A stretch of 64,000 bases of DNA from NCBI RefSeq assembly GCF_017743865.1, contig NZ_JAGHRJ010000002.1, positions 558,001-622,000 of the forward strand, given 5' to 3'. The notes beneath the pieces are model-generated. The model did not search any database, was not told where the DNA came from, and saw only the letters and a list, made by a program, of their open reading frames with translations. The stretch's first letter is position 1. Each line of letters starts with the position of its first letter. The position numbers and the translations under genes are program-made. Below, in pieces: positions 1 to 64,000 of the stretch. Source of the DNA: Labrenzia sp. R4_2 (GTDB taxonomy: Bacteria; Pseudomonadota; Alphaproteobacteria; Rhizobiales; Stappiaceae).

Positions 1-254
1 TCCTTCCAGCGAAGGGCGCATAGGCACCAACCATCTCCCGGTTTAAGTCCAGGAAAACCGTAGGCTGGAATGGGCGTTTGTAAATCGTTCCCGCGTGCCT
101 TGGTGAAGGATAAAAATTCCTCCGTCACCACAGCGCAGATAACATGGCTCCCTCGGTCTTGATCATGCGTTGCACAAAACCCATCCCGAAGATATCCGGT
201 CATCGGGTCGGTACAACAGCTCTCGAGAAGATCGCCAAGAATGTTCTTTGCCAT
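1..254 (-). CDS. DUF2237 family protein, partial (runs off the left edge)
   Basis: Reading leftward from an ATG at 254 gives 84 codons without a stop before the window ends, so the C-terminus is missing. Landmarks in order are CCTDPMTG (residues 13-20), RDGFC (23-27), GSHVICAVVT (35-44), KARGNDL.TP (52-61) and GFPGLKPGDGWCLC (66-79). This ordered set matches what I know of DUF2237, a family of small Cys-rich proteins of about 120 residues with no established activity. A GGAAG Shine-Dalgarno lies six bases before the ATG. The LOV gene is divergent, 195 bp away. Family assignment is from memory of the consensus; the coding frame itself is clear. Confidence 0.82.
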   Translation of the reverse strand, partial: MAKNILGDLLESCCTDPMTGYLRDGFCATHDQDRGSHVICAVVTEEFLSFTKARGNDLQTPIPAYGFPGLKPGDGWCLCALRWK

Positions 255-448
255 GCAAAGCTTCCGTCAGAAATGGAGGTAAGTTGCCTTTGCGGTCAGT
301 CGCCAGCCAGATAGAGCAAGACATCCAGGCGACAAGACGGACAGCATTAGCGAGGCCATGAGAATTTAGCTTGCGCTTTTGTTGAATATGGCGCGTCGAT
401 GAGATCATCTAAGGTCATGCCGCAAGATAAAATCCGGAGGAAAGCGCC

Positions 449-823
449 ATGGTCACCTCTCTAACTGACGATCAACTGAGATCTCTTTTGGAAACTGAAG
501 AACAGGACATGAGCGTCGTATTTTCCGATCCGAATGTCCCGGACAATCCGATGATCTTTGTTAGTGAAGAATTCGAACGCCAGACCGGGTACACATCGGC
601 GGAAGCCGTTGGGCGCAACTGCCGTTTCCTTCAAGGTCCGGAAACCAACCCTTTCGCGATCGAAGCAATCCGCCAGGGTTTGAAAGCCCAAACGCGCTTT
701 ACAATCGATATTCTGAATTATCGAAAAGACGGCACGCCTTTCATGAACCGGTTGCGCATCAGGCCAATCTTCGATGGCGATGGTCGGCTGACTTTTTTCG
801 CTGGTGCGCAAAACCCAGTTTAA
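449..823 (+). CDS. Short LOV-domain blue-light photoreceptor
   Basis: A 124-residue protein that is almost entirely one LOV (PAS) domain. The flavin-cysteinyl motif GRNCRFLQG is intact, with the photoactive Cys58. Further flavin-contact residues typical of LOV domains are present: Asn57, Arg59, Gln62, Asn90, Asn100 and Gln121. There is no kinase, GGDEF, EAL, STAS or HTH effector, so it belongs with the stand-alone short LOV proteins known from Pseudomonas and Dinoroseobacter, which signal through dimer changes or unknown partners. The start is well supported by GGAGGAAA five bases upstream of the ATG. It is monocistronic; the next gene is convergent. No partner kinase is visible nearby. Confidence 0.95.
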   Translation: MVTSLTDDQLRSLLETEEQDMSVVFSDPNVPDNPMIFVSEEFERQTGYTSAEAVGRNCRFLQGPETNPFAIEAIRQGLKAQTRFTIDILNYRKDGTPFMNRLRIRPIFDGDGRLTFFAGAQNPV

Positions 824-965
824 ACAGCGCGCGTCCGATATCGAACGCTGTGCTCGAATTTGTTGATTGGCAAAGGCCGCCCCAACCGAACAGTCAGAGC
901 GGCCAATTTTATTGGCGTAGAATGTCGAGTTAAATTGGCATCCCACCTCCATGCTTTTTTTGCGA

Positions 966-1952
966 CTAGAGCTCCACGACGACCTTGCCGATCGCCTGCC
1001 CGCTTGTCAGCCGGTCATAGGCCGCCCCAACTTCCGGAAGGTGAAAACGCGCTGCATCCAAAAGCGGTTTCAGCTCCCCAGCATCAACGATTTCGGCAAG
1101 TTTGGTGAGGATGACGCCGTGCTCTGAGCGTTTGAAATCATGCAGCATGGGGATCAGCATAAAGACCACATGAAGGGACAAGCCCTTAAAGTGGGCGACG
1201 CTCAAGTCCAGCTCGACCAGCGCCACTGTAGACGCGACATTTCCGTTCAGTGCTGCTGCCTCGAATGAGTTTGCCATATTGGCGCCGCCGACGGAGTCAA
1301 AGACAACATCAAAACCCTGGCCATCCGTGTATTTCGCCACATAGTCGGCGACCGCCTCGCACGTATAGTTGATGGCTGTCGCACCGTATCCTTTGATCGC
1401 AGACAATTGCGCGTCTTTGGAGCCGGTCGCATAGACCTCCGCACCAAAATACTTCGCAAGCTGGACTGCAACATGTCCAACTCCACCAGCGCCACCATGA
1501 ACCAGAACCTTTTGGCCTGCTTTGACGCCAGCGCGGGTGAGACCCTCAAACGCGGTGATACCAACAAGCGGAAGCGCTGCTGCCTCGCGCATGGTCAAAG
1601 ACTGGGGCTTCTTGGCAATGAGCCGCGCATCAACTGCCATCAGTTCCGCCAATGCGCCCGGCAGATCGGCCAGCCCACCAGCGCAGCCATAAACCTCATC
1701 GCCCGGAGCAAAGCCGTCAACGCCCTCGCCCACGGCCTCAACCGTGCCGGCAAAGTCCATTCCCAAGAGGGCTGGCAACTCTGGAGACAGCGGAAGGTCG
1801 GTCCCCATCTGTTTGATCATCGTATCAACAGTGTTGACGCTGGTCGCACCAATACGCACGAGCAATTGTCCGGGTTTCACCTCAGGATCCGGCAATTGGA
1901 CAGCTTCAAATTCTGCAGCCTCACCATATGCCTTTAAGACCATCGCTTTCAT
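966..1952 (-). CDS. Zinc-independent MDR-family oxidoreductase (quinone oxidoreductase-like)
   Basis: A 328-residue medium-chain dehydrogenase/reductase. It has an N-terminal GroES-like domain (about residues 25-120) and a Rossmann domain with a GGAGGVGH nucleotide-binding loop at 153-160, expected to bind NADPH. The catalytic and structural zinc ligands of true alcohol dehydrogenases are not evident, which points to a quinone or enone reductase rather than a zinc ADH. The start has AAGGAGA seven bases upstream. It is transcribed toward the LOV gene, convergent with it, and divergent from the SOUL gene. The substrate cannot be deduced from the sequence. Confidence 0.88.
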   Translation of the reverse strand: MKAMVLKAYGEAAEFEAVQLPDPEVKPGQLLVRIGATSVNTVDTMIKQMGTDLPLSPELPALLGMDFAGTVEAVGEGVDGFAPGDEVYGCAGGLADLPGALAELMAVDARLIAKKPQSLTMREAAALPLVGITAFEGLTRAGVKAGQKVLVHGGAGGVGHVAVQLAKYFGAEVYATGSKDAQLSAIKGYGATAINYTCEAVADYVAKYTDGQGFDVVFDSVGGANMANSFEAAALNGNVASTVALVELDLSVAHFKGLSLHVVFMLIPMLHDFKRSEHGVILTKLAEIVDAGELKPLLDAARFHLPEVGAAYDRLTSGQAIGKVVVEL

Positions 1953-2214
1953 ACATCATCTCCTTGAACAGCGTGTTGCCGCGAAGATGAGATTTTTTAT
2001 TTTCCGTATAAATTGGACAATTCAGCATTCTGTTTTCGGATTTTGCGCATAAAAGCTGGACTGATCGATCCCAGTACAAATTGCTGGCCTGTTTATCGAC
2101 CCCGCAGTTCTTGAGTGGGTTTGTCAGAGATGCCGCATCCTGGCGAACAGACGGGACTGGCATTCGTTCGCCGATGCACCATTTGGCACTACAACACCTT
2201 TCATGGAGACCTTG

Positions 2215-2796
2215 ATGGTACGCGCAAATCACGATCGGGCGACACTTCAGCAGCCCGCTTATGAGCTTTTGCAGGAACACAGGCAGTTCGAGATCCGGCA
2301 TTACCCTTCGGCAGATGCGGTCCGGATCATCGAAAACAACGGCCGGAGTGCGGCAACCCGAAGCGGCTTCAACGCCCTTTACAGCTACATCACAGGAAAC
2401 AACGAAGACCGGCATCACTACGACATGACCGCGCCGGTTTTGCAGCGGGCATATGGTTCAAACAACGCACCTCCGCGATCAGGCACGACAAGCGATCTGG
2501 TGGATGGTGACTGGGAGATGTTTTTCTTTTTGCCTGACGGTGTCAACGCGGCTTCCGCAGCAGAGCCGATCAATACACGCATTGAAGCGACGACGCTTGG
2601 CGAACGAAAGGTAGCGGTTCGCAGTTTCTCCGGCCGCTGGTCGGATCAGAATTTCGCGGATGAGGCGATGCATTTGCTTGCCAGTCTGAAAGAGCACGGT
2701 TTTACAACAACCGGCCCGGTCTCATTCGCATTTTATGATGCACCGTCTGTGCTCCCGGCCAAGAGATATAACGAGGTTCAAATTGAGGTCGAGTAA
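2215..2796 (+). CDS. SOUL-family haem-binding protein
   Basis: A 193-residue protein with the SOUL/HBP fold signature: a YELL..H..FEIRHYP start, a central YDMTAPVL segment, and a C-terminal YNEVQIEVE strand. SOUL/p22HBP proteins bind haem or tetrapyrroles; the bacterial role is poorly defined. An in-frame ATG exists 12 bases upstream at 2203, but the ATG at 2215 has GGAGA about six bases before it and is preferred. No signal peptide is visible, so it is probably cytoplasmic. The TIGR03643-like gene follows 13 bp downstream and is probably co-transcribed. Confidence 0.88.
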   Translation: MVRANHDRATLQQPAYELLQEHRQFEIRHYPSADAVRIIENNGRSAATRSGFNALYSYITGNNEDRHHYDMTAPVLQRAYGSNNAPPRSGTTSDLVDGDWEMFFFLPDGVNAASAAEPINTRIEATTLGERKVAVRSFSGRWSDQNFADEAMHLLASLKEHGFTTTGPVSFAFYDAPSVLPAKRYNEVQIEVE

Positions 2797-2809
2797 CGCT
2801 GAACAAGAC

Positions 2810-3067
2810 ATGCTGCCACTGAAAACCAAGTCTTCGACCCGACGCAAAAAGCTGACGGATCCCTCCCAGCTGTCTGAGGAGCATGCAAGTGAGGTGATCG
2901 AGATGGCCCTTTCCGATCACGTTAGTTTTGCCGAGATTGAGTTGGAATACGGGCTCTATGAACCGCAGGTCAAAGCGCTGATGCGGGATCGCTTGAAACC
3001 CTCCAGCTACCGGGCCTGGCGCAAGCGGGTCCGCAAGTTCTCCGACCGGCGCGCGCACTACAAATGA
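2810..3067 (+). CDS. TIGR03643-family small basic protein
   Basis: An 85-residue basic protein with the signature HASEVIEMALSDHVSFAEIE, then YGLYEPQVKALMR and SYRAWRKRVR. This agrees with the TIGR03643 family, small proteins without known activity that are often found beside cryptochrome/photolyase and singlet-oxygen-response genes. The open frame extends upstream into the SOUL gene, but the ATG at 2810, 13 bp after the SOUL stop, gives the usual family length. No strong Shine-Dalgarno precedes it, so translational coupling to the SOUL gene is possible. The helix-rich C-terminal half resembles a helix-turn-helix, but I cannot prove DNA binding. Confidence 0.8.
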   Translation: MLPLKTKSSTRRKKLTDPSQLSEEHASEVIEMALSDHVSFAEIELEYGLYEPQVKALMRDRLKPSSYRAWRKRVRKFSDRRAHYK

Positions 3068-3094
3068 CGATGCGTACGAGCAACTGCTGACAAC

Positions 3095-3655
3095 TCACAA
3101 ACCATGCGCGCCGTACTTCAGCAGGACCGGCACAACCAGCTCTTCCTCGTCTATCAGGTGGCGATCAAGTTTTTCGGACAGTCGCTCGACTGTATCATGG
3201 AAAGCAGAGACAGCGTTTGTTTCTTCATTCTGCTGAGACAAGACGGCGTTGGCCTGATCAACAAACCCTTGCAGATAGGCGTCCAGCAAATGGTGATCGG
3301 AGTCCAGCAACTCAAACCCCTGAGAAAGCCGATTGTCTTTAGACACAAGTAACGGAAAATAGTGGTGATCTTCGATCGTGTGGTGCCCATGCAATTCAGA
3401 AACCAGCAGGGATCCGTATTGGGCAAGGTTTGATGCAAAGACCTCTGGCGCAATCGCTTTATCAAGCCGATGCTCGCACAGGGAATTCAGGCGCGCGAGA
3501 AGATCGCGAAACATCATGTGCCGTTCGAGCCAGAACTGAATCAGACCGTTGTAGCCAGAATCTTGCGTCCATCCGGTGCGTGGATAGTCTTCCAAAAGCA
3601 CGCGCAAGGCGTCCGGAAGCGCGGTTCGATAGTTCAATGAGAGCTTTTCGTCCAT
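3095..3655 (-). CDS. Hemerythrin HHE-domain protein
   Basis: A 186-residue all-helical protein carrying the iron-ligand pattern of HHE hemerythrin-like domains: HGHHTIEDHH (residues 89-98), DHH (120-122) and H..DEEE (166-172). Such domains bind a di-iron centre and sense or carry O2, NO or peroxide. No extra signalling domain is attached. It is convergent with the SOUL-TIGR03643 pair (28 bp between stops) and divergent from the dienelactone hydrolase gene. The true ligand is unknown. Confidence 0.88.
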   Translation of the reverse strand: MDEKLSLNYRTALPDALRVLLEDYPRTGWTQDSGYNGLIQFWLERHMMFRDLLARLNSLCEHRLDKAIAPEVFASNLAQYGSLLVSELHGHHTIEDHHYFPLLVSKDNRLSQGFELLDSDHHLLDAYLQGFVDQANAVLSQQNEETNAVSAFHDTVERLSEKLDRHLIDEEELVVPVLLKYGAHGL

Positions 3656-3919
3656 AAGACTTCGCAGGAAAAGGCACCCAACACTGCCGTTTGAGCTTTC
3701 TGTCTGGGGCTGTGGTTCAAGAATGAATTGACGCAGTTGGGATATAGCGCTGTGGCGCCGTATTCAAAGGGCTCCACGTGTTTCGGCATACCTCACGCGC
3801 AGTCACACTAGCGCAAATGCACACGAGATTGTCATGGAGCCCACCTGTTCTATCTGACGTTTGGTCAGCGGCGGAGGCCGCAGAGCACGTTAACGACTCG
3901 ATATAAGGTGGGATTTGAT

Positions 3920-4651
3920 ATGCGTTTCACGATACCGCTTCTGGCTGCGATAATGCTGACCGGTCCAGCCCTAGCCGAAGATGTTGCCTATGATGTCTCC
4001 GGAGAAGCCTTCACCGGATACTTTGCCAAGGCTGAAGACCCGAAAGGCCTTGTTCTGATCGTTCATGACTGGGACGGCATGACCGATTACGAACGCAAAC
4101 GGGCGGATATGCTCGCAGACATGGGGTACAACGCCTTCGCCCTTGATATGTTCGGCAATGACACACCAACCGAAACAGTTGACCATCGCCGGGCTGCAAC
4201 CGGCGCTCTCTATCAGGACCGCGATCGCATGAGGTCCCTGATCCAAGCAGGTGTTGATCAGGCGAAACAACTGGCAGGTGACACCCAAATGGTGGTTATG
4301 GGGTACTGCTTTGGTGGTGCGGTCGCCCTTGAAATGGCACGCAGCGACATGTCCGGCATGGCGACCGGTTATGCCAGCTTCCACGGCGGACTGTCCACAC
4401 CCGAGGGTCAATCCTGGACCGGCAATGAACCACCGCTGTTGGTTTTGCACGGTGGCGCCGACACATCAATCACGCTGGATGATGTTGCAACGCTCGCCAA
4501 AGAGCTGGAAACCGCCGGCACGCCATACGCCATAGAAGTATACTCTGGCGCGCCCCATGCCTTCACAGTCTTCGGCTCGAACCGTTACCAGGAACGGGCT
4601 GATACCGCGAGCTGGGATGCCTTCTCGACCTTCTTGAGTGAACAACTCTGA
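3920..4651 (+). CDS. Secreted dienelactone hydrolase-family protein
   Basis: A 243-residue alpha/beta hydrolase with an N-terminal signal peptide ending near ALAED (residues 17-21). The Cys-Asp-His triad of the dienelactone hydrolase family is visible: Cys130 in GYCFGG, Asp181 in HGGADTS and His213 in GAPHAF. The ATG at 3920 is preferred to a GTG at 3908 because AAGGTGGG lies just upstream. A periplasmic location is likely; the substrate is unknown, and classical chlorocatechol-pathway enzymes lack a signal peptide. A SUMF1-like secreted protein follows. Confidence 0.9.
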   Translation: MRFTIPLLAAIMLTGPALAEDVAYDVSGEAFTGYFAKAEDPKGLVLIVHDWDGMTDYERKRADMLADMGYNAFALDMFGNDTPTETVDHRRAATGALYQDRDRMRSLIQAGVDQAKQLAGDTQMVVMGYCFGGAVALEMARSDMSGMATGYASFHGGLSTPEGQSWTGNEPPLLVLHGGADTSITLDDVATLAKELETAGTPYAIEVYSGAPHAFTVFGSNRYQERADTASWDAFSTFLSEQL

Positions 4652-4821
4652 GGGCGTCGTTTTACTCCTGCGCGGCCACCAAACCGCGCAGTCCCGGACG
4701 ACGGCTCGATGTGAGTAAGCATTCCAAAAGCGGTGCTGTACGCGGCTTCGGCGGGAAGCCCATCGCAAATATTTGCCCGTCCACCTCTCAGGGCAAACCA
4801 GAGACGACAAAGAAAGTGCTT

Positions 4822-5547
4822 ATGCGAAGTTTGACGTGCCTGTTTCTTATGCTCGCTTTCGCTGGCAACGCGAAGGCCGAAGAGATGGTCAATATCGGCA
4901 GCTTTGAAATAGACAGGACCGAGGTCACAATCGGCGCCTTCCGCGAGTTCATTGATGCCACAAACACAACGACGTCGGCGGAAATCGCGGGCGGCGGGGA
5001 AGTGTATGAATCCGGCTGGGTTCAAAAACCTGGCTGGACATGGCGAACGCCCTTCGGCCTTCCTGCGTTGGACACGGAGCCCGCCGTGCACGTGACCTTC
5101 GAGGAGGCATCAGCTTATTGCGGCTGGCGCGGAAAACGGCTTCCGACTGATGCGGAGTGGGGCGAAGCAGCCTACACGGAGCGCCGGATCTCACCGCCCG
5201 CGCCCTTCGAACCGGGTGTGACATACCCCTACCCGACCGGGAAGAGCCCGGAAGGCGCCAACTGTCTTGAGGGTTGCGGCGCCTCACCAGCTCTTGACGT
5301 CAGTGCTGTATTGCGCCGTGGCACCGGCCATGCTCCAGCCGGAACAACACGGCCCGGTGTCAACGGTCTCTACGATATGGGCGCAAACGTCTGGGAGTGG
5401 ACCGAAAATGGCGCGGGCGGTCAAAAAACCACGCGCGGCGGCTCTTGGTGGTATGGGCCGCGGCAAATGCATCGGGATCACATCGCAAAAAAATCGGCTG
5501 GCACAGCGGTGGTCTATATCGGCTTTCGCTGTGCCCGGTCTTTGTAG
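4822..5547 (+). CDS. Secreted SUMF1/FGE-sulfatase-fold protein without FGE catalytic cysteines
   Basis: A 241-residue protein: a signal peptide ending at NAKAEE, then a formylglycine-generating-enzyme-like domain (IDRTEVTIGAFREF, RLPTDAEWGEAAY, NGLYDMGANVWEWTEN, TRGGSWW, IGFRCA). True FGE enzymes carry a Cys pair in the segment after GGSW; here that segment has only the single Cys of GFRCA. It is therefore more likely a substrate-binding or structural member (the fold also occurs in EgtB and PvdO) than a sulfatase activator. The start at 4822 restores a clean signal peptide; the open frame extends further upstream without one. Confidence 0.85.
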   Translation: MRSLTCLFLMLAFAGNAKAEEMVNIGSFEIDRTEVTIGAFREFIDATNTTTSAEIAGGGEVYESGWVQKPGWTWRTPFGLPALDTEPAVHVTFEEASAYCGWRGKRLPTDAEWGEAAYTERRISPPAPFEPGVTYPYPTGKSPEGANCLEGCGASPALDVSAVLRRGTGHAPAGTTRPGVNGLYDMGANVWEWTENGAGGQKTTRGGSWWYGPRQMHRDHIAKKSAGTAVVYIGFRCARSL

Positions 5548-5628
5548 GCGGAGTGCGCTGCCAGTGTCTTGGTCAAAAGAAAACCAAAATTGCCTCCAAT
5601 CAAGAACCTCCATGACGAAAGGAACATC

Positions 5629-6393
5629 ATGCGTCGGCTCTTGATCTGGAGTGCCTGTTTTATCCTGTTCAATTTGGCGCTGGGGCTGACCGCCTATCTG
5701 TCCGGCGTCCGGTCACCGGACACCCACTGGAGCACCGCCAACCGGGAGCCCATTGGCATTGCGCCAGATCCGCGGACGGAACAGCAGGCAATCGTTCAGG
5801 TTTATGCGGCGCGGGCGTTCAGCTGGCGCGGCTATTTTGGTGTCCACAGCTGGATATCCGTGAAACCGGCGAATGCCGATCATTTTACCACTTATGAAGT
5901 TACGGGGTGGCGGGTCCGCTATGGCGGCAACGCCGTCCGGGCCTCCCGGCGTGCACCGGACAGCCGCTGGTTCGGCTCCGAACCAGAGCTTCTGGCAGAA
6001 CTGCGCGGCGAACCGGCAAACGAGGCGATCGTGCGCCTGCAAACTGCTATTGACGCCTACGAATTCAACAGCATCTACACAGTCTGGCCCGGCCCCAACT
6101 CGAATACATTTGTCGCCCATCTTGGCAGAGTACTCCCTGAATTGCGGCTGGACCTGCCCCCAACCGCTGTTGGCAAGGACTACCTGGCCTCCGGTTTGTG
6201 GGCCTCAGCACCGAGTGGCACCGGCTACCAACTGTCCTTGATGGGGCTCTTTGGGGTTTTGGTTGCCTGGGAGGAAGGATTGGAGCTCAATATCTTGGGC
6301 CTCACCTACGGCATTGATCTCAATGACTTTTCTCTAAAACTGCCAATGATCGGACGCATCGGTTTTTCATCCGGAGATACGCCTGCGGCCTGA
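5629..6393 (+). CDS. DUF3750 family membrane-anchored protein
   Basis: A 254-residue protein with one N-terminal hydrophobic segment (residues 4-24) and a soluble domain containing ARAFSWRGYFGVHSWI, YEVTGWR and YTVWPGPNSNTFVAH. The H.W/WPGPNSNTF pattern is what I recall for DUF3750, whose function is unknown; the conserved His and Asn-Thr-Phe recall thiol-hydrolase folds, but that is only an inference. The ATG at 5629 has GAAAGGA upstream and gives a clean membrane anchor. It starts 81 bp after the SUMF1-like gene, on the same strand. Confidence 0.8.
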   Translation: MRRLLIWSACFILFNLALGLTAYLSGVRSPDTHWSTANREPIGIAPDPRTEQQAIVQVYAARAFSWRGYFGVHSWISVKPANADHFTTYEVTGWRVRYGGNAVRASRRAPDSRWFGSEPELLAELRGEPANEAIVRLQTAIDAYEFNSIYTVWPGPNSNTFVAHLGRVLPELRLDLPPTAVGKDYLASGLWASAPSGTGYQLSLMGLFGVLVAWEEGLELNILGLTYGIDLNDFSLKLPMIGRIGFSSGDTPAA

Positions 6394-6585
6394 AGAACGC
6401 TGGGCGAAGGGCAGAGCAACTGCCCTGATCAGCGATGCTCCAACCAGTCTTTGATCGGCACGCCTCTCCTTACAAAAACCGTTCCTGCGGTGTTTGGCCA
6501 CGCTTGCCGGTAGGCCTTCCTGGCCGATTTTCATCCGCAGGCACGAGCGGTCTAAAACGCTCAACGAACAAGGTTTGGAGGTCTG

Positions 6586-7236
6586 ATGGCGAACATATTG
6601 GTGATCGGCGCCAGCCGGGGCATTGGCAAAGCAGTCTGTCTAGCAGCTGCGGAGAAAGGTCACGCCGTGCGCGCAATGTCTCGCAGTGGAACAACTCCGA
6701 TGGGCAAAACCGGCGCGATTGAAGCATTCCAAGGCAATGCGCTGGATCGCGGCGACATCGATCGAGCACTCGGCGGTATCGACACAGTGGTTCTGGCCTT
6801 GGGCGTTCCGGCGTCCCTGGACATGATCACCGGCCCGGTGACCTTGTTTTCAAAAGCCACCCAGGTGCTGCTTCCGGCGATGGAGAATGTCAACATCAAC
6901 CGTCTCATAGCCGTGACGGGATTTGGGGCCGGTGATAGCCGCTCAGCCGTCAATCCGCTGCAACGCCTCCCGTTCAAGGCGCTTCTCGGACGCGCATATG
7001 CGGATAAAACCACCCAGGAAGCGATGATCTCGGAAAGCGGGCTTGATTACTTGATCGTTCGGCCGGGCGTTCTGACAAATCAACCCAAATCCGGGCGGTA
7101 CAAGGTTCTGGAAGACCCGAAAAAATGGCGCAATGGCATCATTGCGCGCGCGGACGTGGCCGATTTCATCGCGAGCCGGCTGTCATGCGAACCGCTTGGC
7201 TGCAAAAAACCGGTCTTGATCCGCTGGCCTTTATGA
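6586..7236 (+). CDS. NAD(P)-binding Rossmann-fold protein (NmrA/atypical SDR)
   Basis: A 216-residue protein starting with an NAD(P) loop, GASRGIG at residues 8-14, followed by an atypical-SDR fold with DKTTQEAM and the RPGVLT motif of NAD(P)H-binding NmrA-like proteins. The Tyr-x-x-x-Lys pair of classical SDRs is not clear, so a regulatory or flavin/quinone-reductase-like role is as likely as catalysis. GGAGG four bases upstream fixes the start. It appears monocistronic; an 11-bp hairpin with a T run lies 230 bp downstream. Confidence 0.82.
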   Translation: MANILVIGASRGIGKAVCLAAAEKGHAVRAMSRSGTTPMGKTGAIEAFQGNALDRGDIDRALGGIDTVVLALGVPASLDMITGPVTLFSKATQVLLPAMENVNINRLIAVTGFGAGDSRSAVNPLQRLPFKALLGRAYADKTTQEAMISESGLDYLIVRPGVLTNQPKSGRYKVLEDPKKWRNGIIARADVADFIASRLSCEPLGCKKPVLIRWPL

Positions 7237-7388
7237 TCTCTTGACCCAGCTCTCAGCTCATCAGGCGATGGGTAGCCGGTCGGATCTAAGGACATAAGAA
7301 AACCTGTCCAGCTCTGAAAAAACCGAAAAACGCAGTAAAAATTCCAACATCTGAAAATCCATATCAAAAATGAGTGCGTAACAAACTC

Positions 7389-7498
7389 AGATCCCGATCT
7401 TGGATCTTGTCTCAACGCAAGGCCTGCTGCGTTCCCCCTGCAGCATATTGCGTTCTCCTCCTGCTGACCCGCCAACGCCAGTTGGTGGGTCTTTTTTT
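7389..7498 (+). ncRNA. Candidate trans-acting small RNA with C-rich anti-Shine-Dalgarno-like motifs
   Basis: No protein gene lies between 7237 and 7662, but 7389-7498 folds as three consecutive hairpins. Stem 1 is AGATCC/GGATCT (7389-7407). Stem 2 is TGCTGC/GCAGCA (7425-7445) with the loop GTTCCCCCT. A single-stranded linker with TCTCCTCCTG (7454-7463) follows, then a strong terminator (7466-7498). C-rich loops complementary to ribosome-binding sites are a feature of several alphaproteobacterial small-RNA families (alpha-r14, CcsR). No clear promoter was found, so the 5' end is approximate. Alternative: only the terminator of the gene at 6586-7236. Confidence 0.5.
7466..7498 (+). terminator. 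Rho-independent terminator
   Basis: An 11-bp stem GACCCGCCAAC/GTTGGTGGGTC (one G-U pair) with a GCCA loop is followed by seven T. It ends the candidate small RNA and may also end the gene at 6586-7236. Confidence 0.9.
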
Positions 7499-7600
7499 AA
7501 GCTCAAGGTTCGAGCACATCAGCAATGCGGTACCGAAGGGGGCGCGAACTTCAGACTTCCTAGGCCTGCAGTCGACGCGAAAATGGGGCGAATACCAAAA

Positions 7601-7628
7601 ACAAAAAAGCCGACCCAAGGGCCGGCTT
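7601..7628 (-). terminator. Rho-independent terminator of tRNA-Leu
   Basis: On the minus strand the stem AAGCCG.../...CGGCTT is followed by TTTTTTGTTTTTGG. It lies 35 bases past the 3' end of the tRNA gene, in the right orientation to end its transcript. Confidence 0.8.
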
Positions 7629-7662
7629 CTTTATGAACTCAATCACTTGGTAGTGTGATTGA

Positions 7663-7749
7663 TGGTGCGGTCGAGAAGACTCGAACTTCCACGGGGGTTA
7701 GCCCACAGCGACCTCAACGCTGCGCGTCTACCAATTCCGCCACGACCGC
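7663..7749 (-). tRNA. tRNA-Leu(GAG)
   Basis: An 87-base cloverleaf on the minus strand: acceptor GCGGTCG/CGACCGC with discriminator A and encoded CCA, an anticodon stem CAGCG/CGCTG around the loop TTGAGGT (anticodon GAG, reading CUC and CUU), a long variable arm typical of class II tRNA-Leu, and a T-loop GTTCGAGTC. Confidence 0.97.
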
Positions 7750-7869
7750 TTAGTCAGTTTTCCCGGCGCTGATCGCGTCGAGGCGCTCCATGTAGCAAAA
7801 GGTTCTGAGAGGCGCAAGAGCCGAACTTGCAATAATTCACAGGCGCCTAACTTTTTTAAAAGCGCCCGA

Positions 7870-8136
7870 TTAAAGCGGTCCTTCTGTGCGCATCGGGCGG
7901 GTTTCCGGCGGCCGCATCAGGACTTCCGTGATCGAAATGCCGATGCGTTCACCGAGCAGCACCACCTGCCCTTTTGCCACGAGCGTGTTGTTGGCGTAGA
8001 TCTTGACGTCGTCATCTTCATCCACATCAAGATCGATCACCGCTCCGCGGCCCATGCGCAGCAGTTGGTGCACCGGCATATGGTTTTCGCCGAGCACGAC
8101 TGAGATATCGACATTGATTTCATCAAAGGTGGCCAT
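7870..8136 (-). CDS. fliN: FliN-type flagellar motor switch / SpoA-domain protein
   Basis: An 88-residue protein that is a single SpoA domain. It has the family pattern DISVVLG, LLRMGRGAVIDLD, V.IYANNTLVAKGQVVL and IGISITEVL. FliN forms the bottom of the flagellar C-ring with FliM and FliG and binds CheY-P or FliH. At 88 residues it lacks the long N-terminal extension of enteric FliN. No other flagellar gene is in the window, so this may be an additional copy or a detached member of the flagellar regulon. It is divergent from lipB. Confidence 0.88.
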   Translation of the reverse strand: MATFDEINVDISVVLGENHMPVHQLLRMGRGAVIDLDVDEDDDVKIYANNTLVAKGQVVLLGERIGISITEVLMRPPETRPMRTEGPL

Positions 8137-8232
8137 AACACGCCTTAGTCCTTAAATAGGGCGAACATCCGCCAGCGCTGATCCTACCACGGGATCGGCA
8201 GCCTGCTCAAAAAACAAAGAAGTGTCATCCAC

Positions 8233-8940
8233 ATGTCACCTGACCTCCGCGACGCCCTGAACTTCAGTTTTCTGCCGGAAACCGGCTCGGCACCCGTCGA
8301 ATGGCGCATCTCTGACGACCTGGTCGACTATGAAGCGGCTTCGAGGGAAATGGACGAACGGGTCCAGCGAATCATAGTGGGCGAGGCAAATGAGCAGGTC
8401 TGGCTTTTGGAGCATCCGCCGATTTATACCGCCGGTCCCAGAGCCGACGACCAGGACCTGATCGCACCGGACCGCTTTCCGGTCTACCGCACGGGCCGCG
8501 GTGGCCAGCACACCTATCACGGCCCGGGCCAGCGTGTCGCCTACGTCATGCTTGACCTCAAACGCCGCAAACAGGACGTGCGCGGGTTTGTGTCGGCGCT
8601 AGAAGCCTGGCTCATCAACACGCTCTGGCACTATCACATTCGCGGCGAACGCCGGGAAGACCGTGTCGGCGTCTGGGTCCGCCGGCCGGAACGCGGCACA
8701 AACGTTGAAGACAAGATTGCTGCGATCGGAATTCGCATGCGCAAATGGGTGACATTTCACGGCATCAGCTTCAACGTGGAACCAGAGCTGGACCATTTCT
8801 CCGGGATTGTGCCCTGCGGCGTTAGCAAACACGGGGTCACGAGCCTGGTGGATCTGGGCATCCCGGTGACAATGGCGGAGAACGACAGCGTGCTCAGGGC
8901 CGAGTTTGAGAAAATTTTTGGGCCAACGACCTCTGCTTAA
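8233..8940 (+). CDS. lipB: Lipoyl(octanoyl) transferase LipB
   Basis: A 235-residue cytoplasmic enzyme that moves octanoate from octanoyl-ACP to lipoyl domains of 2-oxoacid dehydrogenases and GcvH. The substrate-binding loop [15 protein letters not shown] (residues 86-100), catalytic Lys161 (EDKIAAIG) and catalytic Cys195 ([12 protein letters not shown]) are all present. Length is normal. It is divergent from the fliN-like gene with 96 bp between; lipA is not in the window. Confidence 0.97.
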
Positions 8941-9052
8941 GTGCCCAGTGATTTTGCTGAAGACTGCTCAAACACCAAATGAAGTGAAACTGAAAACAAA
9001 ATCACCACAAATACATTGTCATTAATTACAATAATACTTTGAGTTATCTCAG

Positions 9053-11110
9053 ATGGATGACGCTATTACGCGTCACACACATCGAAATTTAGTCTTTATT
9101 TATCGAAAACAGGCAGTGTCCGACCAATTCAACACATCTGGGACATCGGTTGTGACACAAGCGTCCACAAAACATGCTGCCAAGAGCATCATCACCAAGA
9201 TCCTGCTGGCTGCTGCCGCAGTGATCATCGCCATCTTCGCAGGCTTCGGCCTTTTCAACGACACCTTGCAACGCTCCGCGAAGTCAGAGGAAATCCGGGA
9301 CTACATGACCGGGGTCGGTTTTGCGGAAGCCAACTCGGTCCGCAACTGGTTCCAGGCCCGTTTGATGCTGATTACCTCCACAGCGGAAGGCGTTGCCCGG
9401 CAGGAGAGCCTCGGCGCTGAGTTCTTTGATTTGCCGACACTGACGTCCAACTTCGATGGCACTTATTTCGGCGCACAGGAAGACGGCACATTCACGATCT
9501 GGCCGGAAACCAACTTGCCGGAGGGCTATGACCCGCGCGTCCGCCCTTGGTACAAGGACGCTGTTGCGGAAAACGGCCCGACGATCACCGCGCCCTATCA
9601 GGACGCATCCAGCGATCGCCTAATCGTGACGGCGGCAACGCCTGTGAAATCGGGTGGCACCTTGTCTGGAGTCGTCGGCGGTGACTTCGATATTACAGAG
9701 ATCGCCAAAATGCTCTCAGAGTCCGATCTTGGCGGAAACGGCTACGTGTTTGTGACCGACTCGCTCGGAACGATCCTTATACATCCTGAGAATGAGCTGG
9801 TATCCAAACCACTCTCAGACTTGTTTCCGAACGACCCTGTTTCTGTCTCCAGCGATACACAGTATGCGTCGACGCAGTTCGGCGATCGCATCATCCAGTT
9901 TGTTCCAATCGAAGGCCTGCCGGTTGATTGGCAGATTGGCCTGTCCCTTGACCGGGATGCGGCCTATGCCAGCTTGGCGAGCCTTCGCAATTCGGCATTC
10001 ATTGCCACAGCAATCGCAACGGTCCTGATGCTGGTGATCCTTGGCTCACTCTTCCAGACGTTGCTCGCGCGGCCTTTGGCATCGGTCACACGGGCCATGA
10101 GCGAGATTGCTGGCGGCGATCTTGATTGCCCGGTTCCAGGCGTAGAACGCAAGGACGAAATCGGGTCGATCGCCAATGCGGTGGAGGTCTTCAAGACAAA
10201 TGGCAAGGCCCAGCGGCAACTGGAAGCGGAACAGGCATCCGAGCAGCTGGCCAAGCAAAACCGCGCAGAAACGGTCGATCGCCTCCTGAACGACTTCAAC
10301 CACGAAATCCGCGGTGTATTGGAAACCGTTGCCCATGCAACGGGCGAGCTGGAAGGCACGGCCCGTGAACTGGCGGAAACCTCAGAGAAGAGCTCCAACG
10401 ATGCAGCCTCAGCCGCCAAGACAACGGGCGACACCGCCGCGAACGTCCGCTCGGTTGCAGCTGCTTCCGAAGAGTTAACCTCGTCGATTGCAGAAATTGC
10501 CCGCCGGGTTGAAGACCAGGCAAGCATTGCCGGCAAGGCCTCGACAGCTGCGGCCAATACGGATGAGACGGTTCAGAGCCTTGTCGCAACCACGGACCGG
10601 ATCAGCCAGATTGTCAGCCTGATCAACGACATTGCGGCACAGACCAACCTCCTGGCCTTGAACGCGACCATCGAGGCCGCCCGCGCCGGGGAAGCCGGCA
10701 AGGGCTTCGCCGTCGTTGCGTCCGAAGTGAAATCGCTTGCGAACCAGACCGCCCAGGCGACCGAGGAAATCGCCACACAGATCCAGGCCATGCAGTCTGT
10801 GTCCGATCAGACAGCAACGGCAATCAAAGACATTGCCAGCGTCATCGGTGAAATGACCGAGATCTCCCAAGACATCTCGGTCTCCGTCGAGCAGCAAAGC
10901 ATGGCAACAACGGAGATCTCGCGGAACGTCAACGAAGTGTCATCCGGCACGGATGCGATTTCAGAGACCATGTCGCAGGTCTCCAGCGGCGCGCAATCGA
11001 CCGGACGCAATGCGACCGACGTCTTGTCCACTGCCGAAGCCTTGATGGCGCAATCGAAGACCCTGAGCTCGAAAGTCGACCAGTTCTTCGACGGCATCCG
11101 CGCGGCCTAA
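9053..11110 (+). CDS. Methyl-accepting chemotaxis protein with dCache sensor
   Basis: A 685-residue chemoreceptor: TM1 near residues 45-68, a periplasmic double-Cache domain, TM2 near 322-346, HAMP, and a cytoplasmic signalling hairpin whose tip reads [19 protein letters not shown]. The Cache domain contains [12 protein letters not shown] followed by [12 protein letters not shown], close to the amino-acid-binding dCache signature (Tyr, Arg, Trp, Tyr, Asp). No CheR-tethering pentapeptide is seen at the C-terminus. The start is uncertain: the ATG at 9053 has no clear Shine-Dalgarno, while a GTG at 9152 has GGGA eight bases upstream and still keeps TM1. Confidence 0.93.
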
Positions 11111-11131
11111 TCGGCTCGTGCACAAACAACT

Positions 11132-11159
11132 TCCGCACGGCTCACCACAGCCGTGCGGA
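11132..11159 (+). terminator. Perfect 11-bp hairpin after the chemoreceptor gene
   Basis: TCCGCACGGCT, a six-base loop, then AGCCGTGCGGA, starting 22 bases after the chemoreceptor stop. There is no T run, so it may act as an mRNA-stabilising end or a weak terminator. Confidence 0.55.
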
Positions 11160-11218
11160 GATTGGAGAGATCCGCTGCGTCATCTCTTATCCCGTCTTGC
11201 TTGACCGCCCCGCCTGAC

Positions 11219-11246
11219 TTGATCTGATTGCCACCGGCAATATATC
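11219..11246 (+). promoter_or_regulatory. Possible sigma-70-type promoter of the RND pump operon
   Basis: TTGATC at 11219-11224, a 16-base spacer, and TATATC at 11241-11246, 67 bases before the adaptor-gene start. It is the only AT-rich stretch in this spacer. Judged by eye. Confidence 0.4.
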
Positions 11247-11312
11247 TATAAGTTGCAAGGACCAATGCTGACCCGGTGTCACGCTGGACCATTCCGACGA
11301 AGGCATTGGATA

Positions 11313-12452
11313 ATGGGATTTTTCAAGCAACTGTTGGTGCTGTGTGTGCTGGCTGGGCTCGCCGGCGGCGGTTACTGGTACTACGAAACCCACATGACGA
11401 TCGCGGCCGAGGGCTCTGGTGAACGCAGCCAACGTGGTGCCCGAACGGTCAAGGTTGAGGCGGTTCCTGCCAAGGAAACAGAACTCCCTGTCTTTGCCGA
11501 AGCAGTCGGTACGACACGCGCCTTGCGGGCTGTCGATATCGTGCCCCTGGCAGAGGGACGCATTGTCGAGATCGACATCAAGTCCGGCCAAGAAGTTACG
11601 GCGGGCACCGTTCTTGCGCGGCTGGATGATGAGATTGAACGGGCAACACTTGCAGAAGCCAAGGCACGCGTGAATGAACGCCGCCTCGCCATGGAACGCG
11701 CGGAAGCCCTGCGCCAGACCAACACCATCAGTCAGGCAAACCTGGAACAATTGCGCTCCGAACTTGCCATCGCCAATGCCGAACTCGACCGGGCACAGCG
11801 CCGCTTGGCGGACCGGACAATCCGAGCCCCGTTCACTGGTGTTTTGGGCATCAGTTCGATTGATCTTGGAGCCCGGGTGGAAACCTCCACCGTACTCACT
11901 CATCTGGATGATCTGGCCGAGGTGGAAATCGAATTCCGCTTGCCGGAAACGGTCTACGGGCAGATTGTGCAAGGCCAGCCGGTCACCGCCACCAGCGCAG
12001 CATTTCCTGGCCGCTCGTTCACCGGAAACGTTGCTGCGATTGACAGCCGTGTCGATCAAGCATCCCGGTCCTTCCGTGTCCGGGCCCGCCTGCCCAACCC
12101 GGATCGGGTCTTGCCGGTCGGGATGTTCATGCGGCTCGAGATCGAATTGAGTATCCGGCAGGCGATTGTTGTTCCGGAAGAGGCGCTCCAGGTCGAAGGC
12201 GGGACCATCTTCCTGTTTGTCGCAGATGGAGACACAGCCGACCGGCGTAATGTGACCACTGGTCTGCGCCGCAACGGGTTCGTCCAAATCTCGGAGGGTG
12301 TGGAAACCGGCGAAAGCGTTATTTACCGCGGGATCCAATCGCTGCGCGATGGCAGCAAGATCGAGGTGATCGAAGGCCAGCCGGAAGCCCAGGATGATGC
12401 CTCCGGAACACCGGAAACGGCTGCGAAGGCGCAACCGCGTCAACGGAGCTGA
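11313..12452 (+). CDS. RND efflux pump periplasmic adaptor (membrane fusion protein)
   Basis: A 379-residue HlyD/AcrA-family adaptor. It has an N-terminal membrane anchor (residues 5-24), a lipoyl half-motif (LAEGRIVEIDIKSGQEV), a coiled-coil hairpin (about 95-150), the second lipoyl half RTIRAPFTGVLG, a beta-barrel, and a C-terminal membrane-proximal domain. The ATG at 11313 follows an AAGG element and gives a clean anchor; the open frame extends 20 codons further. The pump gene begins 6 bp after the stop, so they form one operon. No outer-membrane factor gene is adjacent. Confidence 0.93.
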   Translation: MGFFKQLLVLCVLAGLAGGGYWYYETHMTIAAEGSGERSQRGARTVKVEAVPAKETELPVFAEAVGTTRALRAVDIVPLAEGRIVEIDIKSGQEVTAGTVLARLDDEIERATLAEAKARVNERRLAMERAEALRQTNTISQANLEQLRSELAIANAELDRAQRRLADRTIRAPFTGVLGISSIDLGARVETSTVLTHLDDLAEVEIEFRLPETVYGQIVQGQPVTATSAAFPGRSFTGNVAAIDSRVDQASRSFRVRARLPNPDRVLPVGMFMRLEIELSIRQAIVVPEEALQVEGGTIFLFVADGDTADRRNVTTGLRRNGFVQISEGVETGESVIYRGIQSLRDGSKIEVIEGQPEAQDDASGTPETAAKAQPRQRS

Positions 12453-12458
12453 CGGTCC

Positions 12459-15400
12459 ATGTTGTCCGATCTTGCCATCCGCCGCCCGGTTTTGGCCGCC
12501 GTTGCCAGTCTTCTGATCATCGTGTTCGGGATTGGTGTCCTGACCTCCATCCCGGTCCGCGAACTTCCGGACATCGATACGGCGGTCGTCACCGTCACGA
12601 CAACTTATCGCGGTGCGGCTCCGGAAGTCATCGACACGGACCTTACGGAGATCATCGAGGGATCTGTTGCTGGTGTGGCCGGGGTCAAGACAATCAGCTC
12701 AAGCAGCCGACGGGGCCGCAGCCGGGTTGTCGTGGAGTTTGAAGTCGGCTACGACATTGATGCGGCGGCAAACGATGTGCGCGATGCTGTTTCCCGTGTC
12801 CGGGCAGATCTTCCGGCCGATGCGGACGAACCACAAGTGGTCAAGAACGACGCGGATTCTGACCCTGTCATGCGCCTCGCCGTCACATCCGACAGATTGA
12901 GTGCGGCTGAGATCACCGACTATGTCGATCGATATGTGATCGACAGGTTGGCGACCGTCCCGGGCGTCGCATCGATTGACACCTATGGCGGCAGGCCAAA
13001 AGCCGTGCGGGTCTGGCTGGATCGCCGCGCCATGGCCGCCCGAAATCTAACGGTTGTCGACATTGAACGCGCTCTTCAGCGCGCCAACCTCGAACTGCCG
13101 GCCGGCGAACTAGAGTCGGATTCACGGCAATTGTCTGTGCGCCTCAACAGCCGGCTGCCGACCGTTGACGCATTTTCAAATGTCGTGATTGAGCGGGTCG
13201 GCGGTTATCCGATCCGCTTGCGAGATATAGCAACGGTTGTTGCCGGCGTCGCGCAGGATGACACGATTGTTCGGAACAATGGCAAGACTGCCGTCGGATT
13301 GGCGGTCATCCGGCAAAGCCAATCAAACACGCTTGCCATTTCAGAAGCCGTCCGTGAAGAAATCGATGCGCTTCAGCCGAACCTGCCAGCTGACATGCAG
13401 ATCGAAGTCGGCTCGGACGATGCCATATTCGTTGGGGCCTCAATCCGGGAAGTCGTGATTGCGCTGGGTGTGTCCCTCGGGCTTGTTGTCCTTGTCATCC
13501 TGTTGTTCCTGCGATCCCTGCGCGCAACCTTGATACCGGCAATCACGATCCCGATCGCACTGATCGGAACATTTGCGGCGATCTCCGCACTCGGGTTCTC
13601 GGTCAATGTCCTGACCCTTCTCGCCCTCCTTCTGGCCATCGGGCTGGTGGTTGATGACGCGATTGTCGTTCTGGAGAATATCCAGCGGCGTATCGATCTC
13701 GGCGAGAGCCCATTGATGGCAAGCTTCCTGGGCACCCGTCAGGTTACATTTGCGGTCCTTGCAACATCCATGACACTGATCGCCGTGTTCGTACCCCTCT
13801 CCTTCCTGCAAGGTCAGGTCGGGCGGCTCTTTGTCGAGTTCGGGTTCGTGATGGCGAGTGCGGTGGTTATCTCGACCTTTGTTGCGCTGACCGCATGCCC
13901 AGCGCTGGCATCCCGTATTTTGACCAGATCCAAAACACCTCAAGCCGGATCCAATGAAGGTACGCCTGCCGAGACCCTGGTGCTTCGGTGGTTTCGGAAA
14001 GTGGTCACGCTTGCGGTCCGCATGCCGCTTGTCATCCTGGCGCTTGCAGGCAGCATCGCCGCACTCGGCTTTGTCGTCTATGAACAGCTGCCGCGCGAAC
14101 TGACCCCGAGCGAGGATCGCGGAATTGTTTTTGTGCCCCTGTCGGCCCCGCAAGGCAGCACGGTGGGATTCACCGATCAGGCCTCCCGCCAGGTTGAAGG
14201 CATTGCAGAACCACTCGTTGCTTCCGGCGATATCGAAACAGTCTTTACCTATACGGGCACCTGGGGCCGTCAGAACCGGGCCTTTGTCGTCCTTCGCCTC
14301 GCAGACTGGGAAGACCGGGAAAAATCCCACCGCGATGTCGTTCGGGCCATGATCCCGAGCATGGGCCAGGTTACGGCTGCGCGGGGCTTTCCCATCACAC
14401 CGGCTGGCCTTGGCTTGCGCGGCAGCCGCACGCCGCTGCGCATCGTTGTAAGCGGTCCTGACTTTGAAAGCGTGAAGGTCTGGGCCGCGCAGCTCCTGGA
14501 GCGCGGTCAGGAAAACCCGAACCTGCGCAATCTGGAAATGGACTACGAGGAAAACCAGCCACAGCTCGACATTTCCGTCGACCGTGAACGCGCTGATGAC
14601 CTTGGGATTTCCGTAGAGACGATTGCAACGACACTGCAAACGCTGCTGGCCTCTCGCGAAGTGACCACCTATCTGGAACGCGGCCGAGAGTATCCGGTCC
14701 TCGTTCAAGCTGCGGCCAATGACCGGGCCTCTCCAACGGATATCGAGTTCATCTTCCTGCGTGCAGATGACGGCGACACACTCGTTCCGCTTAGCGCCCT
14801 TGTGTCGCTTGATGTCAACGCTGCGGCTGCAGAACTGCGCCGCTACGACCGGTTGCCGTCCATCACGATCGAGGGCTCCATTGCCGAAGGGTATTCGCTT
14901 GGCGATGCCATCGAATACATGGAGGGGGCTGCAGCCGAGATCCTGCCCGCAGAGGCCAGGATCAGCCTTGCCGGTCAGTCGCAACAGTTCCGCGAAACAT
15001 CAAGCGGTGCTGGGTTCACCTTTGCGCTGGCGCTCCTGATTGTGTTTCTGGTCCTCGCCGCCCAGTTCGAGAGCTTTGTCCACCCGTTCGTGATCATGCT
15101 GACCGTGCCGCTTGGCGTCGCGGGCGCCGTCTTTTCGTTGGCGGCGGCCGGCTTGTCGCTCAACATCTATAGCCAGATCGGCATCATATTGCTTGTGGGA
15201 CTGATGGCGAAAAACGGCATTCTGATCGTCGAATTCGCAAATCAGCTCAGGGATGAAGGCAAGGACGTTACGGAAGCGGTCATCGATTCAACGGTCCTGC
15301 GTCTCCGGCCGATCGTCATGACAGTCGTCTCCACCGTATTGGGGGCAATGCCGCTGGTGCTGGCGACCGGTGCAGGTGCCGAGAGCCGCATTGCAATTGG

Positions 15401-15578
15401 AACCGTGATTGTCGGCGGGTTGCTCCTGTCCGGTATCCTGACGCTGTTCCTGACGCCTGTGCTCTACAGCTTGCTCGCGCGCTTCACCGAACCACGTTCC
15501 GCGATCGAGCGGCGGCTGAACACGGAACTCGGCAAACGCGGCGCCGCGGCAGGAGCCGAAACCCCGCCTGCGGAGTAG
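12459..15578 (+). CDS. RND efflux transporter permease (HAE1/AcrB type)
   Basis: A 1039-residue inner-membrane proton/drug antiporter with 12 predicted membrane segments and two large periplasmic loops. TM1 starts at residue 10 (VLAAVASLLIIVFGIGVL). The proton-relay aspartates are present in GLVVDDAIVVLENI, and the second-half motif GLMAKNGILIVEFAN is intact. Length is typical of AcrB/MexF relatives. It works with the adaptor just upstream and must use an outer-membrane channel encoded elsewhere. It ends 18 bp from the convergent sqdC gene. Substrates cannot be inferred. Confidence 0.95.
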   Translation: MLSDLAIRRPVLAAVASLLIIVFGIGVLTSIPVRELPDIDTAVVTVTTTYRGAAPEVIDTDLTEIIEGSVAGVAGVKTISSSSRRGRSRVVVEFEVGYDIDAAANDVRDAVSRVRADLPADADEPQVVKNDADSDPVMRLAVTSDRLSAAEITDYVDRYVIDRLATVPGVASIDTYGGRPKAVRVWLDRRAMAARNLTVVDIERALQRANLELPAGELESDSRQLSVRLNSRLPTVDAFSNVVIERVGGYPIRLRDIATVVAGVAQDDTIVRNNGKTAVGLAVIRQSQSNTLAISEAVREEIDALQPNLPADMQIEVGSDDAIFVGASIREVVIALGVSLGLVVLVILLFLRSLRATLIPAITIPIALIGTFAAISALGFSVNVLTLLALLLAIGLVVDDAIVVLENIQRRIDLGESPLMASFLGTRQVTFAVLATSMTLIAVFVPLSFLQGQVGRLFVEFGFVMASAVVISTFVALTACPALASRILTRSKTPQAGSNEGTPAETLVLRWFRKVVTLAVRMPLVILALAGSIAALGFVVYEQLPRELTPSEDRGIVFVPLSAPQGSTVGFTDQASRQVEGIAEPLVASGDIETVFTYTGTWGRQNRAFVVLRLADWEDREKSHRDVVRAMIPSMGQVTAARGFPITPAGLGLRGSRTPLRIVVSGPDFESVKVWAAQLLERGQENPNLRNLEMDYEENQPQLDISVDRERADDLGISVETIATTLQTLLASREVTTYLERGREYPVLVQAAANDRASPTDIEFIFLRADDGDTLVPLSALVSLDVNAAAAELRRYDRLPSITIEGSIAEGYSLGDAIEYMEGAAAEILPAEARISLAGQSQQFRETSSGAGFTFALALLIVFLVLAAQFESFVHPFVIMLTVPLGVAGAVFSLAAAGLSLNIYSQIGIILLVGLMAKNGILIVEFANQLRDEGKDVTEAVIDSTVLRLRPIVMTVVSTVLGAMPLVLATGAGAESRIAIGTVIVGGLLLSGILTLFLTPVLYSLLARFTEPRSAIERRLNTELGKRGAAAGAETPPAE

Positions 15579-15596
15579 TCCAAACGGATTTCAGAT

Positions 15597-16490
15597 TTAA
15601 CCCGCTGTTGCTTCAGTTTGGGCGGGCGCAGGCAATGACCGGACGAATCTCTCCAGTTTCGCCTTGCCGCCGGGAGACCAGCCGAGCCTCACCAATTTTG
15701 CGACATCCATCACGCCCACGGGTCCCGGCGCGCGGATCGGCAAGTGCCACTCAAGGTCGAATGTTTCCTTGTAGATCCTCAAAAGGTCCTGAAGATCGAG
15801 CAGCATGTCTGACGCATTGAACACATCAAAGACGGCCTCGCTGTCGCCGCGCTTTTCCAAAAGCAGCGCAACGGCATCTGCCAGATCTTCGCCATGAACT
15901 TCCGTGCCAACCCGGGGAATCACGGCATCGCCTTTGGCGAAATCGTCCAGCACTTTTGACCATTTGTGGGTTTCCAGGCCCGGAGGGCATCCATAAACGC
16001 CGGTGGCCCTGATGACAGTGCCTTTGAAGCTGGCATCGCTCAGCACCTCAAGGGCAAGCTCACCGGCATATTTGACCTTGCCGTAAAAGCTGTCCGGGTC
16101 GACAGGCGCCTCTTCCGTCAAAACGCCCCATTCTCCGGCACCGGCATAAACCGCGCGGCTGGAGAGGAACACACACTGAGCGACACCAGCAGACTTTGCC
16201 GCCTGGAACAACACCTGCGTTCCTTCGACGTTCCGGTCAATGAACCCATGGGGGTCATCCCCCTCCCCGTCCCGGTACTTGCCCGGCACATGGGACAGGG
16301 CACAGTGGATCAGCGCATCGGCTGCGGGGAGTTCAAATGCCCGATCATCGAGATCCCATTTGACATATCTGTCTGCCGGATTGTCGGACGGTGTGCGACC
16401 GAGGCACGTGAGCTGGTGGCCATCCTGGCGCAAACGGCTGGCAATAAACCGGCCGAGTTGCCCCGTCGCTCCGGTGATAAGAATATGCAT
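15597..16490 (-). CDS. sqdC: SqdC-like NAD-dependent epimerase/reductase (sulfolipid synthesis)
   Basis: A 297-residue extended-SDR protein with the nucleotide loop GATGQLG (residues 7-13), SSRAVYAG and an active-site YGKVK. In Rhodobacter sphaeroides sqdC encodes an oxidoreductase needed for efficient sulfoquinovosyl diacylglycerol formation; its loss gives sulfoquinovosyl dihydroxyacetone. Alone, this sequence would only be called an epimerase family member. The assignment rests on its place as third gene after sqdB and the GT8 gene, 12 bp after the latter. Confidence 0.78.
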   Translation of the reverse strand: MHILITGATGQLGRFIASRLRQDGHQLTCLGRTPSDNPADRYVKWDLDDRAFELPAADALIHCALSHVPGKYRDGEGDDPHGFIDRNVEGTQVLFQAAKSAGVAQCVFLSSRAVYAGAGEWGVLTEEAPVDPDSFYGKVKYAGELALEVLSDASFKGTVIRATGVYGCPPGLETHKWSKVLDDFAKGDAVIPRVGTEVHGEDLADAVALLLEKRGDSEAVFDVFNASDMLLDLQDLLRIYKETFDLEWHLPIRAPGPVGVMDVAKLVRLGWSPGGKAKLERFVRSLPAPAQTEATAG

Positions 16491-16502
16491 TGATCGACTT
16501 TT

Positions 16503-17357
16503 CTAGTTCTGTGCGGGCGGTGACGGCAGATTGGCGAGTGTTTCACCGATATCCCGTCCCTCATAGAAGGCCTGCCACAGATCAATCAGGGGGCGCAAGA
16601 GATCTGACCGCGCGTGGTCCGTTTGCCACGGCTTTTCATACTGATAGTGCAAAATGTGGATCTGATCCCAATCCCAGAGGTCCGGCAGATTGAACCAGAC
16701 ATATTGCAGCATGTTGCAGAACACCGGCAGACCGTGCCAGTCGGGAAAATAGCTTTCCAGGAAGGTCTGGTCAGTGCGTCGCCAGAACGCCTCAGGGGCA
16801 TCCAGCTGCTTGAGCATATCCGCATAGGTCGACGCATTCGGACGGGCGGTGAAAACGCCGCTGTTCATCCGGTGAAAGTCCCCCAGCGCCTCATAGACAT
16901 TCGGGGCGGCACAAAACTCCGGATACGCAAACAGCTTGTCGCAGTTTTTCAGGACGAGTGCATCAGCGTCAATGAAGACCACGCTGTCGTAATCCTCCAA
17001 CTGCCACAGGCGCAGTTTGACGAAGTTGTCGAGCGGGGTGTGAAACACCGGCTTGCCGCCCTTTGTGAACGGCGCCGCCTTGTGCAGCCGTCCCCGCTCA
17101 TGCCGCTCATTAAACGCGTCTGAAGTTGGCAGGCGGTCACAGCGGCCAAGCCTCGGGGAGAACTCGCGGAGCGCTTCCAAATCGCCCGGGTCGACACCCG
17201 GCGTATAGAGCACCACGAGGTCTGCCTGCGTTCCACTGAGCCGCAAGGAGCGCAGGAGCGCGGTTGCACCGAGCACATAATCAGCATTGGTCACCAGCGT
17301 CACATAGGCGTGTCGACTATATGCCGCGTTCTCAAAGACCGAATGATCGCTTGCCAT
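16503..17357 (-). CDS. sqdD: SqdD-like family 8 glycosyltransferase (sulfoquinovosyltransferase candidate)
   Basis: A 284-residue glycogenin-like GT8 protein. It starts YVTLVTNADYVLGATALLRSL and has the metal-binding D.D motif in VVFIDADALVL, followed by NSGVF and HILHYQ. In Rhodobacter sphaeroides the GT8 protein SqdD is the proposed enzyme that moves sulfoquinovose from UDP-sulfoquinovose to diacylglycerol. It starts 7 bp after the sqdB stop and ends 12 bp before sqdC, the same order as the known sqdBDC operon. Confidence 0.83.
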   Translation of the reverse strand: MASDHSVFENAAYSRHAYVTLVTNADYVLGATALLRSLRLSGTQADLVVLYTPGVDPGDLEALREFSPRLGRCDRLPTSDAFNERHERGRLHKAAPFTKGGKPVFHTPLDNFVKLRLWQLEDYDSVVFIDADALVLKNCDKLFAYPEFCAAPNVYEALGDFHRMNSGVFTARPNASTYADMLKQLDAPEAFWRRTDQTFLESYFPDWHGLPVFCNMLQYVWFNLPDLWDWDQIHILHYQYEKPWQTDHARSDLLRPLIDLWQAFYEGRDIGETLANLPSPPAQN

Positions 17358-17364
17358 TGGGACT

Positions 17365-18585
17365 TCAAGAAACAGATTTCAGACGCGGGTGCTCCGGATC
17401 GCGCTCGATGTCCACCGCAATCTCCTTCGTCCAGGCAGAGACAGCCGGGACACGGCTGCGGTCGATCCGGTAGGCGTAGGCCTTCGCCACATCGACGACT
17501 TCGCTCAGCAGGCCGTCTTCCAGCTTGATCGGATTGAGGCCCAGTTCCAGAAATTGGTCATTTTTGACCACCAGATCGTTCTCCGGCGCTTCCTTGCGCG
17601 GGTTTGGAAGATAGGCGATTTTTGCTCCGGTCAGTCTGGAAATCAGCTCTGCAAGGTCACGCACCCGATGGGTTTCGGTCATCTGGTTGAACACCATCAC
17701 CCGGTCGCCGCGGTCCGGCGGATTGTCCAGGGCAAGCTCGATGCAGCGGACTGAATCCTGAATGTGAATGAAGGCCCGGGTCTGACCACCGGTGCCATGA
17801 ACCGTTAGCGGATAGTCGATCGCGGCCTGGATCAGGAACCGGTTGAGGACGGTGCCATAGTCGCCGTCATAGTCGAAGCGGTTGATCAACTGCTTGTGCT
17901 TCAGCGTTTGCTCGGTATGCGTTCCCCAGACAATGCCCTGATGAAGGTCCGTGATCCTCAAGCCATCGTTCTTGGCGTAGAACTGGAACAGCAGCTGATC
18001 GAGACACTTGGTCATGTGATAGATCGAACCAGGATTGGCCGGATACAGGATCTCCTGGCTGGCGGTTGCACCAGACAAGGTCTCCACATCAACGCTCAGG
18101 TATCCTTCAGGGATCGCCGCACCGACATTGGAGTAGCCGTAAACGCCCATGGTACCGAGGTGAATGAGATGGGCGTCCAGATCGAGCTCCACCATGGCAT
18201 TGAGCAGGTGGTGCGTCGCATTGACGTTGTTGTTGACCGTGTAGTTCTTGTGCTGGTCCGATTTCATCGAATAAGGCGCAGCGCGCTGTTCGGCAAAATG
18301 AATGATCGCATCGGGGCGCTCTTCGGCGAGCCAAGCCTTGAACACCTCATAGTTCTCGGCAATGTCGATCAGATGGAACCGGATCGTGTTACCGGTTTCC
18401 TGTTTCCAGATGCGGGTCCGCTCCTGAATGGAATCCATCGGCGTCAGTGATTGAACACCGAGTTCGGCATCAATCCAGCGGCGGCTCAGGTTGTCGATGA
18501 TGTGGACTTCGTGGCCCTTGTCGGACAAATGCAGAGACGTCGGCCAGCCAACAAACCCATCGCCACCAAGAATTGCAATCTTCAC
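17365..18585 (-). CDS. sqdB: UDP-sulfoquinovose synthase
   Basis: A 406-residue SQD1/SqdB enzyme that converts UDP-glucose and sulfite to UDP-sulfoquinovose. It has the NAD loop GGDGFVGW, the characteristic LSRRWIDAELG segment, FAEQRAAPYSM, LGTMGVYG, and the catalytic Tyr and Lys in SIYHMTK. The best start is a GTG at 18585 with AGGAG eight bases upstream; an in-frame ATG at 18630 adds 15 unconserved residues and lacks a good site. It is the first gene of the sqdBDC operon. The acyltransferase SqdA is not in the window. Confidence 0.94.
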   Translation of the reverse strand: MKIAILGGDGFVGWPTSLHLSDKGHEVHIIDNLSRRWIDAELGVQSLTPMDSIQERTRIWKQETGNTIRFHLIDIAENYEVFKAWLAEERPDAIIHFAEQRAAPYSMKSDQHKNYTVNNNVNATHHLLNAMVELDLDAHLIHLGTMGVYGYSNVGAAIPEGYLSVDVETLSGATASQEILYPANPGSIYHMTKCLDQLLFQFYAKNDGLRITDLHQGIVWGTHTEQTLKHKQLINRFDYDGDYGTVLNRFLIQAAIDYPLTVHGTGGQTRAFIHIQDSVRCIELALDNPPDRGDRVMVFNQMTETHRVRDLAELISRLTGAKIAYLPNPRKEAPENDLVVKNDQFLELGLNPIKLEDGLLSEVVDVAKAYAYRIDRSRVPAVSAWTKEIAVDIERDPEHPRLKSVS

Positions 18586-18737
18586 CTGACCACTCCTGCA
18601 TTCGTTCCGATGGACCTGTTCCACCGTCATGATTGTTTCATATGTGAGATCAGATGATTGCGATAATTCAATGACAGTTCAATGTATTATTTTGAAATTG
18701 ATACACACGTAAAGAGGTTGGACACTTCTTCCACATG

Positions 18738-19031
18738 CTAAACCGTTTCGCGGACCGTGAAACGTCCGGTAGCAGGCTCAACCGGTTCGAGATCAGAGAC
18801 AGACGTGACCCGGGCAAGCGCAGGACCGCGCCAAAGGGCGTCCATCATGTCAACCACAGTATCGGAGGGACCGGATATAACGGCCTCAACGGCGCCGGTC
18901 TTGAGGTTCCGCGCCCAACCGGAAAGGTCCCGCGCTACCGCCTCCTCGGCGCACCAGGCCCGGTATCCGACACCTTGCACCCTGCCCTCAATCAGGAGAT
19001 GGACGGTCAAAGGATCCTGGGTCATCGGCAC
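18738..19031 (-). CDS. acyP: Acylphosphatase
   Basis: A 97-residue small hydrolase of carboxyl-phosphate bonds. The signature GRVQGVGYRAW (residues 16-26) and GWARNLKTGAVEA (38-50) is present, with catalytic Arg24 and Asn42. Length is normal for AcyP. It is an isolated gene with its promoter side facing the gene at 19235; a 14-bp perfect palindrome lies 29 bp upstream of its start. Confidence 0.95.
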   Translation of the reverse strand: MPMTQDPLTVHLLIEGRVQGVGYRAWCAEEAVARDLSGWARNLKTGAVEAVISGPSDTVVDMMDALWRGPALARVTSVSDLEPVEPATGRFTVRETV

Positions 19032-19059
19032 TTCCTTTGTTCCAAAAGCGTTACCTTGG

Positions 19060-19073
19060 CTCTAAGCTTAGAG
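19060..19073. promoter_or_regulatory. 14-bp perfect palindrome, possible operator
   Basis: CTCTAAGCTTAGAG is perfectly self-complementary. It lies in the divergent spacer, 29 bp upstream of acyP and about 160 bp upstream of the gene at 19235. It resembles a dimeric regulator site, but no regulator gene is nearby. Confidence 0.35.
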
Positions 19074-19234
19074 TATTGCGGATCGTTTCAAACCTGCAAT
19101 GGGGCTTTATGCAGCAAAAACAGCGCAGCACTCGAGAGGTATTCTGCGTCAAGAATAACATTCGCCTTTATCCGGGACGGTCAACGACCTACATCCTGCC
19201 GAGCCCGCATTGATTGACAGAGGATCCCATCGGC

Positions 19235-19507
19235 GTGACCAAACAGAAAACACTCAACATCCGCGTGCCCAAAGATCCCTCTGAAGCGATCACGGCCATT
19301 GTTGCTTATGCGGGGATTGCGAAGAGGCTGCATGTGGAACTCAGCACCCATGCAGAAGCGGTCGGACTGGATCTTGATCAAATCAAAACCGACCTCATCA
19401 ATGAAGCGAAGAAGGCGGTTCCGCATAGCGATTTCTCGGACCATGAGATCAGAAACTACAACATCATGTTCGAAGCCATCGATACGATCTTCAAGCCGAT
19501 CGACTGA
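19235..19507 (+). CDS. Small conserved-looking cytoplasmic protein, function unknown
   Basis: A 90-residue acidic protein without signal peptide or membrane segment, probably mostly helical (KDPSEAITAIVAYAGIAKRL, then HAEAVGLDLDQIKTDLINEA). I do not recognise the family. The GTG at 19235 is preferred, with GAGGA about ten bases before it; a TTG at 19214 is the upstream alternative. Codon use looks like the neighbouring genes. It is divergent from acyP and convergent with the RibN-like gene, 21 bp away. Confidence 0.7.
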   Translation: MTKQKTLNIRVPKDPSEAITAIVAYAGIAKRLHVELSTHAEAVGLDLDQIKTDLINEAKKAVPHSDFSDHEIRNYNIMFEAIDTIFKPID

Positions 19508-19528
19508 TATCGGCTGTCTCTGAGAGGA

Positions 19529-20434
19529 TCACGCTGTTTTCGCCACGGCATTTCCCCGTCTCTGTTCATCGAGCATCACCATGAGCGATGCCCCGACAAT
19601 CACCAGAGCACCCGGCCAAAACGCACCCGTTGGAGCAAAGCCGAAGGCAATGAAGCCAACGGCAATGTTGAGCGGCAGCTTCAGATGGTCGAACGGCTGA
19701 ACAAAGGTTACGTCCGCCTTTTGATACGCCAGCGTCAAAAGATAGTTCGCAAGAACGGTTAAGAGGCCGGCCCCAACGAGCAGGACAAGCGCCGCGCCAC
19801 TGACGACAAGGCCTCCATCGGCGAAGGCAAGCGCCGCATTCACGGGCGTCAAAAGGAGCAACAGATAAAGCGTGATGGAATCGGCTGCCTCCCGCTGTGT
19901 CAGTTTCTTTGTCACAAGCGACGTTCCGGCCCAAAACGCAGCGGCTGCGACGGGGAGCAAAGCGCCCCAGTTAAATGCCTGCGACCAGGGCTCGAGGATC
20001 ACCATCCCACCTGAAAAGCCGGCAATGGTCGCGAGCCATCGCACCCAGCCAACTTGTTCCCCGAGAAAGATCCGGGCGCCAAGAATGACGAAAAACGGCG
20101 ACGTCATCACAAGGGCGATCGCCTGCCAGATTTCCACGCGCGCCAGGCCGGCAACCCACAGCTGAATGCCAATGACGGCCAGGAAAGCCCGCAGGAGATG
20201 CAACCCGAGTTGTTGTGTTTTCAAGGCGGTTCGCCCGCGCCGGAGCACCCAGGGAAGCGCAAAGCAAAGTCCAAGCGCATATTGCCAGAAAGCTGCCGAC
20301 GTTGACGGCACGCCGAGCCGCATCGTCGATGCCTGCAGGGCGCCATTTACAAGGGCAAATGAGGCGCCTGCCCCGACCATGGCAAGCGCTGCCAGCACCG
20401 GCTGCGCCTGAAGTGAGGAGGATTTGGTGTCCAT
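19529..20434 (-). CDS. ribN: RibN-like riboflavin transporter (EamA/DMT family)
   Basis: A 301-residue integral membrane protein with about ten hydrophobic segments and two EamA repeats. By sequence alone it is a drug/metabolite-superfamily permease. It is called RibN because an FMN riboswitch and its terminator lie directly upstream on the same strand (20484-20664), as in known riboswitch-controlled RibN riboflavin importers of rhizobia and Vibrio. The ATG at 20434 with GGAACGGA upstream is the start; an upstream in-frame codon at 20485 falls inside the terminator and is excluded. Confidence 0.85.
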   Translation of the reverse strand: MDTKSSSLQAQPVLAALAMVGAGASFALVNGALQASTMRLGVPSTSAAFWQYALGLCFALPWVLRRGRTALKTQQLGLHLLRAFLAVIGIQLWVAGLARVEIWQAIALVMTSPFFVILGARIFLGEQVGWVRWLATIAGFSGGMVILEPWSQAFNWGALLPVAAAAFWAGTSLVTKKLTQREAADSITLYLLLLLTPVNAALAFADGGLVVSGAALVLLVGAGLLTVLANYLLTLAYQKADVTFVQPFDHLKLPLNIAVGFIAFGFAPTGAFWPGALVIVGASLMVMLDEQRRGNAVAKTA

Positions 20435-20483
20435 TGTCTTGAAGTCCGTTCCAGTTTTCACCCAGAACAGTCTCAAAAAGACC

Positions 20484-20517
20484 AAAAAGCTGCACCGCTT
20501 GAGAAAAGCGGCCCAGC
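20484..20517 (-). terminator. Expression-platform terminator of the FMN riboswitch
   Basis: On the minus strand GCTG-GG-CCGCTT, a five-base loop, AAGCGG-TG-CAGC, then TTTTT. It begins four bases after the aptamer and precedes the ribN start by 50 bases, so premature termination is the likely mode of control. Confidence 0.85.
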
Positions 20518-20520
20518 CAA

Positions 20521-20664
20521 GCTCTCTATCATCCGGACTATAACCGTCGGCTCCGGCATCTCACCGGATCTGCTGACCCTTGGCAAACATGGACTACCAA
20601 GGCGCTCGCGGGCTCCAGGTTTCCCTGATACCGCCGGTGGGGACTTTCACCCCGCCCCGAGAAC
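20521..20664 (-). promoter_or_regulatory. FMN riboswitch aptamer (RFN element)
   Basis: The conserved RFN blocks occur in order on the minus strand: CGGGGCGGGGTGAAAGTCCC, CACCGGCGGTAT, AGCCCGCGAGCG, GGGTCAGCAGATCCGGTGAG, GATGCCGGAGCCGACGGTTA and TAGTCCGGATGATAGAGAG. All six-stem junction segments are represented and unbroken. It binds FMN; binding should favour the adjacent terminator and switch off the RibN-like transporter. It lies between pccA and ribN and serves only ribN. Confidence 0.97.
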
Positions 20665-20793
20665 TGTTCTTGAAATCCGTGTTTACCCGGCTCAACCGAT
20701 CGGCGCAACGGCTGCGGGCCGGAAAATTCAGTATGACTGAAAAGCTGTCGGATGGCCGGCAGCTGACTTTTCAAGAACACAACCGGTCGATGA

Positions 20794-22806
20794 TCAGGAG
20801 AACTCCATTATCACGGCATCAACCGCGAGGCTGTCGCCCGGCTCTGCTTTGATGGCAGTCACGACACAGTCCCGCTCGGCACGAAGGACGTTCTCCATCT
20901 TCATGGCTTCAACGATGGCCAGCTGTTCGCCCGCTTTGACTTCCTGACCTTCACTGACGGCGATAGACACGACCAGACCCGGCATCGGGCACAGCAGCAT
21001 CTTGGATGTGTCCGGCGGAAGTTTTTCCGGCATCAACTCATCGAGTTCGGCAACACGCGGCGTCATGATCTTTGCTGTTACGGAATAGCCCTGCCAATCG
21101 AGGCGGTAGCCACCACGAACCGGACGGACCTGAACAGTGATGTCCTTGTCCCCGACGCGGCCGCTCCAGAGTGCAGCGCCCGGCGCCCAATCCGATTCCA
21201 CATTGACGACAGGCCCGTCACCAATCGCGACATCAAGCTCAATTGGCGTTCCCGGATAACCGGCCGCAAGACGAATGGGAACATAAGTCTTGTCGAGCTT
21301 AACCACCCAGTCCTCACGGATGGCACCGGAGTGCGGCCGCAAACGGCCAGGAAGATGGTCGAGACGTTCGCGCTCAATCGCCGCCATGGACAGCGACACG
21401 GCCGCCAAAACGCCCCGCGCTTCGTCATCCGGCTCAGCCGGGAAAAAGCCGTCCGGGTATTCATCTGCAATGAAACTGGTCGCCAGTTCGCCGGACCGCC
21501 AACGCGGATGGTTCATCAACGCTGTTAGGAACGGCACGTTGTGCTGAATGCCGTCAACGTAGTACCCGTCCAGCGCCTTGCTCATGGCGTCAATCGCTTC
21601 TTCGCGGGTCGGGGCATGGGTGATCAGCTTGGAAATCATCGGGTCGTAGAACATGGAGATCTCCGACCCCTCGACCACACCGGTGTCATTCCGGATGGTC
21701 AGCCCATCGCTTTCCAGTTCCTCCGGCGGGACGTAGCGCACGAGTCGGCCAATTGAGGGCAGGAAGTTCCGGTAAGGATCCTCGGCATAGATCCGGCTTT
21801 CCACGGACCAGCCGTTCAGCTTCACGTCGTCCTGTGCGATTTCAAGCTTCTGGCCATAGGCAACGCGGATCATCTGCTCGACCAGATCGACCCCGGTGAT
21901 CAACTCAGTAACCGGGTGCTCCACCTGAAGTCGGGTGTTCATTTCAAGGAAGAAGAAGCTCTTGTCCTGGCCAGCCACAAACTCAACGGTGCCCGCGCTG
22001 TCGTAGTCAACGGCTTTCGCCAAGGCGACCGCTTGTTCGCCCATGAGCCGGCGTGTGTCTTCATCCAGCAGCGGCGACGGCGCTTCTTCAATCACCTTCT
22101 GGTTACGGCGCTGGATCGAACACTCTCGCTCGCCCAGATAAATCGCGTTGCCGTGTTTGTCGCCAAGAACCTGAATTTCAATATGGCGCGGGTTCTCGAT
22201 GAACTTTTCAACGAAGACGCGGTCATCGCCAAAGGAAGATGCAGCTTCTGATTTGGACCGGGTGTAGCCGTCACGTACTTCTTCGGCGTTCCAGGCGATC
22301 CGCATCCCCTTCCCGCCACCGCCGGCCGAAGCCTTGATCATCACCGGGTAGCCGATGTCCTCTGCGATCTCGACGGCTTGATCAGGTGATTCAATGACAC
22401 CGAGATATCCTGGAACCGTGCTGACTTTCGCCTCGTTGGCAAACTTCTTGGATTCGATCTTGTCGCCCATCGCTTCAATCGCGCGCGGGTTCGGACCGAT
22501 CCAAACGATACCTTCCTTTGCGAGCGCCTCCGGAAAGCTTGCCCGCTCAGACAAGAAGCCATAGCCGGGATGCACAGCTTCAGCACCAGTCTCCTTACAG
22601 GCTGCGATGATCTTGTCAGCAATCAAGTAGGATTCAGCAGCTGCCGCCGGACCGATGTGAACGGCCTCGTCGGCCATCTCAACGTGCAGAGCATTCCGAT
22701 CGGCATCTGAATAGACCGCAACGGTTTTGATTCCCATCTTCCGCGCCGTCTTGATAACGCGGCACGCAATCTCACCCCGGTTGGCGATCAGTATTTTCGA
22801 GAACAT
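20794..22806 (-). CDS. pccA: Acyl-CoA (propionyl-CoA) carboxylase, biotin-containing alpha subunit
   Basis: A 670-residue protein: biotin carboxylase (residues 1-445, with GGGGKGM and HIEIQVLGDKHGN), a BT linker domain (about 480-590), and a C-terminal biotinyl domain with EAMKMEN carrying biotinylated Lys636. This architecture is that of PccA/MccA subunits, which pair with a beta carboxyltransferase; PccB is encoded at 24636-26168 on the same strand. Together they convert propionyl-CoA to methylmalonyl-CoA. Substrate choice (propionyl versus other acyl-CoA) is inferred from overall family resemblance. Confidence 0.93.
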   Translation of the reverse strand: MFSKILIANRGEIACRVIKTARKMGIKTVAVYSDADRNALHVEMADEAVHIGPAAAAESYLIADKIIAACKETGAEAVHPGYGFLSERASFPEALAKEGIVWIGPNPRAIEAMGDKIESKKFANEAKVSTVPGYLGVIESPDQAVEIAEDIGYPVMIKASAGGGGKGMRIAWNAEEVRDGYTRSKSEAASSFGDDRVFVEKFIENPRHIEIQVLGDKHGNAIYLGERECSIQRRNQKVIEEAPSPLLDEDTRRLMGEQAVALAKAVDYDSAGTVEFVAGQDKSFFFLEMNTRLQVEHPVTELITGVDLVEQMIRVAYGQKLEIAQDDVKLNGWSVESRIYAEDPYRNFLPSIGRLVRYVPPEELESDGLTIRNDTGVVEGSEISMFYDPMISKLITHAPTREEAIDAMSKALDGYYVDGIQHNVPFLTALMNHPRWRSGELATSFIADEYPDGFFPAEPDDEARGVLAAVSLSMAAIERERLDHLPGRLRPHSGAIREDWVVKLDKTYVPIRLAAGYPGTPIELDVAIGDGPVVNVESDWAPGAALWSGRVGDKDITVQVRPVRGGYRLDWQGYSVTAKIMTPRVAELDELMPEKLPPDTSKMLLCPMPGLVVSIAVSEGQEVKAGEQLAIVEAMKMENVLRAERDCVVTAIKAEPGDSLAVDAVIMEFS

Positions 22807-23030
22807 GCAATTCCACCCAGCTGGATCTGTTTTCTGAGTTGTAGGCCGGTCCCCCCCTCCAGTGCAACTTATCCAAAGGGTGGTCAGACGATGTGAGAAC
22901 CATCTTTTTATGGCTGTTCAGGCAAAACAATCGATAGGTTTGGATCACGGTCTATTGCGGCAAGGCACTGATTTTCCTTTTTCTTAACAAATATATTGCA
23001 AATTCTACCATGTATTTGGAGGAAGACGAC

Positions 23031-23504
23031 GTGGTGAAAAAACTAATAACATCACTGCTCATCGGATTTGCCCTGACGAGTTCTGTTCAGGCGAAAACGA
23101 TCGAAAAGTGGCATGCTGGAGAAGTCGATGGCTTCACCCGCTATTGGACCACAAACAACATCGGCGCGAGTTTTGTCGTTTGGTGCCATCCCCAGCGTCC
23201 AGTCAACGGCACTTTGTTGCATGTCGTCATTGACGGCAAAACACCCACTCCAAACACACGCATGAAGCTGATCATCGACAACGAGATCATGGAAATTCCG
23301 GTCAACGAACAAGGATATATCGACACAGGATGCGCAACCTGTGCCGACACGTTCGAATATGTCTGGCACCGGCTTCGCGCCGCAACGGCCATTGCGGTGA
23401 AGTTCAAGGACGACAGCTACGCCGGCTTTTCGCTCAAAGGTGCGAAAGAAGTTTTACCGGCAAATGTCTGCCCCACTGACTGGCAAAAAAAGCAAGCGTC
23501 ATGA
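23031..23504 (+). CDS. Small secreted protein, tandem paralogue A
   Basis: A 157-residue protein with a signal peptide (KKLITSLLIGFALTSSVQA, cleaved before KT). The mature part reads W..GEVDGFTRYWTTNNIG, VVWC, CATCADTFEYVWHRLR, and ends PANVCPTDW. It is clearly related to the next gene (shared W....V.G...YWT.N..G, WC, C..CAD, AGFS.....EV.P..VC). The four cysteines at shared positions suggest disulfides in the periplasm. The GTG at 23031 has GGAGGA seven bases upstream; an ATG at 23010 has none. I do not recognise the family. The pair sits between pccA and pccB on the opposite strand. Confidence 0.82.
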   Translation: MVKKLITSLLIGFALTSSVQAKTIEKWHAGEVDGFTRYWTTNNIGASFVVWCHPQRPVNGTLLHVVIDGKTPTPNTRMKLIIDNEIMEIPVNEQGYIDTGCATCADTFEYVWHRLRAATAIAVKFKDDSYAGFSLKGAKEVLPANVCPTDWQKKQAS

Positions 23505-23620
23505 GCAGCATCTCAGACAAGAGCGGTAAGTGTCATTTCAAGGCGTTTCTACTCAGCGGAATTAGCTAAAATTTAAGACAACCCTCGGTATTTTCAGCAG
23601 TGCATACATTGGGGCTCCGG

Positions 23621-24100
23621 ATGTTCACTCGCCTGTTTCTAATTGCAATGTTTATCGGTCTTTCCGTCACGCCGGGCGTTTCGGAAACCGTGGGCAGTTG
23701 GCACAGTGAAAAGGTGAATGGCTATCAGCATTATTGGACCAAGAACAAGCTCGGTTCGCGGTTTTCAATTTGGTGCCCTGATAGCAAGAAGGCCGTGCTT
23801 CCACTAATCAGTATTGATATTAAGGGGCGTCTTCCGGTCCCGAGAACCTTGATCCGGGTCGAGCTTGACCACCGCTTGATCAAATTTACTGCCGACAGAG
23901 ACGGGTACATCCGCCCGGACTGCCCTGCCTGCGCCGACAACATGCGGTATTTCTGGCAGCTTCTTCGTAACTCAGCACGTTTTGCCGTCCTGTTCGACGA
24001 GGATCGGCGGTATGCGGGCTTTTCAACCCGCGGCGTTGGCGAAGTGATCCCGCCAACGGTCTGTGAACCGGACCCGGGCCTTCAGGCCAACCACCAATAG
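23621..24100 (+). CDS. Small secreted protein, tandem paralogue B
   Basis: A 159-residue paralogue of the preceding gene, with a signal peptide (residues 1-22) and the same framework: GSWHSEKVNGYQHYWTKNKL, IWC, CPACADNMRYFW, AGFSTRG and PPTVCEPD. Cysteine positions are conserved between the copies while most other residues differ, which indicates an old duplication under constraint. The ATG at 23621 with GGGG nine bases upstream is preferred over a GTG at 23600. No enzyme motif is visible. Function unknown. Confidence 0.82.
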   Translation: MFTRLFLIAMFIGLSVTPGVSETVGSWHSEKVNGYQHYWTKNKLGSRFSIWCPDSKKAVLPLISIDIKGRLPVPRTLIRVELDHRLIKFTADRDGYIRPDCPACADNMRYFWQLLRNSARFAVLFDEDRRYAGFSTRGVGEVIPPTVCEPDPGLQANHQ

Positions 24101-24222
24101 GTCTTCATCCCGTAAAGCAAGACAATCCGTGTTGCCGGTCACATGTCCGGCGGCTTGATCGCGCTATACTACTTCCTACCAGGCCTGCAAAGTGCGGTGC
24201 CTGAAACACGCTGGAGGTTCGT

Positions 24223-24522
24223 ATGAAGCCGCATGCCCTACTAATCCCCGCCGCTGTTCTTTCGCTTCTGTCAGCCGCGAACGTTGCAGAAGCTCGGCCG
24301 GATCTACGCCAGATGACCTGTGCCCAGGCACAAAATATGGTGCTTAGAAACGGAGCGGTGGTCTTTACGACAGGCCAGTACACTTATTCCAGGTTCGTCG
24401 CGAACCTCAGATATTGTGAACGTGATAAAGCCCTAGCACCGCAGTATGGCGCAACGCGTGACAATCCGCAGTGTTATGTTGCTTTTGAATGTAAAGACCC
24501 GGATCTGCTTTTCATCGATTGA
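24223..24522 (+). CDS. Small secreted Cys-containing protein, conserved hypothetical
   Basis: A 99-residue protein with a signal peptide ending near AEARPD. The mature domain reads RQMTCAQAQNMVLRNGAVVF, TTGQYTYSRFV, YC, and PQCYVAFEC, with four cysteines that could form two disulfides. I recall similar small exported proteins in many Hyphomicrobiales, without a known role. GGAGG five to six bases upstream supports the ATG. It is convergent with pccB, separated by that gene's terminator. Confidence 0.83.
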   Translation: MKPHALLIPAAVLSLLSAANVAEARPDLRQMTCAQAQNMVLRNGAVVFTTGQYTYSRFVANLRYCERDKALAPQYGATRDNPQCYVAFECKDPDLLFID

Positions 24523-24573
24523 GACACCGCGGCCGCGGCCAACTTTTGAAGAGACGACGGCAATGAAGAGAGC

Positions 24574-24614
24574 CTAAAAAACAAAAACCCGCCAAGTTTT
24601 TTCTCGGCGGGTTT
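24574..24614 (-). terminator. Rho-independent terminator of pccB
   Basis: On the minus strand AAACCCGCC/GGCGGGTTT with a 12-base loop, then TTTTTGTTTTTT. It lies 22 bases past the pccB stop. Confidence 0.88.
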
Positions 24615-24635
24615 GAGGCTAAACATCTTTCGCAA

Positions 24636-26168
24636 TCAGAGCGGAATGTTGTCGTGTTTTTTCCAGGGCGTTTCGACTTTTTTGGCGCGCAGCAAAGCCA
24701 AGGCTTTCGCGACACGTCGGCGGGTCGAATGCGGACGGATCACATCATCGATGTATCCACGCTCGGCTGCGACGAACGGGTTTGCAAACCGGTTCTCGTA
24801 GTCTTGCGTGCGCTTCTGGATCTTTTCCGGATCCCCCAGTTCAGAGCGGTAGAGGATCTCAACAGCGCCTTTCGCGCCCATCACGGCGATTTCCGCCGTC
24901 GGCCAGGCATAGTTGATGTCGCCGCGAATGTGCTTGGAGCTCATGACGTCATACGCTCCGCCGTACGCTTTACGGGTGATGACCGTGACTTTTGGCACCG
25001 TCGCCTCGGTGTAGGCAAACAGAAGCTTCGCGCCGTGCTTGATCAGACCGCCGTACTCTTGAGACGTGCCCGGCAAGAACCCCGGCACATCGACGAAGGT
25101 GACTATCGGGATGTTGAAACAATCGCAGAACCGCACAAAGCGGGCTGCCTTCCGGCTGGCATCTGAATCCAGAACACCGGCCAGAACCATCGGCTGGTTG
25201 GCAATAACACCGACGGTGCGCCCTTCCATGCGGCCGAAACCGGTGATGATGTTGCCCGCAAAGTTCTCCTGGATCTCGTAGAAGTCCCCCTCATCGAGGG
25301 TCTTCAACACAAGCTCCTTCATATCGTAAGGCTTGTTGGGATTGTCCGGGATAAAGGAATCGAGGCTCATGTCGATCCGGTCCGGGTCGTCGTAGTTTGT
25401 GACCTCGGGCAGCTCTGCCTGATTGTTCATCGGCAGGAAGTCGATAAGACGCCGCATCTCCAAAAGCGCCTCAACATCGTTGTCGAATGCACCGTCGGCG
25501 ATTGAGGATTTGGTCGTGTGAACAGACGCACCGCCGAGTTCTTCAGCGGTGACCGTTTCGTTGGTCACGGTTTTCACGACATCCGGTCCGGTGACAAACA
25601 TGTAGGACGTGTCGCGAACCATAAAGATGAAGTCGGTCATTGCCGGCGAATAAACGTCACCGCCCGCACATGGGCCCATGATCAGGGAAATCTGCGGAAT
25701 GACACCCGATGCCTGAACATTGCGGGTGAACACCTCGCCATAACCGCCCAGCGCGGCAACCCCTTCCTGGATCCGCGCACCGCCCGCATCGAAAAGACCA
25801 ATGATCGGTGCCCGGTTCTGCAGAGCCATGTCCTGCAGTTTGACCATCTTTTCAGCATGGGCTTCTGACAGGGACCCGCCGAAAACAGTGAAGTCCTTGG
25901 AGAACACGTAGATGGTTCGGCCGTTGACCGTGCCCCAGCCGGTGACAACGCCGTCGCCAGGAATGTGCTGCTCGTCCATGCCGAAATCGGTGCAGCGGTG
26001 CTGCTTGAACATGTCGAACTCTTCAAAAGAGCCTTCGTCCAAAAGGATTTCGATCCGCTCCCGAGCGGTCAGCTTGCCTTTGGAGTGCTGGGAATCGATG
26101 CGCCGCTGGCCGCCACCCATCTTGGCCGTTTCCCGCCGCTGCTCCAACTCCACCAGAACGTCTCTCAT
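24636..26168 (-). CDS. pccB: Acyl-CoA (propionyl-CoA) carboxylase beta subunit
   Basis: A 510-residue carboxyltransferase with the N- and C-terminal crotonase-like halves of PccB/AccD5 proteins. GGARIQEGV and [14 protein letters not shown] lie in the N half; [17 protein letters not shown] and [10 protein letters not shown] line the acyl-CoA and biotin sites in the C half. It should assemble with the pccA product. Unlike many alphaproteobacteria, where the two genes are adjacent or nearly so, about 1.8 kb with three oppositely oriented genes separates them here. It has its own promoter region, shared with the divergent Anbu operon. Confidence 0.95.
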
Positions 26169-26325
26169 CTGGGTCTCCCAATGTCTTTGTCTTGCTTGGT
26201 CCTAGCATGCCCTCCGAACCCGGCAAAGTCAGCACAAGGGAGAATGGCAGGTGTGATCCCGCAATCTGAATTCGGCGCGATTTGGCGAAATGTCCGGCTT
26301 TCTTCGCCCGCAGCCCCATCAATTT

Positions 26326-26342
26326 TGCCTAGAAATTAGGCA
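26326..26342. promoter_or_regulatory. Inverted repeat in the pccB/Anbu-operon divergent region
   Basis: TGCCTA-GAAAT-TAGGCA, two perfect 6-base arms with a 5-base centre, 157 bp upstream of pccB and 81 bp upstream of the first Anbu-operon gene. Dyad spacing fits a homodimeric repressor or activator; no regulator gene is adjacent. Confidence 0.45.
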
Positions 26343-26423
26343 GAATACGCCGTTAAAATGACCTTGGGTTGTCAGATCTGGCCTGCCATCCTAGTCTTAA
26401 TCAACAAAGCAAGCGGGGAGGCA

Positions 26424-27848
26424 ATGTCAGACACCTCTGGGTTTTTCAATGAGATGCTCGAACAGGACGGCAGTCCACGAGCCCCATATTCAAGAATTGC
26501 CAATTGGCTTCAAGACAAGCCGAACAGTTTTCTAACCAAGAAGAGCCGCGACGCGGAAACCATCTTCCGCCGCCTCGGGATAACCTTCGCGGTTTATGGT
26601 GCCGAAGAAGCCACAGAGCGGCTTATTCCCTTTGATCCCATCCCCAGGATCATCTCAGCTTCAGAATGGCGCCGCTTGTCAGCCGGTATCGACCAGCGTG
26701 TTCGCGCCCTTAACGCTTTCCTGCACGACATTTATCACCGCCAGGAAATTATCCGTGCCGGGCGCATTCCAGCGAACCTTATCCTGCAGAACGAGGCATT
26801 CTTGCCGGAAATGGCCGGGTTCACCCCGGCGCGAAAGGTCTATTCCCACATCATCGGGACAGATCTGGTCCGGGTTTCTGAGAACGAGTTTTATGTGTTG
26901 GAAGACAACACGCGGACCCCATCCGGTGTCTCCTACATGATGGAGAACCGGGAAACGATGATGCGTCTTTTCCCGGAATTGTTCCAAACCCACAATGTGG
27001 CTCCCGTGGAGCGTTATCCGGAAAACTTGCGCCAGACGCTCGAAAGCGTCGCGCCGGATCCGGCGAAGTCAGAACAGACCATCGTCGTCCTGACACCTGG
27101 TATCTACAACTCCGCCTATTTTGAGCATGCCTTCCTCGCCGACAGTATGGGCGTGGAGCTGGTTGAAGGCCGCGATCTGTTTGTCGATGCCGGCAAGGTC
27201 TTCATGCGCACAACTCGAGCGCCAAAGCAGGTCGACGTGATTTACCGCCGGATCGACGATGCGTTCCTCGATCCCCTCACCTTCAATCCGGACAGTATGT
27301 TGGGCGTGCCCGGACTGTTTGATGCCTATCGGGCAGGCAACGTAACGATCTGTAATGCGCCCGGCACCGGAATTGCCGATGACAAGGCGATCTACGCGTA
27401 TGTGCCGGACATCATTGAGTTCTACACCGGTCAAAAACCGATCCTCAACAATGTGCCCACGTGGAACTGTTCGCGGGAAGATGATCTTGCCTATGTGCTT
27501 GACAATCTCGCCGACATCGTTGTGAAGGAGGTTCACGGATCTGGTGGTTACGGCATGTTGATCGGTCCAACAGCCTCAAAACGGGAGATCGCAGAGTTCA
27601 GGAAAATCCTGCAGAACAACCCCTCCAACTACATCGCTCAGCCGACGCTCGCCTTGTCGGCCTGTCCAACCCATGTTGCCTCCGGCATCGCGCCCCGCCA
27701 CGTGGATTTGCGCCCCTTCGTCCTTATCGGCGATCAGGTGCGCATCACACCTGGCGGCTTGACCCGCGTTGCACTGAAGAAAGGCTCCCTGGTGGTCAAT
27801 TCCAGCCAGGGCGGCGGCACAAAAGACACTTGGGTACTGGAGGACTGA
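26424..27848 (+). CDS. Circularly permuted ATP-grasp-like protein (Anbu operon)
   Basis: A 474-residue protein of the COG2308 (DUF404/DUF407) type, with the motifs RVRALNAFLHDIYH, FYVLEDNTRTPSGVSYM, VDVIYRRIDD, NAPGTGIADDKAIY and VVKEVHGSGGYGM. The family is a circularly permuted ATP-grasp fold proposed to ligate amino acids or peptides; no substrate is established. GGGGAGG just upstream supports the ATG at 26424. It is the first of four consecutive genes; the alpha-E gene starts 6 bp after its stop. Confidence 0.92.
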   Translation: MSDTSGFFNEMLEQDGSPRAPYSRIANWLQDKPNSFLTKKSRDAETIFRRLGITFAVYGAEEATERLIPFDPIPRIISASEWRRLSAGIDQRVRALNAFLHDIYHRQEIIRAGRIPANLILQNEAFLPEMAGFTPARKVYSHIIGTDLVRVSENEFYVLEDNTRTPSGVSYMMENRETMMRLFPELFQTHNVAPVERYPENLRQTLESVAPDPAKSEQTIVVLTPGIYNSAYFEHAFLADSMGVELVEGRDLFVDAGKVFMRTTRAPKQVDVIYRRIDDAFLDPLTFNPDSMLGVPGLFDAYRAGNVTICNAPGTGIADDKAIYAYVPDIIEFYTGQKPILNNVPTWNCSREDDLAYVLDNLADIVVKEVHGSGGYGMLIGPTASKREIAEFRKILQNNPSNYIAQPTLALSACPTHVASGIAPRHVDLRPFVLIGDQVRITPGGLTRVALKKGSLVVNSSQGGGTKDTWVLED

Positions 27849-27854
27849 GACGAC

Positions 27855-28805
27855 ATGCTAGGTAGAACCGCCGCCTCCTTGTTCTGGATGTCGCGCTATC
27901 AAGAGCGCGCCCAAAACATCACCCGACTGATGGAAGTCGCTTATCGTGGGGCTATCATGGCGTACGATGGGCAAGCCGAAGGCCACCATTGGCAATTCGC
28001 TCTGGCCGGTTCAGGCGCTGAGACTGGCTACCACGAAAAACATGACGAGCTGCACTCGCGGCACGTCACGAACTACATGGTCTTTTCAAAAGACAACCCG
28101 ATCAGCATCCGCAATTGCCTGGAGTTGTCGCGCAACAACGCCCGTGCGGTGCGCACAGGCATCACCGCCGAGCTTTGGGAAGCCATCAATACGACCTGGA
28201 TTGAGTTTTGCGACACCAGCCCGCAATCAGTCACCCAGGAAAAACTTCCGGACTTTCTGGCTTGGCTCAGTCAGCGGTCACACCTGTTCCGGGGTGCTCT
28301 CCTGAACACCGTATTGCGGGATGACGGCTATTATTTCAGCCAGATGGGTACTTTTGTTGAACGGGCCGACAACACGGCACGGATCCTCGACAATCAATAC
28401 TGGGTGCTCTTGCCGGACAACGACATCATCGAAGACGGCAGTTCCGAACGGTATCAATGGTCAGCAATCCTTCGCGCTTTGTCCGGCCGCCGGAGCTACC
28501 GATTTGCTTACCCAAATGCTCAGTTAAAGGCTTTCAACATTGCCGAATTTCTAATCCTCCGGCGCGAAATGCCGAGGTCGCTCGCCTATTGCTACGACTG
28601 GCTCGCCGACACGGCCGAAGACCTCGGTCAGTTCTATGGCTCAAGGGAACCGAGCCTGGATCTGGCAGCCGACATCTTCAAGGATCTGAAGGAAAAACAG
28701 ATGCGGGACATCTACCAGGAAGGCCTGCATGATTTCCTGATCGACTTTATCGGCAAGAACAACCAGTTCGCCCACCAACTATGTGAAGACTACAACTTCG
28801 CCTGA
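27855..28805 (+). CDS. Alpha-E domain protein (Anbu operon)
   Basis: A 316-residue, mostly helical protein of the COG2307 alpha-E family (starting LGRTAASLFWMSRYQERAQN, with RADNTARILDNQYW and LCEDYNF near the end). Alpha-E proteins always accompany the permuted ATP-grasp protein; their activity is unknown. The gene is 6 bp from its upstream neighbour and 29 bp from the transglutaminase gene, which implies one transcript. Confidence 0.92.
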   Translation: MLGRTAASLFWMSRYQERAQNITRLMEVAYRGAIMAYDGQAEGHHWQFALAGSGAETGYHEKHDELHSRHVTNYMVFSKDNPISIRNCLELSRNNARAVRTGITAELWEAINTTWIEFCDTSPQSVTQEKLPDFLAWLSQRSHLFRGALLNTVLRDDGYYFSQMGTFVERADNTARILDNQYWVLLPDNDIIEDGSSERYQWSAILRALSGRRSYRFAYPNAQLKAFNIAEFLILRREMPRSLAYCYDWLADTAEDLGQFYGSREPSLDLAADIFKDLKEKQMRDIYQEGLHDFLIDFIGKNNQFAHQLCEDYNFA

Positions 28806-28834
28806 CCTGTTAACCGAACAATTTCGGAACCGAG

Positions 28835-29653
28835 ATGCGATTATTCGTCCGACATACAACTCGCTACAAATACGATCAGCCGCTTGCCAACGCCATGCAG
28901 CAGCTTCGGCTCACGCCAGTCGACAATCCTGCGCAACGGATCATTGACTGGAATATCGAAGCGCCCGGCATTGAACGTGCAACAACCTATTCCGATGCGT
29001 TTGACAACATCGTGCATATGGTCTCCCGCGCGGGACCTGTTGAAGACGTCGAAATCACTGCCACCGGCACTGTGGAAACGACGGAAACCAATGGCGTGAT
29101 CGGCAAAGAAAAGGGTGCGAGCGCACCGGCACGTATCTACACCCGTGTCACACCCCTCACCCATTCGAACCAGGCGATCCGGAAACTGGCAGCCCTTGCA
29201 GAAGTCCCGGATCCGATCGCCGGGTTTCACGAGCTCATGCACGCCATCCGCGACAAGGTCGACTACAAGGTAGGCGTGACAGAGACCCACGCCAGTGCGA
29301 CGACCGCACTTGCGGCCGGTGAAGGTGTTTGCCAGGACCATGCCCATATTTTCATCGCCGCAGCCCGCTCAATCGGGACACCGGCACGGTATGTGTCCGG
29401 GTATTTGCTGCTGGAAGACGAACAGGCCTCTGAGGCGCATCATGCGTGGGCCGAAGTCCGGATCGAGGGGCTTGGATGGGTTGGTTTCGATGTATCCAAC
29501 GCTATTTGCCCGACAGAGCGTTATATCCGCTTGACCACGGGCCTCGACTCGCGTTCCGCTGCTCCTATCCGGGGGATCCGTTTTGGCGGGCAGGAAGAGA
29601 ACCTGCATGTCGAGGTGGATGTGGCGCAAGCTGCGCTTCAGCAGCAACAATAA
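28835..29653 (+). CDS. Transglutaminase-like cysteine peptidase (Anbu operon)
   Basis: A 272-residue protein with an N-terminal bacterial transglutaminase-like domain (LFVRHTTRYKYDQPL...LRLTP) and a catalytic core. Cys is in GEGVCQDHAHIFI, His in HHAWAEV and Asp in WVGFDVSN, forming the Cys-His-Asp triad. No signal peptide is visible, so it should act in the cytoplasm like its operon partners. In Anbu operons this enzyme is thought to process or cross-link the product of the ATP-grasp protein, but that is not proven. Confidence 0.92.
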   Translation: MRLFVRHTTRYKYDQPLANAMQQLRLTPVDNPAQRIIDWNIEAPGIERATTYSDAFDNIVHMVSRAGPVEDVEITATGTVETTETNGVIGKEKGASAPARIYTRVTPLTHSNQAIRKLAALAEVPDPIAGFHELMHAIRDKVDYKVGVTETHASATTALAAGEGVCQDHAHIFIAAARSIGTPARYVSGYLLLEDEQASEAHHAWAEVRIEGLGWVGFDVSNAICPTERYIRLTTGLDSRSAAPIRGIRFGGQEENLHVEVDVAQAALQQQQ

Positions 29654-29738
29654 TCGGGTCTTTTTGAATCCGCTTGCCAACGCCGGGAACTGGGACTAAA
29701 CGGCGTCGGCCAAAATTCGCGGGATCGGGAAGAGCCGT

Positions 29739-30470
29739 ATGACCTATTGCGTTGGAATTAAACTGGACCGTGGCCTTGTGTTGGCTGCCGATACGCGCAC
29801 CAACGCCGGCATCGACAACATTGCGTCTTTCAAGAAGCTGCATGTCTGGGAAAACACCGGCGAGCGGGTCATCACCTTGCTGTCGTCCGGCAACCTGGCC
29901 GTCACACAAGCGGTCGTGTCCCTGTTGAGCGAGCACGCCGACAACTCAAGCGATGAACGCACCACCGTGATGACCGCAAAGACCATGTTCCAGGTCGCGC
30001 GTCTTGTCGGCAGCGCCATTCGTGAGGTCAAGGCGATCGATGGTGAGGCCTTGGCCGCGAACGCCGACAACTTCTATGTCAGCTTCATTCTCGGCGGCCA
30101 AATCAAGGGTGAAGAACCGCGCCTGTTCCAGGTCTATGCAGCAGGCAACTTCATCGAAGTCGCGGATGACACACCGTTTCTGCAGATCGGCGAGCACAAA
30201 TACGGCAAACCGATCCTCGATCGTGTCACACGAAAAAACATGCGTCTTGGCGAGGCTGCCAAGATGATCCTCCTGTCCTTTGATTCCACTTTGCGCTCGA
30301 ACTTGTCCGTCGGCATGCCGATCGACATGCTGCTCTACAACACAGACAGCTTCAACACCGACCGGCAAATCCGCATCGAGCAGGACAACCCGTATTTCCA
30401 GAAGCTGTCCAACGGTTGGTCAGAGAAACTTCGCGAAGGTTTTGCCGATCTGGAAGAGTTCGACGTCTAA
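29739..30470 (+). CDS. Anbu proteasome-like peptidase
   Basis: A 243-residue member of the Anbu/BPH family (COG3484), ancestral relatives of proteasome beta subunits and HslV. Removal of Met1 exposes Thr2 as the N-terminal nucleophile (M-TYCVGI); LDRGLVLAADTRTNAGIDN and FKKLHVW are family landmarks. Published Anbu structures show open helical or ring-like assemblies, with weak or unmeasured peptidase activity. It is the last gene of the four-gene unit, 85 bp after the transglutaminase gene. Confidence 0.93.
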   Translation: MTYCVGIKLDRGLVLAADTRTNAGIDNIASFKKLHVWENTGERVITLLSSGNLAVTQAVVSLLSEHADNSSDERTTVMTAKTMFQVARLVGSAIREVKAIDGEALAANADNFYVSFILGGQIKGEEPRLFQVYAAGNFIEVADDTPFLQIGEHKYGKPILDRVTRKNMRLGEAAKMILLSFDSTLRSNLSVGMPIDMLLYNTDSFNTDRQIRIEQDNPYFQKLSNGWSEKLREGFADLEEFDV

Positions 30471-30556
30471 CTGATTCCCGGCACTGCCCGCCTTTGTTAG
30501 GGTTCCGTCACATTGAACTTCTAAAAGCATGCGGAGACAACCGGAGTCCTGCCTGA

Positions 30557-31984
30557 ATGAGCAAAGCCGACACAATGGCGTCCGCACCTCCAGACTTTGT
30601 CTGGACCCGCGAACCGGCCCAGGAACATCTTGACGAGAACGATGCTACGCTGAGCGCCGTGCGTGACATGATCAAGGCCGGCAAACGGCAAGATCTCCTT
30701 GACCTATTGAAGCTGTGGGATCCGACCGACGTCATGCAGATGCTGACACGGCTCCGCCTGAAACACGCCCGGAAGCTGTTCAAGTGGCTCCCGGCCAATC
30801 CCTCGATCAAGGTTGTTGCGGAGCTTAGTCCGGAGTTCCGGTCCATTTTGATGGAGGAGTCCACCCTCGATCAGTTCCGGGACATCCTGGCTGGCCTCGA
30901 CCCGGAAGACGCAATCGAGATCCTCAACGAGTTTCCCGAAGATGCCGCCGATGAGTTGATAACGCGCCTGCCCGATGTGGAAGATATTGCGACGCGCGCC
31001 TCTTATGCCGATGACACAGCCGGGCGGGTTATGGCCCGCAAGTTTGTCGCGCTGCCGGAGGCCTGCACCGCCGGAGAAGCCGTCGAACAGATGCGCGCGG
31101 AGGCGGACCGGATACGCAAGGTTTTCACCGTTTATGTCACCGATAAAGACGGCCGACTGACCGGGACGGTCGAAGTCGGCAAACTCTTGCTGGCACCTGC
31201 AGACGCGCCGTTGTCCAGCATCATGAATCGCGATGTCATTTCGGTTTCGGCCGATATGGACCAGGAAGAGGTTCTGCGGCTCGCCCGCAAGCGGGACATG
31301 CGAACCGTCCCGGTTGTCGGTGCGGACGGCCATTTGGTGGGGCGGATCACGCCAAAGCAGCTGACCCGGATCGCATCCGATGAAGCAAATGAAGACATGC
31401 TCTTGATGAGCGGTGTGTCTGCCGAATCCCGTTCCGATGACACAGTGTTCCGGATCGTCCGGGGTCGCTTGCCCTGGCTGCTTGCCGGATTAATCGGCGC
31501 AAGTGTTGCGGCAACTGTTGTTGGTTCCTACGAAGACCAGCTGGCCGAAGCTGCGATCCTGGCAGCTTTCATCCCCGTGACCATGTCGATGGCGGGCAAT
31601 GCCGGCCTTCAGGCCTCTGCGGTTGCCGTTCAGGGGATCGCCACCGGCGCCCTCTGGTCCGGTGATATTGTGTTCCGGCTGCTCAAGGAATTCCTAGCAG
31701 CCCTTTTGAATGGCACTGTGGCGGGCCTTATCCTGGGAACGCTGGTCATGCTCGCCTCTTTCATCGTGCCGCTTGAAGCGCCGCTTGATCTGGCTTTGGC
31801 GACATCACTCTCCTTGTTGTGCGTCACCACAATCGCAGCCATGGTCGGCGCCACCATTCCCATTATTCTCGACAAGATCGGCATCGATCCGGCAATGGCC
31901 ATCGGTGTCTTCATCACCTCGTCCAATGACGTCTTGGGCGTTCTGATCTTCTTCCTGATGGCAACAACGTTTTATCTAGGCTGA
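30557..31984 (+). CDS. mgtE: Magnesium transporter MgtE
   Basis: A 475-residue Mg2+ channel. It has a cytosolic N domain of helical repeats (DLLKLWDPTDVMQML, LDPEDAIEILNEFPEDAADE), paired CBS domains (about residues 155-280, TAGEAVEQMR and MNRDVISVSADMDQEEV), a plug helix, and five membrane helices with the pore motif IPVTMSMAGNAGLQ. CBS and N domains sense cytosolic Mg2+ and gate the pore. It lies 86 bp after the Anbu gene on the same strand, possibly with its own promoter. Confidence 0.95.
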   Translation: MSKADTMASAPPDFVWTREPAQEHLDENDATLSAVRDMIKAGKRQDLLDLLKLWDPTDVMQMLTRLRLKHARKLFKWLPANPSIKVVAELSPEFRSILMEESTLDQFRDILAGLDPEDAIEILNEFPEDAADELITRLPDVEDIATRASYADDTAGRVMARKFVALPEACTAGEAVEQMRAEADRIRKVFTVYVTDKDGRLTGTVEVGKLLLAPADAPLSSIMNRDVISVSADMDQEEVLRLARKRDMRTVPVVGADGHLVGRITPKQLTRIASDEANEDMLLMSGVSAESRSDDTVFRIVRGRLPWLLAGLIGASVAATVVGSYEDQLAEAAILAAFIPVTMSMAGNAGLQASAVAVQGIATGALWSGDIVFRLLKEFLAALLNGTVAGLILGTLVMLASFIVPLEAPLDLALATSLSLLCVTTIAAMVGATIPIILDKIGIDPAMAIGVFITSSNDVLGVLIFFLMATTFYLG

Positions 31985-32014
31985 TGTCCCTATCGGCCAA
32001 GTATCTCATCCTTA

Positions 32015-32040
32015 GGCCGCCCCTGCGAAGGCAGGGGCCT
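32015..32040. repeat. REP-like palindromic unit
   Basis: CCCCTGC-GAAG-GCAGGGG (core 32020-32037) with flanking AGG/CCT, in the spacer between the convergent mgtE and ATP12 genes. Units of this form are dispersed between genes in many alphaproteobacteria, but only one copy is seen here. It may also help end both transcripts. Confidence 0.45.
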
Positions 32041-32077
32041 AGTAAACTCAGACCTATACCATCAAGGCTATCGAGCC

Positions 32078-32854
32078 TTATGCGTTTGCCAGAACAAGAG
32101 CGGCCGCATCGAACTCTGAGCGCTTGTATGCGCGGATCTGTTTGGCTTCCGCATCCTCGCCCCAACGCTGGATGTTGAAGTCTTCTTCAACATGGGCGGC
32201 AGTCCAGACATTGTCCGCGTCCAGGAAACCCTCGCGCAGCGCGAGCGCAAGGAGCGCCGACCCGGTCAACGTGGTGACAGTATGAAGCCCGGCAAGCCGC
32301 AAAGGGCTGTCTTCGCCGATCCTGGTGCGGAACGCGGTCAGCAGCGCAGGGTCCTGCGGCGTGTGCATGATGCCTTCGATGAGCACGAATCGTCTGCCAA
32401 GTTGATCGCCGGCCCATTCAACCACCGGGTCCCACACACGGCGCTGGGTGTCGCAGAGACTCTCCGGATCGTCGGCCCGATAGCAAAGCGCATCATTTCC
32501 GGCAAACCCGGTGATGTCATCCGCGACTTCGCCAAATCGCTTGGCGACTGCATCTTGGGCCGAGTTGGCAATCCGGGTCAGCGGCATTCGGGCCGGATTG
32601 ATTTCCTTCTCCTGAGCCTCCCACTCCGCGGCAACAGCAGCGCCCAAGACTTCGGTCGGCAGCAAAAGTGTCGACTTGGCCGGTGTCTTCACCGGGCGCC
32701 CATCCAGATGAATGGCAAAACCATCTTCTGTTTCAACGTGTTCGGCGCTCTTGTAGAATCTCTTTGGCAGCTCACGGCGGGACAGTTCCCGGGCCCGTTG
32801 CTCCGGATCCTTCGCCGCATCTTCATGCAATGCTTCAAGGTAATCACGCATCAC
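32078..32854 (-). CDS. ATP12-family F1-ATPase assembly chaperone
   Basis: A 258-residue cytoplasmic protein of the ATP12 family, which binds the F1 alpha subunit during ATP synthase assembly in mitochondria and alphaproteobacteria. Landmarks are RFYKSAEHVE...FAIHLDGRPVKTPAK, AEWEAQEKEINPARMPLTRI and TGSALLALALREG. It overlaps the HAD phosphatase gene by 4 bp (ATGA), so translation is coupled. This HAD-ATP12 pair is usual in Hyphomicrobiales. Confidence 0.93.
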   Translation of the reverse strand: MMRDYLEALHEDAAKDPEQRARELSRRELPKRFYKSAEHVETEDGFAIHLDGRPVKTPAKSTLLLPTEVLGAAVAAEWEAQEKEINPARMPLTRIANSAQDAVAKRFGEVADDITGFAGNDALCYRADDPESLCDTQRRVWDPVVEWAGDQLGRRFVLIEGIMHTPQDPALLTAFRTRIGEDSPLRLAGLHTVTTLTGSALLALALREGFLDADNVWTAAHVEEDFNIQRWGEDAEAKQIRAYKRSEFDAAALVLANA

Positions 32855-33531
32855 ACTGCTTCCTCTGTAATTTTTAAGATTTCATTGATTGCCACACCGA
32901 GCTGATCGAAAGTGTCGACGACCCGCTCCGCGCCCTCACTTACTAACTGGCTGTGATCATGGTAGCCCCAGGTCACACCGATCGCATGGACCCCGGCAGA
33001 CCGCGCCATGGCCATATCAAACCCGGTATCGCCGACCATAACCGTCTTTATGGCTTCTGCACCTGTTTCCCGCAAAGCCCGTTCGATCATGTCCGGATAC
33101 GGCTTTGAAGGAGATGTGTCCGCGGTCTGGATGGTGATGAAGCGTCCATGCAGATCATGAACATCAAGCATATACCGAACCCCGCGCATCGCCTTGCCCG
33201 TTGCGATGCCAAGCAATACATCAGGCCGTGTATGAAGGCGTTCGATCGCCTCGCGGGCTCCCGGATACAACGGATCAAGATCCAGCCCGGACGTCCGCCG
33301 CGCGATTTTTTCCGTGCGGTAAGCGTCCGCCATTTGCGCGACCAGATGCGTGTGGTTCGGACCGACAAGATCCTGAAACGCCTCTTCCAACGACCGCCCC
33401 ACTATTGACAGGATGGTCTTTCGATCGGGTGCCTGGAGCCCGACAGCGGAAAACGCTGTTTCGAAGCCATGCACGATGGTGTTCTGGCTATCGAGAAGCG
33501 TTCCATCGACGTCAAATATGATCAGGTACAT
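32851..33531 (-). CDS. HAD-superfamily hydrolase, phosphoglycolate phosphatase-like
   Basis: A 226-residue HAD-IA phosphatase with motif I DVDGTLLDS (nucleophile Asp8), a helical cap, motif II in GIATGKA, and motif IV VMVGDTGFDMAMA. The start has no long leader. It precedes ATP12 with a 4-bp overlap. The usual alphaproteobacterial order rluA-type synthase, crcB, HAD, ATP12 is kept here in orientation but is interrupted by about 3 kb holding three other genes. The physiological substrate is unknown. Confidence 0.9.
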   Translation of the reverse strand: MYLIIFDVDGTLLDSQNTIVHGFETAFSAVGLQAPDRKTILSIVGRSLEEAFQDLVGPNHTHLVAQMADAYRTEKIARRTSGLDLDPLYPGAREAIERLHTRPDVLLGIATGKAMRGVRYMLDVHDLHGRFITIQTADTSPSKPYPDMIERALRETGAEAIKTVMVGDTGFDMAMARSAGVHAIGVTWGYHDHSQLVSEGAERVVDTFDQLGVAINEILKITEEAV

Positions 33532-33930
33532 CAGGATCCGTGTCCGTTGGGCTCACCAATTGGCCGCATGTGCCGGGTTTTCCAGCCAGGGTCAAGCAGT
33601 CTGGGTCATATTTTGGCCCGCATTTGCAGTCAAATGGCGCGCTGCCGGATAGAGCATTTTTTCCCGCCCCCTGCAGAAGTTGCCGGGTTCCTCCACAGAA
33701 CCGCCCCTCCCGGGCGAGCAATTTTGGATATCGCGGAAAACAAACGGGCACTTCGCAGACACCTCAGTCAAGGTGGCCTGAGTTTCGAGTGCGCCACGCC
33801 CCGGCCGAAACGGCAAAAAATCGCCGTATGGTTAAAAGTTTATATAAACGCCTCAGGCAAGCTTGACGGGCGAGTATCAGTAAACATCGCCGTGTGATTC
33901 GGTCCGCGGCCTCAGGGAAATACGTGCTTT
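33532..33930. other. 400-bp spacer without recognisable gene
   Basis: The divergent region between the HAD phosphatase and the DUF2778 gene. Short open frames on both strands lack Shine-Dalgarno sites and resemble nothing known to me. I see no terminator, riboswitch or repeat; promoters of both flanking genes must lie here. Confidence 0.6.
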
Positions 33931-35232
33931 ATGCCAAAGACACACCAGTCCACGCCCAAGGCGCACACTCCGGTATCCAAGCAAAGCAGCTTCGGCGGCC
34001 ATCTTTTGACAATCGGTGCGGTTACAGTCCTCGCCGGTGCTCTCGCCATCAAGGCGGCACTGCCTGCCCTGCAGGGCACAGCTGAGCATAAGGCAGTTGC
34101 GCTCGCTCCAATCAAGGCTACGGTACAGGTTGCCAAGGCCGAAGATGCAAACCACACGGTTCGTATCGCAACGTCGATAAAGGTGTCGGACTTCCCTGCA
34201 AACGATCGCGCTTCTTTAGACGCCGTGGACAAAGCAAGGATTACCCCGGCTACGGCACAGCTTCTGCCAACGCAGGACCAAAAGAACGTCGCCAAGGTGG
34301 CCCTCGCACAACGGCTGGCGTCCCTAAACCTCCGCTATGCGCTTCTGGCAAGCAGGCCTGCCAAAAACGAGGATGTTTATGGTCCATCCGCTCCAGCTGG
34401 CAGCAACACTCTGACGGCTGAAGTAACCGCGCCAGCAGGACTGGCTGCCGACACAGCTGAACCGGAAACGGTCGTTGCGGGCCTTACAGAACCGGCCGAT
34501 ATCACGGCAGATCCGTCAACGGTCGATGCCTTGCCGATGATCGACGCAGAAACTGCTCCTGTGCAAGTGGCAAGCCTGTCGCCATCAAATGTGCTGCCTG
34601 TCCCCGGTATACGCCCGAAACCGTTGGTTCGAACCAAACCCGGTGCAATTTCAAAGCCCTCCTCTGAACCAAACACGCGCCAGACCACGCAGGCGCCTGT
34701 CTTGGCATACGCCAAGCCGCAAGAACCGGGCGCAGAAGAATCACCGTTCAGCGGCCTCGGAAAACTGTTTAACGGCAAAGGCGCGGGTTTGCCGGGCCGC
34801 AGCAGTAAAATCGCGGTCTATGATATCAGCGCAGCCGTCGTTCACATGCCGGATGGCAGCAAGCTAAAGGCAAATTCCGGCATCGGACACCGGATGAACA
34901 AACCCAAATACGCTTATGTGAAGAATCTCGGCCCAACGCCGCCGAACGTTTACAAGCTGCGGATGCGCGAGCGGCGTTTCCATGGGGTCGAAGCGATCCG
35001 GATGCTGCCCTACGACGTTGCTGCCATGCGCGGCCGCGACGGTATGTTGGCTCACTCTCCGCTTCTTCGGCGGAGCAAGGGCTCACATGGCTGTGTAGCG
35101 TTCACCCACTACGACAAGTTCCTGAGAGCCTTTAAACAGGGCAAGGTCAAAACGATGATCGTCGTGCCTGACATGAGCAAGCTGCCCAAATACATGGCGC
35201 TCTACAACGAACGGAAATACGCATCCAGATAG
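33931..35232 (+). CDS. DUF2778 (L,D-transpeptidase-like) envelope protein
   Basis: A 433-residue protein: a basic N-terminus, one membrane segment (about residues 28-48), a Pro/Ala/Thr-rich linker of roughly 220 residues, and a C-terminal DUF2778 domain. The catalytic-type motif HSPLLRRSKGSHGCVAF holds His and Cys in the arrangement of L,D-transpeptidases. DUF2778 occurs in Tlde1 type VI effectors that cut or exchange peptidoglycan peptides; here the membrane anchor, long linker and lack of a visible immunity gene favour a resident periplasmic enzyme. Confidence 0.82.
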   Translation: MPKTHQSTPKAHTPVSKQSSFGGHLLTIGAVTVLAGALAIKAALPALQGTAEHKAVALAPIKATVQVAKAEDANHTVRIATSIKVSDFPANDRASLDAVDKARITPATAQLLPTQDQKNVAKVALAQRLASLNLRYALLASRPAKNEDVYGPSAPAGSNTLTAEVTAPAGLAADTAEPETVVAGLTEPADITADPSTVDALPMIDAETAPVQVASLSPSNVLPVPGIRPKPLVRTKPGAISKPSSEPNTRQTTQAPVLAYAKPQEPGAEESPFSGLGKLFNGKGAGLPGRSSKIAVYDISAAVVHMPDGSKLKANSGIGHRMNKPKYAYVKNLGPTPPNVYKLRMRERRFHGVEAIRMLPYDVAAMRGRDGMLAHSPLLRRSKGSHGCVAFTHYDKFLRAFKQGKVKTMIVVPDMSKLPKYMALYNERKYASR

Positions 35233-35305
35233 TGCGCTTGTGGTCTGTCAGATGATTGGGTATGGGTTTTAGGCATCTCCCAACGAAGCCTGCCCGGAGC
35301 CATCC

Positions 35306-35476
35306 TTGACCAAAATCATCGCGCTATTCTTGATCCTGGTGGCTGCAATCCAGGTGATCAAGCCGCTCGGCTGGCCTGGCCTTAAGAAGCGGTCCGATGC
35401 CTGGAAACTGGCAGCCGGCGTGGTCGCCGTCACCATCGGATCCGTTATTCTGACCGCACTGTTTCAGGGACTTTAA
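35306..35476 (+). CDS. 56-residue two-segment membrane protein
   Basis: A short frame opening with TTG: TKIIALFLILVAAIQVIKPL, then GWPGLKKRSDAWKLAAG, then VVAVTIGSVILTALF. It has two hydrophobic segments joined by a basic loop. GGAG lies seven bases before the TTG. I recall similar very small proteins in Hyphomicrobiales, with no known role. It overlaps the convergent phosphatase gene by 4 bp at the stop codons. The small size makes it easy to miss; the coding call rests on the Shine-Dalgarno, the transmembrane pattern and the family memory. Confidence 0.65.
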   Translation: MTKIIALFLILVAAIQVIKPLGWPGLKKRSDAWKLAAGVVAVTIGSVILTALFQGL

Positions 35477-36264
35477 GTCCGCCCTGGAAGGAGATCCAAT
35501 ACCGTTTCATGAAGCCGCGTTGAGCCTGAGGCAACAATTGCACCTCGTGACGACAGCGATAACGGAGCGCCACTCCAATCCGTGATGCATCCCCCCGCTT
35601 CTTCAACGATTGGGACCAGCGCACAAATATCGAACGGATCAAGGTCCGGACCGTTCAGGCACACGTCCACCATACCCCGCGCCAAGGCACCGTAGGCGAG
35701 GCATCCGCCATCAAACCCCGTCATGGCGCCTGTGCTGTTCAAAGCTTCAAAGCCACTCCGGCTCTCACCGCAAAACGAATTCGGATTGGCCAGAGACAGG
35801 ACCGCGTGATCCAAGTCCGCGTCTTTGCGGCTGGTGATGCACCGGCCGTTCAAGGTCGCTCCACCGCCGTTGATCCCACAATACCGGATATGTCCCATCG
35901 GTTGATCGATGACGCCTATGACAGGTTTCCCGTGGTGGCAGAGCGCAATCAGGACACCGAAGTTGAGCAGCCGGGTACCGAACTGCCGTGTCCCGTCAAT
36001 CGGGTCCAGGACCCAGACAAACTCCTTGTCGAGATCTTCTGCACCAAACTCTTCGCCGAGGATGCCATGGTCCGGGTGACGGTGTGCGATCAGATCACGG
36101 AGCCGATGCTCAACAGCTGTATCTGCTTCAGTCAAGGCAGAACGGTCGGCCTTGTAAGAAACCGCGCCCTCACTGAACCAAGCTGTCCGCACGATTTCAC
36201 CTGCGGCGTCAGCAAGATCATTCGCGGTCCGGGCAAACTCGGCCAGGTGATCAACCATGTCCAA
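35473..36264 (-). CDS. Inositol monophosphatase-family phosphatase (histidinol-phosphatase-like)
   Basis: A 263-residue Mg2+-dependent phosphatase with the metal-site motifs GEEFG and WVLDPIDGTRQF and a C-terminal DICALVPIVEEAGGCITDWSG. The overall pattern is close to HisN-type histidinol-phosphate phosphatases of actinobacteria and alphaproteobacteria, but inositol-1-phosphate or other sugar phosphates are possible, and no his gene is nearby. The start at 36264 is 23 bp from the pseudouridine synthase stop, on the same strand. Confidence 0.88.
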   Translation of the reverse strand: MDMVDHLAEFARTANDLADAAGEIVRTAWFSEGAVSYKADRSALTEADTAVEHRLRDLIAHRHPDHGILGEEFGAEDLDKEFVWVLDPIDGTRQFGTRLLNFGVLIALCHHGKPVIGVIDQPMGHIRYCGINGGGATLNGRCITSRKDADLDHAVLSLANPNSFCGESRSGFEALNSTGAMTGFDGGCLAYGALARGMVDVCLNGPDLDPFDICALVPIVEEAGGCITDWSGAPLSLSSRGAIVASGSTRLHETVLDLLPGRT

Positions 36265-36287
36265 ACTCTGGCATGAAAGAAACGGCC

Positions 36288-37310
36288 CTAGCGCTTGATG
36301 ACGTTCTCATCCGGATCATCTATTTCCGGATCATAGTCGGTCGCATCAAAGCCCAAGAGGTTCCAGGTCTGCTGCATGTGCGGCGGGAGCGGTGCAGACA
36401 CATCGATTTTTCCGTGGCCGGAGGGGTGCGGAATGACGATCCGCCGCGCCAAGAGATGCAAACGGTTCTGGATACCGCCCGGCAGTTCCCAGTTCTCAAT
36501 ATTGAAGTATTTATCATCCCCGATGATCGGGTGACCGATATGAGCTGCATGCGCGCGCAGCTGGTGTGTCCGGCCGGTAATCGGCTTCATCGTGACCCAT
36601 GAGAGCTTCTGGCCGGATTTTTCGAAGACAGAGTAGAGCGAGACTGCGTGTTGCGCATCATCTGCGCCGCCTTGGCGGACCACCTGCATACGCTCTTCTT
36701 CTTCATCGCGAGCGAGGAAGGTTGAAATCCGTCCCTGATGAGGCTTCGGAACACCGGCGAGGATTGTCCAATACACCTTGCGCGTATTGCGATTGCGGAA
36801 CGCCTTGGTCAGTTCCTGCGCCGCCTGACGGGTCCGCGCAACAAGAATGATCCCGGAGGTTTCCCGGTCAAGCCGGTGGACCAAGCGCGGCTTGTTGCCC
36901 TTCTGATCGGTGAACGCATCCAACATGCCATCCAAGTGGCGCTTCAAACCCGAACCACCCTGAACCGCAAGACCAGCCGGCTTGTTGAGGACCATGACCT
37001 GGTTGTCCTCATAGAGCAGCATGTCCTCGATTGCCTTTTTGTCGTCGGCAATCAGCTTGGTCGATTTCGGCCGGGCGTTTTTCTTGTCGTCCGCCGGCAA
37101 TTCAACACCGAGCGGTGGAATGCGAATAATCTGCCCTTTGGCGATCCGCGTGTTGCTTTCCGCGCGCTTGCCATCCACCCGCACCTGTCCGGTCCGCAGC
37201 AGTTTTTGCAAGCGGCCAAAACCCAATCCGGGATAATGGGCCTTGAACCAACGGTCGAGGCGCATGCCCGCCTCATCAGCGGTCACTTTTTTCTGTTCAA
37301 TCGCGGACAT
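36288..37310 (-). CDS. RluA-family rRNA pseudouridine synthase (RluC-like)
   Basis: A 340-residue protein with an N-terminal S4 RNA-binding domain (residues 15-75, MRLDRWFKAHYPGLGFGRLQ) and a catalytic domain with the HRLDRETSGIILVA motif that holds the active-site Asp. Its length and S4 domain fit RluC (23S rRNA U955/2504/2580 in E. coli) or RluD. It lies between crcB and the phosphatase gene on the minus strand, the usual setting for the RluC-like enzyme in Hyphomicrobiales. Confidence 0.92.
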   Translation of the reverse strand: MSAIEQKKVTADEAGMRLDRWFKAHYPGLGFGRLQKLLRTGQVRVDGKRAESNTRIAKGQIIRIPPLGVELPADDKKNARPKSTKLIADDKKAIEDMLLYEDNQVMVLNKPAGLAVQGGSGLKRHLDGMLDAFTDQKGNKPRLVHRLDRETSGIILVARTRQAAQELTKAFRNRNTRKVYWTILAGVPKPHQGRISTFLARDEEEERMQVVRQGGADDAQHAVSLYSVFEKSGQKLSWVTMKPITGRTHQLRAHAAHIGHPIIGDDKYFNIENWELPGGIQNRLHLLARRIVIPHPSGHGKIDVSAPLPPHMQQTWNLLGFDATDYDPEIDDPDENVIKR

Positions 37311-37390
37311 TTTTGGACTCGTTCAGCTGCAGCTTGAATGTGCTGCGCTCGATCTGGGCCTTCGCAGCGCTGCAAAGGCAAAACAAACAT

Positions 37391-37409
37391 TCCGCCGCGT
37401 ATAGGCGGA
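37391..37409 (-). terminator. Weak hairpin after crcB
   Basis: TCCGCC/GGCGGA with a 7-base loop, then ATGTTTGTTTTG on the minus strand, between crcB and the pseudouridine synthase gene. The short stem and broken T run make it a weak terminator at best. Confidence 0.4.
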
Positions 37410-37457
37410 TTTGGGCCGAAAGGAAAGGAAAACGTGCAGACAGGCAGCCCGATGGCC

Positions 37458-37841
37458 TCAAGATCCGCCAATGCGCATGACCGCAAGACCGGCGAACACC
37501 GCCAGAATGGAGAGCACGACAGAGCCAACCACATAGATCAAGGCCAACATTGTGTCGCCCCGCTCCCACAGGACCGACGTATCGAGGGAAAAAGCGGAAA
37601 AGGTCGTAAAGCCGCCGAGAAGACCCGTTGCAAGGAAATATCGCAGTGGTTGCAGGTGTGCGGCCTCATGCTTGACCAACCAGCCAACAAAGAGCCCCAT
37701 GGCCAGCGAACCGATCACATTCACCGCTAATGTGCCAACCGGAAATCCGGGGCCAAACAACCGGAGGGTTGCCATCGACACGAGGTGCCTTCCGCCAGCG
37801 CCAATACCGCCACCGATCATGACCAGTAGGAGATGATACAA
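37458..37841 (-). CDS. crcB: Fluoride channel CrcB/Fluc
   Basis: A 127-residue four-helix membrane protein that exports fluoride as a dual-topology dimer. The family marks GGGIGAGGRHLV, TLAVNVIGSLAMGLF and GGFTTFSAFSLDT are present. Length is normal. I looked for a fluoride riboswitch in the upstream spacer (37842-37965) and did not find one. It is the promoter-proximal gene before the RluA-family gene, 147 bp away. Confidence 0.96.
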   Translation of the reverse strand: MYHLLLVMIGGGIGAGGRHLVSMATLRLFGPGFPVGTLAVNVIGSLAMGLFVGWLVKHEAAHLQPLRYFLATGLLGGFTTFSAFSLDTSVLWERGDTMLALIYVVGSVVLSILAVFAGLAVMRIGGS

Positions 37842-37965
37842 ACCAATCCGCCCTATTCCGTTATCTGCTTTCAGTCTTTGCCGGACCGGCCCCGTAAATC
37901 AACCATGACGTCTGGTTTCTTGCACACCAAAGGGCCGTTGCAGCTCACAGGCGGCGGGAGTTGCG

Positions 37966-40356
37966 TCACACATTCTCCGCGACATGGGCAAAGTCAGGGT
38001 AGATAGACCGGACCAATGCATCCACGCGGTCGAGTTCTTCGGGAATGTTCGCCAATTTTTCCCGTTCTTCGTCCAATATGGCCAGAAAGACCCGCGCGCG
38101 CGCCTGGTTCACCTGGTGTTGAGGCAACGTGGTTTCGCCGACAGCTGAGAGAATGACGCTGACCAGCCGGTCGGCGGCGTTGAGCCTGCCCCATAGATAA
38201 TCATGCTCGCGCCAGGACCTGTTGAAGAATGCGCCAAACATGTTGAGCTGTTTTCCCTTGAGCTCAAACCCGTCGGTGTAGAGGCTTTCGGCATCCTTCG
38301 GACTGATCCGGTCGACAAGGATCTCCGTGACTTCCGAAAAGTCATTCCGTTGCAGAACCGGGAATGTGATCAGGTCATAAAAGCCGAAGCCGATATAGGC
38401 TTGGAGAAGTGCCCGATGCCGGTCCTTGTCCAGCGCCCCTCCTGCTGCCTCGGCAAAGAGTTCGTCCTGCAACCGATCCAGATCAGCCAGCCCCATCATA
38501 CCGCTCAGCTGGTCTATCATTTGTTCTAGCGATTGAGCACACGACGCTGAAGCGGGATCTCGCGTACAGAGCTCGTGGGCCGATTGCACAAATTGCCCTC
38601 CGTAGAACCGCTCCTGCCAACGCCACGACAAATGATCAACCTGCTCGTATAGAAGGCCCTTCAACCGGTCCAGGGCGGCGGTATCTGGCGGCGGCAGTTT
38701 GGAAGAACGATCGTAATTGTAGAACTCGTTCAGCTTGCGAATAACAAACCGCAGGCGGCGGATCCGATAGTCGACGTCCAGCCCTTTCAGAAGTGAAATC
38801 ACCGCTGGGTCGCTTCTGCCAAGCTCATCCGGACGATCAGATGGCAAGCTCAGAAAGTGATTGTAGAATTGGTTGAGCAGCCGCTCTTCTTGGCGAGTCC
38901 CGTTCTGGCTTTTATCGAAGGCTGTTACCAAGGTGGCAAGCCGTTCTGCCAGTGCATGCAGTTTCAAGGACTGATAGTTCAGAAAGGCAAATCCGGCCTG
39001 TTCAAAAGCCTTGACCGTCGCCTGTTTCCGGCAACGCGACACGACATCGGGCGTGATGGCCCGCCAGCTTGGCAAAATCCCGGACACAGCCTGTTCCACG
39101 ATCGGGTTGGCGGTATCGATCAATTTCGCCAGCCACCGGCTGCGGCGGTTGTTTTGCTCCAGTTCCTTCAGATCATCCCCGATCGGCTCATTGCGAGGGA
39201 TGTGGGCGAGCGATGCCAAAATTACCCGGAAAAAGCCGGGCAGTTCAGTGACACCCCTCTCCTCGGCCGCGTATTCAAGCGGGGTTGGATCGACATACAA
39301 TAACCGCCGCGACACCTCTCTTGCCGCCGGGCGATCCTTGATGACGTCGATCACTGGCGCGAAAGGCTTGTTCATCACCACACTGCCGTCCACAAAACAG
39401 TGACGCGAGGTCGTGTCATCATCGAGATGGAGTGCCCGGGACAAGAACCGGTCGCGATTGGCCCAGCGTTCCTTGCGGCGGGTGAGAACACGATCCATCT
39501 CAGCAATCGTTGCCGGAGGAAAGGCCCCGGGAAATGATGAGGTGGCACGAGCCGCGAACACCAATTCCGGAATGCTTTTTTCGTCAAATTGGCTGTCAAT
39601 GAAATGGCTCGAACGATGCGAGGCATGGAAATTCAGAATGCGCCGGTGATCCCACTCCTCCACATAATCCGGATCATCCAGCAAAATGCGCCGTTTGATA
39701 CCGTTGTAATCGGTGATCGTCACAAAAAGATCGAGGGTTTGCCCCCTCGGAATCAAGGTTCGTTCCGCTGGCCGTTTGATCTCCATCTTCTGGCTTGCAT
39801 CGAGCATCCAGCCGATGAACCGTTCCCCAGAAAACGGCGGGGAAAACCATCGTGACTGCATAAACTGGCGCAGCTTGTCACGTGTTTCAGGATCTTCAAC
39901 CCGCCGGGAAAGCCGCGCAGATACCAACCGGTCCAGCATCGGTGACACCGACATCTTGAAGTATCGGGACAGGCCGTTCTGGGGCCGGGCAAGGCGGGTC
40001 ACATCCGCTTTTTTCAGCCACATCTCACTGTGACTGTCCAGCGGTAGGTCGTGGGCGATTGCGCGCCCGAGCATGATCCCGTTGACCCCACCCGCAGAGG
40101 CCCCGGCAATCGCGTCTACGACAACGCGAATGTCCGCCTTAGGCGACAAGAGATTGAGTAGGTCTTCATAGGCAGCCTGGGACGGCGCCATGTGTTGCGC
40201 CCTGTCCGGCTTGTCGCCATTTTTGGTTTTCCGGTCTGCGCGATAAGACGACGCCCGCACCAAATTCAGAATTTCACGGCTCACACCATGCATGTAGATG
40301 GCAAGGGACACCCCGCCGTACAAAACAAGCGCAAGTCTGAGCTCGACTTCCTTCAT
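37966..40356 (-). CDS. Large patatin-like phospholipase (DUF3376 type)
   Basis: A 796-residue protein with an N-terminal patatin domain: oxyanion loop YGGVSLAIYMHG (13-24), nucleophile Ser87 in GASAGG and catalytic Asp323 in VDGSVVMNKPF. A long helical C-terminal region (about 400-796) corresponds to the DUF3376 extension of large bacterial patatin-related proteins. There is no signal peptide. Activity on phospholipids or acyl-CoA is expected from the dyad but the substrate is unknown. It is divergent from the cyclase gene and upstream of crcB. Confidence 0.9.
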   Translation of the reverse strand: MKEVELRLALVLYGGVSLAIYMHGVSREILNLVRASSYRADRKTKNGDKPDRAQHMAPSQAAYEDLLNLLSPKADIRVVVDAIAGASAGGVNGIMLGRAIAHDLPLDSHSEMWLKKADVTRLARPQNGLSRYFKMSVSPMLDRLVSARLSRRVEDPETRDKLRQFMQSRWFSPPFSGERFIGWMLDASQKMEIKRPAERTLIPRGQTLDLFVTITDYNGIKRRILLDDPDYVEEWDHRRILNFHASHRSSHFIDSQFDEKSIPELVFAARATSSFPGAFPPATIAEMDRVLTRRKERWANRDRFLSRALHLDDDTTSRHCFVDGSVVMNKPFAPVIDVIKDRPAAREVSRRLLYVDPTPLEYAAEERGVTELPGFFRVILASLAHIPRNEPIGDDLKELEQNNRRSRWLAKLIDTANPIVEQAVSGILPSWRAITPDVVSRCRKQATVKAFEQAGFAFLNYQSLKLHALAERLATLVTAFDKSQNGTRQEERLLNQFYNHFLSLPSDRPDELGRSDPAVISLLKGLDVDYRIRRLRFVIRKLNEFYNYDRSSKLPPPDTAALDRLKGLLYEQVDHLSWRWQERFYGGQFVQSAHELCTRDPASASCAQSLEQMIDQLSGMMGLADLDRLQDELFAEAAGGALDKDRHRALLQAYIGFGFYDLITFPVLQRNDFSEVTEILVDRISPKDAESLYTDGFELKGKQLNMFGAFFNRSWREHDYLWGRLNAADRLVSVILSAVGETTLPQHQVNQARARVFLAILDEEREKLANIPEELDRVDALVRSIYPDFAHVAENV

Positions 40357-40607
40357 GGGATTGATTCGGTCCTTCTATCCAAATGCTACCGTAGATCGGC
40401 GCCCGTATCATTCATGTTGGCATTCGCCCCGCCCCTCGTAAGAATCTATCAGGCGTTTCTTATTCAAACCTGTTCACAGATGGTTTTTCGGAGCTGGCGT
40501 ACCGCTTTCCCCTTAGAAACTCGTGCAAATTGATCGGCAGCGTTTTAGATTGCTGACAGGCAAGGCCATTAGCGCCAACAGCCATTCAACCGCGGCGAAC
40601 CGCCGGT

Positions 40608-41651
40608 GTGGATCAAGCGTTTATGCAAGAAACGAAAAGCATCAAATCGGAGGGCCGCGCCAAAGCGCCCAAGAAGACGCGGTCGAAATCCGGTTCGGAA
40701 TTGCAAAAGCTCCGCAAGGACAATGCTGCCCTCCGGGCAGAGCTGGACGATCTGACCCTGCTTTATGAAGCAACGATTGAGCACAGTGAGGCGATCGAGG
40801 ACCAACTTGCTGGCCAGACCGCCAAGCTCGAAGTGCTCTCCGGCAAACTTTCGAAATACCTCTCTCCGCAGGTCTACAAGTCGATTTTCGAAGGGCGGCA
40901 GGAAGTCAAAATCGCCTCGACCCGCAAGAAGCTGACTGTTTTCTTCTCCGATATCGCCGAGTTCACCGAGACCGCCGACCGGCTGGAATCTGAAGAACTT
41001 ACAGCTCTTCTCAATCACTATCTGACAGAGATGTCGAACATCGCGCTCAAACACGGCGCGACCATCGACAAATATGTCGGCGATGCAATCCTGATCTTCT
41101 TCGGGGACCCGGAGACAAAAGGCGTGCGCGAAGATGCCCTCGCCTGTGTTCGGATGGCGATTGAGATGCAAATCCGCATGAGCGAATTGCAGGCGGATTG
41201 GCGCAAGGCTGGCATTTCCAAACCGCTGAAATGTCGGATGGGCATCCACACGGACTATTGCACCGTTGGCAACTTCGGCAGTGAGGACCGTCTCGACTAC
41301 ACGATCATCGGCCGGGGTGTGAACATTGCTTCCCGCCTCGAGAGCTTGGCGGCACCCGGGGCGATCACGATTTCCTTTGAAACCTACTCACAGGTCAAAG
41401 ACCATATCGTTTGCCGGGAAACCGGCGATGCCACCGTCAAGGGGATCGCCTATCCGATCACAACCTTTGAAGTGCTGCGCGAAGAAATGCAGGAAGATTT
41501 TCAGCCGGCGGACAAGCTCATGGACATGTCAAAACAGCTTGAGGATCTTGCTTTCGAACTGCCGTCGGAAATTGGCAGCAAAGAGCGTGAAAGCCTTGTG
41601 TCTTCGTTGAAAAATGCCTTGGCGCGCCTCAATGAGGCGGATGACAAATAG
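40608..41651 (+). CDS. Class III adenylate/guanylate cyclase, soluble
   Basis: A 347-residue protein: a basic leader, a coiled coil (about residues 30-80), the YLSPQVYKSI segment, and a class III cyclase domain. The metal aspartates are Asp115 (VFFSDIAEFT) and Asp159 (KYVGDAILIFFGDP), and the transition-state motif DYTIIGRGVNIASRLES is intact, so it should be active. No membrane or sensor domain is attached apart from the coiled coil. The GTG at 40608 is used; an ATG at 40623 is an equally good start. Whether it makes cAMP or cGMP is unresolved. Confidence 0.88.
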   Translation: MDQAFMQETKSIKSEGRAKAPKKTRSKSGSELQKLRKDNAALRAELDDLTLLYEATIEHSEAIEDQLAGQTAKLEVLSGKLSKYLSPQVYKSIFEGRQEVKIASTRKKLTVFFSDIAEFTETADRLESEELTALLNHYLTEMSNIALKHGATIDKYVGDAILIFFGDPETKGVREDALACVRMAIEMQIRMSELQADWRKAGISKPLKCRMGIHTDYCTVGNFGSEDRLDYTIIGRGVNIASRLESLAAPGAITISFETYSQVKDHIVCRETGDATVKGIAYPITTFEVLREEMQEDFQPADKLMDMSKQLEDLAFELPSEIGSKERESLVSSLKNALARLNEADDK

Positions 41652-41690
41652 ATCCGCTGGATGAGCGGGCGTTAAATCGGGATCGATTTC

Positions 41691-41740
41691 ACGCCCAAAG
41701 CAGATCGCTCATAATGTGGTCGAGCATCTTTGGGCGTTTT
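41691..41740 (+). terminator. Terminator of the cyclase gene
   Basis: ACGCCCAAAG at 41691-41700 and CTTTGGGCGT at 41728-41737 pair perfectly, with a 27-base loop, followed by TTTT. It lies 39 bases after the cyclase stop and just before the convergent rarA end. Confidence 0.7.
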
Positions 41741-41759
41741 CATCAAAACGACCGATTCT

Positions 41760-43064
41760 CTAGATGCGGTCCTTGCGCAGCTTGTCCCAGTACTCCAGGC
41801 GCTTCCGCAGATCCCGTTCAAAACCCCGTTGCGGCGGATCGTAGTAAGTCTTGCGGCCCATATCTTCCGGGAAATAATCCTGACCGGAAAAGCCATCCGG
41901 CGCGTCGTGGTCGTATTGATAGCCGTCGCCATAACCTTCCTGCTTCATCAGCTTAGTCGGCGCATTCAAGATATGCTTGGGTGGCAGCAGAGACCCGCTG
42001 GTCTTGGCATCCCGCATCGCAGCCTTATAGGCGGTGTATGCTCCGTTGGATTTTGGCGCGGTCGCCAGATAGATCACGCACTGAGCAAGCGCGAGCTCAC
42101 CTTCCGGCGACCCAAGCATCTGGTAGGCATCCCGGGCGGCATTGGCCTGAACCAGCGCATTGGGATCCGCAAGGCCGATATCTTCAACCGCCATCCGGAT
42201 CAGGCGCCGGGCGAGATACATCGGATCTTCCCCGCCATCCAGCATCCGGCAAAACCAATAAAGCGACGCGTCCGGATCGGATCCACGCACCGACTTATGC
42301 AGGGCTGATATGAGATTGTAATGGCCATCTGCGCTCTTGTCGTAAATCGGGGCCCGGCGCTGCACGATTTCCTGGAGGCGTTCGGCGTCAAACACCTCAT
42401 CTTCGGCAGATGCCCGCCAAACATCTTCTGCCAGTGTGAGTGCGGAGCGTCCATCACCATCCGCCATGCGGATGAGGACCCCACGCGCTTCGTCATCGAG
42501 CGGCAATTTGCGCTCTTCCACCTCCTCAGCACGTCCCAGAAGCTGTTCGATCGCTTCCTTGTTGAGCGACTGAAACGTCATCACGTGCGAGCGGGATAGA
42601 AGAGCCGCATTGAGCTCAAAAGACGGGTTTTCCGTGGTCGCTCCAACAAGCGTGATCGTTCCGTCTTCCATCACGGGCAGGAAACTGTCCTGCTGGGCTC
42701 TGTTGAAGCGGTGGATCTCATCGACGAACAAGAGAGTTGCCCGCCCGCCCATGCGCCGGGCACGGGCGGCTTCGAACACTTTCTTGAGATCGGCAACACC
42801 TGAAAAAATGGCCGAGATCTGCTCGAATGCGAGATCGGTCTCGTTGGCAAGCAGGCGCGCAATCGTGGTCTTTCCGGTGCCCGGAGGTCCCCAGAAGATC
42901 AGGGAACCGAGCGTCCGGGTTTTCAGCATCCGGGACAGCGTGCCCTCAGGCCCGAGCAAGTGGTCCTGCCCGACAACGTCTTCCAACCGTGCTGGGCGCA
43001 TGCGATCTGCCAGCGGACGCGGCGCTGACGCAGCCAAACCAGAAGCTTCGAACAGATCACTCAC
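41760..43064 (-). CDS. rarA: Replication-associated recombination protein A
   Basis: A 434-residue AAA+ ATPase (RarA/MgsA), a clamp-loader-like protein that acts at stalled forks. Walker A GPPGTGKTT, Walker B LLFVDEIHRF, sensor-1 GATTENPSF and the C-terminal tetramerisation domain (GGEDPMYLARRLIRMAVED) are all present. It starts 13 bp after the DegP-type protease stop, on the same strand, a common arrangement downstream of the ribosomal cluster in Hyphomicrobiales. Confidence 0.96.
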   Translation of the reverse strand: MSDLFEASGLAASAPRPLADRMRPARLEDVVGQDHLLGPEGTLSRMLKTRTLGSLIFWGPPGTGKTTIARLLANETDLAFEQISAIFSGVADLKKVFEAARARRMGGRATLLFVDEIHRFNRAQQDSFLPVMEDGTITLVGATTENPSFELNAALLSRSHVMTFQSLNKEAIEQLLGRAEEVEERKLPLDDEARGVLIRMADGDGRSALTLAEDVWRASAEDEVFDAERLQEIVQRRAPIYDKSADGHYNLISALHKSVRGSDPDASLYWFCRMLDGGEDPMYLARRLIRMAVEDIGLADPNALVQANAARDAYQMLGSPEGELALAQCVIYLATAPKSNGAYTAYKAAMRDAKTSGSLLPPKHILNAPTKLMKQEGYGDGYQYDHDAPDGFSGQDYFPEDMGRKTYYDPPQRGFERDLRKRLEYWDKLRKDRI

Positions 43065-43077
43065 GTACTTTGCCTGA

Positions 43078-44535
43078 CTATCTCAGAACGATTTGGGACA
43101 CTTTGCCGTCCCGTTCGATATCAAGACGCCAGATACGCGGAGGTGTCTTCGTGATCGTCTCCAGCATGCGTGTGCTGTCGATCAACTGGTTGTTGATCGC
43201 GCGGACGATATCGCCCGGGCGCAGGCCAACACGATCTGCCTGACCACCTCTGCGCACCTCTGCAATGATCACGCCTTCCGGCAGCCCGTCGAGCCCAAGC
43301 TCCTGAGCAACCGCGGGTGATAGGTTCATCACAGTCGCCCCTTCAAATGGTGAAAACTCCAGCAGTTCGCGAGTGTCTCGAGGAACGGTCTCCGGGGCCG
43401 GTTGCAAACTGATGGATACGGTCTCCTCCTGCCCGGACCGCAGGACGGTAAACTCGGCACTTTCTCCGATCATCTTGGTGGCAAAGCGATAGCCGAATGC
43501 ATTCGGGTCAATCACTTCCTTGCCGTCGATCGCGACAACCAGATCACTTACGCGCAGATCTGCTTCATGGGCTGGAGAGCCGTCAAAGACAGCCGTCACC
43601 AATACGCCTTTTGGCCGGTCGAGAGACAAGGCTTCTGCAATTTCCGCACTGACAAGCTGAACAGTTGCCCCAAGCCAGGGCCGCTGAACCTTGCCACCCT
43701 GGTCTGCGGCGCGGGCAACATAGCGCGCCATATGTGCAGGGATTGCAAAACCGATGCCGTTCGACCCGCCAGAGCGCGAGAAAATCGCGGTATTGATCCC
43801 GACCAGCTTGCCCGTCATGTCAATCAGTGCGCCGCCGGAATTGCCCGGGTTGATCGCTGCATCAGTCTGAATGAAAAACTGGTAGTCCGTCACACCGACC
43901 TGCGTTCGCGCAAGCGCGGAGACGATCCCTTGCGTCACGGTCTGGCCAACCCCGAACGGATTGCCGATCGCCAGAACGATGTCCCCGACTTCCAGCAAGT
44001 CCGCATCCGCGAACTCGACATGCTCAAAAGGGCCACCTTCACGGATTTTCAACACCGCCAAATCCGTCTGCTCGTCCATCAGAACGATGTCCGCATCAAA
44101 TTCACGCCGGTCATTCAGCGCAACCCGGACTTCATCAGCGCCTTTGATCACGTGATGGTTGGTGATCACCGTTCCATCCGCTGTAATAATCACGCCGGAG
44201 CCGAGGGAAGATTCAACCCGTTCACGCGGCTGACCAAACCCGCCATTCGGTTGGCCGAAAAACCGCCGAAAAAACGGATCATCAAAGAACGGTGACAGCT
44301 GCTGGCGCTGAACCACCTTGCGGCTCGCATAAACGTTCACAACGGCGGGAGCGACTTTCTTCACCAGGGGCGCAAAAGACAGCTTGATTTGCGCCGCACT
44401 GTCCGGAACCAGACGCAGGTCTGATGGCGTTGGCTGTTGCGCCTGTGCCGCAGCTGATCCAATCCAGAACAATGCCAACAGACCTACGGTGATGGCTTTC
44501 GTGCCGGACCTAGCCCGCGTTCCCAACAGACCCAT
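43078..44535 (-). CDS. degP: Periplasmic serine protease/chaperone, DegP/DegQ (Do) family
   Basis: A 485-residue HtrA protein with a signal peptide ending near SAAAQAQ. The trypsin-like domain has His128 (TNHHVI), Asp158 (QTDLAVLKI) and Ser233 (PGNSGGALID); two PDZ domains follow (about 270-360 and 385-480). It degrades or refolds damaged envelope proteins. The ATG at 44535 has AAAAGGGAAG upstream; the longer frame opens with a TTG at 44562 and is not favoured. DegP versus DegQ cannot be decided from sequence alone. Confidence 0.93.
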   Translation of the reverse strand: MGLLGTRARSGTKAITVGLLALFWIGSAAAQAQQPTPSDLRLVPDSAAQIKLSFAPLVKKVAPAVVNVYASRKVVQRQQLSPFFDDPFFRRFFGQPNGGFGQPRERVESSLGSGVIITADGTVITNHHVIKGADEVRVALNDRREFDADIVLMDEQTDLAVLKIREGGPFEHVEFADADLLEVGDIVLAIGNPFGVGQTVTQGIVSALARTQVGVTDYQFFIQTDAAINPGNSGGALIDMTGKLVGINTAIFSRSGGSNGIGFAIPAHMARYVARAADQGGKVQRPWLGATVQLVSAEIAEALSLDRPKGVLVTAVFDGSPAHEADLRVSDLVVAIDGKEVIDPNAFGYRFATKMIGESAEFTVLRSGQEETVSISLQPAPETVPRDTRELLEFSPFEGATVMNLSPAVAQELGLDGLPEGVIIAEVRRGGQADRVGLRPGDIVRAINNQLIDSTRMLETITKTPPRIWRLDIERDGKVSQIVLR

Positions 44536-44616
44536 GAACACTTCCCTTTTCCCGATTCTCAAATCTTCAAGATGCTTACACGGCAGATAGGGAAAAATGG
44601 AGGCAAATACAAAAAG

Positions 44617-44646
44617 AAAAGCCGCGGACCCTGCCCGCGGCTTTTC
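44617..44646 (-). terminator. Rho-independent terminator of the second chemoreceptor gene
   Basis: AAAAGCCGCGG/CCGCGGCTTTT with a 6-7 base loop, then CTTTTTG on the minus strand, about 20 bases after the chemoreceptor stop. The symmetry may let it work in both directions. Confidence 0.85.
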
Positions 44647-44667
44647 AACTTGTCATGAGTTCTGAGA

Positions 44668-46878
44668 TCAGGCGGAGCGCACTTGATGCAGGAACTTGCG
44701 CACCTCTTCATCAAGATGCTCTGCCTGGCTGGCCATGGCAACGGCTTCTTCGGAGAAGGATGTCGCGGCCCCGTTGGTCTGTTCGGACAAGGACGACACG
44801 TTCTGGACATCCTGAGAGACCTGAGATGTACCGCCGGCAGCACGCTGGGTATTTTCGGCAATGCCTTGGGTCGCGTAGCTCTGCTCAGTGACAGCTGCAG
44901 CAACTTCGCTGACGGATTGGGTGATCTCGTCAATGGTTTTCTGAATGTCACCGATCGCACCGACCGCGTCATCCGTCGCACCGCGGATCGCATCAATCTG
45001 CTGCTGGATCTCTCCGGTTGCCTTACCGGTTTGAGCTGCAAGGTCCTTAACCTCGGATGCAACAACCGCAAAGCCCTTACCGGCTTCCCCTGCCCGCGCT
45101 GCTTCGATCGTGGCGTTGAGGGCAAGAAGGTTGGTCTGGTCTGCAATGTCGCTGATGAGCGTGACAACTTCACCGATCCGGTTGGCCGCTTCGGCAAGCG
45201 ACTTCACGGTGTGGTTGGTTGTCTGTGCCCGGCGGGTCGCATCTGCTGCAACGCTGGAAGACCGCTCGATCAGGGTCGAGATTTCCTGAATGGAGCTGGA
45301 CAGCTGATCGGACGCTGCTGCAATGGATTCCACTTCAGACAGGGTCTCTTTCGACATCTCGGCTGCTTTGGACGATGTCTCGCCAGCGCTTTCTGTCATC
45401 TGGCGCATGTTGTTGGCAGATTCGCGCAAGGACGCTGCGGACTGGGCAACCTTGTCGACCACCGTACCGACGGTCGATTCAAAGTCGCCAGCAAGGCTTG
45501 CCAGCATTTCCTGCCGTTGCGCGGCCTGACGTTCTGCTGTTTCGGCTTGATCTGCAGCGCGCTGCTCGTTTTCTTCGGCTGCATTCTGACGGATCTGAAG
45601 AACCGCCCGGCCGATATCGCCGATCTCGTCCTTGCGGCGAGCCGCAGTGATTTCAGCGTTGAGATCACCTTCCGCGATTGCATTCAGCGCGCCGACCAGT
45701 GTCGTCAGCGGCTTGGTGATGTTGCGGGAGAAGAAGATCGCAACAACAGCTGCAATGGCGATTGCGATCAACGACCAGGTGACCATGGAGTTCCGCATGG
45801 CTGTGACGCTGGCAAAGGTCTCTTCAACGGTCTTTTCAGCAACAACCGCCCACTGGCGTCCCTGGAAGGTCAAAGGCTTTGCGACCATCAAACGATCAAC
45901 ACCATCGGGTCCAGCTTCGATACCGGCTTTTTCAACACCGTTGAGCGCAGACGCAACAACATCCCCGCTGTTCATCTCGTTAAGAGCTGTCGCACTATCT
46001 GAAAGCGGCTTGTTGGAAAGTGTGTAGCCTTCGGCGTTGACGACAAAAGCCTGGCCCGTTGTGCCGAGATCGGCGCGTGAGGAAACCACGTTATCGAGCA
46101 CACCGGCATCGATCCGGATGGCAACCACGCCACCGAAGGAGATATCACCAAAGGTATTTACGAAGACCGGCGCTGCCACAAACATCGACGCGGAGTTGCC
46201 ACCCGGCGCGTAGACTTCGAAGTTGCTGACCGCGACCTGGCCGGCTTCAACTTCCTTGGCCATCTCGAAAGCGGTTTGCAGACCTGTGTTGCCGCCACCG
46301 ACTTCAGTCACCGGAAACAGAAACTCATCGCCCTTGGCAACCGAGTACATGACCAAGCCGTTCGGATCCATGAGGTAGACGTCGCCGTATCCACCCTTTT
46401 TCCAGATAGAAGCGAAGGAGCCGTGGATTTCGGAGTGGCGCCAGGAGTACATGGACTTGTGGTCATCGCCCATCTTTTGAGCGCGCTCTTCAGCGGTGGC
46501 ACCAGCCTTGTAGTAATCGAAGATTTCCTGGCGCTGCTTCTCAAGGTTCATGGTGGCGTTGGTCATGTTGACCAGGGCTTCCCCGATACCGGCACCCGTC
46601 GCCACATTGACAATTTCATTCTCGATGGAAGCAAGACGCGCTTCCAGCAATGCCGACTTGGCATTGACGACCATACCGAGTTCGCCTTCTGCGGCTTCGC
46701 GCAGACCGTCTCGTGCATTGAAGAAACCGATCACGCCGACTGCGGTACATGCACCGATCGTCAGGAAAACCATGAGCGCCGGTATCAAAAATGACAAACG
46801 AATAGACGGCCATTTGCTGGCCTTGGATGAGGAAGCTGAGTGGGTCAAAGTAATTCTCCTGGTCCCCCCGCGAGACAT
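44668..46878 (-). CDS. Methyl-accepting chemotaxis protein with large periplasmic sensor
   Basis: A 736-residue chemoreceptor: TM1 near residues 31-53, a periplasmic region of about 310 residues with a helical start and a Cache-like second half ([34 protein letters not shown]), TM2 near 368-390, HAMP, and a signalling hairpin with the tip [19 protein letters not shown]. No CheR pentapeptide ends the protein. The ATG at 46878 has no Shine-Dalgarno; a TTG at 46848 has AGGAGA six bases upstream and may be the real start. Ligand unknown. Confidence 0.93.
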
Positions 46879-46965
46879 ATTGGAAAAACTACCGAACGAC
46901 CGTTAAAGTATTGATAATTCGCGAGTTACAATTCCGCTCGCGACCTTCATTAAGCCCTCTGAAAC

Positions 46966-46996
46966 AAAAAAGGCAGACCCGAAGGCCTGCCTTTTC
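46966..46996 (-). terminator. Terminator at the end of the ribosomal superoperon
   Basis: AAGGCAG/CTGCCTT around a GC-rich loop, then TTTTGTTTC on the minus strand, about 20 bases after rplQ. It is the first strong intrinsic terminator after fusA. Confidence 0.88.
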
Positions 46997-47016
46997 TTGA
47001 ACGTTGTACGCTCGAC

Positions 47017-47442
47017 TTACGCTGCGTTTTCAGCCGCTTCTTCAGCTTCAACACGTGCCCGGTCGTCAGCGCCGCGTGCTTCCGGATCCCGGTCGACCAG
47101 CTCGATGACAGCCATCGGAGCGTTGTCGCCATAGCGGAAACCAGCTTTCAGAACGCGGGAGTAACCGCCTTCGCGGTCCTTGTAGCGATCACCAAGCGTG
47201 TCAAACAGCTTCTTGACCATAGCAACGTCGCGAATCTGCGAGATTGCCTGGCGGCGTGCGTGAAGATCACCGCGCTTGCCCAAAGTGATGAGCTTGTCGA
47301 TGATCGGCTTCATTTCTTTAGCCTTCGGCAGGGTCGTGACGATCTGTTCGTGCTTGATCAGCGACGCTGCCATGTTTGCGAACATAGCCTTGCGGTGGCT
47401 AGCGGTCCGGTTGAGCTTGCGGCCGGATTTACCGTGGCGCAT
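47017..47442 (-). CDS. rplQ: 50S ribosomal protein L17
   Basis: 141 residues, starting [20 protein letters not shown], the invariant L17 N-terminus. The last 15 residues are an acidic Ala/Glu tail typical of alphaproteobacterial L17. It is the final gene of the alpha operon, 82 bp after rpoA and just before the terminator. Confidence 0.98.
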
Positions 47443-47524
47443 GGCCCTCTCCTTTGTCTTTCAGGCAGTCCGCTCTTTGTATGTTGAGCGCTTGCCCGGT
47501 TGCTCCGTTAGGACGCGTACGCCC

Positions 47525-48547
47525 TTAATACTGATGATCTTCGTAGCGCTTGGCGAGATCGTCGATGTTCTCAGGCGGCCAGTTGGCCACTTCCATGCCA
47601 AGATGGAGACCCATCTGGGCGAGAACTTCCTTGATCTCGTTGAGCGACTTGCGGCCGAAATTCGGGGTCCGCAGCATTTCCGCTTCGGTCTTCTGAATGA
47701 GATCGCCAATATACACGATATTGTCGTTCTTCAGGCAGTTTGCAGACCGGACAGACAATTCCAGCTCGTCGACTTTCTTCAGAAGCGCCGGGTTGAAAGC
47801 CAGTTCCGGGACAGTGTCCTCGGCGACTTCGCGCTGCGGCTCTTCGAAATTGACGAAGATGGAAAGCTGATCCTGCAGAATGCGTGCAGCAAATGCCACG
47901 GCATCATCCGGCTTGACGGAACCGTCGGTTTCAACAGTCAGGGTCAGCTTGTCATAGTCAAGAACCTGGCCCTCACGGGTGTTTTCCACCTTGTAAGAAA
48001 CCTTCTTGACCGGAGAGTAGAGGCTGTCGACAGGGATCAGGCCAATCGGTGCGTCTTCCGGACGGTTCCGGTCAGACGAATGATAGCCCTTGCCTGTGTT
48101 GACAGTGAACTCCATGCGGATTTCAGCGCCTTCATCCAGGGTGCAAAGCACCAGATCCGGATTGAGAACCTCCACGTCGCCAACGGTCTGAATGTCGCCT
48201 GCGGTCACAACACCAGGTCCCTGCTTGCGCACAACCATGCGCTTGGGGCCTTCACCTTCCATACGGATGGCGATTTCCTTGATGTTGAGAACGATGTCGG
48301 TGACATCTTCACGAACGCCGGGGATCGAGGAGAACTCATGAAGAACGCCGTCAATCTGTACCGCGGTCACAGCAGCACCCTGCAGAGAAGACAGCAGAAT
48401 GCGGCGCAGTGCGTTGCCCAAGGTCAGGCCATAGCCACGCTCGAGCGGCTCGGCAACAACGGTTGCCAAGAAGCGCGGGTCATCACCCGGCTTGATCTCG
48501 AGTTTGGTCGGCTTGATAAGTTCTTGCCAGTTTTTTTGAATGGTCAC
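47525..48547 (-). CDS. rpoA: RNA polymerase alpha subunit
   Basis: 340 residues. The N-terminal dimerisation domain ([20 protein letters not shown] near residues 30-50) is followed by a linker and the C-terminal UP-element/activator-binding domain ([16 protein letters not shown]). The size is normal for alphaproteobacteria. It lies 92 bp after rpsK and 82 bp before rplQ. Confidence 0.98.
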
Positions 48548-48639
48548 GTTTTCGTCCCTTCGGCTATCCCGCCCGGGTCAATTCAATGCCGGGCTATTCT
48601 TTGCCATTTGGAGAAACAAGTACCTAAAGCTGGAAAGCC

Positions 48640-49029
48640 TTAGACGCGGCGGCGCTTGCGCGGACGGCAGCCATTGTGCGGAATCGGCGTCACGTCACGG
48701 ATGGACGTGATAAGGAAACCGGCAGCCTGCAGAGCACGCAGAGCAGATTCACGACCAGAACCAGGACCACGGACTTCTACTTCCAGAGTACGCATGCCGT
48801 GTTCAGCTGCTTTCTTCGCAGCATCTTCAGCAGCAACCTGAGCGGCATACGGCGTGGACTTACGGGAGCCCTTGAAGCCGAGTGCACCAGCGGAAGACCA
48901 GGAAATCGCGTTGCCTTGAGCATCCGTGATCGTGATCATCGTGTTGTTGAATGTGGAATTCACATGCGCAACGCCAGAAGAGATGTTCTTGCGCTCGCGG
49001 CGACGCACGCGCGTCGTGTCTTTAGCCAT
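48640..49029 (-). CDS. rpsK: 30S ribosomal protein S11
   Basis: 129 residues with the S11 core [18 protein letters not shown] and the C-terminal [19 protein letters not shown]11 forms the platform of the 30S subunit with S6, S18 and S21. It is 70 bp after rpsM. Confidence 0.98.
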
Positions 49030-49099
49030 TCTGTTGTCCTTGTATTGATCTCGTCACTGCCGTAATCCCGGCAGCTCCACCACCAATCGCAAAGCGATC

Positions 49100-49468
49100 T
49101 TATTTCTTCTTACCAGCGATCGGTTTCGCCGGACCCTTACGGGTACGTGCGTTCGTGTGCGTCCGTTGACCACGAACCGGGAGGCCGCGGCGGTGACGCA
49201 GGCCGCGGTAGCAGCCAAGGTCCATCAGACGCTTGATGTTCATAGCAGTCTCACGGCGAAGATCACCTTCCACGAGGTAATCGCGGTCGATGGTTTCACG
49301 GATCTGCAGAACTTCTGCGTCGGAAAGCTCGTTTACACGGCGGGCCGCATCGATGTTGTTCTTTTCGATGATTTCCTGGGCGAATTTCGCACCAATGCCG
49401 TGAATGTACTGAAGCGCGATAACGACGCGCTTATTCGTTGGGATGTTAACGCCAGCAATACGTGCCAC
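49100..49468 (-). CDS. rpsM: 30S ribosomal protein S13
   Basis: 122 residues starting at a GTG ([15 protein letters not shown]), with GGAGA five bases before it. An in-frame ATG 12 bases upstream has no Shine-Dalgarno and would add four unconserved residues. The C-terminal basic tail [21 protein letters not shown]-type end contacts the P-site tRNA. It follows a 180-bp structured spacer after adk. Confidence 0.96.
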
Positions 49469-49558
49469 GTTCGTCTCCATGTTTTGCGGGCAAAGCTTGC
49501 GCCTGACCGCGTTTCAAAAAGCCCCGCGTCCGGTGGAGTCCGGCCCTTGCAGGGTACG

Positions 49559-49615
49559 AAAATGCCGGGGCAGCCCCGGCACAGAGAATGCCGGTCCCAT
49601 GGGCATGGAACCGGC
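49559..49615 (-). promoter_or_regulatory. Tandem hairpins in the adk-rpsM spacer, possible attenuator
   Basis: In the direction of transcription the first hairpin pairs GCCGGT and ACCGGC plus CCATG/CATGG (49590-49615). The second is a perfect TGCCGGGG/CCCCGGCA stem with a 3-base loop (49563-49581), followed directly by TTTT. The arm CCCCG of the second hairpin could instead pair with CGGGG that precedes a TTTTT run at about 49516-49525. Such mutually exclusive stems would suit attenuation or a processing signal ahead of rpsM. Confidence 0.4.
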
Positions 49616-49648
49616 TAAACTGTAAGGTGAGCGCGTCGTTTAGCCGCT

Positions 49649-50245
49649 CTAAACCTTCTCGTCAAGTCCCTGAAGTACGGATTCGATAGAAGCCGTTACG
49701 TCATCGATTGCCTGCATGCCATCAATGACGGACAGGAGACCTGTTTTCTCGTAGTAGGGAACAACAACCGCTGTATCCCGGTTGTAAGCTTCGAGCCGAT
49801 CCTTGAAGACCTCAGGGTCGTCATCCTTGCGAACCGGCTGGCCCGCAGCCTTGGCTTCCTCCGCCCGGTTGATAATCCGGTCGACCAGTTTGGTCTGATC
49901 AACGCGAAGTTCAATCACGGCGTTCAGCTTCAGGCTGTTTTCACTCAGCATGTCGTCGAGTGCTTCTGCTTGGGCCAATGTGCGTGGGAAACCATCCAGG
50001 ATAAATCCCTTCTTGGCGTCGTCCTCAGCAATCCGGTCCCGGATGATGCCGACAACGATTTCGTCTGACACAAGACCACCGGCGTCCATGACAGCCTTGG
50101 CCTGAAGTCCGACCGGGGTCTCCGCGGCGACAGCTGCACGCAGCATGTCACCAGTGGAAAGTTGAGGAATACCATATTTCTCAACCAGCCTTGCGGCCTG
50201 TGTCCCCTTCCCCGCTCCTGGCGGTCCAACCAGAATGAGCCTCAT
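49649..50245 (-). CDS. adk: Adenylate kinase
   Basis: 198 residues with the P-loop [11 protein letters not shown] (residues 7-17), LDGFPRT, and a short LID segment. The zinc-binding or extended LID of longer forms is absent, so this is the short-LID type. It balances AMP, ADP and ATP. The start overlaps the secY stop by 4 bp (ATGA). Confidence 0.98.
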
Positions 50246-51573
50246 CGACGTTTCCCCCTAAGTTTCGATTTCTTTACCAGCCCCTCATATTGATGCGCCA
50301 GCAAATGACCCTGGATCTGCGATACGGTATCCATTGTCACGCTCACGACAATCAACAAGGATGTTCCACCGAAATAGAACGGAACGCCAGTCGCCGAAAT
50401 GAGGAATTCGGGTAATAGACAAACGATGGTGATGTAAATCGCACCAACGACCGTAATCCGGGTCAACACGAAATCGATGTATTGGGCAGTGCGCTCACCT
50501 GGGCGAATGCCTGGAATGAAGCCACCGTGTTTCTTCAGGTTGTCAGCAGTGTCGCTCGGATTGAAGACAATCGCTGTGTAGAAGAAACAGAAGAAAATGA
50601 TCATGGCTGCGTAGAAGACCATGAACAATGGCTGTCCATGTCCGAGCAAAGCCGTGATCGTTGTCAGCCATTCATTGCCGCCACCTGCATTGAACCCGGA
50701 AATCGTTGCCGGAACCAAAAGCAGCGAAGATGCAAAGATCGGCGGGATAACACCAGCTGTGTTCAGCTTGAGCGGCAGGAACGAAGTGTTGCCCTCGAAC
50801 ATGCGGTTGCCCATCTGGCGCTTCGGATACTGGATCAGAAGACGGCGCTGTGCGCGCTCCATGAACACGATGAACGCGATCACGACAATGGCCAGGAGGA
50901 TGACTGCCAGGATGATGCCGGTTGCCAGCGACCCCTGACGGCCCAGCTCGAGCGTCTGCACGATCGCGGACGGCAGTCCTGCGACAATACCCGCAAAGAT
51001 GATCAGCGAAATACCGTTACCGATGCCGCGCGATGTGATCTGCTCACCCAGCCACATCAGGAACATGGTGCCGCCAACAAGCGTGATCACGGTCGATGCA
51101 CGGAAGAACCAGCCCGGGTCGGTCACAACATTGGTGGCGCCCTCAAGACCAACGGCGATTCCGTAGGCCTGGAATGCCGCCAATACAACGGTTCCGTAAC
51201 GGGTGTACTGGTTGATAACCTTGCGGCCCTGCTCGCCTTCCTTTTTCAGCTGCTCAAGAGACGGAACGACCGTCGTCATGAGCTGCATGATAATGGAAGC
51301 GGAGATGTACGGCATGATGCCGAGGGCGAAGATCGCCATGCGCTCGACGGCACCGCCGGCGAACATGTTGAACATGCCAATAATACCGGACTGAGCCTGG
51401 TTAAAGGCCTGCGCGAAGGCTTCCGGGTTGATGCCGGGCATCGGAATGTAAGTGCCCAGTCGATAAACCAAAAGCGCCCCCAGCGTGAACCAGATGCGCT
51501 TTTTGAGTTCTTCAGCCTTGGCGAAAGCTGAGAAATTTAGATTTGACGCCAGTTGCTCGGCGGCCGATGCCAT
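50242..51573 (-). CDS. secY: Sec translocon subunit SecY
   Basis: 443 residues with ten membrane segments, including the first-helix PGINPEAF loop, the GLGNGISL-like segment ([15 protein letters not shown]), and [13 protein letters not shown]. It is the central channel of SecYEG protein export. The first 20 residues lie in the cytosol. It follows rplO by 49 bp and overlaps adk by 4 bp. Confidence 0.98.
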
Positions 51574-51622
51574 GCCCTACTCCGGTCAGATGCTTGCTGA
51601 CAAATGGGAAAAGCCCAGGCTG

Positions 51623-52090
51623 TTAAGCCTGAGCTCCCAGAACGGCGACCTTGCCGCCCGCTTTTTCGATCGCTGCAACAGCGCCCTTGGAGGCACCGGC
51701 AACTTCAAAGGTCACTGCCGCGGTGAGTTCACCGGAAGCAACGAGGCGTACGCCATCGCGGACCCGCTTGACAACACCAGCTGCCTTGAGCGCATCGACG
51801 GTAACCGCCTCAGACGCATTCAGCTTGCCGGCATCAATCGCTTGTTGAACACGGCCAATGGACACAGTGTTGAAGTCCTTGGCAAAGATGTTCGTGAAGC
51901 CGCGCTTCGGCAGGCGGCGGTGAAGCGGCATCTGACCGCCTTCAAAACCCTTGATCGCCACGCCAGAACGGGACTTTTGACCTTTTACACCACGGCCACC
52001 GGTCTTGCCCTTGCCAGACCCGATACCGCGGCCAACGCGTGTGCGCTCGGAAGAGGCACCATCGTTGTCACGAAGTTCGTTGAGCTTCAT
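51623..52090 (-). CDS. rplO: 50S ribosomal protein L15
   Basis: 155 residues starting [12 protein letters not shown], with the Gly-rich [20 protein letters not shown] stretch that enters the 50S core. The ATG at 52090 has GAGGAG upstream; an upstream in-frame codon at 52105 is not needed. 22 bp after rpmD. Confidence 0.97.
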
Positions 52091-52112
52091 GTCTTTTCTC
52101 CTCACCCCGTCC

Positions 52113-52307
52113 TTACGCGTCTTCGACGACGCGAACGAGATGCTGGACCTTATTGATCATGCCGCGCACTTCAGGTGTGTCCTTCAGTGTGGAACGGCGG
52201 TGCATCTTGTTCAGGCCAAGACCGACGAGCGTCGCGCGCTGGTCCTTCGGACGGCGCAGCGGGCTGCCGATCTGTTCGACCGTAACAGTCTTTTCGGTGT
52301 TCGCCAT
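52113..52307 (-). CDS. rpmD: 50S ribosomal protein L30
   Basis: 64 residues, [20 protein letters not shown]..., with the L30 core [15 protein letters not shown]. The start at 52307 gives the usual L30 length; an upstream in-frame codon at 52322 adds five unconserved residues. 41 bp after rpsE. Confidence 0.96.
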
Positions 52308-52348
52308 GGAACTAACCCTCATTCAGCTGGTGGCTGGCGCCGCTAAGG

Positions 52349-52915
52349 TCAAGCCTCAGCGGCAGCCGGAGCCGCCTCATCGTTGTTGTCACGGCGCCGG
52401 GACTGCAACACAGAGACCTTGAGGCCACGGCGGGCAGCGACGGAGCGCGGGCTGTCTTCTTTGGTCAGCGCGTTAAAGGTCGCACGAACCATGTTGTAAG
52501 GGTTGGATGTCCCCAAAGACTTTGCCACAACGTCCTGAACGCCAAGCGTTTCAAAGACCGCACGCATCGGACCACCTGCGATGATACCGGTACCGGCCGG
52601 TGCTGCGCGCAGCAGAACCTTGCCAGCGCCGTGACGGCCTTCCACATCGTGGTGGAGAGTCCGGCCTTCACGCAGCGGCACACGGATCATCGTGCGCTTT
52701 GCAGCTTCAGTTGCTTTCCGGATGGCTTCCGGCACTTCGCGTGCCTTACCATGACCGAAGCCGACACGGCCCTTTTGATCACCAACCACGACGAGGGCTG
52801 CGAAACCGAAACGGCGGCCACCCTTGACCACTTTGGCAACGCGGTTGATGTGTACGAGCTTGTCGACGAATTCGCTGTCGCGCTCTTCGCGCTCGCGATT
52901 TTCTTGTCTCGCCAT
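52349..52915 (-). CDS. rpsE: 30S ribosomal protein S5
   Basis: 188 residues: the dsRNA-binding-like N domain with [38 protein letters not shown] and the C-terminal [16 protein letters not shown] 15-residue Ala/Glu tail is added, as is usual in this class. 41 bp after rplR. Confidence 0.98.
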
Positions 52916-52956
52916 ATTATACGTCTTCCGTACTTAGGAGCGCCAACGGGCGCTGG

Positions 52957-53319
52957 TCAGAATTCAAGTCCACCTTCGCGGGCAGCATCGGCGAGCGCTT
53001 TCACACGCCCATGATACTGGTAACCGCCCCGGTCGAACACGACCTGCTTGACACCTGCGGCAGCTGCACGCTCGGCGACAAGCTTGCCAACGGCTGCGGC
53101 TGCAGACACGTCGGCGCCCGTTTTCAGGCCGCCCTTCAGATCTTTTTCGATCGTAGAAGCGGAGACAATTGTATGTCCCTGCGCATCGTCGATGATCTGG
53201 GCATAGATCTGCTTCGACGAGCGGAAGATAGAAAGGCGCGGACGACCGTTCGCGGCTTTCTTGACTGAACGGCGCACGCGATCGCGGCGGCGTTCGAAAG
53301 CTTGTTTGCTGTTCGCCAT
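52957..53319 (-). CDS. rplR: 50S ribosomal protein L18
   Basis: 120 residues, with [20 protein letters not shown] and the conserved C-terminus [20 protein letters not shown], which binds 5S rRNA. 12 bp after rplF. Confidence 0.98.
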
Positions 53320-53331
53320 GATCTCGGTCCG

Positions 53332-53865
53332 TTACTTCTTCTTGCCTTCTTTGCGGACGATGAACTCGTCTGCATAACGAACGCCTTTGCCTTTGTACGG
53401 CTCCGGCGGGCGGAATTCGCGGATTTCAGCTGCGACCTGGCCGACACGTTGTTTGTCGGTGCCAGAAACGCTGATTTCCGTCGGTTTCGCACATTTGATC
53501 TCGATGCCTTCCGGAATCGCATAGATCACATCATGTGAGAAGCCGAGTGCCAGCTGAAGGTTTTGACCCTGGACCTGTGCACGGTAACCAACACCAGTGA
53601 TGGCGAGGTCTTTCTTGAAGCCATCGGTTACGCCGGTGATCAGGTTCTGAACCATGGTGCGGCTCATACCCCACATGGAGCGAGCCGGCTTGGAGTCGTT
53701 ACGCGGATCGATTTTGATCCCGTCATCAGTCATTTCGGCCAGAACGAGCTCATTGAGCATGAAAGACTTTTCGCCTTTCGGGCCCTTGATCGTAACTGTC
53801 TGACCGTCGATCGATGCCGTTACCCCGCTTGGCACGGGGACTGGCTTTTTGCCAATACGAGACAT
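53332..53865 (-). CDS. rplF: 50S ribosomal protein L6
   Basis: 177 residues, [17 protein letters not shown] at the start and [14 protein letters not shown] near the end, the two most conserved L6 blocks. It lies near the factor-binding site of the 50S subunit. 41 bp after rpsH. Confidence 0.98.
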
Positions 53866-53906
53866 TTGACCAACCTTGTCGTTGTTTTAACAGCGAGAAT
53901 GCCGCG

Positions 53907-54305
53907 TCAGAAGACGCGACACAGAACCTCGCCACCTACATTTTCGTCCCGCGCCTGATGGTCGCTCATGACGCCGCGCGGAGTCGAAATGATCGACACG
54001 CCCAGGCCATTAGAGACATGCGGGATGTTCTTCACCGACGAGTATACTCGGCGGCCCGGCTTGGATACGCGCTCAATCGTGCGGATCACCGGCTCACCGT
54101 CGAAATACTTCAGTTCGATTTCCAACTCGGACTTACCGCCCTCGTATTCAACCGTGGTGTAGCCACGGATGTACCCTTCTTTTGCAAGCACATCAAGTAC
54201 GTGTGCGCGCAATTTAGAATTTGGTGAGCTGACCTTGTTTTTGCGACGCAGCTGCGCGTTGCGAATCCGGGTCAGCATATCCCCCAACGGATCAGAAATT
54301 GCCAT
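53907..54305 (-). CDS. rpsH: 30S ribosomal protein S8
   Basis: 132 residues, starting [17 protein letters not shown] and ending [20 protein letters not shown], with normal S8 architecture. In E. coli S8 represses the spc operon at the rplE region; whether the site is kept here cannot be told by eye. 12 bp after rpsN. Confidence 0.98.
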
Positions 54306-54317
54306 CGGAGTTTCTCC

Positions 54318-54623
54318 TTACCAGCTCGACTTGACCAGGCCCGGGATCTTACCCAGGGAGCCCAGTTCACGAAGCGCGATACGCGACATCTTCAGCTTGC
54401 GGTAATAACCGCGCGGACGGCCGGACACTTCGCAACGGTTGCGAACGCGGTTCGGCGCGGAGTTCCGCGGCAGTTTGGCCAGCTTCAGGCGCGCATTGAA
54501 CTGCTCTTCAGGGCTCAAGGTATCGTCCTTGGCCATGGCTTTCAGAGCAGCACGCTTCTCGGCATACTTTTTGACAAGCTTCTCGCGACGCTTGTTCTTC
54601 TCGACTGCGCTTTTCTTCGCCAT
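54318..54623 (-). CDS. rpsN: 30S ribosomal protein S14, zinc-independent form
   Basis: 101 residues with [20 protein letters not shown] and the C-terminal [11 protein letters not shown]. It has a single Cys and no CxxC pairs, so it is the long zinc-free form of S14. 21 bp after rplE. Confidence 0.98.
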
Positions 54624-54644
54624 CGTGTTTCCTTTCCTTGCCCG

Positions 54645-55202
54645 TTACTTCGTGAACGGGAAGTTGAAAGCACGCAGAAGCTCGCGCGCCTCGTCATCGT
54701 TTGGCGCCGTGGTGCAGACGATCACGTCCATGCCCCAGATCTGGTCGACTTTGTCGTACTCGATTTCCGGGAACACGATGTGTTCTTTGATGCCCATAGC
54801 GTAGTTGCCGCGACCGTCGAAGCTCTTCGGGTTCAGACCGCGGAAGTCACGAACGCGCGGAAGCGCGATTGTGATCATGCGATCCAGGAACTCGAACATC
54901 TGCTGGCGGCGCAGGGTCACCTTGACACCAAGCGGCATGCCTTCACGAACCTTAAAGGTCGCGATGGACTTCTTCGCTTTGGTGATGACCGGCTTCTGAC
55001 CGGCAATCGCTGCCAGATCTTCAGCTGCTGTACGCGCCTTTTTGGAGTCGCCTACGGCTTCGCCAACGCCAATGTTCAGGACGATTTTTTCCAGCTGCGG
55101 AACTTGCATAACGTTCTTGTACTGGAATTTTTCCTGAAGCTGCTTGCGCACGACTTCGTCATAATGCGTCTTGAGACGCGGTACGTTAGTGGTCTCAGCC
55201 AT
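54645..55202 (-). CDS. rplE: 50S ribosomal protein L5
   Basis: 185 residues with [25 protein letters not shown] and the C-terminal [14 protein letters not shown]. It binds 5S rRNA and the P-site tRNA. Its first 8 bases overlap the end of rplX, so translation is coupled. Confidence 0.98.
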
Positions 55203-55512
55203 CGATCAGGTCTCCCGAACGCTTGGCCACACGAACCTTGGCACCATCGTCCTGCACCTTGAAGCCGACGCGGGTCGCCTTGCCGTCTTTCGGATCGGCC
55301 AGAGCGATGTTCGACAGGTGGATCGGTGCCTCTTTGGACACGATGCCAGCTTCCTGCGATTGGGTCTGCTTCTGGTGACGGCGGACCATGTTGATGCCGC
55401 GTACCAGCGCCTTGTTGTCGGCCGGCAGCATCTGGATAACTTCACCAGATTTGCCCTTGTCACGGCCGGTCAGTACGACCACCGTGTCGCCTTTTTTAAT
55501 TTTCGCAGCCAT
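55195..55512 (-). CDS. rplX: 50S ribosomal protein L24
   Basis: 105 residues starting [20 protein letters not shown], the KOW motif that starts 23S assembly. Its start overlaps the rplN stop by one base (TGATG) and its end overlaps rplE by 8 bases. Confidence 0.98.
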
Positions 55513-55880
55513 CAGAGCACCTCCGGCGCGAGCGAAATGATTTTCATATGGTTCTTGGCGCGGAGTTCACGCGGCACCGGACCAAAAATACGGGTGCCGA
55601 CTGGCTCCTTGTTGTTATTCACCAGCACGGCCGCATTGCGGTCGAACCGGATCACGCTGCCATCGGGACGGCGGATATCCTTAGCCGTGCGCACGACGAC
55701 AGCCTTCATCACGTCGCCCTTTTTAACGCGGCCCCGCGGAATAGCCTCTTTGACGGAGACGACGATGATGTCGCCTACCTGGGCATATTTGCGCTTGGAG
55801 CCGCCGAGCACTTTGATGCACATGACACGACGGGCGCCGGAATTGTCGGCGACGTCGAGGTTTGTTTGCATCTGAATCAT
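55512..55880 (-). CDS. rplN: 50S ribosomal protein L14
   Basis: 122 residues, [20 protein letters not shown] to the end LAPEVL, the normal L14 length. It lies at the subunit interface. 70 bp after rpsQ, the widest gap in this part of the operon. Confidence 0.98.
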
Positions 55881-55950
55881 GACTGGCTGCCTTGTTCTTC
55901 TATCGGCGCACCGTTACGCGGGCGCCTGATGCTCACCTGACGGAGCGTGA

Positions 55951-56184
55951 TCACTGAGTAGTGACCACAGTCCAACGTTTGTTTTTCGAGATCGGCGCAC
56001 ACTCTTCAATCTGAACTGTGTCGCCAACCTTGTATTGGTTGCTTTCATCATGTGCGCGGTACTTCTTAGTCCGGCGCACAGTCTTTTTCAGCAGCGGGTG
56101 TGTGAAGCGGCGCTCCACATTTACCGTCACCGTCTTGTCATTGGCGTCGCTGACAACGGTGCCCTGCAGGATACGCTTTGGCAT
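55951..56184 (-). CDS. rpsQ: 30S ribosomal protein S17
   Basis: 77 residues with [20 protein letters not shown] and the conserved [15 protein letters not shown]. It binds 16S rRNA early in 30S assembly. 12 bp after rpmC. Confidence 0.98.
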
Positions 56185-56196
56185 TGATCCGTCTCC

Positions 56197-56397
56197 TTAT
56201 GCGGTCGCCGACACGCGCTTTTCGCGCATGATGGTCTGGATACGCGCGATATCACGGCGGATTTGCCGGACACGTGCAGTGTTTTCAAGCTGACCCGTGG
56301 CCTTCTGGAAGCGCAGGTTGAACTGCTCTTTCTTCAGGCCCTCAAGCTCTGTGCGGAGCTCGTCGAGGGTCTTAGCCCGTACATCGGTCGCCTTCAT
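56197..56397 (-). CDS. rpmC: 50S ribosomal protein L29
   Basis: 66 residues, two helices with [20 protein letters not shown] and [16 protein letters not shown]. It sits next to the polypeptide exit. 21 bp after rplP. Confidence 0.98.
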
Positions 56398-56418
56398 GGC
56401 TGTCTCTCCTGGCCTGCC

Positions 56419-56832
56419 TTATTCGCCGATACGCTGAACGAAACGGCACTTGATCGGCAGCTTGGCAGCGGCAAGACGCATTGCTTCACGAGCAACGTCT
56501 TCCGGCACACCGTCAATTTCGAACATGATCCGGCCCGGCTTGACACGGCAAGCCCAGTAATCCGGAGAACCCTTACCCTTACCCATGCGGACTTCAGCCG
56601 GTTTCGAGGAAACTGGCAGATCCGGGAAGATGCGGATCCAAACACGACCCGCACGCTTCATGTGACGGGTCATAGCACGACGGGCCGCTTCGATCTGACG
56701 AGCGGTAACCCGCTCCGGCTCCAGAGCCTTCAGACCGAATGCGCCGAAGTTGAGGTCAGTCCCCCCCTTCGACAAGCCGTGGATGCGGCCTTTGTGCTGC
56801 TTGCGGAACTTAGTGCGCTTCGGTTGCAGCAT
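56419..56832 (-). CDS. rplP: 50S ribosomal protein L16
   Basis: 137 residues starting [16 protein letters not shown], with the [13 protein letters not shown] loop near the A site. The length is normal. 47 bp after rpsC. Confidence 0.98.
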
Positions 56833-56879
56833 CGTTCTTCTCTCGTCTTTCTTATCTTACGAGCGGCAGGCAGCTTATA

Positions 56880-57608
56880 TTAAGCTGCGCGCTCGCGGCC
56901 CCGATCCCGGCGTCCGCCGCGATCACCCTGGTTGCCTTCGGAAGCAGCCGTCGCACGGCGTTCGGACGCCATCGGGTCATGTTCCAGAATTTCACCCTTG
57001 AAGATCCAGACCTTCACACCACACACGCCGTAAGCTGTGTGCGCGCTTGCAACACCGTAGTCGATGTCCGCACGCAGAGTGTGAAGCGGCACACGGCCTT
57101 CACGGTACCATTCGATACGCGCGATTTCCGCACCGCCGAGACGGCCGCCGCAGTTGATCCGAATGCCCTGTGCGCCCAGACGCATGGCGGACTGAACAGC
57201 CCGTTTCATGGCGCGGCGGAAAGCAACACGGCGTTCCAGCTGCTGAGCGATCGATGCGGCAACCAATGTCGCGTCGATTTCCGGCTTGCGCACTTCAACG
57301 ATGTTGAGATGCACTTCGGAGTTGGTGATTTCAGCAATCTTCTTGCGAAGACGCTCGATGTCCGCACCTTTTTTACCGATGACCACACCCGGACGACCGG
57401 AGTGAATGGACACGCGGCACTTCTTGTGCGGGCGCTCGATAACTACCTTGGACACCGCCGCCTGCTTGAGTTCCTTCATCAGGTACTCACGAATGCGGAA
57501 GTCTTCGTGCAGAAGATCGCCGTACTCGTTTTTATTGGCGTACCAGCGGGAGTCCCAGGTGCGGTTGATCCCGAGGCGCATGCCGATCGGGTTAACTTTG
57601 TGTCCCAT
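56880..57608 (-). CDS. rpsC: 30S ribosomal protein S3
   Basis: 242 residues: [20 protein letters not shown], a KH domain with the [11 protein letters not shown] loop (about residues 73-83), and the C domain with [10 protein letters not shown]. The last 20 residues form an Arg/Gly-rich tail. The start shares one base with the rplV stop. Confidence 0.98.
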
Positions 57609-57988
57609 CAGGCACTCTCCTCAACTTCGCGCACAACGATGGTCAGGTTCGAGAACGGCTTCTCGATCCGGCCAACCCGTCCGCGTGCACGGGCCTGGAA
57701 GCGCTTGATGACAAAAGCTTTGCCAACGTGAGCCTCGGCAACCACCAGGTTGTCGATGTCCAGGTCGTGATTGTTTTCCGCGTTCGCAATCGCAGACATC
57801 AGGGTTTTCTTGACGTCCTGCGCAATGCGCTTGCGGGAGAATGTCAGGTCCGCAATTGCGGAACCGACTTTTTTACCGCGGATAGCAGCAGCAACGAGAT
57901 TCAGCTTGCGGGGAGAGACGCGGATCATCCGCGTCATTGCCCGAGCTTCGTTGTCAGCGAGCACCCGCTCACGCTTCGGCTTGCCCAT
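57608..57988 (-). CDS. rplV: 50S ribosomal protein L22
   Basis: 126 residues, with [20 protein letters not shown]-like N part and the exit-tunnel hairpin around [18 protein letters not shown]. It overlaps rpsC by one base and starts 2 bp after rpsS. Confidence 0.98.
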
Positions 57989-57990
57989 CG

Positions 57991-58269
57991 TTACTTCCTC
58001 TTCGCCTTCTTGTCGGCGCCGTGTCCGTAATAGGTCCGGGACGGTGAGAACTCACCGAACTTGTGACCAATCATCTCTTCAGACACCAGCACCGGAACGT
58101 GCTTCTGACCGTTGTAGACGCCGAAGGTAAGACCAACGAACTGCGGGAGGATCGTCGAGCGGCGGCTCCAGGTCTTGATGACCTCGTTCCGGCCGGCCTC
58201 GCGGACCTTCTCCGCTTTCTTCAGCAGATACCCGTCGACAAACGGACCTTTCCAGATCGAACGTGCCAC
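57991..58269 (-). CDS. rpsS: 30S ribosomal protein S19
   Basis: 92 residues, [20 protein letters not shown] with [20 protein letters not shown] and a lysine-rich C-terminus. It lies in the 30S head with S13. 11 bp after rplB. Confidence 0.98.
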
Positions 58270-58280
58270 GATCCTGTCCC

Positions 58281-59114
58281 TTACTTCTTACGCGCGTGGC
58301 GGGAGCGAACGATAAACTTATCGGTCTGCTTGTTCTTCCGCGTGCGCTTACCTTTGGTCGGTTTACCCCAAGGAGTAACCGGATGACGACCGCCGGAGGT
58401 CCGACCTTCACCACCACCATGCGGGTGGTCGATCGGGTTCATGGCAACACCGCGAACGTGCGGTTTGATGCCCAGCCAGCGGGAACGGCCTGCCTTGCCG
58501 AGGTTCACATTGGAGTGGTCCGGGTTGGACACAGCGCCAATGGTTGCCATGCAAGTGCCGAGAACACGGCGCTGTTCACCAGACATCAGGCGCAGCGTTG
58601 TGTAACCCTGGTCACGGCCGACGATCTGAACGAATGCACCGGCAGAGCGAGCGATCTGGGCGCCTTTGCCCGGCTTCAGCTCGATGTTGTGCACAATCGT
58701 ACCAACCGGAATGCGCGACAGAGGAGCCGCATTGCCCGGTTTCACGTCAACGTTTTCACCGGCGACAACTGTGTCGCCTTCGGACAAGCGCTGCGGAGCC
58801 AGGATGTAGCTCAGCTCGCCGTCTTCGTAACGGATCAGAGCGATGAATGCGGTCCGGTTCGGATCGTATTCCAGGCGCTCTACCGTTGCCGGCACGTCCC
58901 ACTTGCGGCGCTTGAAGTCGACGAGACGGTAAGTCCGCTTGTGACCGCCACTGCGGTTCGGAGACGTGATGCGTCCAGTGTTGTTCCGGCCGCCCTTTTT
59001 AGAAAGGCCTTCGGTCAAAGTCTTGACCGGCTTGCCTTTCCAAAGACCGGAGCGGTCAACCTGTACCAGCTGACGGCGGCCCGGGGACGTCGGATTGAAT
59101 GTCTTAAGTGTCAT
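58281..59114 (-). CDS. rplB: 50S ribosomal protein L2
   Basis: 277 residues: the OB-fold N domain, the SH3-like domain, and the C-terminal [20 protein letters not shown] loop near the peptidyl-transferase centre with its conserved His. 18 bp after rplW. Confidence 0.98.
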
Positions 59115-59132
59115 TTTTCTTAAGTCCCCGTC

Positions 59133-59426
59133 TTAGAGCCCGGTGGCCACGTCGATTGCGTGACCTTCCTGCAGCGTTACGACGGCCTTCTTGAAGTCAG
59201 ACTGGCGGCCAAGACGTCCGCGGAAGCGCTTCACTTTGCCCTTGCGGACAAGAGTGTTTACTGCCGTGACCTTGACGCCGAACAGTGCTTCGACAGCGGC
59301 CTTGATTTCCGGCTTGGTTGCATCGTTGGCAACCTTGAAGACAACCTTGTTCTCTTCAGAAGCCATCGTCGACTTTTCGGTGATTACCGGGCCAACGATT
59401 TTGTCGTAGTGAGGAAGATTGCTCAT
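59133..59426 (-). CDS. rplW: 50S ribosomal protein L23
   Basis: 97 residues with [15 protein letters not shown] and [20 protein letters not shown]. It docks trigger factor and SRP at the tunnel exit. It overlaps rplD by 4 bp (ATGA). Confidence 0.98.
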
Positions 59427-60043
59427 TTAAAGCGCTCCTCAAGTGCGGACACCGCAGCTTTCGTCAACACCAGAGTGTTGGCGCGCAGGATGTCGTAAAC
59501 ATTGATGCCCTGAACCGGCAACACATCCAGATGCGGAATGTTGCGGGACGCCAGTGCGAAGTTGTTGTCAACTTCGGCGCCGTCGATCACCAGAGCGCTG
59601 GTCAGGCCGAGCTTGTTCAGCTGGGACTTGAGAGCCTTGGTTTTCGCTTCAGCAGCTTTTGCATCTTCAACAACAACAATGCTGTCTGCCTTGGCTTTCG
59701 CGGACAGTGCATGCTTCAGGCCGAGGACGCGGACTTTCTTCGGCAGGTCGTGGCCATGATCGCGAACGACCGGGCCGAATGCCTTACCACCGCCGCGGAA
59801 CTGCGGAGCCTTCTTGTTGCCGTGACGCGCGCCGCCGGAACCTTTCTGGCGAACGAATTTCTTCGTGGAACCAGTAACTTCCGAACGACCAAGCGTCTTG
59901 TGGGTACCCGCCTGGCGCTTGGCAAGCTGCCAGCGCACAACGCGGTGGATCAAATCGGTGCGCGGCTCGAGACCAAAGATCTCGTCAGACACCGTGATCG
60001 AACCGGCCGCCCCACCTTCGAGGGTCTTGACCTGGAGTTCCAT
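59423..60043 (-). CDS. rplD: 50S ribosomal protein L4
   Basis: 206 residues from ATG at 60043, which shares its A with the rplC stop (TGATG) and has AAGGAG upstream. Landmarks are [20 protein letters not shown] and [21 protein letters not shown]4 often represses the S10 operon in enterobacteria; no leader for such control is visible here. Confidence 0.97.
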
Positions 60044-60753
60044 CACTCACTCTCCTTCCCGGCAGCCTCAGCCGCTTCGGACGCCCTGAAAGCACCCGGG
60101 ACCGGAACGTTGTCCGGCAGCGCCTTTTTGATCGCGTCGCGGACCTGGATCCAGCCGCCCTTGGCGCCCGGTACAGAGCCTTCGACCATGATCAGGCCAC
60201 GCTCAACATCAGTGCGCACAACCTTGAGGTTCTGCGTGGTCACGCGGGCATCGCCCATATGACCGGCCATCTTCTTGCCCTTGAACACGCGGCCCGGGTC
60301 TTGACATTGACCGGTAGAACCGTGTGAGCGGTGCGAGATCGAGTTACCGTGCGATGCACGGCCACCACCGAAGTTGTGACGCTTCATAACACCGGCAAAG
60401 CCTTTACCGATGGAAGTTCCGGTCACGTCGACATACTGGCCTTCAACGTAGTGGTCAGCGGTGATTTCCGCGCCAACGTCGATCATGTTGTCCGCAGACA
60501 CGCGGAACTCGACCACGGTCCGCTTCGGCTCAACCTTTGCAACAGCAAAGTGACCGCGCAGTGCCTTCGGCGTATTTTTTACTTTACGGGTACCGGCACC
60601 GAGCTGCAGTGCATTGTAACCGTTCTTTTCGTCAGTCCGGTGGGCAACCACCTGGCAGTTTTCCAGCCGCAATACTGTGACCGGAACATGTTCGCCTGCA
60701 TCGTTATAGATGCGGGTCATGCCCACTTTCTGAGCGATCACTCCAGAACGCAT
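60043..60753 (-). CDS. rplC: 50S ribosomal protein L3
   Basis: 236 residues: [18 protein letters not shown], the long central extension with [41 protein letters not shown] 15-residue Ala/Glu tail is usual in this class. 23 bp after rpsJ. Confidence 0.98.
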
Positions 60754-60776
60754 GGATGTGTCCCCTTCGCCTCGCC

Positions 60777-61085
60777 TCAGAGCTTGATCTCGACGTCGAC
60801 GCCAGCGGCCAGGTCGAGCTTCATCAGCGCGTCCACGGTCTGCGGTGTCGGGTCAACGATGTCGAGAAGGCGCTTATGTGTGCGCATCTCGAACTGATCG
60901 CGGCTTTTCTTATCGATATGCGGTCCACGAAGTACGGTGTACTTCTCGATCCGCGTCGGCAGCGGCACGGGACCCCGTACCTGTGCACCGGTCCGCTTGG
61001 CCGTATTGACGATTTCCTTGGTGGAAGCGTCGAGAATACGGTGGTCAAAAGCCTTCAGGCGGATCCGGATATTCTGACCGTTCAT
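60777..61085 (-). CDS. rpsJ: 30S ribosomal protein S10
   Basis: 102 residues, [20 protein letters not shown] to GVDVEIKL. It is also NusE in antitermination. The frame extends 13 codons upstream, but the ATG at 61085 gives the exact family start. 76 bp after tuf. Confidence 0.97.
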
Positions 61086-61161
61086 TGTTGTTGTTCCCAA
61101 TAAGACTGGCGGGCCTGCCCGCATTCACTTGTTCTAAGGTGCCAGCAGGCCCGGCTGTCGA

Positions 61162-62352
61162 TTATTCGATGATTGAGGCGACGACGCCGGCGCCGACGGT
61201 GCGGCCACCTTCGCGGATCGCGAAGCGCAGACCGTCTTCCATGGCGATCGGCACGATCAGCTCAACGTCAACAGAGACGTTGTCGCCAGGCATCACCATT
61301 TCCGTGCCTTCCGGCAGAGAAACCACACCGGTCACATCCGTCGTACGGAAGTAGAACTGCGGGCGATAGTTGGTGAAGAACGGCGTGTGACGGCCACCCT
61401 CTTCCTTCGTCAGGATGTAGGCTTCTGCCTTGAACTTCGTGTGCGGGGTCACAGAACCCGGCTTACAAAGAACCTGGCCACGCTCAACATCTTCACGGCC
61501 AACGCCGCGGATCAGAGCACCGATGTTGTCGCCGGCTTCACCGCTGTCCAGCAGCTTGCGGAACATTTCAACGCCGGTAACCGTCGTCTTCTGGGTGTCT
61601 TTGATGCCGACGATCTCGACTTCTTCACCCACCTTGATGATGCCACGCTCAACACGGCCGGTCACAACAGTACCGCGGCCGGAGATCGAGAACACGTCTT
61701 CGATCGGCATCAGGAACGGCTGATCCTTCGGACGCTCAGGCGTCGGGATGTAGTCGTCAACAGCTGCCATCAGCTCACGGATTGCGTCACGGCCAATGGC
61801 TGCATCGCGGTCTTCAACAGCTGCCAGAGCAGAACCCTTGACGATCGGAATGTCGTCGCCCGGGAACTCATAGGAAGACAGCAGTTCACGGATTTCCATT
61901 TCGACGAGCTCGAGAAGCTCTTCGTCGTCGACCTGGTCAACCTTGTTCATGAACACGACAAGCGCCGGAACGCCAACCTGACGCGCAAGCAGAATGTGCT
62001 CACGGGTCTGCGGCATCGGGCCGTCAGCTGCGGAACAGACCAGGATCGCGCCGTCCATCTGGGCAGCACCGGTGATCATGTTCTTCACGTAGTCGGCGTG
62101 GCCCGGGCAATCAACGTGAGCGTAGTGACGGTTTTCCGTCTCATACTCAACGTGCGCCGTGGAGATGGTGATGCCGCGTGCCTTTTCTTCAGGCGCGCCG
62201 TCAATCTCGTCATATGCTTTTGCAGTCGCACCGCCAGCTTCAGCCAGCGTCATGGTGATTGCAGCGGTCAGCGTCGTCTTGCCGTGGTCAACGTGGCCAA
62301 TCGTGCCAATGTTGACGTGCGGCTTATTGCGCTCAAACTTTTCCTTCGCCAT
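61162..62352 (-). CDS. tuf: Elongation factor Tu
   Basis: 396 residues: GTP-binding GHVDHGKT (19-26), [16 protein letters not shown], and domains II and III ending [10 protein letters not shown]. It delivers aminoacyl-tRNA to the A site. It lies between fusA (47 bp) and rpsJ (76 bp). A second copy is common in this class but none is in the window. Confidence 0.98.
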
Positions 62353-62399
62353 CGGAGTACTCCGTTTCTCTAATTCTTAATTAATTCAAGAGGTTGGGG

Positions 62400-64000
62400 T
62401 CAGGCGTATTTCGCCTGAACCTCTTCGGCGACAGCCTGCGGCACCTGCTCGTAGTGATCGAACACCATCGAGTACTGAGCGCGGCCTTGAGACATGGAAC
62501 GCAGGTTGTTCACATAACCAAACATGTTGGCCAGCGGCACCATTGCGGTGATGACAGTCACGATGCCCCGGTTCTCCGTACCCGCGATCTGGCCGCGGCG
62601 GGAGTTCAGGTCACCAATCACGTCACCCATGTAATCTTCAGGGGTAACAACCTCGACCTTCATGACCGGCTCAAGGAGCTTAGGTCCGGCCTTGGCAATA
62701 CCTTCGCGGAAACCGGCACGACCGGCGATCTCGAACGCAAGGACCGAGGAGTCAACATCGTGGTAGGCACCATCGGTGAGGGTTGCCTTGATGTCGAGCA
62801 TCGGGAAGCCGGCCAGCGGACCAGACGACATGACGCTTTCGATACCCTTGCTAACGCCCGGAATGTACTCTTTCGGAACGTTACCGCCGACAATCTTGCT
62901 CTCGAAGACGAAGCCTTCGTTCGGCTCTGCCGGTTCGATCGTGATCTTGATGCGAGCGAACTGACCGGAACCACCAGACTGCTTCTTGTGGGTGTAGTCC
63001 ACGTCTGCAGATTTCGTAATGGTTTCGCGGTAAGCAACCTGCGGCGCACCAATGTTCGCCTCAACCTTGAACTCGCGCTTCATGCGGTCGACAAGGATGT
63101 CGAGGTGCAATTCGCCCATACCAGCAATGATGGTCTGACCAGACTCTTCGTCGGTCTTAACCCGGAAGGACGGATCCTCGGCAGCCAGACGGTTCAGGGC
63201 GAGGCCCATCTTCTCCTGGTCGCCTTTGGTCTTCGGCTCAACCGCGATCTCGATAACCGGCTCAGGGAATTCCATCCGCTCCAGGATGACTGGCTTCAGC
63301 GGATCGCAGAGCGTGTCACCTGTTGTGGTGTCCTTGAGACCTGCGATCGCAACAATGTCGCCAGCATATGCGACGTCGATGTCTTCACGCGAGTTGGAGT
63401 GCATCTGCATCATGCGACCGACGCGCTCTTTCTTATCCTTCACGGTGTTGAGCAAGGACACACCCTTGTTCAAAACGCCAGAATAGATACGGCAGAACGT
63501 CAGAGAACCAACGAACGGATCGTTCGCGATCTTGAATGCCAGAATGCTGAGCGGCTCTTCATCAGAAGATTTACGCACCGCTTCGCCTTCGGTCTTCGGA
63601 TCGATACCCTTAATGGCCGGAACTTCTACCGGGCTTGGCAGATAATCAACCACTGCATCAAGAAGCGGCTGTACGCCTTTGTTTTTGAATGCAGAACCGC
63701 AGAATACCGGAACGAAGTCACCGTTGATGGTGCCCTTGCGGATCAGCTGCTGGATCTTCTCGAAGGACGGCTCTTCGCCTTCAAGGTAAGCTTCCATAGC
63801 TTCTTCATCGATCTCGACAGCAGTCTCGATCAGGGCATCACGCATTTCCTGCGCACGGTCGGCAAGTTCAGCCGGAATGTCGACAACATCCCAAGCAGCA
63901 CCGAGGTTCTCGGACTGCCAGATCAGCGCCTTCATCTTCAGCAGATCAACAACACCGGCAAATTCGCTTTCCGCACCGATGTTCAGCTGCATGACCAGCG
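62400..64000 (-). CDS. fusA: Elongation factor G, N-terminus outside the window
   Basis: 533 codons remain, from [20 protein letters not shown] in the G' region to the C-terminal EEVQAKYA. Domains II-V are complete, including the domain IV tip region ([20 protein letters not shown]). The GTPase switch regions lie beyond position 64000. It promotes translocation and, with RRF, ribosome recycling. It leads into tuf, the normal str-operon order. Confidence 0.97.

Follow-up and report, generated by a model that had tools for sequence, protein, structure and literature searches.

The closest described systems are the RibN permeases, which the part of PMC4418817 available to us reports from R. leguminosarum, O. 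anthropi, and V. cholerae, with an FMN riboswitch at the ribN gene in alphaproteobacteria and without one in gammaproteobacteria; the first criterion given there for RibN is an identity of more than 38% over 80% of the prototype. According to the accessible portion of PMC5312566, the ribN gene of V. cholerae is flanked by an outer-membrane-protein gene on one side and a glutaredoxin-domain gene on the other. The window analyzed here, i.e., the whole stretch of 64,000 nt of DNA from Labrenzia sp. R4_2, contains an aptamer–permease pair that is of a known kind, since an alphaproteobacterial RibN under an FMN riboswitch has already been published (same part of PMC4418817).

The RFN aptamer that the first-pass annotation had placed on the minus strand was recovered by a search of Rfam as a full-length match to RF00050 (cmscan; 20517–20668, minus strand; 113.9 bits, E-value = 9.1 × 10−26, model positions 1–138 of 138), well above the curated gathering score of 66.2. 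A search of the whole source genome, designated G000 in the genus set (5.66 Mb, 26 contigs), gave this single match. The closing helix P1 (−8.1 kcal/mol by folding) is formed by a 5′ strand contained in AGAACAGUUCUC (20659–20670, minus strand) and by the 3′ strand GAGAGCUU (20519–20526, minus strand; cmscan and folding). The downstream riboflavin biosynthesis or transport gene expected for RF00050 is also present, as an ortholog of RibN lies immediately 3′ of the aptamer. Judged by its covariance-model match, the aptamer is a real FMN riboswitch, for which FMN binding and switching are predicted.

In the genus set of 45 genomes, strong orthologs of the permease were found in 32 (57–100% identity), while among the remaining matches listed in the genus the identity was only 24–34%. 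An FMN riboswitch lies just upstream of the permease ortholog in each of these 32 genomes. RF00050 matches above the cut-off were present in 35 of the 45 genomes, 44 matches in all; 32 of them directly precede the permease ortholog, and the other 12 precede an ORF read as lumazine synthase, an identity confirmed by Pfam for one of the 12 (L055). Among the 13 genomes with no strong ortholog, 10 had no riboswitch and three (G035, G036, and G042) had the lumazine-synthase riboswitch only. The closest relatives of G000 were G023, G038, and G007, with 96–98% protein identity. Since the source genome also encodes riboflavin synthase and two lumazine synthases beside RibN, the bacterium probably synthesizes riboflavin as well as taking it up. 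The second of these lumazine synthase genes (G000:C11:34171–34563) resembles the riboswitch-bearing ones of other genus genomes, and its locus of 3393 bases gave no Rfam match at E-values up to 1. Three degraded FMN riboswitches scoring 41–43 bits, below the cut-off, were also observed in the genus (G016:C1:1908383–1908515, G017:C1:1711938–1712070, and G021:C4:496841–496970, the first and third being loci L059 and L060); that of G016 still precedes a lumazine synthase gene, and inspection of the sequence following that of G021 showed no lumazine synthase ORF.

Three in-frame starts are available to the permease ORF in G000, namely, TTG 20485, located inside the U-run, GTG 20461–20459, and ATG 20434, the last preceded at a spacing of 10 by the weak Shine–Dalgarno candidate GGAACGGA (20445–20452, −3.9 kcal/mol). 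The start had earlier been fixed at 20434 on the ground that the upstream in-frame start lies inside the terminator, an argument that was incomplete because it overlooked the in-frame GTG at 20461. The start at 20434 is nevertheless probably right: ATG 20434 is favored by its better-placed ribosome-binding site, and a general upstream start is disfavored by in-frame stop codons between the aptamer end and the start in 10 of the 32 relatives.

It is fairly likely that this FMN riboswitch controls ribN by hiding the Shine–Dalgarno region, in a Roseibium-type bacterium that also has riboflavin synthesis genes. On binding of FMN, the aptamer would form together with helix P1, which closes it; with P1 formed, CUGUUCUGG would fold onto CUGGAACGG, the Shine–Dalgarno region would be hidden, and synthesis of the importer would be off. 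At low FMN, the P1 5′ strand (AGAACAGUUCUC) would instead pair with GAGACUGUUCU, no sequestor would form, and RibN would be made. The proposed 3′ strand of the anti-sequestor, GAGACUGUUCU (20464–20474, minus strand), overlaps the 5′ arm of the sequestor (20462–20470) and occurs with small changes in 25 of the 32 genus leaders, and the 3′ arm of the sequestor, CUGGAACGG (20446–20454, minus strand; identified by hairpin folding), overlaps the Shine–Dalgarno candidate. Further downstream in 25 of the 32 leaders there is a copy of GAGACUGUUC, exact or closely similar, and the segment was absent from the other seven (G001, G012, G013, G015, G029, G030, and G044).

In the G000 leader, CUGUUCUGG (20470–20462) pairs with CUGGAACGG (20454–20446) at −9.4 kcal/mol over the best Shine–Dalgarno candidate, and none of 200 shuffles was as stable as this hairpin (20470–20446). 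When a 28-nt piece beginning at the segment was folded in each of the 25 leaders, the mean z was −3.3, and in 12 of the 25 no shuffle out of 200 reached the same stability, while the short hairpin of G020 was ordinary (matched by 88 of 200 shuffles). The 3′ arm is altered yet still pairs in G016, G017, and G041 (CCGGACAG). In some relatives (e.g., G019 and G027), the best Shine–Dalgarno candidate is located 3′ to the hairpin, where only longer pairings reach it. The competing duplex between AGAACAGUUCUC (20670–20659) and the segment comprises 11 bp with one bulge and has an energy of −12.5 kcal/mol, compared with −8.1 kcal/mol for P1; it and the sequestor hairpin are mutually exclusive. It should be noted that shuffles reach the duplex when it is taken alone (between 1 and 96 of 300 shuffles in the 25 leaders, and 5 in G000), so the argument rests on the conservation and position of the anti-sequestor and not on its strength; the helix hardly varies and consequently offers little covariation.

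The effect of the segment on the ribosome-binding region was assessed by forcing it to be unpaired, whereupon positions −18 to +3 became more open in 24 of the 25 leaders (mean unpaired fraction from 0.25 to 0.47) and the Shine–Dalgarno candidate opened in 20 of the 25. In G000, the Shine–Dalgarno candidate went from 0.14 to 0.39 open, but the AUG became less open (from 0.67 to 0.40). A block of equal length slid along each leader gave a mean gain of 0.10, compared with 0.27 for blocking the segment itself; an average of 18% of positions did as well as the segment, and G008 gained nothing. Within the folding model, the effect of blocking the segment is therefore real on average and not sharply unique. 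With the exceptions listed, the leaders show what would be expected of a translational sequestor, namely, a conserved hairpin that covers the ribosome-binding region in competition with a pairing dependent on P1, the segment itself occurring in 25 of the 32. Our literature search, which left most subscription journals outside its reach, found nothing on the expression platform of ribN (sequestor or Shine–Dalgarno region); for the RFN elements of proteobacteria, translational sequestors were reportedly put forward in an older comparative study.

Directly behind P1 lies a strong hairpin (20488–20518, minus strand; −19.6 kcal/mol) followed by the T-rich tail TTTTGGTCTTTTT (20475–20487, minus strand; identified by leader comparison and folding), which had been read as an intrinsic terminator. 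The hairpin and its tail stand as described, and in G000 they agree with a simple consensus of a G+C-rich stem followed by a U-run, yet the site does not rise above shuffled sequences: a terminator consensus scan of 2001 bases (19200–21200) gave this one site, compared with a mean of 3.0 in shuffles. Under one fixed definition, terminator-like sites were present in 3 of the 32 genus leaders (G000, G023, and G016, the last built on a different stem) versus 2.0 expected from shuffles, and the same definition, applied with no shuffle control, gave 6 of the 53 leaders outside the genus set (the 54 riboswitch loci described below minus L107). When G000 is set beside G023, G038, and G007, a CTTTTT run following the stem is found only in G000 and in G023, which retains GCAGCTTTTT, and the corresponding stretch reads GCAGCATATT in G007 and GCAGTGTATT in G038. 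As near relatives have lost the U-run and the sites occur at the level of chance, the terminator was rejected as a conserved mechanism. A terminator in G000 is possible, although it is neither conserved nor above chance, and in most relatives the hairpin behind P1 is probably a spacer hairpin.

These results bear on two alternatives to control by the sequestor alone. In the first, which we regard as unlikely, control would act at two levels, the conserved translational sequestor being joined by a terminator that arose from a U-run recently gained in the present species and in G023. Both structures do fold side by side in the G000 leader, and the FMN riboswitch of E. coli ribB has been shown to act also translationally (accessible portion of PMC5312566); set against this, the U-run may be due to chance, its site being no more frequent than in shuffles. 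A terminator may thus be an added layer in the present species. The second, more doubtful still, would be termination as first proposed: with FMN the terminator (20518–20475) would form and transcription would stop before ribN, and at low FMN the P1 3′ strand would pair with AGCUUUUUGG as an antiterminator. The stability of the hairpin, its T-rich tail, and a possible antiterminator pairing in the G000 leader (−8.2 kcal/mol by folding) are what this reading has in its favor, and it is opposed by the altered run in G007 and G038 and by the counts of sites in the scanned bases, in the genus leaders, and, with the above reservation as to the control, outside the genus. Translational repression is better supported than termination because the sequestor segment is better conserved (25 of 32) than the U-run or the terminator, and because relatives that have lost the U-run retain the sequestor together with the pairing that competes with it. 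The control mode was thus probably misassigned in the first-pass annotation, and its correction from a stop of transcription to hiding of the translation start is the more likely account.

Two further features of the window were observed. In the gap before the riboswitch, a stem AGCUG.CGG / CCG.A.CAGCU (20740–20764, minus strand; −9.3 kcal/mol) followed by UUU is a likely intrinsic terminator for the carboxylase-like gene upstream; read by eye, G007 keeps this stem with altered letters. A crude search with a single peptide signature found the carboxylase gene within 1500 nt, as far as the sequence reached, in 11 of 32 cases, and synteny with this gene was dropped as evidence because such a count is not informative. 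On the plus strand, two adjoining small ORFs (23010–23504 and 23600–24100; 164 and 166 aa), alike by eye (WH..EV/KV.G....YWT.N..G), may represent a secreted protein duplicated in tandem.

The gene behind the riboswitch (19529–20434, minus strand; 301 aa plus stop codon) matched EamA in Pfam (70.5 bits; cut-off 28.2) and is assigned to ribN, predicted to encode a riboflavin importer that belongs to the EamA/DMT superfamily, from Pfam, its orthologs, and a structure model. The AlphaFold2 model (mean pLDDT 81.1, pTM 0.81, 10 sequences) has ten membrane-length helices, the fourth of which is broken, and its fold matches in the PDB were DMT-fold transporters, including 5y78, 5i20 (presumably YddG), and the choline importer LicB. 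Pfam, the model, and the fold matches thus agree on an EamA/DMT permease with ten membrane helices, and the upstream FMN riboswitch characteristic of alphaproteobacterial RibN is present at its own locus and at all the strong genus orthologs. A search of solved structures with the permease sequence gave no match at E-values up to 1, and no NCBIfam model exceeded its cut-off (TIGR00950, 21 bits against 230.2; MamL, 16.2 against 100). The permease is very probably RibN, as the first-pass annotation had proposed, a sequence-based assignment backed by co-occurrence with the riboswitch and by homology and gene context relating it to published RibN; a gene that would otherwise carry only a generic EamA transporter annotation thereby gains a specific and testable function. 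That it carries another substrate or exports flavins, the riboswitch only reporting FMN status, is highly improbable: the EamA family is broad, its NCBIfam scores all fall short, and its fold is shared by transporters of many substrates, but the co-occurrence with the riboswitch, the lumazine synthase genes behind the other riboswitch sites of the genus, and the relation to RibN and its gene context as published in the available parts of the sources speak against it.

Homologous loci were taken from the best 80 of 210 relatives; 57 of them were submitted to Rfam, and the other 23 could be recognized from their title or contig as members of the genus set. The best named relatives among these 80, ahead of records from Roseibium and Labrenzia, were an “Alphaproteobacteria bacterium” with 97% protein identity and an “uncultured Labrenzia sp.” with 98%. 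RF00050 scored above the cut-off in 54 of the 57 loci outside the genus set (exceptions L114, L121, and L128), and in 53 of the 54 the riboswitch lies within about 400 nt of the permease. The R. pisi locus L128 was considered as a riboswitch-less RibN and rejected, since a whole-genome search found a riboswitch upstream of it, sharing its contig and strand. At this locus (G045:C16) and at L107, the riboswitch lies about 2.6 kb and about 1.2 kb before ribN, respectively, and genes may intervene. The loci L114 and L121, fetched with a short upstream part, contained no riboswitch and were counted as misses; the L114 genome has one riboswitch match elsewhere, with no established link to ribN, and the whole L121 genome gave no FMN riboswitch match. 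For the ribN leaders of the Rhizobium group, a pattern search over each locus, with no chance control, showed CUGAUUURUGUU and AUGAAUCAG both present in 38 of the 54 loci L091–L144; they are complementary by reading, and AUGAAUCAG contains a start codon. Their pairing would possibly hide the start codon directly, or AUGAAUCAG may be conserved instead for the first residues of the protein.

The 32 genus leaders offer a small natural series, with a fixed aptamer and a changing expression platform. A tentative reading, with rather low odds in our view, is that a single aptamer–importer pair was inherited and its platform rebuilt between lineages: Roseibium-type leaders would hide the Shine–Dalgarno region, many Rhizobium-group leaders would pair an upstream segment directly with the start codon, and G000 and G023 would have gained a U-run turning a spacer hairpin into a terminator that acts as a second lock.

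Compared with the described systems, the present locus is nearest to alphaproteobacterial RibN (R. leguminosarum and O. anthropi), with which it shares an EamA/DMT permease directly behind an FMN riboswitch and whose hosts, like the present one, also carry riboflavin synthesis genes (available part of PMC4418817). It differs from these only in the letters of the expression platform and in sequence, the permease being 52–57% identical to Rhizobium-group homologs. With a Vibrio homolog, it shares 45% identity over 295 aa. These identities were measured on the homologs named and not on characterized RibN proteins or the prototype themselves. The permease is homologous to RibN of V. cholerae (available parts of PMC5312566 and PMC4418817), represented here by the Vibrio relative, whose locus, unlike the present one, gave no Rfam match, and thus has no FMN riboswitch there, and has a glutaredoxin-domain gene following the permease gene. 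Upstream of the Vibrio homolog lies another ORF that reads as EamA-like and not an outer-membrane-protein gene, so only the glutaredoxin side agrees with the context of V. cholerae ribN. The FMN riboswitch of E. coli ribB, for which the translational level is reported in the available part of PMC5312566, belongs to the same aptamer class and, unlike the present one, controls a biosynthesis gene; the comparison made here is one of aptamer class.
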